Assembly: GCF_008807075.1 (NCBI RefSeq)
Contig: NZ_CP035632.1
Location: forward strand, 496,001-560,000
Length of the DNA stretch: 64,000 bases
From: Synechococcus sp. RSCCF101
Lineage (GTDB): Bacteria; Cyanobacteriota; Cyanobacteriia; PCC-6307; Cyanobiaceae
Direction of reading: 5' to 3'
Shown here: piece after piece, positions 1 to 64,000 of the stretch
Layout of the letters: every line of letters starts with the position of its first letter
How positions within the stretch are numbered: the first letter of the stretch is position 1
Notes under the pieces: generated by a model
The model's database searches: none
Seen by the model: the letters and a program-made list of their open reading frames with translations, nothing else
What the model was told of the DNA's origin: nothing
Position numbers and translations under genes: made by a program

Positions 1-1540
1 GCGTCAGCAGGTCATTGAGGGCCTCTCCCAGGGAGCCGACCGGTCCGTCGGCACTGTTCAGGGCGATCCAGAGAGCCTGGCTCGAGTCCTGAACGCAGGA
101 GGTGGCCGGGGTCACCAGGGCCACCCCGCCGCCGTCACCGCTGCGGTAGCGGGCACTGATCAGCTCGGTCTGCAGAGCCAGGGCATCCAGGGCCTGGTCC
201 GGAAGCGGGACGAGCGCATCCGAGATGGGCCGCAATCCCACCCAGCCGCGCCGGAGATCTCCGGCGTAGGTCGACCGGTCCTGGCTGCCGGAGACGATGC
301 CGTTGGGGTTGTTGGCATAGATCTGGTGGTAGGTGATCTGAAAGCGCAGATCCCGACTGAGGGGATCGCGGACCACTTCTGCCTCGCCGAAGGCGAAATG
401 CCCGCTCACGGTCCAGGCCGGCGATCGTTCCCCATCGACGCCGCCGATTCCACCGAAGCTGTGCATCAGCAGGCCCCGGTCGCCCTCTTTCCAGTCGGGT
501 CGGTGGCCTGGATGCAGCTCCGTGCTGTCGGCCCGACCCCGCTGGCGGCGTCGGGGATCCCAGTTGTCGCGGTGGATGTAACGCAGCGCAGCGCCCTTCC
601 CCTCGATCGTCCGGCCGGCCTCCACCAGTGTCACAGCGCGGGGGTCGATCGCCTGCACGGTGAAGATCCCATCGGCGGCTGGTGCCCCGTTGATCCACCA
701 GCCCTCCCGGTTCAGCGGTGAGGCGGCCAGGCCCAGGGGATCGATCACCCGTCGCCCGAAGCGATCGCGCGGCAACTGCGGAATCCGGATGGTCTCCTCG
801 GGTCCGCTGAAGTCGCCGCTGCCTGCCTCGAAGTGCCGGACCCGGAACAGGTCGCCATCGCCCGCGGCCGGCAGGGGCTCGAGCACCTGCACCAGCCCCT
901 CCCATCGGCCGGTGATCTGCACCGGCGGAAGCGCGATTGAAAGGCCTTCAGCGGTGACGCTCACCCCCTCGAGGGCCACAGTCACATCGTCGTCGGGGCG
1001 GGCTCCGGCCAGCGACTGCAGCGGGCCGATGGCGCTCCGGCCATTGAGCCGATCGGGGACCACGTTGTGGTCCTCCCGGGCCTGCCGTGCGCTCTCGCCG
1101 AAGCGGATGTCGGTGGTGACGGCCCGCACCAGGCGGTCCAGCTCGGGTTGGTCCGCCCAGCCCAACCTGAGTGTCTGTCCCACCAGCTCCCGGTGGGGTT
1201 CCGGTGCCTGCTCCAGCTCAATCCAGACCCAGTCACCGCCATCGCCGGCGGAAGGCAGGATCAGTCGCCCCATCCAGGCTGCGTGCGGCCGGTAGAGACC
1301 GTCCGCAGGCTCGAGGTCGATCGGATAAGCCTCCGGCCTGCTCCAGGGAGAGCGACGGATGAGGGCGTCGCTGCTGCTGGCGAGCGGAGCCTGCGGCGTG
1401 CCCTGCGTCTGCGTTGAGGGCTCGCCCCTGGCCGGCGGCAGGGTGGTGATGGATGGGACCAGCCCGGCGGGCGCTGCGGCGAGAAGCAGTCCCAGCAACG
1501 CCAGCAGAACGGCGCGGGCGGATCGGCGGATCGGGTTCAC
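1..1540 (-). CDS. Large secreted/membrane protein, N-terminal part (possible CAAX/Abi-protease family protein)
   Basis: An open frame runs from a GTG at 1540 to the left window edge (about 513 codons), so the C-terminus is missing. The first ~25 residues (MNPIRRSARAVLLALLGLLL) form a signal or anchor segment. The rest is a soluble domain with motifs such as YHQIYANNPNGIVSG and VTPATSCVQDSSQALWIAL. I recall these from a cyanobacterial family annotated as predicted Abi (CAAX) proteases, whose membrane protease domain would lie outside the window; this recognition is from memory. The GTG overlaps the stop of the methyltransferase gene (GTGA), so the two are probably translationally coupled. Confidence 0.7.
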   Translation of the reverse strand, partial: MNPIRRSARAVLLALLGLLLAAAPAGLVPSITTLPPARGEPSTQTQGTPQAPLASSSDALIRRSPWSRPEAYPIDLEPADGLYRPHAAWMGRLILPSAGDGGDWVWIELEQAPEPHRELVGQTLRLGWADQPELDRLVRAVTTDIRFGESARQAREDHNVVPDRLNGRSAIGPLQSLAGARPDDDVTVALEGVSVTAEGLSIALPPVQITGRWEGLVQVLEPLPAAGDGDLFRVRHFEAGSGDFSGPEETIRIPQLPRDRFGRRVIDPLGLAASPLNREGWWINGAPAADGIFTVQAIDPRAVTLVEAGRTIEGKGAALRYIHRDNWDPRRRQRGRADSTELHPGHRPDWKEGDRGLLMHSFGGIGGVDGERSPAWTVSGHFAFGEAEVVRDPLSRDLRFQITYHQIYANNPNGIVSGSQDRSTYAGDLRRGWVGLRPISDALVPLPDQALDALALQTELISARYRSGDGGGVALVTPATSCVQDSSQALWIALNSADGPVGSLGEALNDLLT

Positions 1541-2229
1541 TGAGGCCTCTCGGCGATCACCGCGAAGAAGGGATCGCCCTTGCCGCCGATCCAGCCGAGC
1601 GGTCCGGGAGCGCGGGTGTCCTCCGCCAGCAGCTGTGGGCGGGGCCAGCCCTGGGCCATCAGGACGCTGCTGATGGTGAGCAGGTGGTCCCTGTCGCCGC
1701 CATCGGTCCACACCTGCGGTGCCTTGGTGAAGAACATGCGGTTGCTGAAGGCCACGATCAGCTGGCCGTGGGGTCGCACCACCCGCAGCAGTTCCGCGGC
1801 CACGGCCTCAGGTTGCTGCAGGTACTGCCAGCCGGCAACGATCAGCGCTGCATCGACGCTGCCATCGTCCAGCGGCAGGGTCTGATCCCGGTTGAGGTTC
1901 TGCACCCAGCGCTGGTCGAGCCGGGGGTTGGCGGCCAGCTCCTGCTCGTTGAGGCCATGGCCGATCACCCGGTCGTAGCGAATGTCGTCGGGCAGGTGGC
2001 TCACCCAGCTGCTCATCAGATCGAGCACGGTGGCGCAGGGTGGCAGCCGCTCCCTGTAGAGCTCGGTCAGCCGCTGGCGGAAGCCTCCGTCCAGGTGCTG
2101 CACGAAGCGGGGTTCGGCGTAGAAGAGGCTGTCATCGCTGTCGTCGAGCTTGCGGCGCTGGGCGTCGCTGAGCACGGTCACCACCATGGCGCTCGGAACG
2201 GTGGCCTCCATCCTGGTGGCCGGCGGCAT
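1537..2229 (-). CDS. Class I SAM-dependent methyltransferase
   Basis: The product is 230 aa from the ATG at 2229; an internal ATG at 2187 (MVVTVLSDAQRRKLDD) is an alternative and arguably better start. A Rossmann methyltransferase core is visible: motif I-like VLDLMSSWVSHLP, an acidic strand end at VIGHGLNEQEL, then LPLDDGSVDAALIVAGWQYL followed by ELLRVVRPHGQLIVAFSNRMF. The substrate is unknown. It is divergent from the FAD monooxygenase at 2268 with a 38-bp gap and overlaps the downstream gene by GTGA. Family assignment is firm; specific function is not. Confidence 0.85.
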   Translation of the reverse strand: MPPATRMEATVPSAMVVTVLSDAQRRKLDDSDDSLFYAEPRFVQHLDGGFRQRLTELYRERLPPCATVLDLMSSWVSHLPDDIRYDRVIGHGLNEQELAANPRLDQRWVQNLNRDQTLPLDDGSVDAALIVAGWQYLQQPEAVAAELLRVVRPHGQLIVAFSNRMFFTKAPQVWTDGGDRDHLLTISSVLMAQGWPRPQLLAEDTRAPGPLGWIGGKGDPFFAVIAERPQ

Positions 2230-2267
2230 GGTCTGAGTACGGTCGAGCCGCGCCGTTCCGCAGGCCC

Positions 2268-3380
2268 ATGGCTCTTCGCATCGCCATCGCCGGAGCCGGC
2301 AGCTCCGGTCTCCTGCTGGCGCTGATGCTGCAACGGGCCGGTCACGACGTGGCCCTGTTCGAGCGGGCCCCGGCTCCCCGTACCGATGGCTGCGGCATCC
2401 TGCTGGTGAGCCGGGGTCTGCAGGCCGTGGCCGAGGCGGGTGAGCCGGGGTTGCTGGATGCCCTTCTGGCCTGCGGCGCTCCGGTGCAGCGCTTCCATGT
2501 GCGCAACCTGCGCGGGGATGTGATCAACGTGGCCGATGCGGACCACGACCCGGAGCTCCCCCCCAGCCTGCTCATTCACCGCGGGGCGATTATGCGAGCG
2601 CTCCTGAGCCGCATCGATCCGGTCGGCCTGCACTGCGGCTCGGCGGTGACCGGGTGCCGGACGGTGGCGGATGGCGTGGAGGTGCAGCTGGAGGATGGCT
2701 CCACCTGGCGGGGCGACGGCCTGATCGGAGCCGACGGCCTGTTCTCCCGGGTGGCCCCAGCCGTGACGGCCGATCGCGAGTTGCATTACCTCGGCGATCG
2801 GGTCTGGCGGGGGGTGGTGGACGACCCGGAGGGCTTCTGCGGCGAAGGCGATTTCTATGTGTATGCCCGCGGGCGGGGCATCTACGCCAACTTCTTCCAC
2901 CTGGGCCATGGACCCGGCGGTGTTCTTCGCACCCACTGGGGCTTCTTCAATGAGGAGCGGCTGCCGCCCGATCGAGCCAGCCAGCGTGAGAAGCTCACGC
3001 AGCCGATCCCCGAGGAGGCGATCGCCAAGCTCAGTGCCGATGCGGCGGCCCTGATCACCTCCACACCAGCGGATCAGGTGGTGGCCAACTGGTCCTTCGA
3101 CATCGAGCCGCTGCCGTGCCTCAGCCGTGGACCCGTGGCTCTGATCGGCGATGCGGCCCATGCCATGAGCTCCTCCCAGGCGCGCGGCATGACGGCGGGC
3201 CTGGAGGATGCCGTCTGTCTGGCCCACTGCATCGGCACCGGCAGCGGAGGTCTTGCCTTCGCGTTGCACCGCTACGAGCAGGAGCGACTCCCCGTGGTGC
3301 ACCGCTACCAGCAGCGGAGCCGGGAGGTCAGCAGCAAGGTGGGGCGTCGGCGCCCGGCGGGGACGGCACCAGCCAATTAA
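2268..3380 (+). CDS. FAD-dependent aromatic-ring-type monooxygenase
   Basis: The 370-aa protein starts with a Rossmann dinucleotide-binding site (IAIAGAGSSGLLLALML, GxGxxG) and ends its FAD fold with the group A hydroxylase GD motif (ALIGDAAHAMSSSQARGMTAGLEDA region, about residues 290-315). It therefore belongs to the UbiH/PHBH-like flavoprotein monooxygenases, which hydroxylate aromatic or polyene substrates using NAD(P)H and O2. The substrate cannot be told from sequence. It is divergent from the methyltransferase and converges on the next gene, sharing the TTAA at 3377-3380 as both stop codons. Confidence 0.85.
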   Translation: MALRIAIAGAGSSGLLLALMLQRAGHDVALFERAPAPRTDGCGILLVSRGLQAVAEAGEPGLLDALLACGAPVQRFHVRNLRGDVINVADADHDPELPPSLLIHRGAIMRALLSRIDPVGLHCGSAVTGCRTVADGVEVQLEDGSTWRGDGLIGADGLFSRVAPAVTADRELHYLGDRVWRGVVDDPEGFCGEGDFYVYARGRGIYANFFHLGHGPGGVLRTHWGFFNEERLPPDRASQREKLTQPIPEEAIAKLSADAAALITSTPADQVVANWSFDIEPLPCLSRGPVALIGDAAHAMSSSQARGMTAGLEDAVCLAHCIGTGSGGLAFALHRYEQERLPVVHRYQQRSREVSSKVGRRRPAGTAPAN

Positions 3381-3913
3381 CGAAGGAGGGCCTCCTCGTC
3401 GATCATGGTCACGTGGCGGTAGATGCCGTTTTCGAACAACTGGGTGGTGCGGACCCGCTCACGCTCGCTGATCAGCGTGATGACTTCGTTGTAGTGCGTC
3501 GCCACACCGTTCAGCGTGCGATTGCCGTTGTAGAGAATCAGGCTGTCGCTCACCGCCCAGGCCACACCGGAGAATGCCCTGGCCTTTTCCCCGGCCAGTG
3601 TGTACACCTCATCGGTGAGGGGAAACACCAGCTTCCCCTCGATGAAGTGGCCGTGGTAGCTGCTGACCCGCTCCGACTCGCTTCCGATGCGAACCGTGTT
3701 CGTCTGCACGTAACGGGCCCCATCGATGCTGATTTCCACCCGCACCCTGTCGGTATCGATGCACTGCCCCTCCCGTGAGATGCGGCGGGCCGTGCCCTCC
3801 CAGCGGGCGCAGTGTCGACGAAACACCAGTGGCACCCCATGGTCATCGAGGCTGACCTCCGGGATGCCATCCAATCGATCCGGGAAGAAGTCAGCCTGGG
3901 TTGGTGACGGCAT
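3377..3913 (-). CDS. Conserved hypothetical, lipocalin-like (possibly DUF3598-type)
   Basis: This is a 178-aa soluble protein with no signal peptide. Alternating strands around RWEGTARRIS, VRVEISIDGARYVQTNTVRI and GHFIEGKLVFP give the look of a small beta-barrel binding protein. A WEG motif followed by a QTNT strand resembles cyanobacterial DUF3598/lipocalin-like proteins, but I am not certain of the family. The stop codon TAA is the complement of the neighbouring monooxygenase stop, so the two genes converge with no spacer. Function unknown. Confidence 0.6.
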   Translation of the reverse strand: MPSPTQADFFPDRLDGIPEVSLDDHGVPLVFRRHCARWEGTARRISREGQCIDTDRVRVEISIDGARYVQTNTVRIGSESERVSSYHGHFIEGKLVFPLTDEVYTLAGEKARAFSGVAWAVSDSLILYNGNRTLNGVATHYNEVITLISERERVRTTQLFENGIYRHVTMIDEEALLR

Positions 3914-3965
3914 GCCTGACCTCTGAACCTTGGCCCAGCATCATGAATCCAGGCCCAGCAGCGCC

Positions 3966-4352
3966 ATGGTCGACCCCCTGATCGAGGCGGCGCGGGCCGC
4001 AGCCCGCCGTGCCCATTGCCCCTATTCCCACTTCGCCGTTGGGGCGGCGGTGCGCTGCCGCGACGGGACGGTGCTGCCTGGCTGCAATGTGGAGAATGCG
4101 AGTTACGGGCTCTGCCTCTGCGCCGAGCGGGTGGCGCTGTCCGCCGCAGTGGCGGCTGGACGGGAACCGGTGGAGCTGGCGGTCTGCTGCGCCTCGGCTG
4201 GTGCCGACGCGCCGGCGGGATCCCGCATGCCGTGCGGGGCCTGCCGGCAGGTGATGGCCGAACTGATGCCGCCCGAGAGCCGCGTGCATGTGGATGGTGT
4301 GGGCGTGTTCCGCGTCAGCGACCTGATGCCGGAGCCGTTTCGTCTGAACTGA
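3966..4352 (+). CDS. cdd: Cytidine deaminase
   Basis: The 128-aa protein starts at the ATG giving MVDPLIEAARAA; an upstream in-frame start at 3930 would add 12 atypical residues. The zinc and catalytic motifs of the homotetrameric class are intact: CNVENASYGLCLCAERVA carries the first zinc Cys and the catalytic Glu, and MPCGACRQVM carries the other two zinc cysteines. It hydrolyses cytidine and deoxycytidine to uridine and deoxyuridine in the cytosol for pyrimidine salvage. Length fits the short family. Downstream is a long gene-free stretch. Confidence 0.95.
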   Translation: MVDPLIEAARAAARRAHCPYSHFAVGAAVRCRDGTVLPGCNVENASYGLCLCAERVALSAAVAAGREPVELAVCCASAGADAPAGSRMPCGACRQVMAELMPPESRVHVDGVGVFRVSDLMPEPFRLN

Positions 4353-4855
4353 GCCACTCCGGGCGTCGGAACACAGAAGGCGACGACATGCCCCATCGGC
4401 CTGCTGATCGGGGCGGCCTGATCATCCATCAACAGGCCCATTCATGACCGAAGCCCGGAGCAAACGCCCCGGGCCCTGGAATCATCCACCGCTCAAAGGT
4501 GGCTGCGTCGATCTGTGAAAGGATCGATCAAAACTGTTCAGTTTTCAGAGGGGTCGGAGCTGCTGGCGCTGGCCCTGGGGCCAGGTAACCAGTGGGGACT
4601 CCCGTTGGGTCCGGGGCACCTGGGACGGTGCAATGGACGGCGACTGAGCAACACGCCAGGGAGGCCAGGAATCGGTTGAGAGTGTTGGAGCAGGGTCCGA
4701 AACGTCAGCTCACTCCTGACATCTGCTGCGGCGGGGTGTCATCCATGTGCTGGCGCCTCCTGAATCCCGTTGCCAACACTTTCACCCCGATCTGTGCAGG
4801 GAAGCAAGGGGGTCTGACCAGGCCGACATGGCTCTTCACTCAGCGTGATTCTTGT
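4353..4855. other. Gene-free interval with hairpins and a short repeat
   Basis: No convincing gene is seen in these ~500 bases; the open frames present are short and lack family features. It holds two small GC hairpins (4453-4474, GCCCGG...CCGGGC; 4486-4502, CCACC...GGTGG), the A/T-rich inverted repeat AAAACTG-TT-CAGTTTT (4530-4545), and a copy of CAAGGGGGTCTGA (4805-4817) that recurs at 15761. It also contains the distant inverted pair AGTGTTGG and CCAACACT, about 80 bases apart. It could encode a small RNA or be the remnant of a mobile element; neither is shown. Confidence 0.5.
4530..4545. promoter_or_regulatory. Perfect inverted repeat, operator or weak terminator
   Basis: AAAACTGTTCAGTTTT is a perfect dyad of 7-bp arms around TT in an otherwise GC-rich setting. 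It ends in a run of four T, so it might act as a weak terminator after cdd or as a protein-binding site. Confidence 0.35.
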
Positions 4856-5587
4856 TCACCACAACACGTTGAAGAGATTCTCCAGTAGCTGCCGTCGTGC
4901 TCCCCCGGTGGCTGCGCCGTGTCGCTCCTGCTGGCTGCGCAGCAGCATGGCGGCGCCATCGCCGAGGGCGCTGCGGATGAAGGCGCCGTCCTCCTCGATC
5001 CACTGCTCCACTCCCTCCCGCTCCACCTCCACATGGAACTGGAGGCCGCAGGCTGTCTCCCCGATCCGGAACAGCTGCTCCAGGCAGCGCTCGCTGCGGG
5101 CGAGCAGGCGGGCGCTCGCCGGCAGCAGGATGCGGTCTCCGTGCCAGTGCAGCACATCCAGCCGCTTCGGCAGCCCCGCCAGCATCGGATCGGTGCGTTC
5201 CTCCGCCATCAGCTCGATCGCTCCCCAGCCCACCTCCGGCTGGGGCCTGGGCGGACGCCCTCCCAGCAGCGGCTCCACGTTGCCGCCGGCGGCGTGGGCG
5301 AGAAGCTGTGCCCCCAGGCACACCCCGATCACGGGTGTGCCCTTCTCCAGCGAGTGGCGGATCAGGTCGGACTCGGCTTTCAGCCAGGGGTAGGCCGGGT
5401 TCTCCAGATCGCCCACACCCATGGGTCCTCCCAGCACGAGCAGGCCGTCTCCGCCCCCCGGCTCCGGCAGTGGATCACCACGATCCAGTCGCCGGACCTC
5501 CACCTCAAGGCGGTGGGCCTTCGCCATGGACGCGAAGAGCCCGGGGCCCTCCCGCGCCAGGTGCTGCAGGACCCATAACCGTGCCAT
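4856..5587 (-). CDS. Class I glutamine amidotransferase (GMP synthase-like GATase1)
   Basis: The 243-aa protein begins MARLWVLQHLAREGPG; upstream in-frame sequence lacks family character, so the ATG at 5587 is chosen. It is a stand-alone class I glutamine amidotransferase: nucleophile Cys in GVCLGAQLLAHAAGG, partner His in LQFHVEVE, and the GGPMGVGD oxyanion loop. Free-standing members of this COG0518 group transfer ammonia from glutamine or act as peptidases; the target is unknown. The start faces the yjbQ start with a 100-bp gap. Confidence 0.88.
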   Translation of the reverse strand: MARLWVLQHLAREGPGLFASMAKAHRLEVEVRRLDRGDPLPEPGGGDGLLVLGGPMGVGDLENPAYPWLKAESDLIRHSLEKGTPVIGVCLGAQLLAHAAGGNVEPLLGGRPPRPQPEVGWGAIELMAEERTDPMLAGLPKRLDVLHWHGDRILLPASARLLARSERCLEQLFRIGETACGLQFHVEVEREGVEQWIEEDGAFIRSALGDGAAMLLRSQQERHGAATGGARRQLLENLFNVLW

Positions 5588-5687
5588 GACGCCACTTCGA
5601 TCCAGCCGCCCCACTCTGACGGTCTCTGCGGCTGTTGCAGCGCTTCCGCCCGCAGCGAAAGTGGGGTGAGTGCCGGAGCGTTCCGCC

Positions 5688-6155
5688 ATGCCGAGCCTGC
5701 GCCTCAGCATCGATACATCCGGTCCCGTCTCCTGCCACCCCGTCACCGACCGGTTGCGCCGGTTCGTGGCCGACAGTGGCATCCGCGACGGCCTGCTGGT
5801 GGCCTGCGGTCTGCACACCACCATGGCTCTGGTGGTGAACGAGATGGAACCGCGCCTGCTGATGGACCTGGAGCAGTGGCTGGCGCGGCTGGCCCCGGCG
5901 GCAGAGCCCTGGAAGCACAACGATCTCGAGCTGCGACCCGACATCCCTGCCGATGAACCCTGCAACGCCCACGCCCATCTCCAGGCCCTGTTGCTGGGAA
6001 ACCAGGTGCACCTGCCCCTGATCGAGGGTGAGCTGGCTCTGGGCACCTACCAGGACGTGATCCTGGTGGAGCTCGATGGGCCCCGCCGCCGCCAGGTGGT
6101 GGTGCAGCTGCAACCGGAGAGTCATGAGCCGCAGGAACCGATCTCCTGGGGCTGA
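5688..6155 (+). CDS. YjbQ/UPF0047 family protein
   Basis: The 155-aa protein starts at MPSLRLSIDTS (5688); an upstream in-frame start would add six residues. The family signature is present: GLLVACGLHTTMALVVNE in the middle and NAHAHLQALLLGNQVHLPL, with clustered histidines that form a metal-like site. E. coli YjbQ has low thiamine-phosphate synthase activity, but the physiological role of the family is not settled. The stop overlaps the next gene start (TGATG), indicating a two-gene operon with the hydrolase. Confidence 0.9.
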   Translation: MPSLRLSIDTSGPVSCHPVTDRLRRFVADSGIRDGLLVACGLHTTMALVVNEMEPRLLMDLEQWLARLAPAAEPWKHNDLELRPDIPADEPCNAHAHLQALLLGNQVHLPLIEGELALGTYQDVILVELDGPRRRQVVVQLQPESHEPQEPISWG

Positions 6156-6976
6156 TGGGGGTGACGACGGCGGATCCGGGACCCATCTCCCTGCCGGCAC
6201 ATCCCGATGGCTGGCTCGGCCCGGATGGTCGGGTGCCTTGGCGTGACGCTCCCCTCACCGTGCTGCTGCTGCATGGCTTCACCGGTTCCCCCTCCAGCCT
6301 GAGGCCGGTGGCCGACCAGTTGCATGCGCGGGGTTATGGGGTGGAAGCGCCGTTGCTGGCGGGCCACGGCACCCGCCTGGAGGATCTGATGCCGGTGCGG
6401 CGCTCCGACTGGACGGCCCAGGTGGCGCAGTGGTGCGAACAGCTCGGCAAGCGGGGGCCGCTGGTGCTGGGTGGGCTGTCGCTCGGGGCATTGCTGGCCC
6501 TGCAGGAGGGGTTGCGCCAGGGAGGCCCCTCCGGTCGTTTGCGCGGCCTGCTGTTGTTCGCTCCGCCGATCGGGGTGCGCGATCCACGCCGTTTCCTGGC
6601 CCCGCTGCTGGTGCGGCTGGTGACCACCCTGCCCAAGCAGACCGACTGGTTCGCCGATCCCGACGCCGCTGCCGGCATGTGGTCCTACGACCGCTTTCCC
6701 GCGGCCTGCAGCATGGAGTTGCTGCGCCTGATGGGTGAGGTGCGCCGGCAGTGTCGCGCCCTGGCACGGCCGGTGCTGCCCCTGCCGACGCTGCTCGTGG
6801 GCAGCCGCCGCGATCCGGTGGTGAGCGCCACCGGGTTGGAATGGCTGGCCCAGCGGCTCGATCCGACCATCAGCCGGCTGCACTGGCTGGACCGCAGCGG
6901 CCACGTGCTCACCCTCGATCTTCAGTGGCCCGAGCTAGCCGACCTCAGCCTGGCGGCGCTGGCGTCATGGTCGTGA
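6155..6976 (+). CDS. Alpha/beta hydrolase (carboxylesterase-like)
   Basis: This 273-aa cytosolic alpha/beta hydrolase has an oxyanion-hole motif LLLHGFTGSPSSL, nucleophile elbow GGLSLGALLAL (G-x-S-x-G), and a C-terminal DRSGHVLTLD segment supplying the catalytic His. A candidate acid is in VGSRRDPVV. It resembles bacterial carboxylesterase/monoacylglycerol-lipase proteins of the EST30 type. The start codon overlaps the yjbQ stop by one base. The substrate is unknown. Confidence 0.85.
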   Translation: MGVTTADPGPISLPAHPDGWLGPDGRVPWRDAPLTVLLLHGFTGSPSSLRPVADQLHARGYGVEAPLLAGHGTRLEDLMPVRRSDWTAQVAQWCEQLGKRGPLVLGGLSLGALLALQEGLRQGGPSGRLRGLLLFAPPIGVRDPRRFLAPLLVRLVTTLPKQTDWFADPDAAAGMWSYDRFPAACSMELLRLMGEVRRQCRALARPVLPLPTLLVGSRRDPVVSATGLEWLAQRLDPTISRLHWLDRSGHVLTLDLQWPELADLSLAALASWS

Positions 6977-6992
6977 CGGCTGGGAGGGCCAT

Positions 6993-7904
6993 TCAGTCCC
7001 AGCGAACCGGATCACTGCCGCTCGGCAGCCCACCCGGCAGGAGCGGATGGTCCAGCAGATCGGCGGTGACCGTGTCGCAGATGGTGTTCAGCGGCAGCGA
7101 GAAGCTGCTGCCGTCGCGGTCGAAGGGGCCCTCCACGTACGACCCGATGCGCTCGGCCACCAGGAAGCCCAGACAGAGCACCCCCCCGATCAGCTGGGAG
7201 GCGCCCCGGTGAAACTCGAGCAGCAGCTCGAGTCCGTAGACCCAGGTGATCAGCCGCACGAAGACATCATAGCTGGCAGGAATCGGGGTGTTGCGGATGC
7301 GCTGCAGACCGCCGATGGCCTCCAGGCTGGCATTGGCCACTCCAACCAGCTGCTGGCGCCCGAAGGCATCAATCCAGCCGTCGTCGTGAAGCTCGCCGAT
7401 GGCCTCAGCCCGGAGACGGCAGAGCTGCTGCAGGGACAGGCTGCGCTTCAGCAGCAACGCATCCAGGTGCTGGTCCACGGCCTGCCGCAACTCGGGGCGC
7501 CAGAAATTGCGCAACTCGAAGTTCAGCAACCAGACCTGGATCACCTGCAGTTGCAGCAGTTGGCGGAGCCTCGGGCCATCGCGCCTGTTGCGGGGGATGT
7601 GGGCTGTGAGTGTGTCGCGCCACTGACGGCTGCTGTTCACCATGGCGCCCCAGAGCTGACGTGCTTCCCACCAGCGACCGATGGCCTGCGTATTGCGGAA
7701 AGCGATGAAGATCGAGACGGCGATGCCCAGGACCGACAGTCCGGTGCCGGTGAGGTACAGGCTCTGCAGGGTCGATCCGCTCACGGCGACCGCCCCGTAG
7801 AGCAGCGCGAAGAGCAACAGGTCCAGGCGCATGCGCCAGAGCAGCTGCCAGAGCACCAGGGCGTAATCGCGACGGCCGGTGCGGGGTGGATCCGCTCGGG
7901 TCAT
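6993..7904 (-). CDS. Bestrophin-like (UPF0187) membrane channel
   Basis: This 303-aa membrane protein has N-terminal hydrophobic segments, the bestrophin/YneE signature (FIAFRNTQAIGRWWEARQLW) around residues 70-90, and the typical PIPASYDVFVRLITWVYG region near 210. Family members are pentameric anion channels. In green algae, thylakoid bestrophins are implicated in bicarbonate supply, but no such role is shown for this protein. Its ATG overlaps the stop of the upstream P450 gene (ATGA at 7901-7904), so it is the second gene of that operon. Confidence 0.9.
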   Translation of the reverse strand: MTRADPPRTGRRDYALVLWQLLWRMRLDLLLFALLYGAVAVSGSTLQSLYLTGTGLSVLGIAVSIFIAFRNTQAIGRWWEARQLWGAMVNSSRQWRDTLTAHIPRNRRDGPRLRQLLQLQVIQVWLLNFELRNFWRPELRQAVDQHLDALLLKRSLSLQQLCRLRAEAIGELHDDGWIDAFGRQQLVGVANASLEAIGGLQRIRNTPIPASYDVFVRLITWVYGLELLLEFHRGASQLIGGVLCLGFLVAERIGSYVEGPFDRDGSSFSLPLNTICDTVTADLLDHPLLPGGLPSGSDPVRWD

Positions 7905-9268
7905 GTCGCCACGAGCCGCACGGGCCGGGCCGGGCCGAGGGTGAAGCCGCGCCGCCGTGGCGCGATCGCACGATCGCTCTCCGGCGCCAGCTGCAGGCTG
8001 TGCTCGCTCAGGATCGTCGCCAGAACCAGCTTCATCTCGTAGAGCGCCAGGGAGGCCCCGATGCAGCGGCGCACGCCGCCGCCGAAGGGCAGGAATCCCC
8101 CCGGTTCGACGCTGCGCCCGAGGAAGCGATCCGGATTGAAGCGGAGTGGCTCGGGATAGAGGTCGCTGCGCTCGTGCACCGACTGGATGCAGCCGATCAG
8201 CACATCCCCCGCCTCGAAGGCATGGCCGGCCAGGCTCAACGGTTCCTCCACCAGCCTCGGCAGCATCAGCATCGCCACCGGATGGATGCGCAGCACTTCG
8301 TTCACCACAGCCGCGAGATAGGGCAGCCGGCTGAGGGTGTCGGGGTCCAGCCCCGGGTTGTCGGCCAGCTCGGCTCTGAGCGTGGCCGTCACCTCCGGCT
8401 GGCGATGCAGCCAGTAGAGCGCCCAGGTGAGTGCCGTGGCGGTGGTTTCGTGACCCGCGAACAGCAGCGTCAGCAGTTCGTCGTGCAGTTCGGCGTCGCT
8501 GAGGCCCTCCCCCTGCTCATCGCGGCAGGCCAGCAGCAGGCTGAGCACATCGGATCGCGGCTCCGCCTGGCCCGTGCCCTCCAGCTCCTTTCGCCTCTCG
8601 GCGATCTCCCGGAGCAGCAGCTGTTCGATCTCGGCGCTGATCCGGCGCAGGCGGCCGCCCGGACTCCAGGGGCCGACGTCCCGTCGCAGGAGAGGAAAGA
8701 ACAGCAGCAGGGAACCGATCCGCCCGGCCCGCATCTCGATGCTGGTGCCCAGCAGCCGGCGCAGCCGCTGGTGGCGCTGCCCCTCGCTCAGGCCGAACAC
8801 GGCCGAGAGGATCACGCCCATGGTGATCGTCTGCATCCGCTCGCGCGCATCGAAGCGCATGCCGGGGCTCAGGTCGGCCATGGCGGCGCGGGTCAGGCCG
8901 ATCACTGTCTGGCCGTAGGCGCGCAGCCGCTCGCCGTGAAACGGTGGCGTCAGCAGCTTGCGCCGGGCCCGGTGGGGCCGGGGTTCCAGCAGCAGAATCG
9001 ACTGCTCGCCCACCACCTGCGCGAGCAGTCCGCTGAGCCGACCGGGAGCTGTGATCCCACGGCCCGCGTCGCGGCCCATCAGCTCCTGCAGGATTGCCGG
9101 GTCGTTGATCAGCACCTGCTGGGGCGGCAGCGTCGGCGACATCCGCACCCGCACCGCCCCGTCGTGGGCCTGGAAGCAGCGCCGGTAATACCCGATCGGA
9201 TCGAGCACCACCTGCAGCGTCTGCGTGCGGGCTCCCAACTCCAGCGCGGGAATGGGCCGGGCAACCAT
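7901..9268 (-). CDS. Cytochrome P450
   Basis: The 455-aa protein starts at MVARPIPALELGARTQ (9268); further upstream in-frame codons lie in the divergent thpR promoter. All P450 landmarks are present: I-helix AGHETTATAL, K-helix ExxR in NEVLRIHPV, the PERF-like FNPDRF segment, and the heme-thiolate loop FGGGVRRCIGASLA with the Cys ligand. It inserts oxygen into an unknown hydrophobic substrate; overall form resembles cyanobacterial CYP110-like enzymes. There is no N-terminal membrane anchor. It is coupled to the bestrophin gene and divergent from thpR. Confidence 0.95.
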   Translation of the reverse strand: MVARPIPALELGARTQTLQVVLDPIGYYRRCFQAHDGAVRVRMSPTLPPQQVLINDPAILQELMGRDAGRGITAPGRLSGLLAQVVGEQSILLLEPRPHRARRKLLTPPFHGERLRAYGQTVIGLTRAAMADLSPGMRFDARERMQTITMGVILSAVFGLSEGQRHQRLRRLLGTSIEMRAGRIGSLLLFFPLLRRDVGPWSPGGRLRRISAEIEQLLLREIAERRKELEGTGQAEPRSDVLSLLLACRDEQGEGLSDAELHDELLTLLFAGHETTATALTWALYWLHRQPEVTATLRAELADNPGLDPDTLSRLPYLAAVVNEVLRIHPVAMLMLPRLVEEPLSLAGHAFEAGDVLIGCIQSVHERSDLYPEPLRFNPDRFLGRSVEPGGFLPFGGGVRRCIGASLALYEMKLVLATILSEHSLQLAPESDRAIAPRRRGFTLGPARPVRLVAT

Positions 9269-9302
9269 GGGCGCGGACGCGATTCGGGGGCATTGTCCTG
9301 CC

Positions 9303-9866
9303 ATGGCCAACTGGTTCATCGCACTGGCGTTGCCCGGGAGCGCGGGCTGGCCATCGTGCTGCCAGGGGCTTCCTCCGGGCATGCGGCTGCTGGCTGCTGA
9401 GGACCTCCACGCCACAGTGGCCTTTCTCGGCGCCTGCGGTGAGGCCCGCGCCCTGGCGGCCTGGCGCGCCCTGGCGGAGCAGCGGCATCCCCCGATCGAG
9501 GCGACCGCGGCCGGCTGGCGGGCGATGGGATCCCCCGAGCGTCCGTCCGCTTACGCGCTGGTGCCGGGGATGGGCCGGGGCACCCTTGAGAGGCTGATCG
9601 GCCGGTGGCGGGAACCGGCGCTGGAGGCCGCCGGGTTGCCCCGGGACCGCCGCCCGCCGCTGGCCCACATCACCCTCACCCGTCCGCCCCGGCGCCGCGC
9701 TGCTGCCCTGAAGCCCGCGATGGACCGCTGGCTGCGGACCGCCCCGGTTCCCGATCATCCGGTGCGCTTCGAGGAGCTGGCGCTCTACACCTGGGCGGAG
9801 GAGCGCTCGAGGCGACTGTTCCGGATCGTGGAGCGCAGACCCTTCAGTGCGGTTGGGTCTGCATGA
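9303..9866 (+). CDS. thpR: RNA 2',3'-cyclic phosphodiesterase (LigT/2H family)
   Basis: The 187-aa protein starts MANWFIALALPG. It carries the two H-x-T/S-x motifs of the 2H phosphoesterase superfamily: HATVAFLG near residue 37 and HITLTRPP near 120. Members hydrolyse 2',3'-cyclic phosphate RNA ends. The start is 34 bp from the divergent P450 start, so the two promoters must overlap. Specificity is inferred from the family. Confidence 0.88.
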   Translation: MANWFIALALPGSAGWPSCCQGLPPGMRLLAAEDLHATVAFLGACGEARALAAWRALAEQRHPPIEATAAGWRAMGSPERPSAYALVPGMGRGTLERLIGRWREPALEAAGLPRDRRPPLAHITLTRPPRRRAAALKPAMDRWLRTAPVPDHPVRFEELALYTWAEERSRRLFRIVERRPFSAVGSA

Positions 9867-9936
9867 CCCTTCGCGGCCGATGTGGTGCCCTGGAGACGGC
9901 CGTGTCTAGGGTGATGAGTGTGCCTGGGATGAAGGC

Positions 9937-10839
9937 ATGAAAGCGACTCTGGATTCCTACCAGGACATCATCGAGCATCTGCACGATGGTCTGTACTTCG
10001 TTGATCGCAATCGTGTGATCACCTTCTGGAATCACGCGGCTGAACGCATCTCCGGTTACAAGGCAGAGGAGGTTGTGGGCCGATCCTGTTCTGACAACAT
10101 CCTCACCCATGTGGATGCGGACGGCAATCAGCTCTGCCTGGGTCTGTGTCCGCTCGCGGCCACGATGGACGATGGCAGCCCGCGCGAAGCGGATGTGTAC
10201 ATGCACCACAAGGATGGGCATCGCATTCCGGTGGCGGTGCGCGTCAGCCCGATGACCGATGACCAGGGCCGCATCACCGGTGGCATTGAGCTGTTCAACG
10301 ACATCAGCAATCAGGCTGCCAACGAGCTGCGGGTCAAGGAGCTCGAGCGCATGGCCTACCTGGACCCGCTGACGCGGCTGGCGAACCGGAACTACATCAC
10401 CCAGGAACTGACCGCACGCTTCCAGGAGCACGAGCGCTATGGCGTTCCCTTCGGTGTGCTGTTCATGGACATCGATCACTTCAAGCGGTTCAACGACACC
10501 TACGGCCACGACGTGGGTGATCAGGTGCTGCAGCTGGTGGCCAACACCTTCACCACCAATGCCAGGCCCTTCGATCTCTTCGGTCGCTGGGGTGGCGAGG
10601 AGTTCCTTGCCGTGATCCGCAATGTGACGCCGCACGATCTGCGGGCCACCGGTGATCGCATGCGCATGCTGATCGAACACTCCTACCTCAGCCACGAGCG
10701 CACCAAGCTCAAGGTGACCATCTCCGTGGGCGCCACCCTCGTGCTTCCGGACGATGATCAGGACTCGCTCGTGAAGCGTGCCGACGATCTCCTCTACCGG
10801 AGCAAGGCCGACGGGCGCAACCGCATCACCATGGGCTGA
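9937..10839 (+). CDS. PAS-GGDEF diguanylate cyclase
   Basis: This 300-aa soluble protein has an N-terminal PAS domain (residues ~5-125; DGLYFVDRNRVITFWNHAAE) and a C-terminal GGDEF domain with the active-site motif GGEEF. The RPFD product-inhibition site lies exactly five residues before it (RPFD-LFGRW-GGEEF). It should make cyclic di-GMP from two GTP with feedback inhibition. The PAS ligand is unknown. It is monocistronic: an unrelated gene precedes it and the convergent exporter operon follows. Confidence 0.95.
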   Translation: MKATLDSYQDIIEHLHDGLYFVDRNRVITFWNHAAERISGYKAEEVVGRSCSDNILTHVDADGNQLCLGLCPLAATMDDGSPREADVYMHHKDGHRIPVAVRVSPMTDDQGRITGGIELFNDISNQAANELRVKELERMAYLDPLTRLANRNYITQELTARFQEHERYGVPFGVLFMDIDHFKRFNDTYGHDVGDQVLQLVANTFTTNARPFDLFGRWGGEEFLAVIRNVTPHDLRATGDRMRMLIEHSYLSHERTKLKVTISVGATLVLPDDDQDSLVKRADDLLYRSKADGRNRITMG

Positions 10840-10858
10840 TCAGCGGCTGAGGCGGGCT

Positions 10859-11662
10859 TCAGCTGGAGGCTGAGGTGTAGAAGCGCAGGGCGAAGCGCCA
10901 GAACAGGCGGCTGATCAGCAGCAGGGCCGCCGCCATGGCCAGGGCGCCGCTCAGCCAGGACAGGCTGGCCCGCCCGAGCAGCGCCTCCGCCGGAACGGTG
11001 GTGAGGAACGCCACCGGCAGCAGGAACGTGAACACCAGCCGCAGGCCGCTGGGAAAGGCCGAGATCGGATACCGGCCCGCCATCAGTAAGGCCCGCAGCA
11101 CTTCCGTGGCGTTCCACACCTTCACGAACCAGATGCTGGTGGTGGCCAGCAGGAACCAGAGGCTGTACAGGATCAAGGTGCTGCAGAGCAGCATCAGCAG
11201 AGAGGCGGCCGCTGTGGCCAGCGAGCCGCCGCCTCCGCTGCGGGCCAGTCCCACTCCGATCAGGGAGGCCCCCGCCAGGATCGAGGGGAGCCCCCAGGGT
11301 GAGATCAGCCGCAGCGACACCCAGAGCTGGCTGTCGAGCGGCTTGAGCAGCACGAAATCGAGGGTGCCGTTCTGCACATGGGACACGATGCGGCTCAGGT
11401 TGGGCTGGAGCAGCATCACCGTGAAGCCCTCGAGCAGGGTGTAGCAGCCCAGAACCACCAGCGAGGCCGGCCAGCTCCAGCCACCGAGGCTGCGGCCCTC
11501 GCCGAAGAAGAGCGAGAGCACGAACAGGCTGCCCGCCAGATTGCCGGCCACCGCCAGCACCTCCACCGCCACGTTGAGCGGGTACTCCAGCTCGCTCGCC
11601 AGGCTGCTGCTCCAGAAGCGGCCCAGCAGCGTCGCCAGCCTGGCCTTCCGCACCGGTTCCAT
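10859..11662 (-). CDS. ABC-2 type exporter permease (second subunit)
   Basis: This 267-aa protein begins MEPVRKARLATLLGRFW and has about six hydrophobic segments. The motif HVQNGTLDFVLLKPLDSQLW is characteristic of the ABC2_membrane_6-type permeases that accompany daunorubicin-resistance-like ATPases. Its ATG overlaps the stop of the first permease (TGATG at 11660-11664). With the ATPase and the other permease it should form a heteromeric exporter in the inner membrane; the exported compound is unknown. Confidence 0.85.
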   Translation of the reverse strand: MEPVRKARLATLLGRFWSSSLASELEYPLNVAVEVLAVAGNLAGSLFVLSLFFGEGRSLGGWSWPASLVVLGCYTLLEGFTVMLLQPNLSRIVSHVQNGTLDFVLLKPLDSQLWVSLRLISPWGLPSILAGASLIGVGLARSGGGGSLATAAASLLMLLCSTLILYSLWFLLATTSIWFVKVWNATEVLRALLMAGRYPISAFPSGLRLVFTFLLPVAFLTTVPAEALLGRASLSWLSGALAMAAALLLISRLFWRFALRFYTSASS

Positions 11663-12447
11663 CAGGCGCCCATGGCCGAATAACGGCGCACGCCCAGCCG
11701 CCAGGCGGCGATGCTGATCGGGAGCAGCAGCAGGCCCCAGCCCGCGAGAGCCAGAAAACCCGCGGCCACATCCACCGGTTCCCCCGCCAGCAGCCGCGCC
11801 GGGAAGGCGAGGAAGTAGGGGAAGGGCGTGGCCATCGCCAACCGGCGCACGTTCTCTGGGAAGGTCTCCAGCGGGGCCACCAGGCCGGAGAGGAACAGAT
11901 AGGGAATCAGCAGCAGCCGGTCCACGGCGCTGGCGCGCTCGCTCCAGAAGCAGAGCATGGCGAAGATCCAGTGCAGCAGGAAGCGCACCCAGAAGGCGGC
12001 CATGGTGGCCAGCAGCGCCAGCAGGGCCCCGACGGGGCTGGGTCGCCAGAAGCTGGCGGGATGGACCATCACCACCCCCGCCAGCATCAGGGCCACGAAC
12101 GGCAGCCGGGTGAGCTGTTCGGAGAGGTGGGCGCTCACGTAGCGCCAGAAGGGGGGCAGCGGCTGGAGCAGGTACGGGGAGAGCCGACCCTCCAGCGAGT
12201 CCTCCTCGAAGGAGAACATCACCCAGACGATGGTGAACTGCCGCACCACGAACACCGAGAGGAAGTAACGGCTCAGCTGGGAGCCGCTCAGCCCGGCGGC
12301 CGCCGCGGCGCCCGCATCGCTCCAGAGGCCCAGCATGATCAGGGGCAGCACACCCGCGAGCGCCCACAGGGCGATCTCGGCCCGGTACTCGAGCATCACC
12401 GCGTACTGGCTGCCGAGCAGCACCCGCGCCAGCCGCCAGAGCCTCAT
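11662..12447 (-). CDS. ABC-2 type exporter permease (first subunit)
   Basis: The 261-aa membrane protein has about six hydrophobic stretches and ABC2_membrane_6-like features: an N-terminal YRAEIALWALAGVLPLIML segment and FEEDSLEGRLSPYLLQPLPP. Its start overlaps the end of the ATPase gene (ATGA at 12444-12447), and its stop overlaps the start of the second permease. The three genes form a tight operon for one exporter. The substrate cannot be read from the sequence. Confidence 0.85.
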   Translation of the reverse strand: MRLWRLARVLLGSQYAVMLEYRAEIALWALAGVLPLIMLGLWSDAGAAAAAGLSGSQLSRYFLSVFVVRQFTIVWVMFSFEEDSLEGRLSPYLLQPLPPFWRYVSAHLSEQLTRLPFVALMLAGVVMVHPASFWRPSPVGALLALLATMAAFWVRFLLHWIFAMLCFWSERASAVDRLLLIPYLFLSGLVAPLETFPENVRRLAMATPFPYFLAFPARLLAGEPVDVAAGFLALAGWGLLLLPISIAAWRLGVRRYSAMGA

Positions 12448-13448
12448 GCCGCCCCCCGGCGGAACAGGTCCCCGATCAGCTCCTCCACAGGCGGATCGCT
12501 CACCTCGAGATCCTCCAGCTCGAAGCGCTGCAGCAGCTGCGCCACCGCCTCGGTGAGCTGATCGCGCGGGATGCGCAGGCGCACCAGGGTGCCGTCGTGC
12601 TCCTCGATCTCCCCGTAGGCGGCGAACACCTCCGCTGGCTGGGGCTGGCGCAGCTCCAGGCGCACCGAACGGCAGGGGGCCAGCCGCTCGGTGAGCGCGT
12701 CGAGGGCACCGTCATGCATCAGCCGGCCCCGGTGAATGAGCAGCACGCGCGGGCAGAGAGCCGTGATGTCGGCCATGTAATGGCTCGTGAGCAGCATGGT
12801 GGCCCCGTGGCGGCGGTTGTAGCGGGCCAGAAAGTCCCGCACCCGCACCTGGGCATTCACGTCGAGTCCGAGGGTGGGTTCATCGAGAAACAGCACCGCC
12901 GGACGATGCAGCAGGGCGGCCAGCAGTTCGGCCTTCATCCGCTGCCCGAGGGAGAGCTTGCGCACCGGACGGGTGAGTTCCTCCCCCAGCTCGAGCATGT
13001 CGGCCAGTTCGTCGATGCGGCGACGGGCCTCGCCATCGCTGAGGCCGTAAACCGCGGCGTTGACCCGCAGGGAATCGAGCGGTGGCAGATCCCAGAGGAG
13101 CTGCTGCTTCTGCCCCATCACCAGGGTGATCTGACGCAGAAAGGCGGACTGGCGTCGCCAGGGCTGATGACCCGCCACCCGCACGTCGCCGCCGCTCGGA
13201 TGGATCAGCCCGCAGAGCATCTTGAGGGTGGTGGTCTTGCCGGCGCCGTTCGGCCCCAGGAAGCCCACCATCTCGCCGGGGGCGATGCGGAAGCTCACAT
13301 CCTGAACCGCGTTCACATCGCGGCTGCGCCGGGCCACCAGGTGCCGCAGCGTGCCGCGCCAGCCCGGCTGCTTCTCGGCCACCCGGTAGGTCTTGCGCAG
13401 GCCCCTGGCCTCGATCAGTGCCACCACCCCCGGCCTCAGCTGGCACAT
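12444..13448 (-). CDS. ABC-2 exporter ATP-binding protein
   Basis: This 334-aa nucleotide-binding protein has Walker A GPNGAGKTTTLKML, Q-loop VMGQKQQLLWDLP, the signature LSLGQRMKAELLAAL (LSxGQ), Walker B VLFLDEPTLGLD and H-loop LLTSHYM. The C-terminal extension after ~residue 260 is typical of DrrA-like ATPases. It energises the two permeases encoded just downstream with overlapping codons. A GTG nine codons in is an alternative start. It is divergent from the HExxH protein gene at 13478 with a 29-bp gap. Confidence 0.92.
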   Translation of the reverse strand: MCQLRPGVVALIEARGLRKTYRVAEKQPGWRGTLRHLVARRSRDVNAVQDVSFRIAPGEMVGFLGPNGAGKTTTLKMLCGLIHPSGGDVRVAGHQPWRRQSAFLRQITLVMGQKQQLLWDLPPLDSLRVNAAVYGLSDGEARRRIDELADMLELGEELTRPVRKLSLGQRMKAELLAALLHRPAVLFLDEPTLGLDVNAQVRVRDFLARYNRRHGATMLLTSHYMADITALCPRVLLIHRGRLMHDGALDALTERLAPCRSVRLELRQPQPAEVFAAYGEIEEHDGTLVRLRIPRDQLTEAVAQLLQRFELEDLEVSDPPVEELIGDLFRRGAA

Positions 13449-13477
13449 TAGGCAGCACCGCCGGAGAGCGTTTCCCG

Positions 13478-13921
13478 ATGCTGCTGCCGCTTCTGGGCGC
13501 GGTGCTGGCCACCCTGCCCACCGGGTTGCCCGAGGATCTGAGCCGTCTGGTGCGCGCCCTGGAGGGCCACGGCTTCGAGGTGCGCTTCGCTCCGCCGCCC
13601 CGCCGCGGGGTCTACGGCCTCTACGAATCCGGAAGCCGCCGTCTGTGGGTGGCGCCGGTCACGATCCCGCTCGGCATCGCCCGCCAGACCCTGATCCACG
13701 AGGCGACCCACGCGGTGCAGAGCTGCCCCTCAGGCCGGCTCTCCCCGATCGGCGTGACCGTGAGCCTGAACCCCGTGGTGGAGCGGGAGATCAGCGCCAT
13801 CCTGCTCAAGAGCTACCGGCACAGCGGCAACAGGGCCGTGGAGCGGGAAGCGTTCCATCTGCAGGGCCAGCCCGATGCCGTGCCGATCCTGCTGCGGGCC
13901 ATGGAGCAGCGCTGCCGCTGA
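13478..13921 (+). CDS. Secreted hypothetical protein with HExxH motif
   Basis: The 147-aa protein starts at MLLPLLGAVLATLPTG, a short hydrophobic leader. The central segment QTLIHEATHAVQSC contains HEATH, a zinc-protease-type HExxH. A downstream glutamate-rich helix (VVEREISAILLKSY, then VEREAFHLQGQP) could provide a third metal ligand. No known family was recognised. It is small for a peptidase, so proteolysis is only a hypothesis. A second, differently built small HExxH protein is encoded at 32465-32998. Confidence 0.75.
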   Translation: MLLPLLGAVLATLPTGLPEDLSRLVRALEGHGFEVRFAPPPRRGVYGLYESGSRRLWVAPVTIPLGIARQTLIHEATHAVQSCPSGRLSPIGVTVSLNPVVEREISAILLKSYRHSGNRAVEREAFHLQGQPDAVPILLRAMEQRCR

Positions 13922-13933
13922 GGCCGCGCTCAC

Positions 13934-14629
13934 TCAGTCGCGCTCGTCGGCGGGCGCATCATCGGTGGCGGATGCGTCGTCGCTGCCGCTGCTCTCCTGC
14001 TCGTCGGCGGCCATCTGGCGCACCAGCAGGCCGCGCTGGTATTCGGTGGAGAGGGACTGGAGATGCTGGCGCGCCTGGCTCTGCAGCTCGTCGGGCACCT
14101 GTTCGAGGGCACGCCCGGCCGGGATGCGCATCTGGATCACCAGGTTGAGGGCGTCGAACAGACGCACCTGATCGCTCTGCCAGCCCTGATAGTCGCGGGC
14201 GGCGTGAACCAGCTCCTCGGGTGGCCCCCCTTCGCCCCGCTGACGCTCTATCTGGTTCTGGACCGCCTGGAGCTGGGCCAGCCGGGCTGAGGAGATCAGG
14301 GCGTGGGCGGCACCGAAGGCCGCCAGGGCATCGGCGGCTTCCCGCCTGAGCACGGACAGATCCCTCCCCAGCACCGCATCTTCGGCCGAGAGGGGTGGCC
14401 GCAGGGCCGGACAGGCAGTGGCTTCCAGCTCAGCGGCGGTCGCCACCAGCTTGGGGGAGGGGAGCGATCGGGGGGCCGGCCCTGAGGCCGGCAGGCGCAC
14501 ATCCAACCGTTCGGCGAGGTGCAGCAGCAGGCCGCTGAGCCGCCGCCGGACCCGCCGCCAGAGGCTCAACCTGGCGGTGGTTGAGCGGCGGTGGGTGACG
14601 GCAGAGGCCATGGGTCGCTCTGAACGCAT
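13934..14629 (-). CDS. Hypothetical protein with basic N-terminus and helical body
   Basis: The 231-aa start MRSERPMASAV is chosen because GGAGGAG lies six bases upstream of that ATG. The N-terminus is rich in Arg (RLSLWRRVRRRLSGLLLHL), and the body from ~80 to 215 is predicted helical with many Gln/Ala, ending in an acidic Ser/Asp tail (ESSGSDDASATDDAPADE). There are no recognised motifs. The basic amphipathic start could be membrane- or nucleic-acid-interacting. It converges on the HExxH gene with a 12-bp gap. Function unknown. Confidence 0.65.
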   Translation of the reverse strand: MRSERPMASAVTHRRSTTARLSLWRRVRRRLSGLLLHLAERLDVRLPASGPAPRSLPSPKLVATAAELEATACPALRPPLSAEDAVLGRDLSVLRREAADALAAFGAAHALISSARLAQLQAVQNQIERQRGEGGPPEELVHAARDYQGWQSDQVRLFDALNLVIQMRIPAGRALEQVPDELQSQARQHLQSLSTEYQRGLLVRQMAADEQESSGSDDASATDDAPADERD

Positions 14630-14734
14630 GTTTCGCTCCTCCCACACTCTTAGGTCAGTCCAGCCTGTCGCGGCCGATCGCTCACGCCCAGAGGGAGGAC
14701 TCCACCTCCAAGGTGGGGAAAGCCGGACAGTCGA

Positions 14735-15355
14735 TCAGCCACCCGGCGCGCTGAAGGCGTTCTCCACCACCAGTTCGCTCAGGGGCACCTGACCGGGCTT
14801 GGGCCAGGGATCCTTGATGCTGCGACCCACGGCCACCAGCGGGCCCATCACATGGTCGGGCGGGAGATTCACCAGTTCCGCCACCTTGTCGATGTCGAAG
14901 CCGATCATCGGGCAGCTGTCGAGCCCCAGGTCCTGGGCGGCCAGCATCAGGGTCTGCATGGCCATGCCGATCGACCGCTGGGCCTCATCGCGCTGCAGCC
15001 ACTCACGGCCTTCGTGGAAGGGGCCCATCCAGCCCACCAGGAGATCGGCCACCTCCTTCGGCGCATTGGCCCAGTAGCGGCCGGGGTTCTTCTGCCAGGC
15101 CTTCGTGTCGGCCGTGAACAGGATGAGCAGGGAGGCGTCGGTGATCTGGGCCTGATCGAAGCCGTGCTCCTTGCGGATGGTCTGGCGCAGGGCCGGATCC
15201 CTGAGGATCACGAAGCGCCAGTGCTGGATGTTGAAGCTGGTCGGGGCCTGGATCGTGGCCCGCAGGAGGGTGTCTTCGTCCTCTGCCGTGAGCCGGTGGT
15301 CGGGATCGAAATGCTTGACGGCTCGGCGGGAGTGAATCGCGTTGAGCGTGTCCAT
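14735..15355 (-). CDS. Nitroreductase family FMN oxidoreductase
   Basis: This 206-aa protein has the nitroreductase N-terminal FMN-phosphate motif (HSRRAVKHFDPDH), ATIQAPTSFNIQHWRF near residue 33, and a C-terminal LPPDHVMGPLVAVGRSIKDP segment. It resembles YodC/NfnB-like NAD(P)H-dependent flavoproteins that reduce nitro compounds or quinones as homodimers. It is a single gene whose promoter lies in the long interval 15356-15985. Confidence 0.9.
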   Translation of the reverse strand: MDTLNAIHSRRAVKHFDPDHRLTAEDEDTLLRATIQAPTSFNIQHWRFVILRDPALRQTIRKEHGFDQAQITDASLLILFTADTKAWQKNPGRYWANAPKEVADLLVGWMGPFHEGREWLQRDEAQRSIGMAMQTLMLAAQDLGLDSCPMIGFDIDKVAELVNLPPDHVMGPLVAVGRSIKDPWPKPGQVPLSELVVENAFSAPGG

Positions 15356-15985
15356 GCAGCAAGGCCGACGGTCGCGATCAACGTATCAGCGCTTGTCCTT
15401 GGGCTCTGGCGGGCAGGGTGCTGCGGCAAGCGTGTTGTCGCTCACCCCCTTCCCTTTCGGGGGTAGCCATCGATGCAGCGGCGCGATGACAGTGGGACTG
15501 AACCAGGGGATGCATGGGCGACGCAGGCGAGCGGGCTTCCGATCACAACGTCAGACGCGAATGTGTGGCCAGTGAACTCAAGATGTATCACCGGTACTTT
15601 GTCACTGACCTCCGGATTGCCGTGCAGGAGGGCACCACCATTCCTGATCTGAAGCTCAGCAGCTGCTGGCGCTGGTTGGTCGCCCTCCACGGTCTGGCTC
15701 CATCCACATTCCCCGCACCCGATGTGCTTGTTCTGGCCGCCCAGAGCGAGCTGGTTGCATCAAGGGGGTCTGATCCAGTCGACCCCGCCGTTGGTGCTGC
15801 ATGAGGCCTGATGCGCTGGCTTCGGCTGGTTCTGAAGCCGGAACTGCGCTTCGTCCCTGCCGGTTGAAGTTGTGTTGAGAGATGCTTTGACTGCGTTACG
15901 CCGCTCGCGGTGACGCCACTGGTTGGCAAGGATTGACGCAGGCCTGGATGAGCAGGATCTGCTTCGTCTGGCACAACGTTTGTGC
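15356..15985. other. Long interval between nitroreductase and LuxR regulator
   Basis: These ~630 bases lack a convincing gene and are less GC-rich than the neighbours in part (about 15540-15640). A 96-codon open frame at 15514-15804 has no recognised domain and is not called. The interval holds an ACCCCC/GGGGGT hairpin (15444-15464) and a second copy of the extragenic motif CAAGGGGGTCTGA (15761-15773). It must also contain the promoters of both flanking divergent genes. Confidence 0.5.
15444..15464. promoter_or_regulatory. C5/G5 inverted repeat
   Basis: ACCCCC (15444-15449) and GGGGGT (15459-15464) can pair around a pyrimidine loop. The 10-base string ACCCCCTTCC recurs at 19428-19437, upstream of the GAF-GGDEF operon, so it may be a shared operator; alternatively both are transcript hairpins. 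Confidence 0.35.
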
Positions 15986-16672
15986 ATGGATTTCACTCCC
16001 TACCTTCATCAGCTCGTCGACGAGGATCAGCAGGCGGGCCTGTTGTCGGTCGCTGTTGATGGCCGTGTCGCTCTGGCGATGAAAGGACGCTTGCTGCTGC
16101 GTTGCTTCTGCGAGAGCCTCGGCAGGCAGGGGGACATCGGCTGTGCAGTGACCGATGTTGACTCCTGCCTGGTCCATCTGGAGCGCGATCCCTACACGCT
16201 GCTGTTGTGCACGGATACGCTGGAGTCCGGCAACGGCTTCGATCTCGCCCGCCGGGCCAAGACGCTCCAGCCGGGCCTGAATGTGGTGGTGATGGCCCTG
16301 AAGGATGTGATCCCGATGGAATATGCCGATGCGCCCTGGTTGCAGGCTGTGGTGGCCGAAGCGGATGTGATCGAGGATCACAAGCCTCTGGAAGCCGCGG
16401 TGCTGGCGGTGATGGGAGGTCGCTCCTACCGCAGCAGCTCACTGCGGAGTGGATCGCTTCCCTATCTCAGCTGTCCGAGGCTGACGCCACGGGAGTATGA
16501 GGTGCTCGACCTGGTGGCCAATGGGCTCACCAACAAGGAGATTGCCACTCAGATCGGTGTGAGTGAGGAAACCGCGCGCACCTACAGCAAGCGGCTGCTG
16601 CGCACTCTCGAGGTGAGCAATCGGGTGCAGGCGGTGCTCAAGGGCATGCGCTGCGGCATGGTGAACCTCTGA
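15986..16672 (+). CDS. LuxR-type response regulator with degenerate receiver
   Basis: The 228-aa start MDFTPYLHQLVDEDQQ (15986) is chosen over an in-frame TTG at 15923. The C-terminus is a NarL/LuxR helix-turn-helix (LTPREYEVLDLVANGLTNKE, then IATQIGVSEETARTYSKRLL). The N-terminal receiver-like domain has LLLCTDTLESGNGFDLARR where the phosphoacceptor Asp would sit, but the N-terminal acidic pair is reduced to a single Asp (VAVDGRVALAMKG). Phosphorylation is therefore uncertain. It resembles the picocyanobacterial LuxR regulators. Targets are unknown. Confidence 0.85.
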   Translation: MDFTPYLHQLVDEDQQAGLLSVAVDGRVALAMKGRLLLRCFCESLGRQGDIGCAVTDVDSCLVHLERDPYTLLLCTDTLESGNGFDLARRAKTLQPGLNVVVMALKDVIPMEYADAPWLQAVVAEADVIEDHKPLEAAVLAVMGGRSYRSSSLRSGSLPYLSCPRLTPREYEVLDLVANGLTNKEIATQIGVSEETARTYSKRLLRTLEVSNRVQAVLKGMRCGMVNL

Positions 16673-16673
16673 A

Positions 16674-17708
16674 TCAGACCCGATGCACGGCGGCCGTTCC
16701 CTTGGCGCGCTGCTTGAGGGCGATGAGCACATCATCAGCCGTTCCCAGCAACGCCTGTGCCGACGACCCGGGGTCGGGGATCGCTGCTGCCGCACCGATG
16801 GTGACGCGCGGCTGGATCGGGCCGGCCTCGGTGTCGATGGTGCGATCGGCGATGGTCGCCAGCAGCCTCTGCATCACGCTCAGCCCTTCGTCCGCCGTTG
16901 TGGCGGGCATGATCACCATGAACTCATCGCCCCCCCAGCGACCGATCGTGTCGTAGGGGCGGAGCCGACTCAGGAGAATGCCGGCCAGCTGACGCAGGTA
17001 GGCGTCGCCGATGAGATGGCCATGCCTGTCGTTGATCTGCTTGAAGCCGTCGCAGTCGATCATGGCCAGGGCCAGGCTGTTCTGCTTGCGGATGGCGTAA
17101 TCCCACTCCTTGTGCAGCATCCGGTTCAACCCTTCCCGGTTCCACAGCCGTGTGAGGGGGTCCACCAGGGCCTGGCGGGCCAGCTCGTTCAGCTCATCGA
17201 TCACCTCCGACTGCTGGTGGGACAAGGCCAGGGCCTGCAGTTCGGACTCCACGGTTTTGCCGAGATCCTCTAGCAGTTGCCGGTCGCAGTCCGGCATCTC
17301 GCGGGGTTCCCAACCGATGGCGCAGAGGGTTCCCAGCTTGATGGTGTCCGAGAGTTTCAGCGGGTAGCCGGCGTAGAAGCGGATGCCCGGTTCCCCCGTC
17401 ACAAGGGGATTGTCGGCAAAGCGCGGATCCTTGCGGGCATCGGGAACCACCATCATCGAATCGCCGAGGATGGCGTGGGCGCAGAACGCGACATCCCGGC
17501 TGGTCTCTGCAACGGGAAGGCCCTGAATCGACTTGAACCATTGCCGCTGCTCATCCACCAGGGACACCGCAGCCACCGGCACCTGCAGTGAGCGACACAC
17601 CATGCGGGTGATGCGTTCAAAACGCTCATCCAGGGGCGTATCGAGAATCTTCAGCCGGCGCAGAGCATTGAGCCGATCCGATTCATTGGCGGGGAGGGGT
17701 GCTTTCAT
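16674..17708 (-). CDS. GAF-GGDEF diguanylate cyclase
   Basis: This 344-aa protein has a GAF domain (~25-165; WFKSIQGLPVAETSRDVAFC) and a GGDEF domain (~185-340) with active site GGDEF and an I-site RPYD five residues upstream. It should synthesise cyclic di-GMP under control of the GAF ligand. It is a close paralog of the protein encoded at 18234-19268, with equal length and the same DERFERITRMVC-type opening. It is the last gene of a three-gene operon, 13 bp after the GAF-only gene. Confidence 0.95.
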   Translation of the reverse strand: MKAPLPANESDRLNALRRLKILDTPLDERFERITRMVCRSLQVPVAAVSLVDEQRQWFKSIQGLPVAETSRDVAFCAHAILGDSMMVVPDARKDPRFADNPLVTGEPGIRFYAGYPLKLSDTIKLGTLCAIGWEPREMPDCDRQLLEDLGKTVESELQALALSHQQSEVIDELNELARQALVDPLTRLWNREGLNRMLHKEWDYAIRKQNSLALAMIDCDGFKQINDRHGHLIGDAYLRQLAGILLSRLRPYDTIGRWGGDEFMVIMPATTADEGLSVMQRLLATIADRTIDTEAGPIQPRVTIGAAAAIPDPGSSAQALLGTADDVLIALKQRAKGTAAVHRV

Positions 17709-17721
17709 TCGGAATCCCGGC

Positions 17722-18237
17722 TCAACGCTGAGCCATGATATTGATCAACATGCTGGCCTTGAGTTCATTCACCACGGTCTCGGCCAGATCAGCGAGAAAC
17801 TGGATATCCTCCTCGCCCATGCTGCGGGGCTTGGTGTCGAAAACGCACAGGGCTCCAAGGCGGATGTCCGGACACAACGTCAGTGGATGCCCAGCATAGA
17901 AACGGATGCCTGCGTCACCGCTGACCAGTGGCGAGCCGGCCACACGGGCATCGGCCCGGGCATCCGGAATCACCAGCGTCGAGCCTTGCTGGATGGTGTG
18001 CTGACAGAACGAGTCATGCCTGGGAATCTCAACGAAATCCGCTCCCTGAAGCTCCAGGCACCACTGCCGCCGTTGATCGATCAGGCTGATGGCGGCGATC
18101 GGAACATCCAGAACCCGTTTCACCAGTCGCACGATGCGGCTGAATTTCGGATCGGGTTCTGAATCCAGAATGGAGAGGTTGTAGAGATGGGCCAGGCGCT
18201 GCTGCTCCTGCATCTCCTGCCCGGAGAGATCACTCAT
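17722..18237 (-). CDS. Stand-alone GAF domain protein
   Basis: This 171-aa protein consists of one GAF domain (ILDSEPDPKFSRIVRLVKRV, QWCLELQGADF, ARADARVAGSPLVSGDAGIR) with no output domain. It resembles the GAF halves of the two flanking diguanylate cyclases but is more divergent. Its ATG overlaps the stop of the upstream cyclase gene (ATGA at 18234-18237). It may modulate the cyclases by heterodimerising through GAF domains; this is inference. Confidence 0.88.
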   Translation of the reverse strand: MSDLSGQEMQEQQRLAHLYNLSILDSEPDPKFSRIVRLVKRVLDVPIAAISLIDQRRQWCLELQGADFVEIPRHDSFCQHTIQQGSTLVIPDARADARVAGSPLVSGDAGIRFYAGHPLTLCPDIRLGALCVFDTKPRSMGEEDIQFLADLAETVVNELKASMLINIMAQR

Positions 18238-19268
18238 GCCACTTCTGGCCGTTGCAGCGAGCGGACGGCGTTGCTGCCCTTGATCGCATGCTTCAGGCGA
18301 ATCAGGGTGTCATCGGCCTGCCGCAATGCTTCGCTGAGGCTGTCGTCATCGCCGGGCACCATGGTCACCGCTCCCATGGTGACGGAGCAGTGAATCGGTC
18401 CAGCGGAGCCATCGATCGATTGGCCGCAGATGGCGTTCTGCATGCGCGCCATGATCCGCTCGGTTTCATGCAGGGCGGAGCGCGGCAGAACGATCAGAAA
18501 CTCATCGCCGCCCCATCGCCCCAGGACGTCCATTCGGCGCAGCTCCCGCAGCAGGGTTCTGGTGATGGTTCTGAGCACGGCATCACCGCATGGGTGGCCA
18601 TGCAGGTCATTGATCTGCTTGAAGCCGTCGCAGTCCACCATCACGATCGAGAGCACGTCCTGATGGCGGCGTGCCTCGTCCCAGGCCCGCTGCAGCGCCA
18701 GTTCGATGCCGGCCCGGTTCCAGATCCGCGTCAGCGGATCGATGAGCGCCTGGCGGCGGGCTTCATCCAGATCGGTGGCCAGCTGGGCGTTGACCTCGGT
18801 GAGAGCCAGTGAGCGGAGCTCGGAGAGCACCACCTCACCCAGGTCTTTGAGAATCGCCTGCTCCGTGCTGCTGAACGCCCGCGGCACCCGGTCGATCGCG
18901 CAGAGCGTTCCCACCCTCAGATCCCTCTCCAGCGCGAGGGGCACGGCGGCGTAGGAGCGGATGTTGGGTGGGCCGGTCACCAGCGGATTGGCGCGGAAGC
19001 GGTGGTCGCGCTGGGCGTCCGCCACCACCATCGGTTCCGGCTTCTTGATGGCATGGGAGCAGAACGCCACCTCTCTGGGCGTTTCGGCTGCATCGAGCCC
19101 CTGAATCGATTTGAACCACTGCCGCGAGGCATCCACCATCGAGATGGCCGAGATCGGCACCCGGAGAGCCTGGCAGACCATGCGCGTGATCCGTTCGTAG
19201 CGCTCCTCGAGCGGGGTATCGAGCACACACAGGCGCCGCAGGGCATTCAGGCGTTCCGCTTCGTTCAT
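18234..19268 (-). CDS. GAF-GGDEF diguanylate cyclase (first of operon)
   Basis: The 344-aa start MNEAERLNALRRLCVLD (19268) gives the same length as the paralog at 16674-17708; longer in-frame extension upstream is low-complexity and rejected. A GAF domain (~15-160) is followed by GGDEF with active-site GGDEF and I-site RRMD five residues before it. It is a predicted cyclic di-GMP synthase. It is the promoter-proximal gene of the three-gene signalling operon. Confidence 0.93.
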   Translation of the reverse strand: MNEAERLNALRRLCVLDTPLEERYERITRMVCQALRVPISAISMVDASRQWFKSIQGLDAAETPREVAFCSHAIKKPEPMVVADAQRDHRFRANPLVTGPPNIRSYAAVPLALERDLRVGTLCAIDRVPRAFSSTEQAILKDLGEVVLSELRSLALTEVNAQLATDLDEARRQALIDPLTRIWNRAGIELALQRAWDEARRHQDVLSIVMVDCDGFKQINDLHGHPCGDAVLRTITRTLLRELRRMDVLGRWGGDEFLIVLPRSALHETERIMARMQNAICGQSIDGSAGPIHCSVTMGAVTMVPGDDDSLSEALRQADDTLIRLKHAIKGSNAVRSLQRPEVA

Positions 19269-19425
19269 CAGAGGGTCAGGAGGTCGTGAGGGTGCTCCCG
19301 ACGTGAGGAGTGTCCCCGGGCCGGCCGATGGCCGTGGCGCGGGCCGATGACGCCCGCTTCCCGCACGGGGCGGTGCCGGCTTCAACGGCCCATCCACCTC
19401 TCTAGATCCCCTGCGCCGCAGGCGA

Positions 19426-19444
19426 CTACCCCCTTCCGGGGAGG
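19426..19444. promoter_or_regulatory. C/G hairpin with TTCC loop upstream of GAF operon
   Basis: CTACCCCCTTCCGGGGAGG can fold into a CCCC/GGGG stem. It lies between the end of the FAD oxidoreductase gene (19450) and the GAF operon start (19268), so it could be a terminator for the former or an operator for the latter. It shares ACCCCCTTCC with 15444-15453. Confidence 0.35.
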
Positions 19445-19449
19445 ACGCC

Positions 19450-20682
19450 TCAGGCGACGAGCCACTCCCGCCAGCAGCGGCCGACCCGCTCACCCGAGAG
19501 CAGGGCCCCCTCCACCTGCCCGAATCCCGCACCGGCGATGCAATCGCCGCAGAATGCGAGCCGGAAGCGGGGGTGCAGGCTCAGCGCGGGGCTGAGCCCC
19601 GCACCGCGGGGACGGGCGGCTCCCCAGCGCATCAGCCAGGCTTCGCTGGGGTGGGGCGATGGGCCGCCGCCGGGCCACCAGGCCCGACTGAGCTGCAGCA
19701 GCGCCTGCTGGAGCTGGCTGAGAACGCTCGCCTCCGTTGCGCCTGCATCCGGCCCTCGGTCTTCGAGGCCGAGCGCCGCCCGCTGACGGGCACTGGCGGA
19801 GCCACGCGGCGTGAGTGGCCCGGTGGCGGCGGTGAAGGCGGCGCTGGCCTCCAGCAGCAGCGCCATCGATCCATCGGGCTGAGGCTGAAGCCGCAGGCGA
19901 TCGATGGACCCGTCTCCCTCCGCCGGCTCAATCGCATCAAGGCCGAGGGCCCGCCAGGGCTCTGCATCCGCTCCCTCGAAGCGCAGCACCGCCACCAGGC
20001 GCGCCTCCGTCCCCTGCCGGGCCAGCAGGTCGAGCGCCTGATCCAGCCTCCGGCAGGACGCTGCGTCCTCCGCGGCGGCCTGGGTCTCCAGCTCGCGCAG
20101 GGCCTGGCGCAGGGGCGGCGACGACCAGCCGAAGCTCGCGGCGCCGCGGGGATGGGCCAGCAGCGACCCGCAGATCACCAGCCCATCGCAGGGATCGAGC
20201 AGAGGTTCTCCTTCCGCACCGAGCAGCCTCCAGCCGCCCGATCGCTGCGGCCGGAGCCGGTGCACCAGCGTTCCATAGCGGGTCTCCAGCGGCGCGATCG
20301 GATCCGCCAGCAGGCCCCGGCAGAGACCGTCCATGCCGGGGCGGCCCATCAGCACGGCCTCGGCCGGTGCTGCCTCGGCGGAGCGCCGGGGCGGCTGGCT
20401 GCTGCTGGCCCGCGCCAGGCGCAGCGGCCGCTCCTCCAGCCAGCCGCCCGCCAGCAGCGGCTGCAGCAGCCGGCGTGCCTCGGGGCTGGAGACCGTGAAC
20501 CAGGGCGTGCCGTGGTTCACGGTCTCCTCAGGTCGATGCCGGGAGCGGCGGCTGGCACAGCGTCCGCCCGGACCGCGGCCCATCTCCACCAGCGAGAGCC
20601 GCCCGCTGAAGCCATGCCGACGCAGGCTGGCGGCGGCGCTGCAGCCGGCCACACCGGCTCCGATGATGGCGATGTGGCTCAT
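19450..20682 (-). CDS. NAD(P)/FAD-dependent oxidoreductase (renalase/amine-oxidase-like)
   Basis: The 410-aa protein opens with MSHIAIIGAGVAGCSAAASL (GxGxxG) and the GRGPGGRCASRRS loop typical of renalase-like and amine-oxidase flavoproteins. It ends with a FAD-contact segment FRLAFCGDCIAGAGFGQVEG ahead of LSGERVG. It binds FAD non-covalently; the substrate is unknown. It is divergent from pyrFE with a 77-bp gap and has no signal peptide. Confidence 0.85.
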   Translation of the reverse strand: MSHIAIIGAGVAGCSAAASLRRHGFSGRLSLVEMGRGPGGRCASRRSRHRPEETVNHGTPWFTVSSPEARRLLQPLLAGGWLEERPLRLARASSSQPPRRSAEAAPAEAVLMGRPGMDGLCRGLLADPIAPLETRYGTLVHRLRPQRSGGWRLLGAEGEPLLDPCDGLVICGSLLAHPRGAASFGWSSPPLRQALRELETQAAAEDAASCRRLDQALDLLARQGTEARLVAVLRFEGADAEPWRALGLDAIEPAEGDGSIDRLRLQPQPDGSMALLLEASAAFTAATGPLTPRGSASARQRAALGLEDRGPDAGATEASVLSQLQQALLQLSRAWWPGGGPSPHPSEAWLMRWGAARPRGAGLSPALSLHPRFRLAFCGDCIAGAGFGQVEGALLSGERVGRCWREWLVA

Positions 20683-20759
20683 GGGCGGCCGGCCGGCGGC
20701 GCCGGTGTGCGAGGGTTCGGTGCAGGAGGGGGGAGCCGAACCCCGGGGAGGTTGCCGCG

Positions 20760-22232
20760 ATGACGGGCCCGTCCTGTTTTGTGAAACTCACCGAGGCGAT
20801 CGCGGACCGCGGCTCGCTGCTCGTGGCCGGCCTCGATCCGAATCCGGAGATGCTCGGCAGCTGGAGCCGGCGCGAGGGAGTGGCCTCGGCCTCGTTCCTG
20901 GCGGTGGCACGGCGCTGGATCAAGTCGGTGATCGAGGCCACGGCCGATCACGTCTGCGCCTACAAACCCACCCTCGGCTTCTATCAGGCGCTGGGTCCGA
21001 TCGGGCTGGATCTGCTGCGGGAGGTGCGGGAGCTCGTGCCGCTCGAGATCCCCCTGATCCTCGATGCCAAGCACGGCGACCTCAACAGCAGTTCGGCGCT
21101 GGCCCGCCACTGGTTCGAGGACCTGCTGGTGGACGCGGTGACCCTCACCCCCCTGGCCGGGCAGGACATCGCCGCTCCCTTCCTGCTCTACCCCGGCAAG
21201 GCGGTGGTGATGAGCTGCCACAGCTCCAACCCCGGCGCCCGCGTGCTGCAGCACCATCCCGACGACAGTCAGCCGCTGTATCTGCGGATCGTGCGGGAGA
21301 GCCAGCTCTGGGCCACCCCCGAGCAGCTGATGCTCGAGGTGGGCACCACCGATCCGGCACTGCTGGCCACGGTGCGCCGCGAGGCTCCGAGCCGGGTGAT
21401 GGTGCTGCGCAGCCTGTGGGCCGTGGAGGAGCGGCTGCGGGAGATGGTGGAGGCCGGGCTCAGCGATGCCGGCGACGGCCTGTTGCTGCCACTGCCCCAG
21501 AACCTGCTGGTGGAGGAGCACCTGGGGGAGCGGGCCGCCGCCCTCAAGGCCGAGATCGGGGCCATGCGCGAAGGCCATCAGCCCCCTTCGGCCCAGTGCG
21601 ATCTGTGGCTGCCGCGGGAGCGGGAGGAGCCCGAGGGGCTCGATGCCCTGCTGGTGGATCTGCATGACATCGGTTGCCTGCTCTTCGGGGATCACGTGCA
21701 GGCCTCCGGTGCCGTGTTCAGCCACTACATCGACCTGCGCCAGATCATCTCCGATCCCAACCTGTTCCATCGCGTGCTGCATGCCTACGCCCATGCGATG
21801 CAGGGTCTGCGCTTCGATCGGGTCGCCGGCATCCCCTACGGCTCCCTGCCCACGGCCACGGGCCTGTCGCTGCAGCTCCACACACCGTTGATCTACCCCC
21901 GCAAGGAGGTGAAGGCCCACGGCGCCCGCCGGCTGATCGAGGGCGACTTCCAGGAGGGGGACCGGGTGCTGCTGGTGGACGACATCCTGATCAGCGGCGG
22001 CAGCCTGCTCGACGGCATCGCCAAGCTGGAGAGTTCCGGCCTCGAGGTGGAGGACGTGGTGGTGTTCCTCGACCACGGCAGCGGCGGTCGCCAGCGGGTG
22101 GAGGCGGCGGGCTACCGGGTTCATGTGGTGTCGTCGCTGCCGCATCTCGCCGGCGTGCTGCAGGCGGCGGGGCGGCTCAGCGCCGATCAGGCCTCCCTGC
22201 TGACGCACCAGGACAGGCTCTCACCGGCATGA
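20760..22232 (+). CDS. pyrFE: Bifunctional orotidine-5'-phosphate decarboxylase / orotate phosphoribosyltransferase
   Basis: The 490-aa fusion has an N-terminal OMP decarboxylase of the second bacterial class (~1-275; [12 protein letters not shown] and catalytic [12 protein letters not shown] with Lys/Asp). The C-terminal orotate phosphoribosyltransferase (~300-490) has the PRPP loop [14 protein letters not shown] and catalytic lysines in [10 protein letters not shown]. Together they convert orotate to UMP. The order PyrF-PyrE is the reverse of animal UMP synthase and matches the arrangement known from kinetoplastids and reported in cyanobacteria. It converges on pyrC with a 46-bp 3' overlap. 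Confidence 0.95.
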
Positions 22233-23269
22233 AACGGCACCAGCGGCACCGCTGAGCCGCTGGCGGTGGGCAGCTCCAAGCGCCTGGGCACCGCAGTGGG
22301 CTGCCGGCGTAGCCGCAGCCGGCCCTCATTGAGCGGCAGGCCGTAGAAGCGGGGGCCGTGTTCGCTGGCGAAGCCTTCCAGATGCTGCAGGGCGTTCTCC
22401 TCCTCGAACACCTGGGCGTAGCTCTCGAGCGCGTTCGGAGCATTGAAGATGCCGGCGCAGCCGCAGTCGGTCTCCTTGCCGCTGCGGGGGTGGGGTGCGG
22501 AGTCGGTGCCGAGGAAGAAGCGGGGATCGCCGCTGGTGGCGGCCCGGCGCAGGGCCAGACGGTGCCGTTCCCGCTTGGCCACCGGCAGGCAGTAGAAGTC
22601 GCTGCGCAGGCCGCCCATGAACATGGCGTTGCGGTTGATGTGCAGGTGGTGAGGCGTGATCGTGGCGGCGAGATTGGCATCGGCAGCCAGCACGAAGTCC
22701 ACCGCCTGCTCGGTGGTGATGTGCTCGAACACCACCTTGAGATCGGGGTGACGATCCAGCAGCGGTTTCAGGTGCCGTTCGATGAACACCGCCTCGCGAT
22801 CGAAGATGTCCACATCCCGATCGGTGACCTCGCCGTGGATCAGCAGCGGCATACCGATGCGCTCCATCGCCTCCAGCACCGCTTCGATCAGGGAGAGATC
22901 GCTCACCCCTGAGGCGGAGTTGGTGGTGGCATTGGCCGGGTAGAGCTTGGCGGCGGTGAAGACCCCCTCGGCGTGGCCCCGCTCCAGTTCGCTGGGATCG
23001 AGGTCGTCGGTCAGGTAGGCCGTCATCAGCGGGGTGAAACCGCTGCCCTTCGGCAGAGCCGCCAGGATGCGCTCGCGGTAGGCCCGCCCGGCGGCGACGG
23101 TGCAGACCGGTGGCCGCAGGTTCGGCATCACGATCGCCCGGGCGAACACGGCCGCGGTGGGGGGCAGCACCGCCTCGAGCATCTCGCCGTCCCGCAGGTG
23201 GATGTGCCAGTCGTCGGGCTGACGGATGGTCAGTTCCGTGACGGAGCGTTCAACCGGACGGTTCGGCAT
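22187..23269 (-). CDS. pyrC: Dihydroorotase (type II, PyrC)
   Basis: The 360-aa amidohydrolase has a metal site HIHLRDG, a carboxylated lysine in [13 protein letters not shown], further metal histidines in LIHGEVTD and FEHITT, and the catalytic Asp in LGTDSAPHP. It cyclises carbamoyl-aspartate to dihydroorotate, the step before orotate formation, and is encoded tail-to-tail with pyrFE. The final ~15 codons overlap the pyrFE 3' end. An internal GTG nine codons in ([12 protein letters not shown]) is an alternative start. Confidence 0.95.
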
Positions 23270-23359
23270 GGTGGGCGGCGGGTCAGCGGAAGGGCGGTTC
23301 AGTCCCCCTTCGCCATCATCGCCATCACGGTGCTGACCGAGTCGCCCGGAGCCGGTGCC

Positions 23360-25042
23360 TCAGCGGGCCGCCACCTGCAGTTCGGGCCCGGCGGCGGGCA
23401 GCCCGTCGACGGCCAGCCGCAGGCTGCTGATCAGATCGGCAGTGAGGTGACCGTCGGGCAGCAGATCCACCAGGCCCAGCTTCTCCAGGCGCTTGAGGGT
23501 GCTGCCGCTGGCCCCCACCAGGAACACCCGGCGGCCGGCCTCCATGGCCTCGGTCACGGCGTTCTCCAGGGCGAGGGAGGCGGTGACGCCCAGGTGGGAC
23601 ACCTCGCGCATGTCGAACACCACGGCGTCGCAGCCGCTGATGGCGTTGTGTTCGCGGGAGATCGATTTGGCCACGCCGAAGATCATCGGGCCGGCCAGCT
23701 GGAACAGCAGCACCCGACCCTGGCCGCGATCGATGAGGGCCTGCTCCTCGTCGCTGAGCTCCACGTCATCGTCGGCGGTGCTGATGGTCTTCACGGACTT
23801 CGACTGCAGGGCGCTCATGCGATCGATCGTGAGGATGTTGGCCACGAACACGCCGATGCCCACGGCCCAGATCAGATCGACGAAGACCGTCAGCACGATC
23901 ACGCCATACATGATCAGGGCCCCCTTCACCGACAGGTGATGGGCCCGCTTGAGGAAGCTCCAGTCGATGATGTTAATGCCCACCTTGAAGGCGATGCCGG
24001 CGAGCACCGCCAGGGGGATCTGAGCGGCGAGGGGGGCCGCCAGCAGGATCACCAGCATCAGGATCACCGCCCGGCTCACGCCGGAGAGGGCGGTGCGTCC
24101 ACCGCTCTGGATGTTGACCACCGTGCCCATGGTGGCGCCGGCCCCGGGCAGGCCTCCGAAGAGTCCGGAGGCCAGGTTGGCCAGGCCCTGGCCGATCAGT
24201 TCCTTGTTCGAGTTGTGTTCGGTGCGGGTGAGGCTGTCGGCCACCATCGAGGTGAGCAGAGCATCGATGCAGCCCAGCATTCCCAGCACCAGGCCATCCA
24301 CCACCATCAGCTGCAGCTGACCCAGCCCCAGGGTCGGCATGCTCAGGGCGGGGAAGCCCGAGGGGATCTCACCGATGCGGCGGATGTCGGCATCGCCGAG
24401 CAGGGTGATCGAGACGATGGTTCCCACCACCAGCGCCAGAAGCTGGGGCGGGCAGACCTTCTTGATGCTCCTTGGGGTGAACCAGAGGATGGCCAGGGCC
24501 AGCAGGGCCAGGGCGGTCTCCATCGGCTGGATACCGGCAAGCAGTTCAGGCAGGGCCAGGAGGGAGCCCACAACGCCCCCCTTGGGACTGGACTGGCCGA
24601 GGAACGGGGCCAGCTGCAGCACCATCAGAATGATGCCGATGCCGGACATGAAGCCCGACACCACCGTGTAGGGCATCATCGTGATGTAGCGCCCCAGCCG
24701 GAAGAAGCCGAAGAGCAGCTGGAAGCAGCCCGCCAGCATCACCACGGTGAAGGCCATCGCCATGCCCGTGGCCGCATCCGGAGCGTTGGTCGTGAGGCTG
24801 GCGATCACGGCGGTGAACACCACGGTCATCGGACCGGTGGGCTCTGAGATCAGGGTGGGGGTGCCGCCGAAGAGGGCGGCCACAAGGCCGATGATCACCG
24901 CGCCCCAGAGACCGGCGGCGGCCCCGGCACCCGAAGCCACGCCGAAGGCGAGGGCCATGGGCAGGGCGATCACCGCGGCGGTGATACCTCCGAACAGATC
25001 GCCGCGCAGGTTGTTGGCGTTGATCCGGTTCAGAATCTGCAC
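23360..25042 (-). CDS. bicA: BicA-type SulP sodium-dependent bicarbonate transporter
   Basis: The 560-aa start is the GTG at 25042 (MQILNRINANNLRGD), preceded by AGGGG at SD distance and matching the usual BicA N-terminus. The transmembrane SulP core contains GGTPTLISEPTGPMTVV and DSLTRTEHNSNKELIGQGL, both diagnostic of BicA. A C-terminal STAS domain follows (GRVLLFQLAGPMIFGVAKS). BicA imports bicarbonate with Na+ across the plasma membrane with high flux and modest affinity. The divergent neighbour is a cation antiporter. Confidence 0.95.
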   Translation of the reverse strand: MQILNRINANNLRGDLFGGITAAVIALPMALAFGVASGAGAAAGLWGAVIIGLVAALFGGTPTLISEPTGPMTVVFTAVIASLTTNAPDAATGMAMAFTVVMLAGCFQLLFGFFRLGRYITMMPYTVVSGFMSGIGIILMVLQLAPFLGQSSPKGGVVGSLLALPELLAGIQPMETALALLALAILWFTPRSIKKVCPPQLLALVVGTIVSITLLGDADIRRIGEIPSGFPALSMPTLGLGQLQLMVVDGLVLGMLGCIDALLTSMVADSLTRTEHNSNKELIGQGLANLASGLFGGLPGAGATMGTVVNIQSGGRTALSGVSRAVILMLVILLAAPLAAQIPLAVLAGIAFKVGINIIDWSFLKRAHHLSVKGALIMYGVIVLTVFVDLIWAVGIGVFVANILTIDRMSALQSKSVKTISTADDDVELSDEEQALIDRGQGRVLLFQLAGPMIFGVAKSISREHNAISGCDAVVFDMREVSHLGVTASLALENAVTEAMEAGRRVFLVGASGSTLKRLEKLGLVDLLPDGHLTADLISSLRLAVDGLPAAGPELQVAAR

Positions 25043-25189
25043 GCGTGCACCCCTTTGATGGGGGGAGATTAAGGGCATGACGGGTCGTATCGACGTCGCT
25101 GCCGCCTCCCGCGTCACTCCGGCGCCGTTCCGGCACCCCGCTCGCCTGCACGGCCCGGGAGCAGAGTGGGTCGCTCAAGCAGGGCGGGC

Positions 25190-26290
25190 GTGACCGATTT
25201 CCTGATCGATGTTGTGCAGGTGCTGGTGGGCATCCTGCTGCTCTTCTTCGGCGGTGAACTGTTCGTTCAGGGGTCGGTGGCCATCGCCCTGATCCTCGGG
25301 GTACCCCAGCTGGTGATCGGCCTGACGGTGGTGTCTCTGGGAACCAGCGCCCCGGAACTGTTCGTGAGCCTGGGATCGATCGCGAAGGGGTCAGCTGATC
25401 TGGCCACCAGCAACGTGGTGGGCAGCAACATCTTCAATGTGATGGTGGTGCTGGGCTGCAGCGCTGCGATCCTGCCGTTGAAGGTGGAGAGCCGCCTGGT
25501 GCGGCGCGATGTTCCCATCCTCATCGCTGTGTCGATGGCGGTCTGGGGCATGGCCTCGGCCGGCGTGGTCACCTGGCAGGCGGGCCTGGCCCTCGTCACC
25601 GCCCTGGTGATCAACACGATCTGGGAGGTGCGCACCGCCCGGGAGGACCCCGAGGGATCGGGAGAGGCGGAGCCGGAGGTCTCCGAGGAGGCGGCCAGCG
25701 GTGGCTGGGCGCCGGCGGCGCTGCGTCTGGCGGGCGGCATGGCGCTGCTGGTGATCGGCTCGCGGATTCTGGTGATCGGGGCCAGCGGCGCCGCCCTCAC
25801 CCTCGGCGTGAGCGAGACCGTGATCGGCCTGACGATTGTTTCGGCCGGCACCTCCATGCCCGAGCTGGTGGCCTCGGTGGTGGCGGCCCTGCGGGGGGCC
25901 ACCGATCTGGCCATCGGCAACGTGATCGGCAGCAACCTGCTCAATCAGCTGCTGATCCTCGGCTCCTGCGGCCTGGTGTCGGGCGGGGCGGGCCTGCAGG
26001 TGGACCCGGTGCTGATCAACCGCGACATGCCCGTGATGCTGCTGGCCACCTTCGCCTGCCTGCCCATCTTCTGGACCCGGGGGCGCATCAGCCGCCTGGA
26101 GGGGGGCGTGCTGCTCACCCTCTATGTGCTGTACCTCTGCGATCAGGTGCTGCCCCACACCCTGCCCACCTGGCGGGACGAGTTCCGGCTGGTGGTGCTC
26201 TGTCTGGTGCTGCCTGCGGTGCTGGTGCTGATCCTGGTGCAGGCCATCATCTACTGGCAACAGCGGCGCAGGAAGCGGGAGCAGGCTTGA
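25190..26290 (+). CDS. Calcium/sodium antiporter (CaCA family, YrbG-like)
   Basis: The 366-aa membrane protein starts at a GTG (MTDFLIDVVQVLVG); an upstream GTG at 25166 is an alternative. Both alpha-repeats of the CaCA superfamily are present: GTSAPELFVSLGS with VGSNIFNVMVVLG, and GTSMPELVASVVA with IGSNLLNQLLILG. About ten hydrophobic segments are seen with an acidic loop near residues 155-175. It exchanges Na+ and Ca2+. Its placement divergent from bicA suggests a role in the Na+ balance on which BicA depends; that link is inference. Confidence 0.9.
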   Translation: MTDFLIDVVQVLVGILLLFFGGELFVQGSVAIALILGVPQLVIGLTVVSLGTSAPELFVSLGSIAKGSADLATSNVVGSNIFNVMVVLGCSAAILPLKVESRLVRRDVPILIAVSMAVWGMASAGVVTWQAGLALVTALVINTIWEVRTAREDPEGSGEAEPEVSEEAASGGWAPAALRLAGGMALLVIGSRILVIGASGAALTLGVSETVIGLTIVSAGTSMPELVASVVAALRGATDLAIGNVIGSNLLNQLLILGSCGLVSGGAGLQVDPVLINRDMPVMLLATFACLPIFWTRGRISRLEGGVLLTLYVLYLCDQVLPHTLPTWRDEFRLVVLCLVLPAVLVLILVQAIIYWQQRRRKREQA

Positions 26291-26412
26291 CGGCGCGCGG
26301 GTGCCCCAGCCGAAGTGGCCCCGGAAACGATGTCATCTTCATGACGATCGTGTGACGTCCGCGCGCGTGCTCAGCAATCTGATGGGGCCGGCCTGGATTC
26401 TCCGAGGCGCCG

Positions 26413-26913
26413 ATGCTGGAGCTGCTGCCTCCCCTCAACGAGCACAACCTGCCCTGGATGGACACGATCCATCCGATCGTCGTCCACTTCGTGATCGCCA
26501 TGGCGCTGATCAGCGTGGTCTTTGATCTGGTGGGGGTGGTGGCCAGACGCCCCAACCTCTTCGAAGTCAGCTTCTGGAACCTGATCGTGGCCACGGTGGC
26601 CATCTTCATCGCCATCATCTTCGGCCAGATCGAGGCGGGTCTCGCCTCTCCCTATGGCGGTGCCAGGGATGTGCTGAATCTCCACAGCACGCTCGGCTGG
26701 ACCCTCGCCGGGGTGCTGGCGCTGGTCACCGGCTGGCGCTACGTGGTGCGCCAGAGAGATCCCCTGGTGCTGCCGCGAGGTTTCCTGGCCCTGGACGCGG
26801 GCCTGGCCACCCTGGTGCTGGTTCAGATCTATCTGGGGAACATGCTGATCTGGATCTACGGCCTTCACACCGTTCCCGTGGTTCGCGCCGTGCGGGAGGG
26901 CCTGATCTCGTGA
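26413..26913 (+). CDS. DUF2231 membrane protein (oxidase-associated) 1
   Basis: This 166-aa protein has four hydrophobic segments and the DUF2231 signature HPIVVHFVIAMALIS (HPxxVHF). Additional conserved-looking histidines sit in NLHSTLGWT and YGLHTVPVV. Such proteins commonly precede genes for the alternative cytochrome oxidase in cyanobacteria; paired histidines in the membrane could bind heme, which is inference. The last codons overlap the next gene (GTGA at 26910-26913). It is the first gene of the putative oxidase operon. Confidence 0.82.
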   Translation: MLELLPPLNEHNLPWMDTIHPIVVHFVIAMALISVVFDLVGVVARRPNLFEVSFWNLIVATVAIFIAIIFGQIEAGLASPYGGARDVLNLHSTLGWTLAGVLALVTGWRYVVRQRDPLVLPRGFLALDAGLATLVLVQIYLGNMLIWIYGLHTVPVVRAVREGLIS

Positions 26914-27548
26914 TCCCGCCGATTGCCACGGCCGTGCCGGCCGCACTGCTCTCACCGATCCAGGAGCTGGCCGAGGGCCTCGGGCCCAACGGTCTGCCCT
27001 ATTCGATGCCGGTTCACCCGAATCTGGTCCACCTCACCATCGGACTCTTCGCCATCGGCATCGCTTTCGATGTGGTGGGGGCCCTCTATCCGCTCGAGAA
27101 GCGGGTGTTCCGCTTCCTGGCTCTGCCCGTGACGCGGGTGGGCTTCCACGATGTGGGCTGGTACAACCTGCTGGCCTGCAGCGCGGTGAGCTTCTTCACC
27201 GTGGGCGCCGGCTTCTACGAAATCATGCTGGCCGTGCCGATTCAGGGGGTCACCAGTCCCCTCGGCCTCGGGGCCATGAGCACGATGCTCTGGCATGGCG
27301 TCGGTGGTGTGGTGCTGCTGCTGCTGATCGTGGCGATGACCGTCTGGCGCGGCTATCAGCGCTTCGTCTGGCGCCGGGATTACGGCCGTCAGGTCGACTG
27401 GAGTTACCTGATCGCGGGCGTGCTGCTCCTGGGTGTGATGGGGCTGCACGGAACCCTCGGCGCCGAGCTGGGGGCCGAGTTCGGTGTTCATGTCACCGCC
27501 GATCAGCTGCTGGATCAGGGCCTCAGTCCCCTCGCTGAGCTGCCCTGA
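26910..27548 (+). CDS. DUF2231 membrane protein (oxidase-associated) 2
   Basis: This 212-aa paralog of the preceding protein starts at GTG 26910, overlapping the upstream stop. It has HPNLVHLTIGLFAIGIAFD (DUF2231 signature), a HDVGWYNLLACSAVSFF helix, MLWHGVGGVVLLL and a final GLHGTLGAELGAEFG helix. About four membrane spans are seen. With its partner it likely forms a heteromer linked to the terminal oxidase genes 72 bp downstream. Its biochemical role is unknown. Confidence 0.82.
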   Translation: MIPPIATAVPAALLSPIQELAEGLGPNGLPYSMPVHPNLVHLTIGLFAIGIAFDVVGALYPLEKRVFRFLALPVTRVGFHDVGWYNLLACSAVSFFTVGAGFYEIMLAVPIQGVTSPLGLGAMSTMLWHGVGGVVLLLLIVAMTVWRGYQRFVWRRDYGRQVDWSYLIAGVLLLGVMGLHGTLGAELGAEFGVHVTADQLLDQGLSPLAELP

Positions 27549-27620
27549 ACGTCAACCCCGCGCCGCTGAGCGAGCGGCGTCGGCCTGCCTCACCTCTCCC
27601 TGATCCCCCGCTCCAGCCCG

Positions 27621-28559
27621 ATGTCGCCCTCCTCCCCGTCGCTGGCACCACGGCCCGGCCCCGACCTGAAGGCGGTGGGGCTTGTGAGCCTCGCCGCCGG
27701 GATCGACACGATCCTGAGCGTGAAGGCCGCCGAGCTCAGCCTGAAGCTCCTGCCGCCGCAGGCCTCCACGGCGGCGCCCTACGTGGATGGGGTGTTCGCC
27801 CTCGAGGTGGGCATCGGCTGTTTCATTTTCCTCGGCTGCTGCACGGCGATGGCCTGGAGCCTGCTCTTCCACCGTGCCGACAAGTACGACATGGATGACG
27901 GAGCTCCGATCGAGGGCAACCTCAGGCTGGAGATCATCTGGACCGTGATTCCCCTGGTGATCGTGATGGCGATCGCCACCTATTCCTTCCGGGTCAATGA
28001 CATTCTTGCCACCCTTGGACCCAAGGTGAAGCTGATGCCGGGTGAGGCGCCGCAGCTGCTCACCGCCGAGGGGGAATACGGTCCGGTCGACGTGATCGCC
28101 CGTCAGTGGTCCTGGGAGTTCATCTACCCCAATGGTGTGCGCAGCAGTGAACTGCATCTGCCCCTCGATGAACGCACCCATTTCCGCCTGCAATCGGAGG
28201 ATGTGATCCATGGCTTCTTCATTCCCGCCTTCCGGCTCAAGCAGGATCTCGTGCCCGGCAGCGTGATCAGCTACAGCCTCACCCCCACCATCGAAGGGGT
28301 GTACCGGCTGCGGGATTCCCAGTTCAGCGGCGGCTACTTCGCCGCCAACCAGACCGATGTGGTGGTCGAGTCGCGCGAGGCCTTCGACGGCTGGCTCGCC
28401 GACTCGGCCCGTCAGCCGCTGCGGCCCAGCTACAACCCGGCCGATGAGCTGCATCAGCTGCGGCTGCGCAAGGGCGATCGGGGCTGGGCCACGGTGCCGC
28501 CGGCGCCGCCACCGCTGGTGAATGCCTCCCAGGACCCCTCCCGGCCCCACGACGCCTGA
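27621..28559 (+). CDS. ctaC: Alternative terminal oxidase subunit II (CtaC2-type, CuA ligands missing)
   Basis: This 312-aa protein has two N-terminal membrane spans (~65-85, ~108-128) and a cupredoxin domain with RQWSWEFIYPNGV and DVIHGFFIPAFRLKQD. At the CuA loop, where CxExCxxxHxxM is expected, the sequence is GVYRLRDSQFSGGYFAAN: both Cys, the Glu, the second His and the Met are all replaced. Only the first His remains. This is the hallmark of the cyanobacterial alternative respiratory terminal oxidase (ARTO), thought to take electrons from quinol rather than cytochrome c. Confidence 0.92.
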   Translation: MSPSSPSLAPRPGPDLKAVGLVSLAAGIDTILSVKAAELSLKLLPPQASTAAPYVDGVFALEVGIGCFIFLGCCTAMAWSLLFHRADKYDMDDGAPIEGNLRLEIIWTVIPLVIVMAIATYSFRVNDILATLGPKVKLMPGEAPQLLTAEGEYGPVDVIARQWSWEFIYPNGVRSSELHLPLDERTHFRLQSEDVIHGFFIPAFRLKQDLVPGSVISYSLTPTIEGVYRLRDSQFSGGYFAANQTDVVVESREAFDGWLADSARQPLRPSYNPADELHQLRLRKGDRGWATVPPAPPPLVNASQDPSRPHDA

Positions 28560-28577
28560 GCCTTCATCTCCCGCACC

Positions 28578-30299
28578 ATGACCTCCTCCACGGCCTCCTT
28601 CGACCCGCGGGTGCTCAAGGCTCCCCATCCCGTTCCGGGTGCTCCCGACAACTGGAAGCGGTTCTTCAGTTTCAACACCGATGCCAAGGTGATCGGCATC
28701 CAGTACATCGCCACCTCGCTCTTCTTCCTGCTGGTGGGTGGTGTGCTGGCGATGATCATGCGCGGTGAGCTGATCACGCCGCCATCGGATCTGGTGGACC
28801 CCACGGTCTACAACGGTCTTTACACGATGCATGGAACAGTGATGCTGTTCCTGTTTCTCTTTCCCATCCTCAATGGTTTCAACAACCTGTTGATCCCTCC
28901 GATGATCGGGGCGCCGGACATGGCCTTCCCCCGGCTCAATGCGGCGGCGTTCTGGCTGGTGCCCCTGTTCGGCGTGATCCTGATGGCCAGCTTCTTCGTG
29001 CCGGGTGGGCCTGCCAGCACGGGCTGGTGGTCCTACCCCCCCGCCAGCCTGCAGAACCCGGTGGGGCATCTGATCAATGGGGAGTCGCTCTGGATCCTGG
29101 CGGTGGCCCTCTCCGGCATCTCCTCGATCATGGGTGCGGTGAACTTCACCACCACGATCCTGCGCATGCGGGCACCGGGCATGGGCTTCTTCCGCATGCC
29201 CATCTTCTGCTGGACCGCCGCCGCAGCCCAGACCATCCAGCTGGTGGGGCTGCCGGCTCTGACCGGTGGCGCGATCATGCTGCTGTTCGATCTCTGCCTC
29301 GGCACCACCTTCTTCCGCCCCGAGGGGGGCGGTGATCCGGTGCTCTACCAGCACTTCTTCTGGTTCTATTCGCATCCGGCGGTGTACGTGATGGTGCTGC
29401 CGGTGTTCGGCATCTTCTCGGAGATCTTTCCCGTCTATGCCCGCAAACCGCTGTTCGGCTATCCGGTGGTGGCGATCGCCTCGTTCGCGATCACCGGGCT
29501 CAGTCTGATCGTGTGGGTGCACCACATGTTCTACAGCGGCACACCGATGTGGATGCGCAACCTGTTCATGTACACCACGATGCTGATCGCCGTGCCCACC
29601 GGCATCAAGGTGTTCGCCTGGCTGGGCACGCTCTGGCGGGGTCGGCTGCGCCTCACAACGCCGATGCTGTTCTGCCTGGGCGGGGTGTTCAACTTCATCT
29701 TCGCCGGCATCACCGGCATCATGCTCGCCACCGTTCCGGTGGACATCCACGTGGGCAACACCTACTTCGTGGTGGGGCACTTCCACTACGTGATCTTCTC
29801 CACCATCACCTTCGGTGTGTTCGCGGGCATCTACCACTGGTTCCCCAAGTTCACCGGACGCATGCCCTATGAGGGCCTCGGTCTGCTTCATTTCTGGCTC
29901 ACCTTCATCGGCAGCACCCTCAACTTCCTGCCCATGCACTGGGCCGGCCTGATGGGCATGCCCCGGCGTGTGGCCTCCTACGACCCCGAGTTCGCCTTCG
30001 CCAACGTGCTCGCCTCCCTGGGCGCCTTCCTGCTCGGGGTGGCCACGATTCCCTTCCTGCTCAACATGGTCAGCTCCTGGTCGCGCGGGCGACGCGCCCC
30101 CGCCAATCCCTGGCAGGCCATCGGCCTGGAGTGGCTTCTTCCCTCACCGCCACCGGCCGAGAACTTCGAGGAGAACGTGCCCACCGTGATCTCCGGTCCC
30201 TACGGCTACGGCCTTGGCCGCCCCCTCGTCGAGCACGAGGAGAGCTTCATCGCCCGCGCCGCCCAGCCCGCCGCCAGCCCCACCTCCGACCCCGCATGA
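28578..30299 (+). CDS. ctaD: Alternative terminal oxidase subunit I (heme-copper)
   Basis: This 573-aa, ~12-span protein has a heme ligand in TMHGTVMLFLF, CuB ligands in FYSHPAVYVMVLP with the cross-linked Tyr, VHHMFYSG, and VGHFHYVIFS with heme His ligands. The YSHPxV motif, lacking the D-channel Glu of GHPEV, places it in the A2 type of heme-copper oxidases. It reduces O2 to water and pumps protons in the plasma or thylakoid membrane. It sits 18 bp after ctaC and overlaps ctaE by ATGA. Confidence 0.95.
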   Translation: MTSSTASFDPRVLKAPHPVPGAPDNWKRFFSFNTDAKVIGIQYIATSLFFLLVGGVLAMIMRGELITPPSDLVDPTVYNGLYTMHGTVMLFLFLFPILNGFNNLLIPPMIGAPDMAFPRLNAAAFWLVPLFGVILMASFFVPGGPASTGWWSYPPASLQNPVGHLINGESLWILAVALSGISSIMGAVNFTTTILRMRAPGMGFFRMPIFCWTAAAAQTIQLVGLPALTGGAIMLLFDLCLGTTFFRPEGGGDPVLYQHFFWFYSHPAVYVMVLPVFGIFSEIFPVYARKPLFGYPVVAIASFAITGLSLIVWVHHMFYSGTPMWMRNLFMYTTMLIAVPTGIKVFAWLGTLWRGRLRLTTPMLFCLGGVFNFIFAGITGIMLATVPVDIHVGNTYFVVGHFHYVIFSTITFGVFAGIYHWFPKFTGRMPYEGLGLLHFWLTFIGSTLNFLPMHWAGLMGMPRRVASYDPEFAFANVLASLGAFLLGVATIPFLLNMVSSWSRGRRAPANPWQAIGLEWLLPSPPPAENFEENVPTVISGPYGYGLGRPLVEHEESFIARAAQPAASPTSDPA

Positions 30300-30925
30300 C
30301 CAGCCTCTCCAGCGGCCCCGCCCCCACGGAGGGCGATGCGGCCACCGCTTCAGCCGATCCTTCCGCCCATGGCGGCCACGCCGATCACACCCTGACGGGG
30401 TTCGTGATCTTTCTCTGCTCGGAGAGCGTGATCTTTCTGGCCTTCTTCGCCGGCTACGCGGTGCTGAAGACCACCACACCCCAGTGGCTGCCCGCCGGGG
30501 TGGAGGGACTGGAGGTGATGTTCCCCCTGATCAACACCGTGGTGCTCGTGAGCTCCAGCGGTGTGATCTGGCTGGCGGAGCGGGCGCTGGCGCGGGGTCA
30601 GCTGCTGCGGTTCCGTCTGTTCTGGCTGCTCACGATCGCGATGGGCAGTGTCTTCGTGGTCGGTCAGGCGATCGAGTGGCAGGGCCTCAACTTCGGCCTG
30701 GGCAGCGGGGTGTTCGGCGGCACCTTCTATCTGCTCACCGGCTTTCACGGCCTGCATGTGATCACCGGCATCGTGCTGATGCTGTTGATGCTGGCGCGCT
30801 CCTTCGTGCCTGGGAACTACGAGCGAGGCGACAGCGGTGTGGTCTCCGTGTCGCTCTTCTGGCACTTCGTGGATGTGATCTGGATCGTGCTGTTCCTGCT
30901 CATCTACGTCTGGCAGCCGAACTGA
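30296..30925 (+). CDS. ctaE: Alternative terminal oxidase subunit III
   Basis: The 209-aa protein starts at ATG 30296, overlapping the ctaD stop. After a ~30-residue hydrophilic lead it has five hydrophobic helices, with SESVIFLAFFAGYAVLK, GTFYLLTGFHGLHVITG and the C-terminal SLFWHFVDVIWIVLFLLIYV typical of the five-helix CtaE form. It stabilises subunit I. It completes the ctaC-ctaD-ctaE order of the cluster. Confidence 0.94.
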   Translation: MTSLSSGPAPTEGDAATASADPSAHGGHADHTLTGFVIFLCSESVIFLAFFAGYAVLKTTTPQWLPAGVEGLEVMFPLINTVVLVSSSGVIWLAERALARGQLLRFRLFWLLTIAMGSVFVVGQAIEWQGLNFGLGSGVFGGTFYLLTGFHGLHVITGIVLMLLMLARSFVPGNYERGDSGVVSVSLFWHFVDVIWIVLFLLIYVWQPN

Positions 30926-30971
30926 TCAGCTTCCGCTCGACTCGGACCCAGCCCCCTTCTCCCGGATCGCG

Positions 30972-32522
30972 ATGATTCTCGACGACACCCACTACGACGT
31001 GCTCATCGTGGGCAGCGGCGCCGGAGGCGGCACCCTGGCCGGCACCCTGGCGGCGGCCGGCCGCCGGGTGCTGCTGCTGGAGCGGGGCGGCGCTCTGCCC
31101 CTGGCCGATCAGAACGTGGCGGATGCCGACCTGTTTCGCAAGGACCGCTACCACCCCGACGAGCGCTGGTTCGGACCCGACGGCGACCCCTTCCCGCCCC
31201 AGACGACCTACGCCCTGGGTGGCAACAGCAAGATCTGGGGGGCCGTGCTGCAGCGCATGCGCGAGGACGACTTCCGCTCCCACCCCCTGCAGGAGGCTCC
31301 CTCCCAGCCCTGGCCCTGGGACTACGGCGAGCTGGCCCCGTACTACGAGCGCGCCGAGCAGCTGTACCGGGTCCATGGCCGCTCCGGTGATGACCCCACC
31401 GAGCCGACGCGCGCCTCGGCCTATCCGCAGGAGCCACGCGCTCTGGAGCCGTTCCTGGAGCAGCTCGGCCAGGCGCTGCAGCGCCACGGTTGCCGCCCCT
31501 ATCGGCTGCCCCTGAGCTGGAGCGACGACCCGGAGGATCCCACCGGTGATGCGGAGCTCTACGGCATCAAGGCGGCCCGGGCCGCCGGCTCGGCCAGGGT
31601 GTGCAGCGATGCCCGCGTGCTGCGCCTGCACGTGAACCCCAGCGGCCGCGAGGTGCGGGGCGTGGAAGCGATGGTGAAGGGAGAGATCTGGCTGTTCCGG
31701 GCGGATCTGGTGGTGCTGGCCGCCGGAGCGATCAACACCCCGGCGATCCTGCTGCGCTCGGCCTCATCGCTGCATCCGCGCGGCCTGGGCAATGGCTCCG
31801 ATCAGGTGGGCCGCAATCTGATGCAGCTCCAGCTCACCTCCATCCTGCAGCTGGCCCGCGATCCCAACAGCGGCCGCTTCGCCCGCAGCTTCGGCATCAA
31901 CGACTTCTACTGGGGCGATCGCAACGTGTCCTATCCCCTGGGCCACGTGCAGAGCGCCGGCGGGGTTCTGCAGGACGCTCTGTTCGCCGAATCCCCGCCG
32001 GTGCTCTCGCTGGTGAGCCGGCTCATGCCGGATGTGGGCCTGGAGCGGCTCGCCTCCCGTTCGGTGGCCTGGTGGGCCATGAGTGAGGTGCACCCCGATC
32101 CCCACAACAAGGTCTGGGTGCGGGGGGATCAGATCCACATCAACTACCTGGCCAACAACCGGGAGGCTCACGACCGGTTGGTCTACCGCTGGATCGATAC
32201 CCTCAAGGCGGTGGAGAAGGACCCCGAGACCCGCGTGGTGCGCTCGGCACCGGTGCACCCCCGCGGCGAGGCCCCGATCAGCGTGGTGGGCTACGCCTGC
32301 GGCACCTGCCGCATGGGCAGCGATCCCACCAGTTCGGTGGTCGATGGCAACGGCCGCAGCCACGAGCTCGACAACCTCTACGTCGCCGATGCCAGCGTCT
32401 TCCCCAGCTGCCCGGCCGTGGGACCGGCGCTCACCGTCATCGCCAACAGCCTCAGGCTGGCGGATCACCTGCTCAGGGATCGCCTCGAAGGTCCGTCCGT
32501 GCCGGGCGTGGCGACGGTCTGA
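30972..32522 (+). CDS. GMC-family FAD oxidoreductase
   Basis: This 516-aa protein has a Rossmann FAD site (DVLIVGSGAGGGTLAG), the GMC loop YALGGNSKIWGAVLQR, VLAAGAINTPAILLRS, and the C-terminal GYACGTCRMGSDP and DASVFPSCPAVGPALTVIAN segments where the His/Asn pair of glucose-methanol-choline enzymes lies. It oxidises an unknown alcohol. It follows the oxidase operon by 46 bp on the same strand, so electrons might feed respiration; that is inference. Its 3' end overlaps the convergent gene by 58 bp. Confidence 0.9.
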   Translation: MILDDTHYDVLIVGSGAGGGTLAGTLAAAGRRVLLLERGGALPLADQNVADADLFRKDRYHPDERWFGPDGDPFPPQTTYALGGNSKIWGAVLQRMREDDFRSHPLQEAPSQPWPWDYGELAPYYERAEQLYRVHGRSGDDPTEPTRASAYPQEPRALEPFLEQLGQALQRHGCRPYRLPLSWSDDPEDPTGDAELYGIKAARAAGSARVCSDARVLRLHVNPSGREVRGVEAMVKGEIWLFRADLVVLAAGAINTPAILLRSASSLHPRGLGNGSDQVGRNLMQLQLTSILQLARDPNSGRFARSFGINDFYWGDRNVSYPLGHVQSAGGVLQDALFAESPPVLSLVSRLMPDVGLERLASRSVAWWAMSEVHPDPHNKVWVRGDQIHINYLANNREAHDRLVYRWIDTLKAVEKDPETRVVRSAPVHPRGEAPISVVGYACGTCRMGSDPTSSVVDGNGRSHELDNLYVADASVFPSCPAVGPALTVIANSLRLADHLLRDRLEGPSVPGVATV

Positions 32523-32998
32523 TCGCTCCCGTCAGCGCCGGACGTGCCCGACACCGATGACCCGGTGGCCAGCAGAAGAGCAGCGATGGCCCCGTTCGGC
32601 AGCATGCGGCTGAGCAGGCGAGCCTCCAGCTCGCTGTCCTTCTCGACGTCGGGGTAGAGCATCAGAACGGCCATCGTCTCCTCATCAGGCAGCAGATGCC
32701 GGATCAGGGGCTCGAGCACGCCCATGGGCAGCAGGTTCTCTCCCCCCTTCAGCCGGTGCTGGAGAGCGTGGAGCAGTTCATGCCGCACCACCTCGCTGCG
32801 GTTGATCGCGAGGCGATCCAGGTTGTCTTCGCACAGCACCACCTCCTGCCGGTCGCTCTCGAAGGTGCCGCCGGTGCTGCGGTGCTCCCGGCAGAACGCG
32901 TCCGTGCCCCGGACCTGAAGGCCGCTCAGGCTGGCCGTGACCAGCAGTGCGGCAGTGGGCATGGAGGCCAGAACTGCTGCAGGCAGGCTCAGGAGCAT
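32465..32998 (-). CDS. Secreted hypothetical protein with HELLH motif
   Basis: The 177-aa protein starts MLLSLPAAVLASMPTAALLV, a signal-like leader. The segment EVVRHELLHALQHRL carries HELLH, a HExxH metal-binding motif. It has two cysteines that could pair (AFCREH and VLCEDN) in the mature part. The last ~40 residues are Ser/Gly/Thr-rich and overlap the GMC gene end. The family is not recognised; metallopeptidase activity is hypothetical. A pair of TTAACCG repeats lies ~32-50 bp upstream of its start. Confidence 0.7.
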   Translation of the reverse strand: MLLSLPAAVLASMPTAALLVTASLSGLQVRGTDAFCREHRSTGGTFESDRQEVVLCEDNLDRLAINRSEVVRHELLHALQHRLKGGENLLPMGVLEPLIRHLLPDEETMAVLMLYPDVEKDSELEARLLSRMLPNGAIAALLLATGSSVSGTSGADGSDQTVATPGTDGPSRRSLSR

Positions 32999-33029
32999 CG
33001 CCGTCGGGGCCGGTGGATGGAACGCGGTG

Positions 33030-33048
33030 GTTAACCGAGCCTTAACCG
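33030..33048 (+). promoter_or_regulatory. Pho-box-like direct repeats
   Basis: GTTAACCG-AGC-CTTAACCG are two 8-mers with a 3-bp spacer (11-bp period). This fits the published cyanobacterial SphR/PhoB box (PyTTAAPyPy repeats). The only start codon nearby is that of the HELLH protein at 32998 on the minus strand; relative to it the repeats are in reverse orientation, which weakens the case. Confidence 0.4.
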
Positions 33049-33103
33049 GTTTACGTCGATCTCCGCGGCAGTCCTCGGCCGCCCGGGCCTTCTCATCCTT
33101 TCT

Positions 33104-33847
33104 TCATGTTCTGGCGTGCCCTGCTGACAGCGGGGCCATGAGCGCATCGAGGCCCAGCCACCACTGCTCGGATTCAGGCATGGTGCGGCAGTCGTCGAAC
33201 CAGGGGCCGCCGAGGGTGTAGTGCAGGATCCGCGGCCGCTCCGGGATCGGCTGCACCCCCACCAGCACGTTCCACTCCGGCGGCAGGGAGCCGATCTCGC
33301 CGTCCTCCAGCCACTGGAACTGGTGCAGGTGCAGACCCGAGGCGGTGCTGACCAGCTCCGGCGTGAGCTGACGGCAGCGGGCGCAGTTGAACAGCATCAC
33401 CGAGGACCAGTTCTTGCGGGGGTAGGGGGTCTGGGGCATTCCCTGAAATTTCTGGCCGGCGGTGCAGGTGTGATCATGCTTCACCACCTGCACCGCCGCC
33501 CGCTCGTCCCGCAGGGCCCAGAGCTCGGCGATGTCCGCCAGGCAGAGCATGTCGGCATCGATGAACAGGGCCCAGCCGCTGTAGCCGTTGAGCCAGGGCA
33601 CCAGGAAGCGGCTGAAGGAGAAGGCCGTGCTCTGCAGCGGGTTGTGGGGACGCCGGAACACGGCCTTCAGCTGGCTCAGGCGCACCTGGGCGATCCGCAC
33701 CGGCACTGAGGCCCGGGCCTGAATCGACTCCGCCAGCACATGCACGGCCGCCGTCTCGCGGGGGTCGTAGCCGATGTACACCTGCGGGAGATCGAGGCCG
33801 CTGAACGCCTGGGGCGCTGGGGCGGGGGAGAGAACGGCGGAGACCAT
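33104..33847 (-). CDS. Glycosyltransferase (GT8-like)
   Basis: The 247-aa start MVSAVLSPAPAPQAFS (33847) is chosen; in-frame sequence further upstream overlaps the divergent ArsR region. It has VYIGYDPRETAAVHVLAESI at the start, a metal-binding DxD in WALFIDADMLCLADI, VMLFNCARCRQL, and a C-terminal ILHYTLGGPWF segment. These match GT-A fold nucleotide-sugar transferases of GT8 type. The acceptor is unknown. It is divergent from the ArsR-like gene at 33959 across a palindrome-rich region. Confidence 0.82.
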   Translation of the reverse strand: MVSAVLSPAPAPQAFSGLDLPQVYIGYDPRETAAVHVLAESIQARASVPVRIAQVRLSQLKAVFRRPHNPLQSTAFSFSRFLVPWLNGYSGWALFIDADMLCLADIAELWALRDERAAVQVVKHDHTCTAGQKFQGMPQTPYPRKNWSSVMLFNCARCRQLTPELVSTASGLHLHQFQWLEDGEIGSLPPEWNVLVGVQPIPERPRILHYTLGGPWFDDCRTMPESEQWWLGLDALMAPLSAGHART

Positions 33848-33884
33848 GGTCTGATCACGGCAACACGGTGTCACGATATAAGCG

Positions 33885-33939
33885 TTGCGCGGCTGCGCAA
33901 GCCCGTGCTTCTGCAGAAGTGTGTATGCTGCGGCCGCAG
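33885..33939. promoter_or_regulatory. Cluster of three palindromes between GT8-like gene and ArsR-like gene
   Basis: Three dyads occur in 55 bp: TTGCGCggctGCGCAA (33885-33900), CTTCTGCAGAAG (33908-33919) and CTGCGGCCGCAG (33928-33939). A TATGCT at 33924-33929 could be the -10 of the regulator gene. The arrangement suggests an autoregulatory operator for the ArsR-like protein encoded at 33959. Confidence 0.5.
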
Positions 33940-33958
33940 GCCCTCCCCCCTTCCTCCC

Positions 33959-34264
33959 ATGGAGACCCTCGCGGAGTACTTCAAGACCTTCTCCGAGCCC
34001 AACCGCCTGGCAGTGCTCGATTCCCTGCGCGATGGGCCCCGCAACGTCACCGCGGTGGTGGAGAGCACTGGGCTCAGTCAGGCCCTGGTCTCCAAGCACC
34101 TCAAGATCCTCACCGTGGCCGGCGTCGTGTCGCGCCGGCCCGAGGGAAGCCTGGTGTTCTACGAGGTGATCAACCGCCAGGTGTTCGATCTGCTGGCCAG
34201 GGCCGAGGAGCTGCTCACCACCGCCCGCCGTCAGCAGCTCGATGCCCTGGCGGCCAGCCTCTGA
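33959..34264 (+). CDS. ArsR-family winged-helix transcriptional regulator
   Basis: This 101-aa protein begins METLAEYFKTFSEPNRLAVL and has a winged helix with recognition segment STGLSQALVSKHLKIL and wing VSRRPEGSLVFYEV. It contains no Cys and its single His lies in the recognition helix, so the classical ELCVCDL metal site is absent. It therefore probably senses something other than metals bound by ArsR/SmtB. It opens the plus-strand island that includes the pentapeptide protein and the AAA-polyferredoxin fusion. Confidence 0.9.
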   Translation: METLAEYFKTFSEPNRLAVLDSLRDGPRNVTAVVESTGLSQALVSKHLKILTVAGVVSRRPEGSLVFYEVINRQVFDLLARAEELLTTARRQQLDALAASL

Positions 34265-34319
34265 AGCTGCTGTTCGGCGTCGGCGGGCCGGCGCCGGCCC
34301 CCCCTTTGCCGATCTCCTC

Positions 34320-34997
34320 TTGACCGCTCCCGCCCACGAGTCCTCAGACCTGCCGCGCTCGATCGAGGATCTGCGCCGGGCCGTCGCCGCGGGGTCCCGG
34401 CATTTCGAGGGCCTGTCGCTGCAGGCGCCGGACGCGGGCGATCTCAACCTGGCGGCCTGCGTGTTCAGCGGCGGCTGCTTCAAGGAGGGTCGCTTCGGTC
34501 ACGCCTGCCTGCAGGGTGCCGATGTGGAGGGGGTGTGCTTTCAGCAGGCCCTGTTCTGGGGCAGCGATCTCTCCGAGCTCAAGGGGCGGGGGTCCCAGTG
34601 GCACGACGCCGATCTCTCCGGATCGCGCATGCAGGGAGCGGATCTGCAGGGGGCGATCCTGCACCGCTGCTGCCTCCGCGGGGTGGTGGCGCCCGGCAGC
34701 CACTGGCAGGGGGCACGTCTGGTGGAGGCCGATTTCCGCTCCGGCCTCGACCAGCTCACCGACCTGGGCATGGCCAGCTTCCGCGGCGCGGACCTGAGCT
34801 TCGCCCGCCTCGATGGTGCCCGGCTGCCCCGGACTGACTTCCGGGAGGCCTGCCTCTACGGCGCCAGCCTGCGGCGTGCGGATCTCAGCGGCGCCGACCT
34901 GAGCGGCTGTGACCTGCGCGACACCTGCCTGGAGGGGGCCCGGCTCGAGGGCGCCCGCTTCGACGGGGCCCGCCTGCCGCCGGCCATCCCGACCTGA
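34320..34997 (+). CDS. Pentapeptide-repeat protein
   Basis: The start is uncertain: TTG 34320 gives 225 aa, while an in-frame start at 34242 overlaps the ArsR-like gene. From ~residue 35 to the end the sequence is built of A(D/N)LxG pentapeptides (for example GADLQGAIL, RADLSGADLSG, LEGARLEGARFDGARL), predicting a right-handed quadrilateral beta-helix. Irregular repeats in the first half carry several Cys. Such proteins are common in cyanobacteria; no role can be assigned. It follows the regulator by 55 bp. Confidence 0.85.
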   Translation: MTAPAHESSDLPRSIEDLRRAVAAGSRHFEGLSLQAPDAGDLNLAACVFSGGCFKEGRFGHACLQGADVEGVCFQQALFWGSDLSELKGRGSQWHDADLSGSRMQGADLQGAILHRCCLRGVVAPGSHWQGARLVEADFRSGLDQLTDLGMASFRGADLSFARLDGARLPRTDFREACLYGASLRRADLSGADLSGCDLRDTCLEGARLEGARFDGARLPPAIPT

Positions 34998-35088
34998 GCT
35001 CCGCAGCCCCCCTGCCGCCTGGGTGGATTCACCCATGGCGCCATCGATCTCACCCTTCTTAGGGTGAAACCGGTGGGGTGAGGCACGC

Positions 35089-35955
35089 ATGTCCCTCCTG
35101 GCTCCAGAGCGCCCTGAACCGGAGGCCTCCGGCGAGGAGGGCGTTGTGCGGCCTGATCCGGCGGGTGTAACCCACCCCCAGCTGCCGAGTGAGCGAGCCG
35201 GAGCCCGGGGCAGCCCGGCTGAGGCCTTCGAACAGGCCAGGGAGGCCCAGCTGTACCTCGATCAGGCGGCGCGCCTGGCGTCCATCGGGTTCTGGCGCTG
35301 GGATGTGGTCACCAATGCGGTCACCTGGAGCGATCAGGTGTACCGGAACTACGGCTTCGAGATCGGCTCGCCCGTCACCTACGAGCGGATCGTGGCGCGC
35401 CTGCATCCGGATGATGTGGAGCGTCACCACGCCCTCACCTCCCAGTGGCTGATGGGCGGTCCGTTCGACCCGTTCGACTACCGCATCGTTCTGGACGACG
35501 GCAGCGTGCGCACCATCCGCGCCCATGGCGCGCTGTTCAGCGATGCGGAGGGACGCCCCCTCACCCTCTACGGCGCAACGCAGGACATCACAAGAGAGAG
35601 GGCTCTGGAGGATGCCCAGATCGCGGCCCTCTCGCGCACCTACGAGGTGTACCGGGCCACGGTGTGGGCGGCCGAGCACATCATCAACACCCTTCTGAAC
35701 CAGCTGCTGGTGGTGGAGCGGGAGATGGTGCGCCATCCGGACTTCAATCCCGAAGCCCGGCGAGCCTTCCTGGAGGCCCGGCAGCAAGCCTGCCACTTGC
35801 TCGATCAGCTGAGCCACGTGCCCCAGGTCGTACCGGAGCTGATCGAGCGGGCGGTTCAGCCGGTCGCGCCCGAAACCGAGCCTGAGCCAGAGGCCGGGTT
35901 TGAGCCTCTGCCGGAGAAGGAGCCCAGGCAGAAGCCGGCAACCATTCGCCTCTAG
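35089..35955 (+). CDS. PAS-domain signalling protein lacking a kinase ATPase domain
   Basis: This 288-aa protein has a PAS_3-type domain at ~60-175 (ARLASIGFWRWDVVTNAVTW and YRIVLDDGSVRTIRAHG). A helical region follows at ~185-250 (WAAEHIINTLLNQLLVVERE) that looks like a two-helix dimerisation segment with a His, but no HATPase follows. The C-terminus is Pro/Glu-rich. It could be a sensor acting through dimerisation or an orphan DHp protein. It lies within the plus-strand island, 91 bp after the pentapeptide gene. Confidence 0.8.
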   Translation: MSLLAPERPEPEASGEEGVVRPDPAGVTHPQLPSERAGARGSPAEAFEQAREAQLYLDQAARLASIGFWRWDVVTNAVTWSDQVYRNYGFEIGSPVTYERIVARLHPDDVERHHALTSQWLMGGPFDPFDYRIVLDDGSVRTIRAHGALFSDAEGRPLTLYGATQDITRERALEDAQIAALSRTYEVYRATVWAAEHIINTLLNQLLVVEREMVRHPDFNPEARRAFLEARQQACHLLDQLSHVPQVVPELIERAVQPVAPETEPEPEAGFEPLPEKEPRQKPATIRL

Positions 35956-36161
35956 GGCGACATCACACTCCTGTGCTGGCCTGCATCGCCGGACCGCTCT
36001 GCGAGTGTGGAAGTGATTCGCACCTCCATCGGCCGCGTCCGGGGAGGTGCTCCCCGCTGGTTCGCCCCGGTGTCGCTCCACGTGGTTCTTCCGCTCCCGC
36101 GGCCGCCTTTGGCGGCACGCCGCCGCGCTTCCCGTCGCCGCACCGGGCGTGGGCCCCGGCC

Positions 36162-38189
36162 ATGAGTGAGCGGACCCAGCCGGTCGGCCGCGCCCGGCGC
36201 GGCGTGGTGGGCGGCAGCCGCTTCGCCGTGCGGCTGCGGGCCGAGATCCGCCAGGCCGCCGCCGATCCCGGTCAGCGCCCGGTCCTGATCAGCGGCGAAC
36301 CGGGTCTGGAGAAGGACAACCTCGCTGCTCTGATCCACTTCGGCTCGTCGCGCCGCCAGGCCTGCATGGTGAGTGCGCAGGGTGCCCTTCTGCGGCCCGG
36401 TGGTGAGGACCTGCGGCAGGCGCTGGCGGCCTGCCCGGGCGGCAGCCTGCTGATCTGCGGGGTGGACCGGGCCTCCGAACCCGTGCGCGCCGAGCTGCGG
36501 GAGCTGTTGGAGCAGGGCAGTGGCCATGCCAACGGCAGCAGCTGCGCAAGTGTCAGCGGCCCACGCCTGCTGCTCACTGCCGAGCGGACGCTGCCGGAGT
36601 TCGATGGCTGCGTTCAGCTGATCCGGGTGCCGCCCCTGCGGGTGCGGCGGCGCGACCTGGGCGACTGGGTCCGCTACGGCCTGCGGCAGCAGGCCCGTCT
36701 GCAGGGGTGGCCCCAGGCTCCGGATGTGGCGCCAGCCGTGCTGCGGCTGCTGCAGGGCCACGATTTCCCCGGCAACCTGCGCGAGCTGGAGCTGATGCTC
36801 AGCCGGGCCCTGCGCCAGGCGGAGGACCAGGGTCTGCCCCGCACGTCCGCGGCGGCGACGCGGCCCTGCCTGCCGGAGGAGGTGTTCTGGCTGCCGCAGC
36901 GACGGGACGGGCTCCGCTTCGATCTCTGGCGCTGGCGGCCGGCCCTGCGGGGGGTGATGCGGGATCCGCGCCTCTGGCGCGGCCTGCTCTTCGGGCTGGT
37001 GAGCTGGGTGTTCGTGCTGGTGAACCTCTGGCTCTGGTTCGGTCCGCAGGACCGGGCCCACAACGGTGCCCTCAATCTGTTCTGGGCCTGGTGGTGGCCG
37101 CTGATCCTGCTCGGCTATCCCCTGGTGGGCCGGCTGTGGTGCTCCTTCTGCCCGTTCATGGTCTGGGGTGAGATCAGCCAGTGGCTGGTGCGGCGCCTCG
37201 GCTGGCGGCCGGCCGCCTGGCCGCGGGGCAACCAGGACGCCTGGGCGGCTCCGGCCCTGGCCACGGGCTTTGCCGCCATCCTGCTGTGGGAACACCAGGC
37301 CGCCCTGCCCGAGGTGGCGCGCCTGAGCAGCCTGCTGCTGCTGCTGATCACCGCCGGCGCCGTGCTCTGTTCGCTGCTGCTGGAGAAGCGCTGGTGGTGC
37401 CGCCACCTCTGCCCGATCGGCGGGATGAACGGTCTCTTCGCCCGGCTCTCGATCCTGGAGCTGCGGGCCCAGGCCGGCACCTGCAGCGGCACCTGCAGCA
37501 GCTACGCCTGCTTCAAGGGCGGACCGGCCGATGGTGAGGGCCTGGCCACCGCCGGCTGCCCGCTCGGCACCCATCCGGCCCACCTGCGCGACAACCGCAA
37601 CTGCGTGCTCTGCCTCACCTGCGCCCAGGCCTGCCCGCACCGCTCCGTGCAGCTGCGCCTGCGCCCGCCGGCGGCCGATCTGCAGCCGGCGATGGAGGCT
37701 CCGCCCGGCGACAGCATGCTCTTGCTGGTGCTGGCCGGCAGCGTGCCCCTGGCCCACGCCTCCGGCGCGGGGGTTCTCCTGTCGCTCGGGCTGCCGCTGC
37801 TGCTGGGCGCCTGGATCGGCGGGGTGGGGCTGCCGGCCCGCTGGGCGGCTCCGGGATCGGTGCGGCTCGCCCTGTTCGCCCTGCTGCCGCTGGTGTGGGG
37901 TCTGATGCTGGCCGACCATCTGCCGATGGGCATGGCGGAGGCGGGCCGGCTGCTGCCGGTGAGCCTCTCGCCCTGGCTGCCGGAGGGGGCGCTGGCGCGG
38001 CTGCCGGCCTGGCAGGCGGAACCGGCTGTGATCGCCTTCTGTCAGAGCGGCGTTGTGCTGGCGGCGGCGCTCGCCTCGCTGCTGATGCTGCGGCGGATGC
38101 TCCCCGGACGGCGGCCGCTCCAGCTGGCGGGGGCAGGCCTGGTTCTGCTGGCGGCGCTGTGGGGCCGCTGGCTTGTGGCGCTGCCCTGA
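36162..38189 (+). CDS. Fusion: degenerate sigma-54-type AAA domain + membrane polyferredoxin (NosR/NapH/CcoG-like)
   Basis: The 675-aa start MSERTQPVGRARRGVVGGS is chosen over a longer low-complexity frame. Residues ~20-260 align with an enhancer-binding-protein AAA domain (IHFGSSRRQ, VPPLRVRRRDL, HDFPGNLRELELML), but Walker A reads GEPGLEKD, Walker B lacks DE, and GAFTGA is absent. Residues ~320-560 are a multi-span 4Fe-4S protein: CSFCPFMVWGE, WWCRHLCPIGG, CSGTCSSYACF, and NCVLCLTCAQACPH (CxxCxxxCP). More membrane helices follow to the end. It is probably a membrane redox protein with a non-ATPase AAA module; role unknown. Confidence 0.85.
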   Translation: MSERTQPVGRARRGVVGGSRFAVRLRAEIRQAAADPGQRPVLISGEPGLEKDNLAALIHFGSSRRQACMVSAQGALLRPGGEDLRQALAACPGGSLLICGVDRASEPVRAELRELLEQGSGHANGSSCASVSGPRLLLTAERTLPEFDGCVQLIRVPPLRVRRRDLGDWVRYGLRQQARLQGWPQAPDVAPAVLRLLQGHDFPGNLRELELMLSRALRQAEDQGLPRTSAAATRPCLPEEVFWLPQRRDGLRFDLWRWRPALRGVMRDPRLWRGLLFGLVSWVFVLVNLWLWFGPQDRAHNGALNLFWAWWWPLILLGYPLVGRLWCSFCPFMVWGEISQWLVRRLGWRPAAWPRGNQDAWAAPALATGFAAILLWEHQAALPEVARLSSLLLLLITAGAVLCSLLLEKRWWCRHLCPIGGMNGLFARLSILELRAQAGTCSGTCSSYACFKGGPADGEGLATAGCPLGTHPAHLRDNRNCVLCLTCAQACPHRSVQLRLRPPAADLQPAMEAPPGDSMLLLVLAGSVPLAHASGAGVLLSLGLPLLLGAWIGGVGLPARWAAPGSVRLALFALLPLVWGLMLADHLPMGMAEAGRLLPVSLSPWLPEGALARLPAWQAEPAVIAFCQSGVVLAAALASLLMLRRMLPGRRPLQLAGAGLVLLAALWGRWLVALP

Positions 38190-38236
38190 ATCACGGCGCC
38201 GGTGCTGGTGGCTGTGGGCATGCAGCAACGCCGAAA

Positions 38237-38248
38237 TACCTAGGCGTA
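38237..38248. promoter_or_regulatory. CCTAGG-centred dyad upstream of second ArsR-like gene
   Basis: TACCTAGGCGTA lies 61 bp before the ArsR-like start codon and has a perfect CCTAGG core with flanking T-A matches. A related perfect palindrome occurs at 41722-41731 upstream of the phytochrome gene. Confidence 0.3.
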
Positions 38249-38309
38249 GTGCTGGTGTTCAATGGTTTTCTGATGCCCGCGGGCGTTGCTGCGACACGCC
38301 TCGTCGACC

Positions 38310-38639
38310 ATGGCCGGTCTCGCACCCAATCCCAGATTGCTGGAGGAATTGAGTCAGTTCTTCCGGCTGCTCAGTGAACCGGCGCGGCTGGCATTGCTCT
38401 GCGCGCTGCGGGAGGAAGCGCTCGATGTGTCGAGCCTGATCGAGCGCACAGGCTTCAGTCAGTCGCACCTGAGCCGGCAGCTGGGCCAGCTGCAGAAGGC
38501 CGGTCTGGTGAGCGTGCAGCGCGATGGCAACCGCTTCCTCTACCGGGCCGACGATCCCCTGATCGAGGATCTCTGCAACCTCGTGCAGGGGCGGCTGCGG
38601 GATCGGCTGCAGTCCCAGCTCGACCAGATGGCCGGCTGA
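38310..38639 (+). CDS. ArsR-family winged-helix transcriptional regulator 2
   Basis: This 109-aa protein starts MAGLAPNPRLLEELSQFF. Winged helix: RLALLCALREEALDVSSL, recognition helix TGFSQSHLSRQLGQL, wing VSVQRDGNRFLYRA. Only two isolated cysteines (LLCALR, EDLCNLV) and no CxC motif are present, so a classical metal site is unlikely, though a Cys redox or Fe-S role is not excluded. It follows the AAA-polyferredoxin gene by 120 bp and may regulate it. It converges on the phytochrome gene with a 4-bp gap. Confidence 0.9.
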   Translation: MAGLAPNPRLLEELSQFFRLLSEPARLALLCALREEALDVSSLIERTGFSQSHLSRQLGQLQKAGLVSVQRDGNRFLYRADDPLIEDLCNLVQGRLRDRLQSQLDQMAG

Positions 38640-38643
38640 GCCC

Positions 38644-41600
38644 TCAGCCTTCAGACCGGGACTGCTGCTCCTTCAGCAGGGCCTCGAAGGCCCCGGCCTT
38701 GAGCGGATGGCTGAGGGCGTAGCCCTGCATGGTGTCGCAGCCGAGCTCCCGGGCGAGGGCGATGTGGCCCTCGTTCTCCACACCCTCCAGGGTCACCTCC
38801 ACGTTGCTGCTCTGACCCATCAGCACCACCAGCTGCAGCAGCTGCCGCGCTTCATCGGAGGAGAGCGCCGGGATCACCAGATCCTTGTCGATCTTGAGGG
38901 CGGCGGGCCGGGTGGCCACCAGGCTGAGGATCGAGGAGCGGCCGGTGCCGAAGTCATCGAGCTCCACCAGGATGCCCATCTCACGCAGGGCCGTGAGGGT
39001 CGATTTGATCGTGTCGTTGAGGCCATCGAGATAGATGGTTTCCAGCAGCTCCAGCCGCAGCACCTCGCGCGGAATGCGCAGCTCGGCCAGCAGGGCCAGC
39101 AGGGAGGGATGACCGATCAGTTCGGCTGAGATGTTCACGCTGAGACGCTCGATGCTGAGGCCTGATTCGCACCAGCGCAGGTACTGCCGCTCCACCGACC
39201 GGATGCCCATGATGTCGAGCTCCCGCATCAGGCCGTTCTTCTGGGCGATCGCCAGGAAGGAATCGGGGCGCAGCAGACCATGGCTCGGGTGCCGCCAGCG
39301 CATCAGGCATTCGGCGCCCACGATGCGGCCGCTGGCCACATCGAACTGGGGCTGGTAGTGCATCTCCAGCTGCTCTTCGGCCATGCTCCGGCGCAGCTCG
39401 TCGACCAGTTGCACCGCCTGGGTGATGGTGGAATCGAGCTGGCTGGTGTGGAAGGTGCAGCAGCTGCCCCCCTGGTGCTTGCTCTCGTAGAGGGCGATGT
39501 CGGCCTCACGCAGCATGTCGACCAGATTCACCGCTTCGATCTCCTTCACCGAGACGCCGATGCTCGTGCCCACATGGCAAATGTGCTCATCAATGTGCTG
39601 GGGTTCAGAGATGTTGGCGATGATGCGATCGGAGAGTCTCTCCAGCACCGGATGCAGCCGCTCCTCCTCCTTGAAGCCACCCACCAGCACGACGAATTCA
39701 TCGCCGCCCAGCCGGCAGACCAGATCGTGGCCGCGCACCGAATCGTTGAGAATCGCCGCCACCCGCTTGAGCAGCAGATCGCCCACATCGTGGCCCTTGG
39801 TGTCGTTCACGGCCTTGAACCGATCCAGATCGAGCAGCAGCACCCCCACCCGGGCGCAGTAGCGGCGGCCGAGCAGTTGCAGCTTGTTGATGCGGCTGTC
39901 GAGCAGGCGGCGGTTGCCCAGCCCGGTCAGGGCGTCGTGCATGGCGGCATGGGCCATCTCCTCCTTGGCCAGCAACGCTTCCACCCGCGCCTTCTCGATC
40001 GCCCGTGAATCCGCCTCGCTGCGCTTGAGCCAGTGCAGCTGACTGAGGGAGGTGTAGGCGGTGCGGCTGAGGATCCCGCTCATGGCATCCCAGGGCAGCG
40101 ACTGATTGCGGTGCTCCGAGACGTACTGCTCGAACGACAGCCGGGGATGCAGCCAGGTGCAGCCGTCAGGAGCCTTGACCCGCTGATCGGGATCCCCGGC
40201 CCAGGTGACATCGAACCGGGCCGCCGCCTTGAACAGCAGCAGCATCGGGTTGCTGCCCCTGCCACCGCTGCTCACCACCCCGGCGGCCCGGGTGGCGTCC
40301 TCGGCATCGAGCTCGAGGCCGTAGGCGGTGAGGGCGCCGGTGCTGAGGTTCTCACGGCCGTGCTCCGCGCACCAGCTGCGCACGAAGGCGGCGATTGTGA
40401 GCACGCCCGCCTCGCTGGGGGCGTTGGCGCGCACGGTGACCTCATCGCCATCCACCCAGGCCAGACCGGTGCAGCAGAGCAGCTCGCGGCAGAGGCCCAT
40501 GATCGCGTTGAGCGCCTGGCCGAAGGTGTTGATGGAACCGATGCCCTCCACCTTGTCGCTGAGGAGGCTGTTGAGGGTGCTCTGCAGCTTCTGGACGGTG
40601 GCACTTTCGTGGCGATCGATCACCCGGCTCAGAGCGATCGAGATGATGTCGGCCACGCCGTTGAGCACGGCCCGCTTGATCGGGCCGATCTGGCGGGGTT
40701 CACCCTCGTTGTGGCAGGCGATCAGGCCCCACATGCGGCCGTTGGCCACGAGGGCGATGATCAGCGAGGAGCGCACTCCCATGTTGCGGAAGTACTGGCG
40801 GTGGCACTGGGCCACATCGCGGAAATAGCAGTCCGCCAGGCTGAGGGAATGGGCACTGCCCTCGCGCTCGCGGTAGATCAGCTCCACGCCGGGAGCCTCG
40901 ATGTCATTCACCGGCCGCACGCCGATGCGCTGAAACACCGCCCGCGCCTTCGGGCCGATGTCGGTGGAGGGAAAGCTGAGGCCGAGATAGGAGGTGCTGA
41001 CCTGCGGCTGCCGGGCCTCGGCGATGACCGTGCCGTTCCAGTCGTCATCGAAGCGGTAGATCATCGTGCGGCTGTAGCCGGCGATGGTGTGGAGGATGTC
41101 GACCACGCCGGTGGCGAAGGCATCGATCGCTTGATCGAGCGGATGGATCGAGTTCTGGAGCACCTTGATCCGCTCCATCACCTTGAACAGCAGGCGCTCG
41201 TTGTCGGTGCTGCGCTGCGGCAGGCGCTCCTCGCCGCCCCGTTCCCCGGCGCCCTCCACCACGTCGCCGGTTCCGGTGGGCTCAAGCAGCAGCCCGAGGC
41301 CGCGATCGGTGGCGAAGCCGCTCACCCAGAGGCTGATGCCGCTGCTGGCCTGGCAGTGAAAGCCGAGATTGGCGTCCTCCAGCATCAGGGCCTCCTCCAC
41401 GCGGCGGCGGGAGGGTCGATCGAGCAGATCCGCCAGAGCCCAGGCGCCGGCGGACGCCTGGCCCGCCGCCAGCTCGTTGCAGTTGGCCGACCAGGCGAGC
41501 AGGCGGCCGTCACGCTCCAGCACCAGCACGTACACGCCCGCCTGGATGGCATCGGGTCGCTCGAGATGCTCGGTGCTCATCTCCAGCCGGTCCCGCGGGG

Positions 41601-41682
41601 CCTCCCGCCGCGCCCCGGTCAGGTCGGACTCGGCATCACGGTGTGCGGCGGTGGCGGGATGCTGGCTGAGCTGCTGGGCCAT
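38644..41682 (-). CDS. Phytochrome with GGDEF and EAL domains
   Basis: This 1012-aa protein has PAS (~45-135), GAF (~165-330), PHY (~345-530), GGDEF (~575-745) and EAL (~755-1005). The GAF has the Cph1-type Cys-His pair (VAQCHRQYFRNMGV), so phycocyanobilin is likely attached; DIP of the pigment pocket reads DIG. GGDEF is intact with an RGHD I-site. EAL reads ECL, but NIS, LELLE, DDFGTG, KIDK, EGVE and MQGY residues remain. It probably links red/far-red light to cyclic di-GMP turnover. A shorter start exists at 41580. Confidence 0.95.
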   Translation of the reverse strand: MAQQLSQHPATAAHRDAESDLTGARREAPRDRLEMSTEHLERPDAIQAGVYVLVLERDGRLLAWSANCNELAAGQASAGAWALADLLDRPSRRRVEEALMLEDANLGFHCQASSGISLWVSGFATDRGLGLLLEPTGTGDVVEGAGERGGEERLPQRSTDNERLLFKVMERIKVLQNSIHPLDQAIDAFATGVVDILHTIAGYSRTMIYRFDDDWNGTVIAEARQPQVSTSYLGLSFPSTDIGPKARAVFQRIGVRPVNDIEAPGVELIYREREGSAHSLSLADCYFRDVAQCHRQYFRNMGVRSSLIIALVANGRMWGLIACHNEGEPRQIGPIKRAVLNGVADIISIALSRVIDRHESATVQKLQSTLNSLLSDKVEGIGSINTFGQALNAIMGLCRELLCCTGLAWVDGDEVTVRANAPSEAGVLTIAAFVRSWCAEHGRENLSTGALTAYGLELDAEDATRAAGVVSSGGRGSNPMLLLFKAAARFDVTWAGDPDQRVKAPDGCTWLHPRLSFEQYVSEHRNQSLPWDAMSGILSRTAYTSLSQLHWLKRSEADSRAIEKARVEALLAKEEMAHAAMHDALTGLGNRRLLDSRINKLQLLGRRYCARVGVLLLDLDRFKAVNDTKGHDVGDLLLKRVAAILNDSVRGHDLVCRLGGDEFVVLVGGFKEEERLHPVLERLSDRIIANISEPQHIDEHICHVGTSIGVSVKEIEAVNLVDMLREADIALYESKHQGGSCCTFHTSQLDSTITQAVQLVDELRRSMAEEQLEMHYQPQFDVASGRIVGAECLMRWRHPSHGLLRPDSFLAIAQKNGLMRELDIMGIRSVERQYLRWCESGLSIERLSVNISAELIGHPSLLALLAELRIPREVLRLELLETIYLDGLNDTIKSTLTALREMGILVELDDFGTGRSSILSLVATRPAALKIDKDLVIPALSSDEARQLLQLVVLMGQSSNVEVTLEGVENEGHIALARELGCDTMQGYALSHPLKAGAFEALLKEQQSRSEG

Positions 41683-41721
41683 GACCGGCGCTGAGAATGG
41701 GCCTCACCCGCAACGTATTCA

Positions 41722-41731
41722 TGCCTAGGCA
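41722..41731. promoter_or_regulatory. Perfect palindrome upstream of phytochrome gene
   Basis: TGCCTAGGCA is a perfect 10-bp dyad, 39 bp upstream of the phytochrome start codon; it shares CCTAGGC with the site at 38237-38248. Confidence 0.3.
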
Positions 41732-41876
41732 GGTCATCAACAACCGCTCAATGCGATCAGGCCGGTTCCATGGTGTCTTCATCCGGATCCGCCCAGTGGA
41801 ACCCTGAAGATCGGCCTCGGATTACGAATGATTCCGATTGCTTCCGAAGCGTGAATCTCAGAGTGCCGGCCAGCGC

Positions 41877-43244
41877 TCAACCCATGGTCACGAACTCCTC
41901 CGACACGGTCGGATGCAGCGCCATCGTGCGATCGAAATCGGCCTTGGTCGCACCCATGCCCACGGCGATCGCCGCCATCTGAATGATCTCGGCGGCGTGC
42001 TCGCCCACCATGTGGCAGCCCAGCACCCGCTCATCGTCGGCGCGCAGCACCAGCTTCAGCAGGCAGCGGCTGCCGGTCTTGGGCAGGGCCCTGGCCATGG
42101 AGCGGAAGCGGGCACGGGCCACCTTGACACCGGCCTCGCCGTGGCGCTGCACGGCCTGCTCCTCGCTGAGGCCCACACCGGCCAGCTCCGGCTGGCTGAA
42201 CACGGCGCTGGCCACCAGATCGTGGTTCACGCGTCGGGGCCGGTTGCCGAACACCGTGTCGGCGAAGGCGCGGCCTTCATCGATCGCCACGGGGGTGAGG
42301 TTGACCCGGTCGGTCACATCGCCCACCGCATGAATGTGGGGCACGTTGGTGGTCTGATCGGCATCCACCGGGATGCGGTGTCCCTCCACCGCCACGCCCG
42401 CCGCTTCCAGATTGAGCCCCGCCAGCGCCGGCCTCCTGCCCGTGGCCAGCAGCACGCCGCCGCAGTCGAGCCGCTCGCCGCTCTGGCTGAGCACCGTCAG
42501 GGCGCCGGGGCTGCCCTCGATCGCCGCCGGGCTGTGGGTGAGGCGCACGTCCACACCATGGTCCCGCATGCCCTCGAGCACCATGGCCGAGGCCTCCCGG
42601 TCGAATCCCCGCAGCAGGTGGTCGCCGCGCACGAGCTGGGTCACACGCACCCCCAGCCCGGTGAGGATGCCGGCGAACTCGCAGGCGATGAAACCCGCTC
42701 CCACGACCACCACCTTCTCGGGGAAGCGCTGCTGCAGGAACATGTCGTCGCTCATCCAGGCCAGGTCGGCCCCGGGGATGGCGGGTCGGTGCGGCCTGCC
42801 GCCCGCGGCGATCAGCAGGCGGCGGCCCTCCAGCACCAGCTCCCGGCCGCTGTCGTCACCGTGGCAGGGTGTGACCTGCACCGTGTTCGGGCCGCTGAAG
42901 CGGGCCCAGCCCCGGATCAGCTCCACGCCGGCGGTCGCCAGCAGTTCGATGTGACGGGCGTTGAGGCGGTCCACCTCCGCCCGCACGCTGCTCAGCAAGC
43001 GGGCCTGGTCGCAGGCGACCTCCTGCACCGGCCAGCCGTAGCTGCCGGCATCGCGCATCTGCTCGTGCACCAGCGATCCGTAGACCAGCAGCTTCTTGGG
43101 TACGCAGCCCCGGATCACGCAGGTGCCGCCCACCCGATCGCCCTCCACGATCGCGACGCGGGCGCCGTGGGAGGCCGCCCGTTTGGCGGCGGCCAGGCCA
43201 CCGGAGCCGGCGCCGATCACCACCAGGTCGTAACAGCTGCTCAT
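41877..43244 (-). CDS. gor: Glutathione-disulfide reductase
   Basis: The 455-aa start MSSCYDLVVIGAGSGG (43244) is chosen. It has an FAD site GAGSGGLAAAKRAA, redox-active disulfide GGTCVIRGCVPKKLLV (CxxxxC), NADPH site VVVGAGFIACEFAG, an ATGRRP motif, and the dimer-interface catalytic segment MALHPTVSEEFV with the active-site His-Glu pair. It reduces glutathione disulfide with NADPH; a GST gene and gloB occur nearby. It is divergent from the MscS gene (26 bp). Confidence 0.95.
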   Translation of the reverse strand: MSSCYDLVVIGAGSGGLAAAKRAASHGARVAIVEGDRVGGTCVIRGCVPKKLLVYGSLVHEQMRDAGSYGWPVQEVACDQARLLSSVRAEVDRLNARHIELLATAGVELIRGWARFSGPNTVQVTPCHGDDSGRELVLEGRRLLIAAGGRPHRPAIPGADLAWMSDDMFLQQRFPEKVVVVGAGFIACEFAGILTGLGVRVTQLVRGDHLLRGFDREASAMVLEGMRDHGVDVRLTHSPAAIEGSPGALTVLSQSGERLDCGGVLLATGRRPALAGLNLEAAGVAVEGHRIPVDADQTTNVPHIHAVGDVTDRVNLTPVAIDEGRAFADTVFGNRPRRVNHDLVASAVFSQPELAGVGLSEEQAVQRHGEAGVKVARARFRSMARALPKTGSRCLLKLVLRADDERVLGCHMVGEHAAEIIQMAAIAVGMGATKADFDRTMALHPTVSEEFVTMG

Positions 43245-43269
43245 CGGGGGGATGGACGTTCCGCCCAGC

Positions 43270-45309
43270 ATGCCCGCCGCACCGACTGCCAGCGTGGGGC
43301 TTCCCCTGCGACGTTCCCCTGTGGCACGCGGCCCGGACCGCTTCCAGCTCCGGCGGCTGGCTCTGCTGCTGTGCGGGCTGCTGCTGGCCGCTGCCTCCGC
43401 CGTCGCCCTTGACCGGGCGGGTGCCGTGGCCCAGTCGCTGCCCCTGCCCATGGCGGATGCCGGCGGCGGGGCCGGCGCCGAGGTCCGGCCCTGGTGGGAT
43501 CCGGGCAAGGCGCACCGCTGCGGCCGGCTCTGGTGCAGCAGCGTGGTGCTCCCCTACGTGCTGCGGGGCCCGCACGCCGACTCGATCGTGGTGGCGGTGG
43601 AAGGCACCCTGCAGGACTCCCAGTCCGATCTGGCCCGGGCGGCCGAGCGCCGCTCCGACACGGTGCGCTTCACCTTCGAGGCCGTGGTGGAGCAGCTGCG
43701 GCGCTGGCCCCAGCCGCAGCTGCTCGCTGCCGCCGAGGAGGCAGACACCGCCGCCGGCCGCTCCTCCACCGGCCTGCGCTTCTGGTGGTACCGCAGGCCG
43801 AACCCCCTCCATCCGCTCACGCCGAGGCTGGCGGTGGGGGTGAAGAACGACAGCACCGTGGTGTTCGTGGTGGCCGATCCCGACCTCGGGCTGGCCTCCC
43901 GCACCCTGGTCACCGTCACGGCGCCGGATGCCACCCATGCCGGCCTGCCCCTGGATCAACTCGCCGAGCGCTGGCGCGAGCGGTTGGAGGTGAACCTCAG
44001 CGAAGCCCTCTGGGGCCTCAGCTTCGATGCACGTTTTCCCGCCGGCCGCCTGCTGGTGATGGCGCTGCCGCTGCTGCTGGGGCTGGGAGGGGTGCTGCTG
44101 CTGGGGCTGCTCGCCTCACGGCTGCGCCAGCTGCGCGGCCGGGTGCAGCAGCTGCGCCGCAGCCTCGATCGCACGGCCCGGGAGCAGGCGCTCGATCGGC
44201 TCCAGGTGGGTGAGGCCCGCGAGGCGAGCGAAGCCATCGAGGTGAACGCGGCGGATCATGCGGCCGGTGGCGGCCCGGTCCGGTCCGCGTCGCGCCGCGT
44301 CCGCCTCCGGCGCTTCCTGAAGGGTGATCGGCCCCGGCTCGTGCTGCTGCGGCGCGTGAGCAACCTGCTCGATCTCGCGCTGCAGCTGCTCACCTTCCTG
44401 CGCATCAGCCTGATGGTGGCCGCCGTGATCCTGGCGCTGCTGGTGCTGCCCGAGGCCCGCACTCTGGCCCTGGTGGTGGTGCGCCAGTGGCTGCTGGTGC
44501 CCGTGGTGTGGGTCGCCGTGGTGGTGGCCCAGGTGCTGCTGCAGCTGGGCATCGAGCGTCAGCTCGCCCGCTGGCTGGCGGAGGCCCGCCTGCGCGATCC
44601 GGAGTCCAGCCGCTATGCCATGCGCGCCCAGACCTACGGGCGGGTGCTCACCGGTGCGGTGCGGCCCATCTGCCTGGCTCTCGGCGTCTACTTCACCCTG
44701 GTGGCGCTCCAGGTCGACCGCACGATCCTGGCGGGAGCCGGCGTGGTGGCCGTGGCCGTGGGCTTCCTGTCGCGCGGACTGCTGGAGGACATGATCAACG
44801 GTGTCCTCATCCTCAGCACGGACCGGTTCGCCATCGGTGATGTCGTGACCATCGGCAGCCAGGGCGGCTTCGTGGAGCACATGAACCTCTACATGACCCA
44901 TCTGCGGGGTCTGGATGGTCAGCTCACCACCCTTCCCAACGGCCAGATCAAGGTGGTGGAGAACCTCACCAAGGACTGGTCGCGCGTCAACTTCGAGGTG
45001 GAGGTCTCCAGCGGCACCGACCTGCCCCGGGCCCTGGCGGTGATCGGCGGGGTGGCCGAGGCCCTGAGCCGGGACCCGCTCTGGCAGGAGCGGATCCTGG
45101 AGGTGCCCGAGGTGCTGGGGGTGGACCGGCTGCACCATTCCGGCTGCCTGATCCGGGTCTGGATCAAGACCGCGCCCCTGGCCCAGTGGCTGGTGGGCCG
45201 GGAGTTCCGGCTGCGGGTCAAGCAGGCCCTCGATGCGGCCGGCATTCCCCTGGGCATTCCCCGCCAGGATCTCTCCATCCAGCGACACCCCCTCACCACC
45301 CGGCCATGA
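43270..45309 (+). CDS. MscS-family mechanosensitive ion channel
   Basis: The 679-aa start MPAAPTASVGLPL is preferred (upstream in-frame start at 43252). It has a signal-like hydrophobic segment, then a ~200-residue periplasmic-type domain and a helix near 265, four further spans, and the MscS pore/beta domain (AVGFLSRGLLEDMINGVLIL, DVVTIGSQGGFVEHMNL, LRGLDGQLTTLPNGQI). It relieves turgor on hypoosmotic shock. The extended N-terminal domain resembles the larger MscS-like proteins of cyanobacteria. The stop overlaps the GST start (ATGA). Confidence 0.9.
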   Translation: MPAAPTASVGLPLRRSPVARGPDRFQLRRLALLLCGLLLAAASAVALDRAGAVAQSLPLPMADAGGGAGAEVRPWWDPGKAHRCGRLWCSSVVLPYVLRGPHADSIVVAVEGTLQDSQSDLARAAERRSDTVRFTFEAVVEQLRRWPQPQLLAAAEEADTAAGRSSTGLRFWWYRRPNPLHPLTPRLAVGVKNDSTVVFVVADPDLGLASRTLVTVTAPDATHAGLPLDQLAERWRERLEVNLSEALWGLSFDARFPAGRLLVMALPLLLGLGGVLLLGLLASRLRQLRGRVQQLRRSLDRTAREQALDRLQVGEAREASEAIEVNAADHAAGGGPVRSASRRVRLRRFLKGDRPRLVLLRRVSNLLDLALQLLTFLRISLMVAAVILALLVLPEARTLALVVVRQWLLVPVVWVAVVVAQVLLQLGIERQLARWLAEARLRDPESSRYAMRAQTYGRVLTGAVRPICLALGVYFTLVALQVDRTILAGAGVVAVAVGFLSRGLLEDMINGVLILSTDRFAIGDVVTIGSQGGFVEHMNLYMTHLRGLDGQLTTLPNGQIKVVENLTKDWSRVNFEVEVSSGTDLPRALAVIGGVAEALSRDPLWQERILEVPEVLGVDRLHHSGCLIRVWIKTAPLAQWLVGREFRLRVKQALDAAGIPLGIPRQDLSIQRHPLTTRP

Positions 45310-46610
45310 GCCAGTCCGCAGTACCGGTCAGCAGCCCCTCCGCCCCCTTCGACTGGGCCGAACTGGAGGCCCTCGGCGGGACGGCGCCGGACCGGGTGAA
45401 CGGTGCCTGCAACGCCCAGGCCGGCCTGCGCCTCTTCGGTCAGCCGGAGAGCGCCGTGCGCGTGACCCTCTACCGCGACCACCACGCCTGGTGCCCCTAC
45501 TGCCAGAAGGTGTGGCTCTGGCTGGAGGGCAAACGGCTGCCCTACCGGGTTCGCAAGGTCAGCATGCACTGCTACGGCCGCAAGGAGCCGTGGTACCGGG
45601 CCCTGGTGCCCTCCGGCATGCTGCCGGCCCTGAAGATCGACGAGCGCCTGATCACCGAGAGCGACCGGATCCTCGAGGAGCTCGAACGCAGCTTCGGCCC
45701 CCTCGGCGCCTCGCTGGGCGATCCAGCGATGCAGGCCTGGCGGCAGCAGGAGCGGCGCCTCTTCGGGGCCTGGTGCGACTGGCTCTGCCGCACCGGCGGC
45801 GATCAGCGGGCCGATCGCCGGGCCATGGAGCGCTTCCGGCGGGAGGCCTCGGCCCTCGAGCAGGCCCTGCACCGCAGCCCCGGTGACACTGAACCCGACA
45901 CCCTCGGGGCCCGCGATGCGGTGGCCCTGCCGTTCGTGGAGCGGATGGCGGCGAGCCTGGCCTACTACAAGGGCTATCTGCTGCGCCGGGAGCATCCCCT
46001 GCTGCACCGCTGGCTCACGGCCCTCGAGGGCACGGCGGCCTACCGCGGCACCCAGGGCGACTGGCACACCCACGCCCACGACCTGCCCCCCCAGATGGGC
46101 TGCTGCGCCAGCAACGGCCGGCCCGATCAGCAGCGGCTGGCGGCGGCCATCGACCGCGGCGAGCTGGGCGATCTCGGGGGTCTGGAATCGAGCCGCCGCG
46201 TCGATGCCGAGGCTCGCTCCGAAGCGATCCGGCGCCTGACCCGGCATCACGGCGCCCTGATGCTGCTTTCGGCTCAGCGCAGCGGCGGCAGCTCGGACGC
46301 GCTCGAGGTGGTGGATGGTGCCTACCGCTGCGCCCTGACGCACCTGGCCACCGGGCAGGCGATCGTGCCGCCGACCGGCACGGCACCGGCCCTGCGCGCC
46401 CTGCGTGACCGCATCAGCGTTCCCCGGGACATGAGCCTGCCGGCGGCCCGGTTGCTGCGGGCCTCCCTGGAGGCCACCGCTGCCCTCGACGGACCGGACG
46501 CTGCGCCGCCCCTGCCCCAGGAGCATCGCCTTGATCAGGATCCGGCTGCCTTCGCGGCGGCCGCCACGGCCGTTGCCGATGCGATGTCGGATGCGGTGAC
46601 GGGGCGATGA
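45306..46610 (+). CDS. Glutathione S-transferase family protein with long C-terminal extension
   Basis: The 434-aa protein starts at ATG 45306. The thioredoxin-fold GST N-domain (~50-130) has a catalytic-type CPYCQK in HHAWCPYCQKVWLWLEG and the cis-Pro/glutathione segment GMLPALKIDERLITESD. A helical GST C-domain reaches ~260. A further ~170 residues (from DLPPQMGCCASNGRP) have no recognised family. It may be a Cys-type GST or glutathionyl-hydroquinone-reductase-like enzyme. It is coupled to MscS and to the downstream DUF2808 gene by 4-bp overlaps. Confidence 0.85.
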   Translation: MSQSAVPVSSPSAPFDWAELEALGGTAPDRVNGACNAQAGLRLFGQPESAVRVTLYRDHHAWCPYCQKVWLWLEGKRLPYRVRKVSMHCYGRKEPWYRALVPSGMLPALKIDERLITESDRILEELERSFGPLGASLGDPAMQAWRQQERRLFGAWCDWLCRTGGDQRADRRAMERFRREASALEQALHRSPGDTEPDTLGARDAVALPFVERMAASLAYYKGYLLRREHPLLHRWLTALEGTAAYRGTQGDWHTHAHDLPPQMGCCASNGRPDQQRLAAAIDRGELGDLGGLESSRRVDAEARSEAIRRLTRHHGALMLLSAQRSGGSSDALEVVDGAYRCALTHLATGQAIVPPTGTAPALRALRDRISVPRDMSLPAARLLRASLEATAALDGPDAAPPLPQEHRLDQDPAAFAAAATAVADAMSDAVTGR

Positions 46611-47194
46611 GGCGGTCCATGGCGTGTGGCCGCACCCTGCTGCTGAGCCACCTGGCGGCCCTGCTCAGCATCGGCACCGTGCCCGTGCTGTCGCTCCTGG
46701 CGCCCCCACCCGTCGCGCCGCCGGCCCGGGCCATCGAACTGCGGGGGCAGACCTTCTTCCTGGAACCGCCCACCAAGGTGCGCCTGCGCAACTACCGCTG
46801 GCAGCGAGGGGCGGGTGGCGCCGAGGTGTTCATCACCCTCGATCTCCCCACCGGAGCGGGTGTGTCTCTGGGGGGCCTGACCGTGCAGCAGATCCGGGGC
46901 GTGGAGGCTGCCCTCGAAGGGGGCATCCGCAGGGCCCATGCCTTCATCGGGCGACCCCGGGCCCGCGGCGCCGAGCTCCCCGTTTCGGTCGAGGCGAGTG
47001 AGGACGCCCGCCTCGTGGCGGTGCGCTTTCCGGAGCCGGTGCCCCCTGGAACCCAGGTGACGGTGGCCTTCCCGATCGGCATCAACCCGGCCGCCGATCT
47101 CTACATGTTCACCGTCGCGGCCCTTCCGGCCGGTCCGGGGCCGGTCTCGCAGCCGGTGGGCGTCGTGCGGATGTCGGTGTTCACACCCTGGTGA
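46607..47194 (+). CDS. DUF2808 secreted protein
   Basis: This 195-aa protein has an N-terminal signal peptide (about 40 residues, MACGRTLLLSHLAALLSIG) and a cyanobacterial DUF2808-type beta domain: QTFFLEPPTKVRLRNYRW, ITLDLPTGAGVSLGGLTV, and VTVAFPIGINPAADLYMFTV near the end. It is probably periplasmic or surface-exposed; role unknown. Its ATG overlaps the GST stop (46607-46610). It is followed by a strong terminator hairpin. Confidence 0.85.
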   Translation: MRRSMACGRTLLLSHLAALLSIGTVPVLSLLAPPPVAPPARAIELRGQTFFLEPPTKVRLRNYRWQRGAGGAEVFITLDLPTGAGVSLGGLTVQQIRGVEAALEGGIRRAHAFIGRPRARGAELPVSVEASEDARLVAVRFPEPVPPGTQVTVAFPIGINPAADLYMFTVAALPAGPGPVSQPVGVVRMSVFTPW

Positions 47195-47201
47195 CCAAAC
47201 A

Positions 47202-47230
47202 GAAACGCCCCCGGGGGCCGGGGGCGTTTC
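47202..47230 (+). terminator. Strong hairpin terminator after DUF2808 gene
   Basis: GAAACGCCCCC (47202-47212) and GGGGGCGTTTC (47220-47230) form a perfect 11-bp stem around a 7-base loop, eight bases after the DUF2808 stop. It closes the MscS-GST-DUF2808 operon. Confidence 0.8.
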
Positions 47231-47400
47231 CGGAGCGGGTCGTGGCGTCGCTCGGACCGACGGCGTGGCGCTGCGTCGGGATTTCCGTCATAGCCCTGCT
47301 GCCTGGGCCGGTCTGCAGCGTTCAGGCAATGCACACAATCCGGAATGGACGCGGCGGCGGGCCGGATTCACGATGATGGTGGTTTGAACGTCACGGTCGC

Positions 47401-48063
47401 GTGGCCCTGCGGTTAAGCCCGTATCAGACGATTCCGCCACCGGGGCGCCAGAGCGACCTGCTGGAGGTGCCGATCAGCGCGCTGCAGCCGACCCAGCTCT
47501 GCGTGGGCCTGGCGGAGGTGCACAGCCGCCAGAGGGACTTCGCCCTCGAGCCCGCTGAGCAGCGGCGCCAGTACCTGCGGCGCAAGCCGGTTCCCCTGGT
47601 GCGCAACGCCGCAGGCGATCTCTGGATGCTCGATCGCCACCACCGCCTCAGGGCCCTGATCGAGCTGGACGGCGACGGCCTGGTCTTCGCCTACATCGCC
47701 CACAACCTGAAGGAGAGCGACAGGCTGGCGTGCCTGCGGCTGCTCGATCAGCGCGGCTGGCTCTACCTGTACGACGGACGCGGCCAGGGTCCCCTTCTGG
47801 CGGATGTGCTGCCCCGCAGCCTCACCGATCTGCAGGACGACCCCTACCGCAGCCTGGTCTGGAAGCTGAAGCAGGAGAGTCGCATCCAGCCCCAGCCCCA
47901 CATCCCATATCACGAGTTCCGCTGGGGTGCCTGGCTGCGCAGCCGTTGCCTGCCGCCCTTCAGCTCGGCCCGGCTCGAACCGGCGCTGCCCGCGGCCCGG
48001 GCCCTGACCCGCTCGGCGGCGGCATCCCACCTTCCCGGCTGGAAGGGGGAGTCCCAGGGCTGA
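47401..48063 (+). CDS. ParB-like nuclease-fold protein (ParBc_2-type)
   Basis: The 220-aa protein starts at a GTG. The core motif LWMLDRHHRLRALIEL resembles the DRHHR signature of the ParB-like nuclease family (ParBc_2), preceded by VPISALQPTQLCVGLAEV. It lacks the helix-turn-helix of true ParB partition proteins, so a chromosome-segregation role is not implied. It converges on dnaA with a 1-bp gap; the ~200 bp upstream (47195-47400) hold only the terminator and probable promoter. Confidence 0.8.
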   Translation: MALRLSPYQTIPPPGRQSDLLEVPISALQPTQLCVGLAEVHSRQRDFALEPAEQRRQYLRRKPVPLVRNAAGDLWMLDRHHRLRALIELDGDGLVFAYIAHNLKESDRLACLRLLDQRGWLYLYDGRGQGPLLADVLPRSLTDLQDDPYRSLVWKLKQESRIQPQPHIPYHEFRWGAWLRSRCLPPFSSARLEPALPAARALTRSAAASHLPGWKGESQG

Positions 48064-48064
48064 C

Positions 48065-49453
<1,389 letters not shown>

Positions 49454-49506
49454 GCACACCCTCACCCGGGAGGCTCGAATATACGCAGATCCTCCGGACG
49501 CTCTTG

Positions 49507-50688
49507 ATGCGCCCCACACCACTCCCATGGCCGGTCCCCAGCGCCGCCCGGCGCCCCCTGAACTGTGCTGCGGCGGCCGTCGGACTGATGGTGCTGAGCG
49601 GCTGCGGGCTGCCCCTGAACTCGATCCGGGAGCTGCCCGGGCTGAGCGAGCGCCCGGAGCCGGTCCGCGTGGAGCCCAGCATCAGCAACGCTCCCCGGCC
49701 CCAGCCCCTGCCCAGCGGCGAGAACGCCATCGTCACCGCCGTGGAGCGGGTCGGCCCCTCCGTGGTGCGGCTGGACACGGTCAAGCGGGTGGTGAATCCC
49801 CTGGGGGGCCTCTTCGGCGGCAGGCCGTCGATCCAGCAGCAGGCCGGTCAGGGCTCCGGCTTCATCAGCCACAGCGATGGCCTGATCCTCACCAACGCCC
49901 ACGTGGTGGAGGGGGCCAATGAGGTGGGTGTGACCCTGCCCGACGGCCGCAGCTTCGATGGCCGCGTGCTCGGCAGCGATCCCCTCACCGATGTGGCGCT
50001 GGTCAAGGTGGTGGCCACCGATCTGCCGGTCGCCCCCCTGGGCGATTCCTCCCAGCTGAGGCCGGGTGAGACCGCCATCGCCATCGGCAACCCGCTGGGG
50101 CTGAACAACACCGTGACCTCCGGCATCATCAGCGCCGTGGAGCGCACCAACGCCGTGGCCGACGGCCTGCGGGTCCCGTTCATCCAGACCGACGCCGCGG
50201 TGAATCCCGGCAACAGCGGCGGGCCCCTGATCAACGGTCGCGGTGAGGTGATCGGCATCAACACCGCCATCCGCAACGCGCCGGGTGCGGGCCTGAGCTT
50301 CGCGGTGCCGATCAACCTCGCCAGCCGCATCGCGGCCCAGATCCTGGAGAAGGGGGAGGCCTCCCATCCCTACATCGGGGTGCGCCTGCAGGCGCTGACC
50401 CCGCAGCTGGCGCGGGAGATCAACGCCACCGAGGCCGAATGCACGGTGCCCGAGAGAGTCGGTGTGCTGGTGGTGGAGGTGGTCGGCGGCAGCCCGGCCT
50501 CCCGCGGCGGCGTCGAGACCTGCGATCTGATCGTGGAGGTGGCCGGCGAGGCGGTGACCGATCCCTCCGAGGTGCAGGTGGCGGTGGATCGCGGCCGGGT
50601 CGGCGAGGCCATGACCCTGGTGGTGGAGCGGCAGGGCGAACGGCAGACCCTGACCGTGGAGCCCCAGGAACTGCCCCGCCGCGGGTGA
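49507..50688 (+). CDS. HtrA/Deg serine protease (lipoprotein form)
   Basis: The 393-aa protein starts at ATG 49507. The N-terminal leader ends in a lipobox-like LMVLSGC, predicting a lipid-anchored periplasmic protease. The trypsin-fold triad is present: His in ILTNAHVVE, Asp in [11 protein letters not shown], Ser in [12 protein letters not shown]. One PDZ domain follows ([32 protein letters not shown]). It degrades or refolds damaged exported proteins. It is divergent from dnaA; the stop overlaps the next start (GTGA). Confidence 0.95.
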
Positions 50689-51296
50689 GGGGGCTGCGCC
50701 TGGTGGCCATGGCCCGCTGGCCGGCGCCGCTGCGCTGCAAGCGGCGTCTGGCGGCGGATCTGGGTCCACGGCGGGCGGCGGCCATCCAGCGGCGTCTGAC
50801 CGGTCACACCGCCGCGGTGCTGCGTGAGGCCCAGCGGCAGCTCGGGATGGAGGTGCTGCTGGCGGTCTCCGGCGCCGGACCCCATGCCCGTCGCCGCTGG
50901 CGCACGCAGCTCGGCCTGCCCGCCGCCTGTGATCAGGGCCGTGGAAGCCTGGGTGTGAGGCTCAGGCGCCAGGCGCTGGCGGCCCTGACCGACGGGCGGC
51001 GCGGGGTGCTGCTGATCGGCACGGACCTGCCGCAGCTGCAGTGCCAGGACCTGGAGCGGGCCGGCCGGCTGCTGGAGCAGCACCCGATCGTGCTCGGTCC
51101 CTCGGACGATGGTGGTTACTGGTTGCTCGGTCTGCGCAGCGCACCGGCCTGGCTGTTCTCCGGCATCCCCTGGGGTGGTCCCGGCGTGCAGGCCGCCACG
51201 CTGGAGCGGGCCGCCGCCCATGGCTGGCGTGCGGGCCTGCTGATGGCCCGCAATGATCTCGACCGAAAGAGCGATCTGGCCTCGTGGCGCGGCTGA
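50685..51296 (+). CDS. TIGR04282-type glycosyltransferase-fold protein (DUF2064)
   Basis: The 203-aa protein starts at GTG 50685, overlapping the htrA stop. It has a nucleotidyl/glycosyl-transferase-like fold: ARWPAPLRCKRRLAADLG near the start, VLLIGTDLPQLQCQDLE and VLGPSDDGGYWLLGLR, as in the TIGR04282/DUF2064 family. These genes usually pair with a TIGR04283 glycosyltransferase, as here; the product of the pair is not known. The 3' end overlaps the next gene by 13 bp. Confidence 0.88.
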   Translation: MRGLRLVAMARWPAPLRCKRRLAADLGPRRAAAIQRRLTGHTAAVLREAQRQLGMEVLLAVSGAGPHARRRWRTQLGLPAACDQGRGSLGVRLRRQALAALTDGRRGVLLIGTDLPQLQCQDLERAGRLLEQHPIVLGPSDDGGYWLLGLRSAPAWLFSGIPWGGPGVQAATLERAAAHGWRAGLLMARNDLDRKSDLASWRG

Positions 51297-52087
51297 GCGT
51301 GATCATTCCGGCGCTCGATGAGGCGCCGCGCCTGCCGCTGCTGCTGGCGGATCTGGCGGCGGCACCTCTGCCCGGCACGGACAGCGAGGTGATCGTGGTG
51401 GATGGGGGCAGCCGGGATGCCACGCCCTCGATCGCCCGGCTGGCGGGTGCCACCGTTCTCGCCTCCGCCCCCGGTCGGGGACTTCAGCTGGATCTCGGCG
51501 CCCGCCGCAGCCGCGGCGACTGGCTCTGGTTTCTCCATGCCGACTGCCGCCTGCCGCCGGGCTGGGCGCCGGCGGTGGCTGCCTGCCTGCATGGGGATGC
51601 GGCGCAACACCGCGCCTGGTGTTTCGATCTGGCCGTGGAGGGTGCCGGCTGGTCGCTGAGGCTGCTGGAGCTGGCGGTGGGCCTGCGCACCCGGCTGCTG
51701 CATCGGCCCTACGGCGATCAGGGTCTGCTGCTGCCGCGGGCCTTCTATGAGGAGGTGGGTGGCTTCCGCCCCTGGCCCCTGATGGAGGACCTCGATCTGG
51801 TGCAGCGCCTGGGCCGGAGCGGCCGGATCGCCAGCCTGGGTCTGCCCCTGCTCTGCGATGGCCGTCGCTGGCGGCGGCACGGAGTCTGGCGTGCGGCCTG
51901 GCTCAACCACCGCCTGCGGCGCCGCTGGCGGCGGGGTCTGCCGCCGGATCAGCTGGCCGGCCTGTACTACGGAGCGCCGGCTCGGCTCAGGTCGCGTACC
52001 AGAAGGCGCAGCGCCGCTGCAGCGGTTCCAGATCCCAGCCCTGGCGCGCGTAGAAGTCCACCACGCCAGGATCGGCGAACAGGCTGA
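51284..52087 (+). CDS. Family 2 glycosyltransferase (TIGR04283-type)
   Basis: This 267-aa protein starts at GTG (MARLSVIIPALDEAPRL). GT-A motifs: VIVVDGGSRDAT, the APGRGLQLDLGAR loop, LWFLHADCRLP (DxD-like), and GDQGLLLPRAFYEEVGG with WPLMEDLDLVQRL. It transfers a sugar from a nucleotide donor to an unknown acceptor. Homologs are about 230 aa; the last ~35 residues here run 101 bp into the convergent GNAT gene and are probably non-conserved. Confidence 0.9.
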   Translation: MARLSVIIPALDEAPRLPLLLADLAAAPLPGTDSEVIVVDGGSRDATPSIARLAGATVLASAPGRGLQLDLGARRSRGDWLWFLHADCRLPPGWAPAVAACLHGDAAQHRAWCFDLAVEGAGWSLRLLELAVGLRTRLLHRPYGDQGLLLPRAFYEEVGGFRPWPLMEDLDLVQRLGRSGRIASLGLPLLCDGRRWRRHGVWRAAWLNHRLRRRWRRGLPPDQLAGLYYGAPARLRSRTRRRSAAAAVPDPSPGARRSPPRQDRRTG

Positions 52088-52490
52088 CCCGCTCCACCTC
52101 CCGCCGCCGCAGCTCAGCCAGCACATAGTCCATCAGGGCTCGCCCGAGGCCTGCCCCCTGGTAGCTGGGATGAATGGCCACATCCCAGATCGTGGCCTCG
52201 ATCACACCGTCGCCGGTGCAGCGGGCGAACCCGATCAGCCGGGGCATGCGGGGATCGTGCCGCCACAGGCCCACCACCATCACGCTGTGCTCCAGGGCCC
52301 GCCGCACCCGCCGCAGCGGCCGGCGGCTCCAGCCCACCGACTCCAGCAGCCGCTCGAGCTCGTAGAGGTCGATGGTCCGGTCCTGGCTCAGCACCAGCGT
52401 CAGGGTCTCGTTCCGGCAGGGGCACAGGCAGGCCGAAGGCCCGTAGGCCTGCTGCAGATCGCTGTCGAAGGGAGCCACAAGGGCGGTCAA
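51987..52490 (-). CDS. GNAT-family N-acetyltransferase (Ycf52-like)
   Basis: This 167-aa protein has the acetyl-CoA pyrophosphate loop HPSYQGAGLGRALMDYVL (QxxGxG/A), preceded by ATIWDVAIHP and followed by ERVSLFADPGVVDFYARQGW. It resembles the plastid/cyanobacterial Ycf52-type acetyltransferases. The substrate is unknown. It converges on and overlaps the glycosyltransferase gene, and its start faces the hydrolase gene at 52573. Confidence 0.88.
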   Translation of the reverse strand: MTALVAPFDSDLQQAYGPSACLCPCRNETLTLVLSQDRTIDLYELERLLESVGWSRRPLRRVRRALEHSVMVVGLWRHDPRMPRLIGFARCTGDGVIEATIWDVAIHPSYQGAGLGRALMDYVLAELRRREVERVSLFADPGVVDFYARQGWDLEPLQRRCAFWYAT

Positions 52491-52572
52491 GGGCCTGGCC
52501 TGGGCAACACCGGATCACGATCCTGGCGGATCGTCGCCGGGAGCGGGCGGTCGCGGCGGACCGTCGGCCAGC

Positions 52573-53370
52573 ATGAACGGGCCCGGCGACGGCCGATCCC
52601 TGTCCACCGCCTCCACCCTGCAGCCATCCGTTGCCGCCGGTCCGGGGGAGGCCGGCGGGGACACCCTGCTGGTGCTGGTGCACGGCTGGCTCCTCAGCGG
52701 CAGGCTGTGGCAGCCCGTGATCGAGCCCCTCAGCCGCCACCGGCGCGTCTGGGCGCCCGATCTGCCGGGCTGCGGCACCGCGCCCCGCCCGGCCGGTCTG
52801 CAACCGACCCTGGCGGCCTACGGCCACTGGCTGGCGGCGGAGTCCCGGCGGCGGGCGGCCGGTGCACCGATCGTGCTGATGGGCCATTCCCTCGGCGGCA
52901 GCATCGCGCTCCACGCCGCCCGCGACCTCGGCCCCCAGCTGGCGGGGATGGTTCAGCTGGCGGCAGGCGGCGGCGTCTACCAGCCGAGACCCTTCCGCAT
53001 CCTGCGCCGGGCGGGGCGCTGGGCGGTGCTGGTTCGTCCCACCTCCCTCGGTCGCTGGCCGGCCCTCGATGGCGTGGCCGGTCCGCTGGCCACCGAGCGG
53101 CGCACGGCGATGGGTCTGCTGCTCAGCAGCACCACGGAGCGGGCGGTGCGGCAGCTTCCTGAGCTGGTGGGTGCGCTCACGGTGCCGAGCCTCTGGATCT
53201 GCGGCAGCCGCGACCGGGTGATGGACCCCCGCTACGTGCGGCATCTGGCCGGCTATGCACCCGGGCATGCCCTGCATGTGCTGGAGGGTGCGGGGCATCT
53301 TCCCCTGCGCCGCTCCGGCCCGGAGCTGGTGGCGGTGATCCAGGACTGGCTGGCGGGTCTCGGGCTCTGA
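52573..53370 (+). CDS. Alpha/beta hydrolase
   Basis: The 265-aa protein has oxyanion motif LVHGWLLSGRLWQPV, nucleophile elbow LMGHSLGGSIAL (G-H-S-L-G-G), acid candidate in GSRDRVMDP, and catalytic His in GAGHLPLRR. Cytosolic, with a ~25-residue flexible start. Haloperoxidase/lipase-like members share this layout; the substrate is not known. It ends 7 bp before the convergent ABC exporter gene. Confidence 0.85.
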   Translation: MNGPGDGRSLSTASTLQPSVAAGPGEAGGDTLLVLVHGWLLSGRLWQPVIEPLSRHRRVWAPDLPGCGTAPRPAGLQPTLAAYGHWLAAESRRRAAGAPIVLMGHSLGGSIALHAARDLGPQLAGMVQLAAGGGVYQPRPFRILRRAGRWAVLVRPTSLGRWPALDGVAGPLATERRTAMGLLLSSTTERAVRQLPELVGALTVPSLWICGSRDRVMDPRYVRHLAGYAPGHALHVLEGAGHLPLRRSGPELVAVIQDWLAGLGL

Positions 53371-53377
53371 GCCGGCC

Positions 53378-55165
53378 TCAGAGGGAGACCAGGCCGCGCT
53401 CCTGCAGGTGGGCCAGCTCCGCGTAGAGGCCCTGGTTGCGGCGCAGCTCCCGGTGGGTGCCGGATTCCACCAGCCGGCCGCACTGCAGCACCAGGATCCG
53501 ATCGGCCGCCTCAACGGTCGCCAGCCGGTGGGCGATCACGATCGCGGTGCGACGCTCCAGCAGCCGGTCCAGGTCGCGCTGCAGGGTGGCCTCGGTCGAG
53601 GGGTCCATGAAGGCTGTGGCCTCGTCCATCACCAGCACCGACGGCCGGCGCACGGCGACCCGGGCCACCGCCAGCAGCTGTCGCTCGCCCGAGGAGAGAT
53701 TGGCCCCCCGCTCCCGGAGCTCGGTGGCCAGCCCCTGGGGAAGGCGCTGCACGAGCGGATCGAGGCCCAGCTCCCGGCAGAGGTGCTCCAGCTCGCCATC
53801 GCTGAGGGGGCTGCTGAGACGCAGATTGTCCGCCACGCTGCCGCTGAACAGGAACGTGTCCTGCAGCACCACCCCGAGCCGCTCGCGCAAGGCGTGCTGG
53901 GGCAGATCCCGGATGTCGGTGCCATCGAGCAGGATGCGGCCCTGCTGGGGTTCATACAGGCGGCAGAGCAGCCGGATCACGGTGCTCTTGCCAGACCCGG
54001 TGGGCCCCACCAGGGCCACGTGCTCGCCGGGGGCGATCCGGAAGCTGAGGTTCTGCAGGATCGGCTCATCCGGCCGATAGGCAAAGCTCACGTCCTCGAA
54101 CACCACCTCGCCCGCTGTCGCCATGGGCCTCGGATCGAGGGCGGCATGGGCCGTGGGGCGATCCATGATCTCGATCGGTTCCTCCATCAGTTCACCGATC
54201 CGTTCCACGGCGGTCAGGCCGCCCTGGATCTGGGTGAAGCGCTCCGCCATCTGCCGGAGGGGGTTGAACAGACGCTGGGAGTAGAGGATGAAAGTGGTGA
54301 GGGTGCCCAGGCCCATGGCGCCGCTGGTGACCATCCAGCCGCCGAGGGAGAGCACCATCGCCACGGCGGCCAGGGCCACCCACTCGATCAGGGCCGAGAT
54401 GCTGCTGTCGAAGAAGATGGTGCGGTTCACTGCGCTGCGGTACCGCCCGCCCGTGCCGGCGAAGCGCTCGCTGTTGAACGGTTCGCGCCGGAACATCTGA
54501 ACGACCTCCAGGCCCTGGAGGTTCTCCTGGAAATCGGCGTTGAGCTGGCCCAGCTCCTCCCGCACCCGGTAATTGGCCAGGCGGTAGCGGTGCTGAAGCC
54601 AGATCACGGCGACGGTGACGGGAATCTGGGTGGCCAGCAGCAGGGCCCCGAGCCTCAGCTCGATCGAGAGCATGGTGATGGCGATGACCAGCAGCGTCAC
54701 CAGATCGGCGAGGATCCCCACCGCACCACTGCCGAACACCTCGGCCAGGGCATCCACATCGCTGGTGAGGCGAGTCAGGGTCTTGCCGACGGGCGTGCGG
54801 TCGTGGAAGCGGAGCGACAGGCTGAGGGCGTGGCGGAACAGGTCCTCGCGGATGCGGGCGGTGAGGCGCTGTCCCACCGACTGCACGCTGTAGCTCTGGA
54901 GCCCGAGCAGGGCGAGGCGCACCAGAACGGTGCCCGAGAGCATCAGCACCAGCAGACGCAGCGCTGCACCGACCGGCCGGTCGCTGAGCCAGCTCACGCC
55001 CGATTCACCCCGCAGCACCGAGATCGCCTCGCCGATGAGCCAGGGCTGCAGCGCCGCCGAGAGGGCGACGGGGATCAGCAGCATCAGGGTGAACAGCAGC
55101 CGGCGACGGTCCCGACGCAGGTAGGGCACCAGACGGCCCAGGTGGTGGAGGTCGTTGCGGGCCAT
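53378..55165 (-). CDS. ABC exporter, fused membrane and ATPase domains
   Basis: This 595-aa half-transporter has a six-helix ABC exporter domain (~1-320) and a nucleotide-binding domain with Walker A GPTGSGKSTVIRLL, signature LSSGERQLLAVARV, Walker B VLVMDEATAFMD and H-loop VIAHRL. It resembles MsbA/BmrA-type multidrug or lipid exporters and acts as a dimer. Its start overlaps the hisG stop by one base (TGATG), an odd partner for a histidine gene. The substrate is unknown. Confidence 0.93.
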   Translation of the reverse strand: MARNDLHHLGRLVPYLRRDRRRLLFTLMLLIPVALSAALQPWLIGEAISVLRGESGVSWLSDRPVGAALRLLVLMLSGTVLVRLALLGLQSYSVQSVGQRLTARIREDLFRHALSLSLRFHDRTPVGKTLTRLTSDVDALAEVFGSGAVGILADLVTLLVIAITMLSIELRLGALLLATQIPVTVAVIWLQHRYRLANYRVREELGQLNADFQENLQGLEVVQMFRREPFNSERFAGTGGRYRSAVNRTIFFDSSISALIEWVALAAVAMVLSLGGWMVTSGAMGLGTLTTFILYSQRLFNPLRQMAERFTQIQGGLTAVERIGELMEEPIEIMDRPTAHAALDPRPMATAGEVVFEDVSFAYRPDEPILQNLSFRIAPGEHVALVGPTGSGKSTVIRLLCRLYEPQQGRILLDGTDIRDLPQHALRERLGVVLQDTFLFSGSVADNLRLSSPLSDGELEHLCRELGLDPLVQRLPQGLATELRERGANLSSGERQLLAVARVAVRRPSVLVMDEATAFMDPSTEATLQRDLDRLLERRTAIVIAHRLATVEAADRILVLQCGRLVESGTHRELRRNQGLYAELAHLQERGLVSL

Positions 55166-55809
55166 CAGACGGTGGCGGGGGTGGCGGCGGTGATGCGGTC
55201 GGCGATGTCCTGCAGCTCGCCCCGGTCCAGACGCATGGACAGGGGATGACCGATGAGGCGGGCCGTGCTGTGGAAGAGGTCTTCGATCGCCACAAGGCCG
55301 TTTTCCCGGAGGGTGCGTCCGGTGGCGACCAGGTCCACGATCGCTTCGGAGATGCCGGTGATCGGCCCGAGCTCCACCGATCCGGTGAGATGAATCACCT
55401 CCACCGGCAGATCCATGGCGCTGAAGTGGGCGGTGGCGCAGCGGATGAACTTGCTGGCGATGCGGCAGTGGGCCGGCAGGTCGGCACTGCTGCGGTACCC
55501 GCTCTTCTGCTTCACCGCCACTGCCATGCGGCAGCCACCGAACCCCAGATCCACCAGCTGGGAGACGGGCAGCTGGTGTTCCCGCAGCACGTCGTCGCCG
55601 ACGACGCCGAGCTGGGCCCGTCCGTAGGCCACGTAGACGGGCACATCAGCGTTCCGCACCAGCAGGGCCCGGGCCCTGCCGCAGCGGCTGGGCACCATGA
55701 GCTGCCGGTTCTGACCGTCCAGAAGGGCGGAGAAATCCAGTCCCGCCGCGGCGAAGCGACTCACCGAATCGGCCAGCAGCGCTCCCTTGGCGAGGGCTAC
55801 GGTGATCAT
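55165..55809 (-). CDS. hisG: ATP phosphoribosyltransferase, short form
   Basis: The 214-aa start [15 protein letters not shown] is chosen. It has the HisG family core: [20 protein letters not shown] and the PRPP-binding region [28 protein letters not shown]. It catalyses the first step of histidine synthesis. The length fits HisG_S, which needs the HisZ regulatory subunit; hisZ is not in this window. It is upstream of, and coupled to, the ABC exporter and divergent from gloB (73 bp). Confidence 0.96.
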
Positions 55810-55882
55810 TCGCACCTCCGTGGCGTGGCCCTTGTGACGCCATGTGTTCGTGTGGGGACTGTAACGATTCAGACCATCACCA

Positions 55883-56707
55883 ATGGGAACCCCGAGCCGC
55901 TCTGTCCGGCAGGCCGACGGTTCCGCCATCGCCACGCAGGTGACGGCGATCTCGATCCTCTCGGGCAATTACGCCTTTGTCCTGCATCCCGCCGGACCCT
56001 GCCACGGTCCTTCGGCGCTGGTGGTGGACCCCGGCGAGGCGGGCCCGGTGCGCCGCTGGCTTGAGCAGCGTGGCCTGGAGCTGGCGGGGATCCTGCAGAC
56101 CCATCACCACCGCGATCACATCGGCGGCAGCCTTGAGCTCAAGCGCCGCTGGCCCGGCGCCACGGTGTGGGCCGCGGAAGCGGATCGCGAGCGCATCCCC
56201 TTCCAGGACCGATCCCTGCGCGGCGGCGAGGTTCTGGAGCTGCTCGGCCGCCGCATCCGGGTGATGGCGGTGCCCGGTCACACCCGCTGCCACCTCGCGT
56301 ATCACGTCGCGCCCGTCAGCGCCTGCGGGGATGGCGATGTCGATGCCGGTGGCGGCGAGCTCTTCTGCGGCGACACCCTCTTCCTCGGTGGCTGCGGCCG
56401 TCTGTTCGAGGGCACGCCCGCCCAGATGCACGCCTCCCTGCAGCAGCTGGCGGCGCTCGATGCGCGCACACGGATCTGGTGCGCCCACGAATACACCCTC
56501 AGCAACTACCGCTGGGCCGCCAGCGAGCGGCCCGATCACGCGGCCGTGCGCGAGCGGCTGGCCTGGGCCATGGCCTGTGCTGCCGCGGGACGACCCACCG
56601 TGCCGGGCCTGCTGGCGGAGGAGCGGCGCAGCAACCTTTTCCTCACCAGCCGCACGCCCGAGGAACTCGGCGCCCTGCGGGCCTCCAAGGATCGCTGGCA
56701 GGGCTGA
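55883..56707 (+). CDS. gloB: Hydroxyacylglutathione hydrolase (glyoxalase II)
   Basis: This 274-aa metallo-beta-lactamase-fold enzyme has the metal motif [10 protein letters not shown] (HxHxDH), [28 protein letters not shown] with the bridging Asp, and the glutathione-binding segment [15 protein letters not shown]. The C-terminus has [12 protein letters not shown], typical of glyoxalase II. It hydrolyses lactoylglutathione to lactate and glutathione, completing methylglyoxal detoxification. A conservative alternative start lies at GTG/ATG codons within the first 20 residues. Confidence 0.94.
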
Positions 56708-56736
56708 GCCGCCCCGGACCCGAGCGATCGAACGCC

Positions 56737-57882
56737 TCAGTCCGGGCTGGGATCGGCGGCGGCAACGGCCATCACCGGCAGCGGCTCACCGCCGCAGAAC
56801 AGCTGGCCCCGGGCGCCCTGGCGCAGGCTCAGATCCCCGCGGCAGCCCCGCGGCAGATCCTCGGAGAGGGGGAGCCGCAGCCGCAGCCGCAGCGCGTCGC
56901 AGCGCACCTGGTAGCGCCAGTCCTGACCGAGGAATTCCCGGCCCATCACCTCCGCCCGGCCCTCCCGGCTCGGGGTGAAGGCCACATCCGCCTGGGCGAT
57001 GAGCACCTCGCTGGAGCCGGCGGCGGGGCCGGCGCCGACGGCCGGCGGCTCCAGCCACTGCATCGGGCCCAGCGGCGTGCTGATCCCTCCGCCGTCTCGC
57101 CCGGCCGGCAGCAGATTGCCCTGGAGCACGAAGCGCCCCACGAAGGGGGTGGCCGGCCGGGCGACCAGCTCGTGCGGCGTGGCGCACTGCTGCAGCACAC
57201 CCTTCTCCAGCACCGCGACACGGTCACAGACGGCCAGGGCCTCCTCGGGGTCGTGGGTGACCAGCAGGCCACTGGTGCCGCATTCCCGCAGCACCCCCTG
57301 CAGCTCACTGCGCAGCCGCAGCCGCACCTCCACATCCAGGTTGGAGAAGGGTTCATCCAACAGGAGCACCGCCGGCCTGGGCGCCAGGGCCCGCACCAGG
57401 GCCAGCCGCTGGCGCTGACCGCCGGAGAGTTCGTGGGGGTAGCGACGGGCCAGGCCCTCCAGCCCGAGCAGCTCCAGCAGCCAGCGGACCCGATCGCGAT
57501 CTGCACCCGCCCGCAGCCCGAAGCAGGCGTTGGCCCAGGCATCCAGGTGGGGGAAGAGGGCGTAGTCCTGAAAGACCATCCCCACCCGGCGCCGCTCCGG
57601 CGGCAGCCAGCGTCCGGCACCGGCCACATCCCGCCCGGCCATCCGGACCGTTCCCCGGCTGGGGCACTCGAATCCGGCGATCAGGCGCAGGAGTGTGGTC
57701 TTGCCGCAGCCTGAGGGCCCGAGCAGGCCCACGAGTTCGCCGGGAGCCAGGTCCAGGCTGAGGCCGGCGATGGTCCAGTCGCCCCCGCTCGTGTAGCGAT
57801 GCCACAGGTCCTGCACCGTCACGGCCGGCTCAATGACGGAGCCTGGTTCGATGGTGGAGACCTGCTGTGCTGGGGACTGCAC
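56737..57882 (-). CDS. ABC importer ATPase, iron(III)/spermidine type (FutC/FbpC-like)
   Basis: The 381-aa protein starts at a GTG. ATPase domain: Walker A GPSGCGKTTLLRLIAG, Q-loop MVFQDYALFPHL, signature LSGGQRQRLALVRAL, Walker B VLLLDEPFSNLD, and H-loop LLVTHDPEEALAV. The C-terminal ~130 residues form a TOBE-like regulatory domain. In this family the closest fits are FbpC/FutC iron(III) importers, but the permease and binding protein are not here, so the substrate is inferred. It is divergent from ridA. Confidence 0.88.
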   Translation of the reverse strand: MQSPAQQVSTIEPGSVIEPAVTVQDLWHRYTSGGDWTIAGLSLDLAPGELVGLLGPSGCGKTTLLRLIAGFECPSRGTVRMAGRDVAGAGRWLPPERRRVGMVFQDYALFPHLDAWANACFGLRAGADRDRVRWLLELLGLEGLARRYPHELSGGQRQRLALVRALAPRPAVLLLDEPFSNLDVEVRLRLRSELQGVLRECGTSGLLVTHDPEEALAVCDRVAVLEKGVLQQCATPHELVARPATPFVGRFVLQGNLLPAGRDGGGISTPLGPMQWLEPPAVGAGPAAGSSEVLIAQADVAFTPSREGRAEVMGREFLGQDWRYQVRCDALRLRLRLPLSEDLPRGCRGDLSLRQGARGQLFCGGEPLPVMAVAAADPSPD

Positions 57883-57925
57883 CCTCTCCCCTCCTGCGAC
57901 ACTGCGGCAGCCTAGTGGCGTTCTG

Positions 57926-58339
57926 ATGGCCTCCTCCTTCGCTCCGGTGTCCGTGCAGACCGAGAGGGCACCCGCTCCCGTCGGCCCCTACAGCCAGGCG
58001 GTGCGGGCCGGTGGCTGGCTGCACTGCTCCGGGCAGATCCCCCTGGATCCGGCCAGCGGTGCCATGGTCGGCGAGGGGGACGTGGAGGCTCAGACGCGCC
58101 AGGTGCTGAGCAATCTCACCGCTGTGCTGGCGGCGGCGGGGGCCAGCCCCGACCAGGTGGTGCGCACCACCGTCTTCCTGGTGGACCTGGCGGACTTCGC
58201 CCGGGTCAATGCGATCTATGCCGAGGTGTTCCAGGGACCGGTCCCCCCCGCCCGCGCCTGCGTGCAGGTGGCGGCCCTGCCCAAGGGGGCGGCAGTGGAG
58301 ATCGACTGCGTGGCCTGGCTGGGCAGCGAGCAGGGTTGA
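57926..58339 (+). CDS. ridA: RidA family enamine/imine deaminase
   Basis: The 137-aa start MASSFAPVSVQTERAPAP is chosen, consistent with the family. RidA hallmarks: APVGPYSQAVRAGGWLHCSGQI, VVRTTVFLVDLADFARVNAIY, and the C-terminal PARACVQVAALPKGAAVEID with the conserved Arg that binds the substrate carboxylate. It forms a trimer and hydrolyses reactive 2-aminoacrylate-type imines. Confidence 0.95.
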   Translation: MASSFAPVSVQTERAPAPVGPYSQAVRAGGWLHCSGQIPLDPASGAMVGEGDVEAQTRQVLSNLTAVLAAAGASPDQVVRTTVFLVDLADFARVNAIYAEVFQGPVPPARACVQVAALPKGAAVEIDCVAWLGSEQG

Positions 58340-58453
58340 GATCGGCTCCCCCAACCGCTTGAGCACGTACGGACATTGTGTCCCCCGCAACGCCTCGAGC
58401 TGCATCGCTGCATCACGCTTCAATCGTCGATCCAGTCCGTCCGGCTTCGCCCC

Positions 58454-58861
58454 ATGGCCGCCACCTCACCTGCCCGCAGCCTCCCCTCCTCGAAGCGGGG
58501 GGATGTGGTCTCTGTTCTGCAGCTGAGGGACATGGCGGCGGCCCCGTTCATCAGCCAGGGGTGGAGCCGGTTGTATGCCATCAGCACCAGTGAGCGGATC
58601 AGCGTGACACTGCTCGATCCGAGTGAACGGCTGCAGCTGACCCTTCAACTGCCCCTGGCGGGCGACAGCACCGACTGGGACCTGTGGCTGGAAGCCTGCG
58701 AAGGGGCCCTCCCGGCTGCGATGGGCCAACCGCTTCGCCTCAGCGACATGGTCGATGTGGCGCGCTGGCTGCAGGGGCCCATCCGGCAGATCGAGGAGGT
58801 GGCTCTGGCTTCAGGGGCCCAGGTGGTCCTGCACATGGCTGGGTTGGGTCCAGGCAGCTGA
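58454..58861 (+). CDS. Hypothetical soluble protein
   Basis: A 135-aa frame starts MAATSPARSLPSSKRGDVV and shows an alternating strand/helix pattern (GWSRLYAISTSERISVTLLD, LQLTLQLPLAGDSTDWDLW, VDVARWLQGPIRQIEEVALA). There are no recognised motifs, no signal peptide and no membrane span. It lies between ridA and the DUF3136 gene on the same strand, and its reading frame is clean over its length. A real but unassigned gene is likely; the start is uncertain. Confidence 0.55.
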   Translation: MAATSPARSLPSSKRGDVVSVLQLRDMAAAPFISQGWSRLYAISTSERISVTLLDPSERLQLTLQLPLAGDSTDWDLWLEACEGALPAAMGQPLRLSDMVDVARWLQGPIRQIEEVALASGAQVVLHMAGLGPGS

Positions 58862-58923
58862 TGGTCTGGTCTTCCAGTTCAGCGTTGCATTGTTTTGTGA
58901 CATTCCGTTGCGCCGCCCCGTGC

Positions 58924-58957
58924 TGTCTCAGCCGAGACATGGGATTGGCCCGATCCC
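58924..58957 (+). promoter_or_regulatory. Tandem hairpins upstream of DUF3136 gene
   Basis: TGTCTC-AGCC-GAGACA (58924-58939) is a perfect dyad, followed at once by GGGAT...ATCCC (58941-58957). The pair sits 35-68 bp before the start codon of the small DUF3136 gene and could be a leader structure or the terminator of the upstream gene. Confidence 0.4.
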
Positions 58958-58991
58958 TTCATAGGGTTGGACATCACCTGATGAGGTTGCC

Positions 58992-59243
58992 GTGGTCAAG
59001 GCTCAGGATTCCCCGAATGCCACCGGCACCTCCGGACTCACGATCGGTCAGCTGGAAGCGGGATACCCGCTCTACTGCAAGGCATTGCGGCGACTCCTGC
59101 GCGACGGCCGCAGCGATGACCAGATTGCGCGCACGGTCTGCTGGGAGCGTCTGGCGCTGCTCCACCGCTGCCTGCCCGGTCGCTACAAGTGCCCCACCTA
59201 CCTGATCGTGCTGATGCGGCGCGATCTCACCGCCCTGGCCTGA
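58992..59243 (+). CDS. DUF3136 small protein
   Basis: The 83-aa protein starts at a GTG (MVKAQDSPNATGTSG). The body LTIGQLEAGYPLYCKALRRL then RTVCWERLALLHRCLPGRYK is the DUF3136 domain known almost only from Synechococcus/Prochlorococcus-type cyanobacteria. It is basic, helical and carries three Cys. The role is unknown. It converges on cbbX with a 17-bp gap. Confidence 0.9.
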   Translation: MVKAQDSPNATGTSGLTIGQLEAGYPLYCKALRRLLRDGRSDDQIARTVCWERLALLHRCLPGRYKCPTYLIVLMRRDLTALA

Positions 59244-59260
59244 TCGGCCCCGGCCGCCCG

Positions 59261-60226
59261 TCAGCTGAGGGGCCGGGCCGGATCCAGTCCCTCCAACTCT
59301 CCCTGGAAGACCCTGCTGGCGGTGATGTCCTCGGCTTCGATGGTCATCAGGTCGGTGCGGCTCAGTGGGGCGCCCATCCGCTCGAACAGCCGTCGCGCCT
59401 GACGCATGCGGGCCCGGTCGATCGCATTGCGTATCGACCGGGCATTGGCGAAGAAGGGCAACTGCATGCGCCGCAGAATGTAGGCCTGGAAGGCATCGCA
59501 GGCGGCCTCGCTGAAGCGGTAGTGCTCCGAAGCCAGGATCAGCCGGGCGATGGCCAGCAGTTCGCCGGGCTGATAGTCGGGAAAGTCGATGTGATTGGCC
59601 ACCCGGGAAGAGAGCCCGGGATTGGATTGATAGAACACATCCATCCGCTCCTTGTAGCCGGCGAAGATCACCACCAGGTCATCCCGCTTCTCCTCCATCA
59701 CCTGCAGCAGGATCTCGATCGCCTCGGCGCCGTAGTCGCGCTCGTTCTCCGGTCGGTACAGGTAGTAAGCCTCATCGATGAACAGCACGCCGCCCATCGC
59801 CTTCTTCAGGATCTCGCGGGTCTTCGGGGCGGTGTGGCCGATGTACTGCCCCACCAGGTCATCGCGCGTGGCGGTGACGACGTGACCTTTCCTCACGTAG
59901 CCGAGGCGGTGGAGGATCTGCGACATCCGCCCCGCCACCGTCGTCTTGCCGGTGCCGGGCCGGCCGGTGAAGGACATGTGAAGGCTCGGCGATGCCGACG
60001 GCAGTCCCATCTCCGTGCGGGCTCGGGCCACCACCAGCAGGGCGGCGATCTCACGGATCCGGGTCTTCACCGGCCTCAGGCCCACCAGCTCGCGGTCGAG
60101 CTGGTCGAGCACCTCCTGAATGCCGGAGGCGTTGTATGACTCCGACAGGGTGATGGTGCTGTCAGGCGGTGAGGGTGTCGATGGCTCCGGCGAAGGATTG
60201 GTCGCCGTCTCCAAGGGGTGCGTCAT
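59261..60226 (-). CDS. cbbX: CbbX, Rubisco activase (red-type AAA+)
   Basis: This 321-aa AAA+ protein has Walker [17 protein letters not shown], the loop [19 protein letters not shown], Walker [14 protein letters not shown] and sensor [14 protein letters not shown], all CbbX hallmarks. It remodels inhibited Rubisco by acting on the large-subunit C-terminus and is activated by RuBP in red-type systems. In alpha-cyanobacteria it accompanies form IA Rubisco. Its start codon lies inside the upstream acRAF-like gene (65-bp overlap). Confidence 0.95.
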
Positions 60227-60431
60227 CCGACTCGGGCCTGAGGGTGAGATTCACATAGGTGCGCCCGAAGCTGATGTCGGGGAAGCGCTTGTGCTCCTCG
60301 CAGAGGCTGCCGAGCCGATCGAGGAAGTCGCGCGTGGCCTCGTAGCTCTCGAATTCCAGACGCCGCTCCAGGCGTTCCGGTCGCGATCGCTGGGTCCATG
60401 GCTGTTCCACCCGCCGGATGCCCCCGTTCAC
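60162..60431 (-). CDS. Alpha-carboxysome Rubisco assembly factor (PCD-like, acRAF)
   Basis: The 89-aa protein starts at a GTG. A pterin-carbinolamine-dehydratase fold is indicated by [18 protein letters not shown] and [20 protein letters not shown]. The catalytic HHP of true dehydratases reads HKRFP, so catalysis is unlikely. This agrees with the acRAF proteins encoded beside alpha-carboxysome genes, which act as Rubisco chaperones. It follows chpX by 10 bp and overlaps cbbX by 65 bp. The C-terminal ~20 residues are acidic. Confidence 0.88.
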
Positions 60432-60441
60432 ACTGCAGCAA

Positions 60442-61596
60442 TCAACCTACGCCCTGCGCCAGATCGGCAAACAACCCGGGTCGGTCAGGGTCGGTGAGGG
60501 CATCGAGCCGGCTGTCGCTCAGGCGGGTGGCCCAGGCTGCGGCATGGGCCCGGTTGGCCTGCCTGGCGTCCGGCGCCTCACTGGTGAGGGGGTGGGGGAA
60601 CGTGCCCCGGATCGCGGCGTTGGTGACACAGAACATCGCCTTCTGAAAGCTCACGCAGATCTGAACCTTGGCGTCGGCCGCACCGCGGCCATGGCTGAGA
60701 TACCACTGGTCCAGCGCCGGTGGCAGGTGGCGGTACATGTCCTGCATCAGCAGGCTCGGGGGAATGCCGGCCCCCATGGTCGGCAGTGGATCGGCGTAGA
60801 GCGCCCCGTAGCGGAACTCGGCCTGCTCGCTGGGAATCTGCCCCGCCTGGGCGTTGAAGGAGACCGTGCCGAGGAAGGGCATCCCCCGCAGGAACACGGC
60901 TTCCACATAGGGAACGGCCACGTCCGCCAGGAAGCGCAGGTCCGCCTCGGCGGGCAGCACCTCGAAGCAGACCCCGTCCAGATGAACGCTGTAGCGGATC
61001 GGGTCGGCCGCAGCCGCCACCAGCCCGTCGCGGATCGTGTCCACCGCCGCGTCCACCGAGCGGACCCGGCCCCGGCGATGCCGATCGGCCAGGCTGGCGA
61101 ACAGATCGCTCATCACGCGCCAGAACAGGCCGAGGGCGTGGGTGGTGGCCGAGGAGCGGATGTATTCCGGCAGGAAGCCGGGGAAGAGGGGATCCAGCAG
61201 CCGCACCAGCGGATCCCGCCGGCGGCGATGGGCCACGATCGCCCGGCAGGTCTCCTGGAAGGCCGGCGAGTCGAGATAGGCGTCCAGGCCGCCGGTGCCG
61301 TGCCAGAGCATCGCCTTCTGGCAGTATTCGGCGTACTCGAAGTTGATGCGGTCTCCGTTGAGGTGGCGCAGCAACCCCGCCGCCGTGAGCTGGCCGTTGA
61401 AGAAGCGCAGGGCCGGCAGCGGATTGAGGAACTGGCGCTGGGCCTGATCGATCAGATTGCGGCTGTAGGCATCGAGCACCACGCCGTAGCTGTCGAGCAC
61501 CCCCACCACCTGGAGCAGGTGATCGGCGGTGTCATCCACCAGGGTCCGGCCGGCCAGCAGCTGCTCCTGCAGCCGCGCGGCGATCGCCGCGCTCAC
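60442..61596 (-). CDS. chpX: CO2 hydration protein ChpX/CupB of the NDH-1 CO2-uptake complex
   Basis: The 384-aa start at GTG 61596 overlaps the ndhD stop (GTGA). Family features include ILDRxx-type helical repeats around RDPLVRLLDPLFPGFLPEYI, HALGLFWRVMSDLF, RYSVHLDGVCFEVLP and PYVEAVFLRGMPFLGTVSFN, followed by LMQDMYRHLPPALDQWYLSH. ChpX/Chp proteins bind NDH-1 variants and hydrate CO2 to bicarbonate at the cytosolic side. The partners ndhD and ndhF lie directly upstream. Confidence 0.92.
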   Translation of the reverse strand: MSAAIAARLQEQLLAGRTLVDDTADHLLQVVGVLDSYGVVLDAYSRNLIDQAQRQFLNPLPALRFFNGQLTAAGLLRHLNGDRINFEYAEYCQKAMLWHGTGGLDAYLDSPAFQETCRAIVAHRRRRDPLVRLLDPLFPGFLPEYIRSSATTHALGLFWRVMSDLFASLADRHRRGRVRSVDAAVDTIRDGLVAAAADPIRYSVHLDGVCFEVLPAEADLRFLADVAVPYVEAVFLRGMPFLGTVSFNAQAGQIPSEQAEFRYGALYADPLPTMGAGIPPSLLMQDMYRHLPPALDQWYLSHGRGAADAKVQICVSFQKAMFCVTNAAIRGTFPHPLTSEAPDARQANRAHAAAWATRLSDSRLDALTDPDRPGLFADLAQGVG

Positions 61597-63095
61597 AGCA
61601 GGCCTCCGCTGGCCTGCTGCAGCATCCGGGGCAGCTGGCTCTGGGCCTGGCTGCTGGCTTCGATCAGGCGGGCCAGGGGCTGGGGCAGAAGGCCCAGGAT
61701 CACGATGGCGGAGGTGAGCACCAGGGCCGGCACCTGGCTGGAGAGGGCCACCACCGGCAGGGTGCGCGTGGGACTGACCAGCTCCGGCGTGAGCCGGCCG
61801 AAGAAGGCCCGGTTCACCAGCAGCAGGAAGTACACCGCCGTGAGGCCGCAGCCCACCATGCAGACCAGGGTCGGGATGGGGAAGCGGGCCAGGCTGCCGC
61901 GGAAGATGAGGAACTCGGAGATGAAGCCCGACATCCCGGGGATGCCCATGCTGGCCATCACCCCGATCACCATCAGGGACCCCGTCAGGGGCAGGCCGCG
62001 CTGGGGATTGAGCAGGCCGCGCAACACGGTGAGATCCCGGCTGCCGGTGACCCGGTAGACCACGCCGACGAGCAGAAACAGCAGGGCCGAGATCAGGCCG
62101 TGGCTGAGCATCTGAAACAGGGACCCGCTCAGGCTCACGGGTGTGGCGGCGGCGGCGGCCAGCATCACCGTGCCCATGTGACCGACCGAGCTGTAGGCCA
62201 CCATCCGCTTCATGTCGGTCTGCACGATGGCGGCCAGCGACCCGAACAGCACCGAGACCGCCGCCCAGCCGGCCAGCACCGGCCCCAGATCGCTCCAGGC
62301 TTCTGGGAACAGGCCGAGGCAGAAGCGCAGCAGGCCGTAGGTTCCCAGTTTCAGCAGTACCCCTGCCAGCAGCACCGACACCGGCGTGCTGGCCTCGGTG
62401 TGGGCATCCGGCAACCAGGTGTGGAAGGGCACCAGCGGGATCTTGATGGCGAAGCCCAGCAGCAGCGCCAGCATCAGCAGCCGCTGGGTCCCGGGGCTGA
62501 GCAGGGCGGCCAGCTGGGGATGCACGCCGAAGTCCACCGAGCCGGTGGTGAGGGCCAGGCCGAGAAAGGCGGCCAGGATCAGCCCGCCGGAGACGGCCGT
62601 GAACAGCAGGAACTTGGTGGCGGCGTAGGCCCGGCGCTCTCCACCCCAGATGGCGATCAACAGCCAGAGCGGGATCAGCTCCAGCTCGTAGAAGAGGAAG
62701 AACAGCAGCAGGTTCTGGGCCAGGAAGGCGCCGTTCACCGCACCGCTGATCAGCAGCAGGAGGGCGTAATACAGGCGAGGGCGGTTCTGGATCGGCCCGG
62801 TGCAGACCACCGCCACCAGGCAGAGCAGGGCATTGATCAGCAGCAGCGGCAGGGACAGTCCGTCGACCCCGAGCCGGTAGAGCAGCCCCAGCCGTTCGAT
62901 CCAGACCACCGATTCGACCATCTGCATCCCGCCATCGAGGGGATCGAACTGGAGCAGAACCCGCACGCTCCACAGCAGTTGGAGCATCAGCAGCGCCGCC
63001 GCGGTGCGCTGCAGCCGCTCGGGGCTCCGCTCACCCGGCCAGAGGACCAGGGCGAGGGCTCCGAGCAGGGGAATCAGCAGCAGGGCGCTGAGCAT
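61593..63095 (-). CDS. ndhD4: NAD(P)H-quinone oxidoreductase subunit 4, CO2-uptake type (NdhD4)
   Basis: This 500-aa protein has ~14 hydrophobic segments. Mrp-type proton-channel residues are visible: Glu in FFLFYELELIP, Lys in FAIKIPLVPFHTWLPDAH, His in MLSHGLISALLFL and Lys in DMKRMVAYSSVGHMG. Association with chpX and ndhF marks it as the constitutive NDH-1MS'-like form rather than the respiratory one. The number 4 is assigned from gene context. Confidence 0.93.
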   Translation of the reverse strand: MLSALLLIPLLGALALVLWPGERSPERLQRTAAALLMLQLLWSVRVLLQFDPLDGGMQMVESVVWIERLGLLYRLGVDGLSLPLLLINALLCLVAVVCTGPIQNRPRLYYALLLLISGAVNGAFLAQNLLLFFLFYELELIPLWLLIAIWGGERRAYAATKFLLFTAVSGGLILAAFLGLALTTGSVDFGVHPQLAALLSPGTQRLLMLALLLGFAIKIPLVPFHTWLPDAHTEASTPVSVLLAGVLLKLGTYGLLRFCLGLFPEAWSDLGPVLAGWAAVSVLFGSLAAIVQTDMKRMVAYSSVGHMGTVMLAAAAATPVSLSGSLFQMLSHGLISALLFLLVGVVYRVTGSRDLTVLRGLLNPQRGLPLTGSLMVIGVMASMGIPGMSGFISEFLIFRGSLARFPIPTLVCMVGCGLTAVYFLLLVNRAFFGRLTPELVSPTRTLPVVALSSQVPALVLTSAIVILGLLPQPLARLIEASSQAQSQLPRMLQQASGGLL

Positions 63096-63101
63096 GGGAG
63101 G

Positions 63102-64000
63102 TCAGAACGAGGTGGTGGCGGGCAGGACCCAGGCCAGGCCGGCCAGAAGCATCACGATCGCGGCCACAGCCGTGAGCACGTAGGCCTGGCTCTGGCCGCT
63201 GATGCTGAGCCGCAGGGCCTCGGCGCTGCCGAGGGAGATCCTTGCCAGCTGGTGCGCCGCTCCGTCCACCACGGTGCGATCGAACCAGCTGACCGATCGG
63301 GAGAGGAAGGCCACCAGGTTCACGATCGTGAGCCGGTAGAAGCGCTCGGTGTGGAAGTCGAAGGCGAGCAGATCCCGCAGGGAGCGCAGGGCCGGCTGGG
63401 GCCAGGGCTGCTGCGAACTCCTCAGCGGCTGCAGCGCGCCGGCCAGCAGGCCGGCCAGGCCGCTGCCGATCAGCAGCAGGGCGGTGGTGGGGGAGAACGA
63501 CGCGATGCCCGGCACCGGATCGAGGCGGGCCATGAGCGGAGGCGTGAGCAGCACGATCACGGTGAGCGTCACCATCGGCAGGGCCATCTGCCAGTTCACC
63601 TCGGGCGTGCGGCGGGTCTTGGGCCGGGCCGGGCCGAGGAACACCTGCCGGTAGACCCGCGTGAGGTTCCAGACGCTGAGCAGGTTGGTGAGCAGCAGCA
63701 CCAGGGCCAGGCTCAGGCCTGCCGGGGTCAGCAGGTCGAGGGCCAGTCCGCTGCTCCAGAAGCCGCCCAGGGGCAGCAGGGCCGTGAGACCGGCGCTGCC
63801 CACCAGGAAGGCCGTCGTGGTGGCGGGCATGCGGGGCGCGAGGCCACCGAGTTCGGTGATGTCCTGGGCGTTGCTCACGGCGATCACGGCGCCGGTGCTC
63901 ATCGAGAGCAGTGCCTTCGCCAGGGCATGGGAGAGCAGCAGCAGCAGGGCCACCGCCGGCAGGCGCTGGGCGATGCAGAGGAACACCAGCCCCAGATAAG
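63102..64000 (-). CDS. ndhF4: NAD(P)H-quinone oxidoreductase subunit 5, CO2-uptake type (NdhF4), C-terminal part
   Basis: The frame is open to the right window edge, so the N-terminal half (with the antiporter core) is missing. Visible parts are HALAKALLSMSTGAVIAVSN, the conserved GGLAPRMPATTTAFLVGSAG loop, TRVYRQVFLG, and a C-terminal lateral-helix region ending ...VAAIVMLLAGLAWVLP. It is followed by ndhD4 six bases downstream. In cyanobacteria NdhF3/F4 with NdhD3/D4 form the CO2-uptake NDH-1 module. Confidence 0.9.
   Translation of the reverse strand, partial: YLGLVFLCIAQRLPAVALLLLLSHALAKALLSMSTGAVIAVSNAQDITELGGLAPRMPATTTAFLVGSAGLTALLPLGGFWSSGLALDLLTPAGLSLALVLLLTNLLSVWNLTRVYRQVFLGPARPKTRRTPEVNWQMALPMVTLTVIVLLTPPLMARLDPVPGIASFSPTTALLLIGSGLAGLLAGALQPLRSSQQPWPQPALRSLRDLLAFDFHTERFYRLTIVNLVAFLSRSVSWFDRTVVDGAAHQLARISLGSAEALRLSISGQSQAYVLTAVAAIVMLLAGLAWVLPATTSF

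Follow-up and report, generated by a model that had tools for sequence, protein, structure and literature searches.

The window, a 64,000-nucleotide stretch of the Synechococcus sp. RSCCF101 genome, contains a gene in which a catalytically incompetent ATPase domain descended from a sigma-54 activator is fused to a membrane polyferredoxin, an arrangement that is conserved across the Cyanophyceae. We propose, with a probability of roughly one in two, that its product is a NapH-like membrane electron-transfer protein at the interface of quinone and cytosol, and that its pseudo-enzyme head gates or assembles it. The gene is a single open frame with an ATG start, and its features are as follows.

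36162..38189 (+): whole gene, 675 aa; pseudo-AAA domain of sigma-54-activator type, NapH-like polyferredoxin and extra C-terminal membrane domain
36195..36611 (+): AAA+ core, residues 12-150, without GAFTGA loop, Walker B acids or arginine-finger helix
36294..36320 (+): Walker A remnant GEPGLEKDN, residues 45-53
36612..36836 (+): AAA lid (AAA_lid_14, Pfam), residues 151-225
36630-36659 (+): PPLRVRRRDL, within the AAA lid
36765-36788 (+): FPGNLREL, within the AAA lid
36966..37379 (+): four predicted transmembrane helices of the NapH-like module, residues 269-406
37140..37151 (+): Cys motif 1, C327-x2-C330-P; NapH/NosR have C-x3-CP at this site (PMC5928378)
37398..37412 (+): Cys motif 2, C413-x3-C417-P
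37482..37559 (+): Cys motif 3, C441-x3-C445-x4-C450-x15-C466, probable 4Fe-4S site, in a low-confidence region of the model
37602..37634 (+): Cys motif 4, C481-x2-C484-x2-C487-x3-C491-P, putative 4Fe-4S site of ferredoxin type
37704..38177 (+): extra C-terminal membrane domain, about five predicted helices, residues 515-672

Orthologues were found in 103 of 386 genomes sampled across the phylum, every match lying in the photosynthetic class, and in 173 of 242 Cyanophyceae genomes (96 of 121 genera) in a sample of that class. The fusion noted in a first, sequence-only reading of this DNA is thus no one-off but belongs to a widespread, conserved pseudo-ATPase family. That reading's single fused protein is upheld: among the class matches listed, nearly all frames span about 660-900 aa and are therefore fused, and the exceptions seen were contig-cut or broken genes. 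A search of GTDB genomes returned 548 related stretches, of which the best 80 were all cyanobacterial, with members in Vulcanococcus, Cyanobium, Synechococcus, Prochlorococcus MIT 0701, Thermosynechococcus, Chamaesiphon, Calothrix and Mastigocoleus. Among the Cyanobiaceae genomes listed, many of the larger ones carry the gene and those of 1.6-1.9 Mb lack it. Searches of the openly accessible literature returned no paper on a sigma-54/ferredoxin fusion in cyanobacteria, and the family seemingly has not been described.

The redox half is the best-conserved part of the protein, with within-group identities of about 80% for the redox region, 56-59% for the AAA part and 51-56% for the last domain. 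A membrane polyferredoxin with Fer4_5 spans residues 269-500, and all aligned members (46/46) carry Fer4_5 and match NapH models. The four cysteine clusters of NapH/NosR/CcoG type that had been recognised earlier correspond to twelve cysteines in four groups (2+2+4+4), all invariant in the alignment, and the complete pattern is present in 120 of 123 distinct members. Eight of these invariant cysteines are placed after the fourth helix as expected for two putative 4Fe-4S sites, the spacing of the first set being unusual. All four groups are predicted to be cytoplasmic: counting helices places them with the N-terminus, and their loops show an excess of K/R. AlphaFold2 modelled the full window protein with a pLDDT of 84.7 and the membrane half alone with a pLDDT of 85 and a pTM of 0.86, the motif 3 region being of low confidence in both models.

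This half resembles NapH/MauN (TIGR02163) and the membrane module of NosR in its set of four helices with two paired-Cys motifs and two predicted 4Fe-4S sites, the layout described for NapH/NosR, for whose membrane part quinol oxidation has been proposed (PMC5928378). Unlike those proteins, it has a third Cys group of the form C-x3-C-x4-C-x15-C, a five-helix C-terminal domain and N-terminal modules of regulatory type, and no nap or nos gene was noticed beside it. Whereas NapH is recognised by two C-x3-CP motifs, here the first motif is C-x2-CP and only the second C-x3-CP. Against the NapH/MauN model the window protein scored 52.7 bits (cut-off 213), which marks it as a distant relative of NapH/MauN rather than NapH proper. 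Foldseek returned no PDB fold match for the membrane half, and Pfam no domain in the extra C-terminal region. Within the latter, the polar residues E593 and Q628 are invariant and lie in or close to predicted membrane segments; that quinone binds at these residues is only a guess.

The NapH matches, the invariant cysteines, the shared layout and the high conservation of the redox part all argue for electron transfer. Against it stand the low model score, the C-x2-CP spacing of motif 1, the absent fold match and the lack of a neighbouring partner gene in clade A, the branch of the family that includes the window gene. In the mechanism we propose, the C-terminal half would be a NapH/NosR-type module with two 4Fe-4S sites toward the cytoplasm and about five further helices, which, by homology and topology, would most likely link the quinone pool of the membrane to a partner in the cytosol by electron exchange. 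The head, in which a cNMP-binding-like domain joins the pseudo-ATPase in most members outside the Cyanobiaceae, may help the protein form oligomers, hold nucleotide without turning it over, or control access to the clusters. We infer this assembling or gating role from the architecture; a redox module coupled to a regulatory or scaffold AAA domain, as suggested at the outset, is the likeliest reading. In the membrane that cyanobacteria use for both photosynthesis and respiration, the flow of electrons from quinone to the cytosol is central to the two processes, and a conserved Fe-S membrane protein of most genera that is apparently undescribed represents a gap in this electron wiring.

Turning to the head, Pfam and Foldseek recognised an NtrC-type AAA+ fold and lid in the window protein, and the N-terminal part of the AlphaFold2 model was most similar to PspF, NtrC1 and VpsR. 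A profile search for both domains in one protein, as had been recommended, found AAA_lid_14 and Fer4_5 above their cut-offs, with Sigma54_activ_2 marginal at 23.6 against a cut-off of 25 bits. The late enhancer-binding motifs PPLRVRRRDL and FPGNLREL, previously pointed out in the window protein, are indeed kept in its lid, and PPLRVRxxD and FPxNxxEL are retained in the family. GAFTGA and the Walker B DE, whose loss had also been reported, are absent from 123/123 distinct members, as is the arginine-finger helix of FRxDLYYR type. A GAFTGA-like regular-expression match in one member (L132) proved to be a spurious chance match in the C-terminal region.

The claim that the Walker A glycine/lysine context had been lost is wrong as regards the lysine. 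The canonical GxxxxGK(S/T) is broken in the window protein, where E50 replaces the glycine before the lysine and D52 the Ser/Thr after it, but G45 and K51 are kept. K51 is invariant in 46/46 aligned members, and D52 and N53 in 40/40 aligned clade A members. Position 50 is usually E and in some members G, giving the consensus GEPGL(E/G)KDN. Because this remnant is conserved across orthologues, we rejected the idea of a relic decaying in the host genome alone: the AAA head is a conserved pseudo-ATPase, catalytically incompetent and not decaying, that descends from a sigma-54 activator.

With sigma-54 activators such as NtrC, PspF and NifA, the head shares the AAA+ fold, the lid, PPLRxR, FPGNLREL and the P-loop lysine; unlike them, it lacks GAFTGA, the Walker B acids, the arginine finger and any detected DNA-binding domain, and resides in a host without sigma-54. 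The host genome contains no rpoN (PF04552), and among 386 Cyanobacteriota genomes rpoN is essentially absent, with one strong PF04552 match and one marginal partial match. This scarcity agrees with a published survey in which sigma-54 and its activators were missing from 29 cyanobacteria (PMC3162934). The strong match, well above the cut-off, is a lone frame of 207 aa. A lone 202-aa ORF (L167:2915-3523 (-)) with a sigma-54 DNA-binding domain scoring 62 bits was noted in genome G125, which gave no other rpoN match. Given the lost motifs and the absence of rpoN from the host, the fusion protein cannot be a working sigma-54 activator, as had been argued on the grounds that cyanobacteria are not known to have this factor.

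More tentatively, and at odds we consider rather long, the captured activator, stripped of catalysis, might serve as a nucleotide-sensing or ring-forming gate on electron flow between plastoquinone and cytosol, with a P-loop-bearing sister clade acting in sulfide or low-oxygen metabolism together with cysteine synthase. If true, this would make the family a new class of cyanobacterial membrane redox proteins gated by nucleotide, in which a transcription-activator ATPase would have outlived its sigma factor as part of a redox protein. The fusion family also offers a testable explanation for 'sigma-54-interacting' domains in organisms without sigma-54.

A redox sensor is a possible but unlikely alternative. 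Here, the clusters would sense oxygen or the quinone pool, and the pseudo-AAA or cNMP-like head would relay their state to a transcription or signalling partner, a role formerly suggested for NosR-like proteins. The head does derive from regulatory modules, and VpsR, among its best matches, is GAFTGA-less, binds ligands and controls transcription without the sigma-54 loop. VpsR, TyrR and HupR are soluble DNA-binding regulators. The head resembles these three in having an activator AAA domain whose sigma-54 loop is missing or altered (as seen in our alignment for VpsR and reported for TyrR and HupR; PMC3162934), but here the domain is joined to a membrane polyferredoxin and the catalytic acids are lost too. 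That no DNA-binding domain was detected in the fusion protein counts against a sensor, as does the lower conservation of the head relative to the redox part, contrary to what a dedicated signalling output would suggest. Proteins of NosR/CprC type were first annotated as regulators, but NosR was later reinterpreted as an electron-transfer protein (PMC5928378).

The cNMP-binding-like domain is found at the N-terminus of most members outside the Cyanobiaceae, which are about 850 aa long (Pfam scores of 34-59 bits), and is absent from the window protein and the Cyanobiaceae. This domain, the extra C-terminal membrane domain and the cysK-linked sister clade had escaped the sequence-only reading. 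These full-length orthologues share the cNMP_binding fold with CRP and other cNMP-binding proteins; unlike in those, the Glu/Arg of the phosphate-binding cassette are not conserved in the domain-bearing alignment rows, as judged by eye, which makes cAMP binding doubtful. A tree built on the shared part of the protein requires three losses of the domain, at the base of the Cyanobiaceae, in family f26 and in one clade B member. The notion that the domain disappeared because cyclases had disappeared was not supported, since short-form Cyanobiaceae keep class III cyclases; the host genome has three matches. Members of family f55, with three frames of about 1134 aa, have two tandem AAA modules, which in the one frame whose sequence was read (L172:643-4008) follow the cNMP-like domain and precede the polyferredoxin.

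We regard it as improbable that the protein would be a CcoG-like membrane reductase of a metal such as Cu, or an assembly factor, for which the pseudo-AAA domain would provide a scaffold. Cu(II) reduction is known from CcoG, a membrane protein that holds two 4Fe-4S clusters (PMC7558416), and Fer4_5, found in every aligned member, is a domain of a wider membrane Fe-S group. The resemblance to CcoG/RdxA consists in being a membrane Fe-S protein, but the relationship is weaker than that to NapH, which is the best subfamily match. The Ig-like C-terminal domain of CcoG/RdxA is also lacking, no cbb3 gene cluster was found adjoining the fusion gene, and clade A shows no consistently adjacent copper or oxidase gene.

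An equally doubtful proposal, that all members of the family act in sulfide, persulfide or cysteine metabolism or in low-oxygen electron transfer, arises from the sister clade. The tree places the window gene in clade A. Clade B (six members from the initial sampling plus 25 sought later, with loci including L084, L209-L214, L220 and L179-L188) has an intact GKT P-loop in nearly all members, and among the members examined this motif is confined to it. The sequence-only reading had named homologues with intact Walker motifs and a sigma-54 gene as evidence that would overturn it; clade B does supply Walker A, but GAFTGA and the Walker B acids are missing from its aligned members as well, and sigma-54 is absent. 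A cysK gene lies directly downstream of the clade B gene at 4/6 of the first loci and 15/25 of the later ones (19/31 overall), on the same strand and often 5-165 bp away. It occurred in 11/18 clade B versus 1/30 clade A neighbourhoods (Fisher p = 1.4e-5).

Spare psbA, petC, ADO and FabK-like genes were nominally enriched at clade B loci, and SQR-like, HdrA/B/C-like and FeoB genes appeared at single clade B loci, so these loci may form a sulfide or low-oxygen island. The neighbours besides cysK were chosen after viewing the same loci and are leads only. The cysK link itself is a lead toward sulfur or low-oxygen metabolism for clade B only, and the window gene, in clade A, has no such neighbours. 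The search for co-occurring genes that had been suggested yielded cysK in clade B, while clade A neighbourhoods contain no conserved neighbour that would name a partner. ArsR neighbours were considered as a functional clue for clade A and rejected because the syntenies differ: the ArsR setting includes a pdxH-like neighbour in Prochlorococcus and efp- and accB-like neighbours in Calothrix (names assigned by eye from sequence).

That two genes were joined artificially, through a frameshift (earlier named as a possible refutation) or an error of assembly or annotation, can be dismissed: three genomes (G257, G342 and G424) hold the gene in two frames, but one intact fused frame recurs in more than 100 genomes from independent assemblies throughout the Cyanophyceae. 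The split sites in the three genomes (loci L049, L050 and L176) fall in the Cys region, close to the first helix and in the linker, and may reflect either broken genes or sequencing errors.

As for the window copy itself, an in-frame GTG at 35973 would add 63 residues, which show no similarity to orthologues in the alignment, and the ATG at 36162 is likely the true start. An antisense frame (35952-38228) gave no match in the domain search and probably arises from the high G+C content. The host genome has one copy of the gene; an apparent second copy was rejected, as this match was the C-terminal part of the same frame. Its terminal branch in the tree is long (0.62 versus a median of 0.16), and it has lost an ELFG stretch kept by most orthologues. 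Upstream, an ArsR-type regulator and a pentapeptide-repeat gene (33740-34264 and 34242-34997, both +) overlap by 23 bases; Prochlorococcus MIT 0701 and its relatives (L046, L102 and L117) have the same pair upstream of their fusion gene. A second regulator, of ArsR/SmtB type (38286-38639, +), starts 97 bases 3' of the fusion gene on the same strand. It is followed by a phytochrome-like protein (38644-41682, -) with GAF, PHY, GGDEF and EAL domains, whose CHRQYFRNMGV motif we take to resemble a bilin-binding site of Cph1 type.
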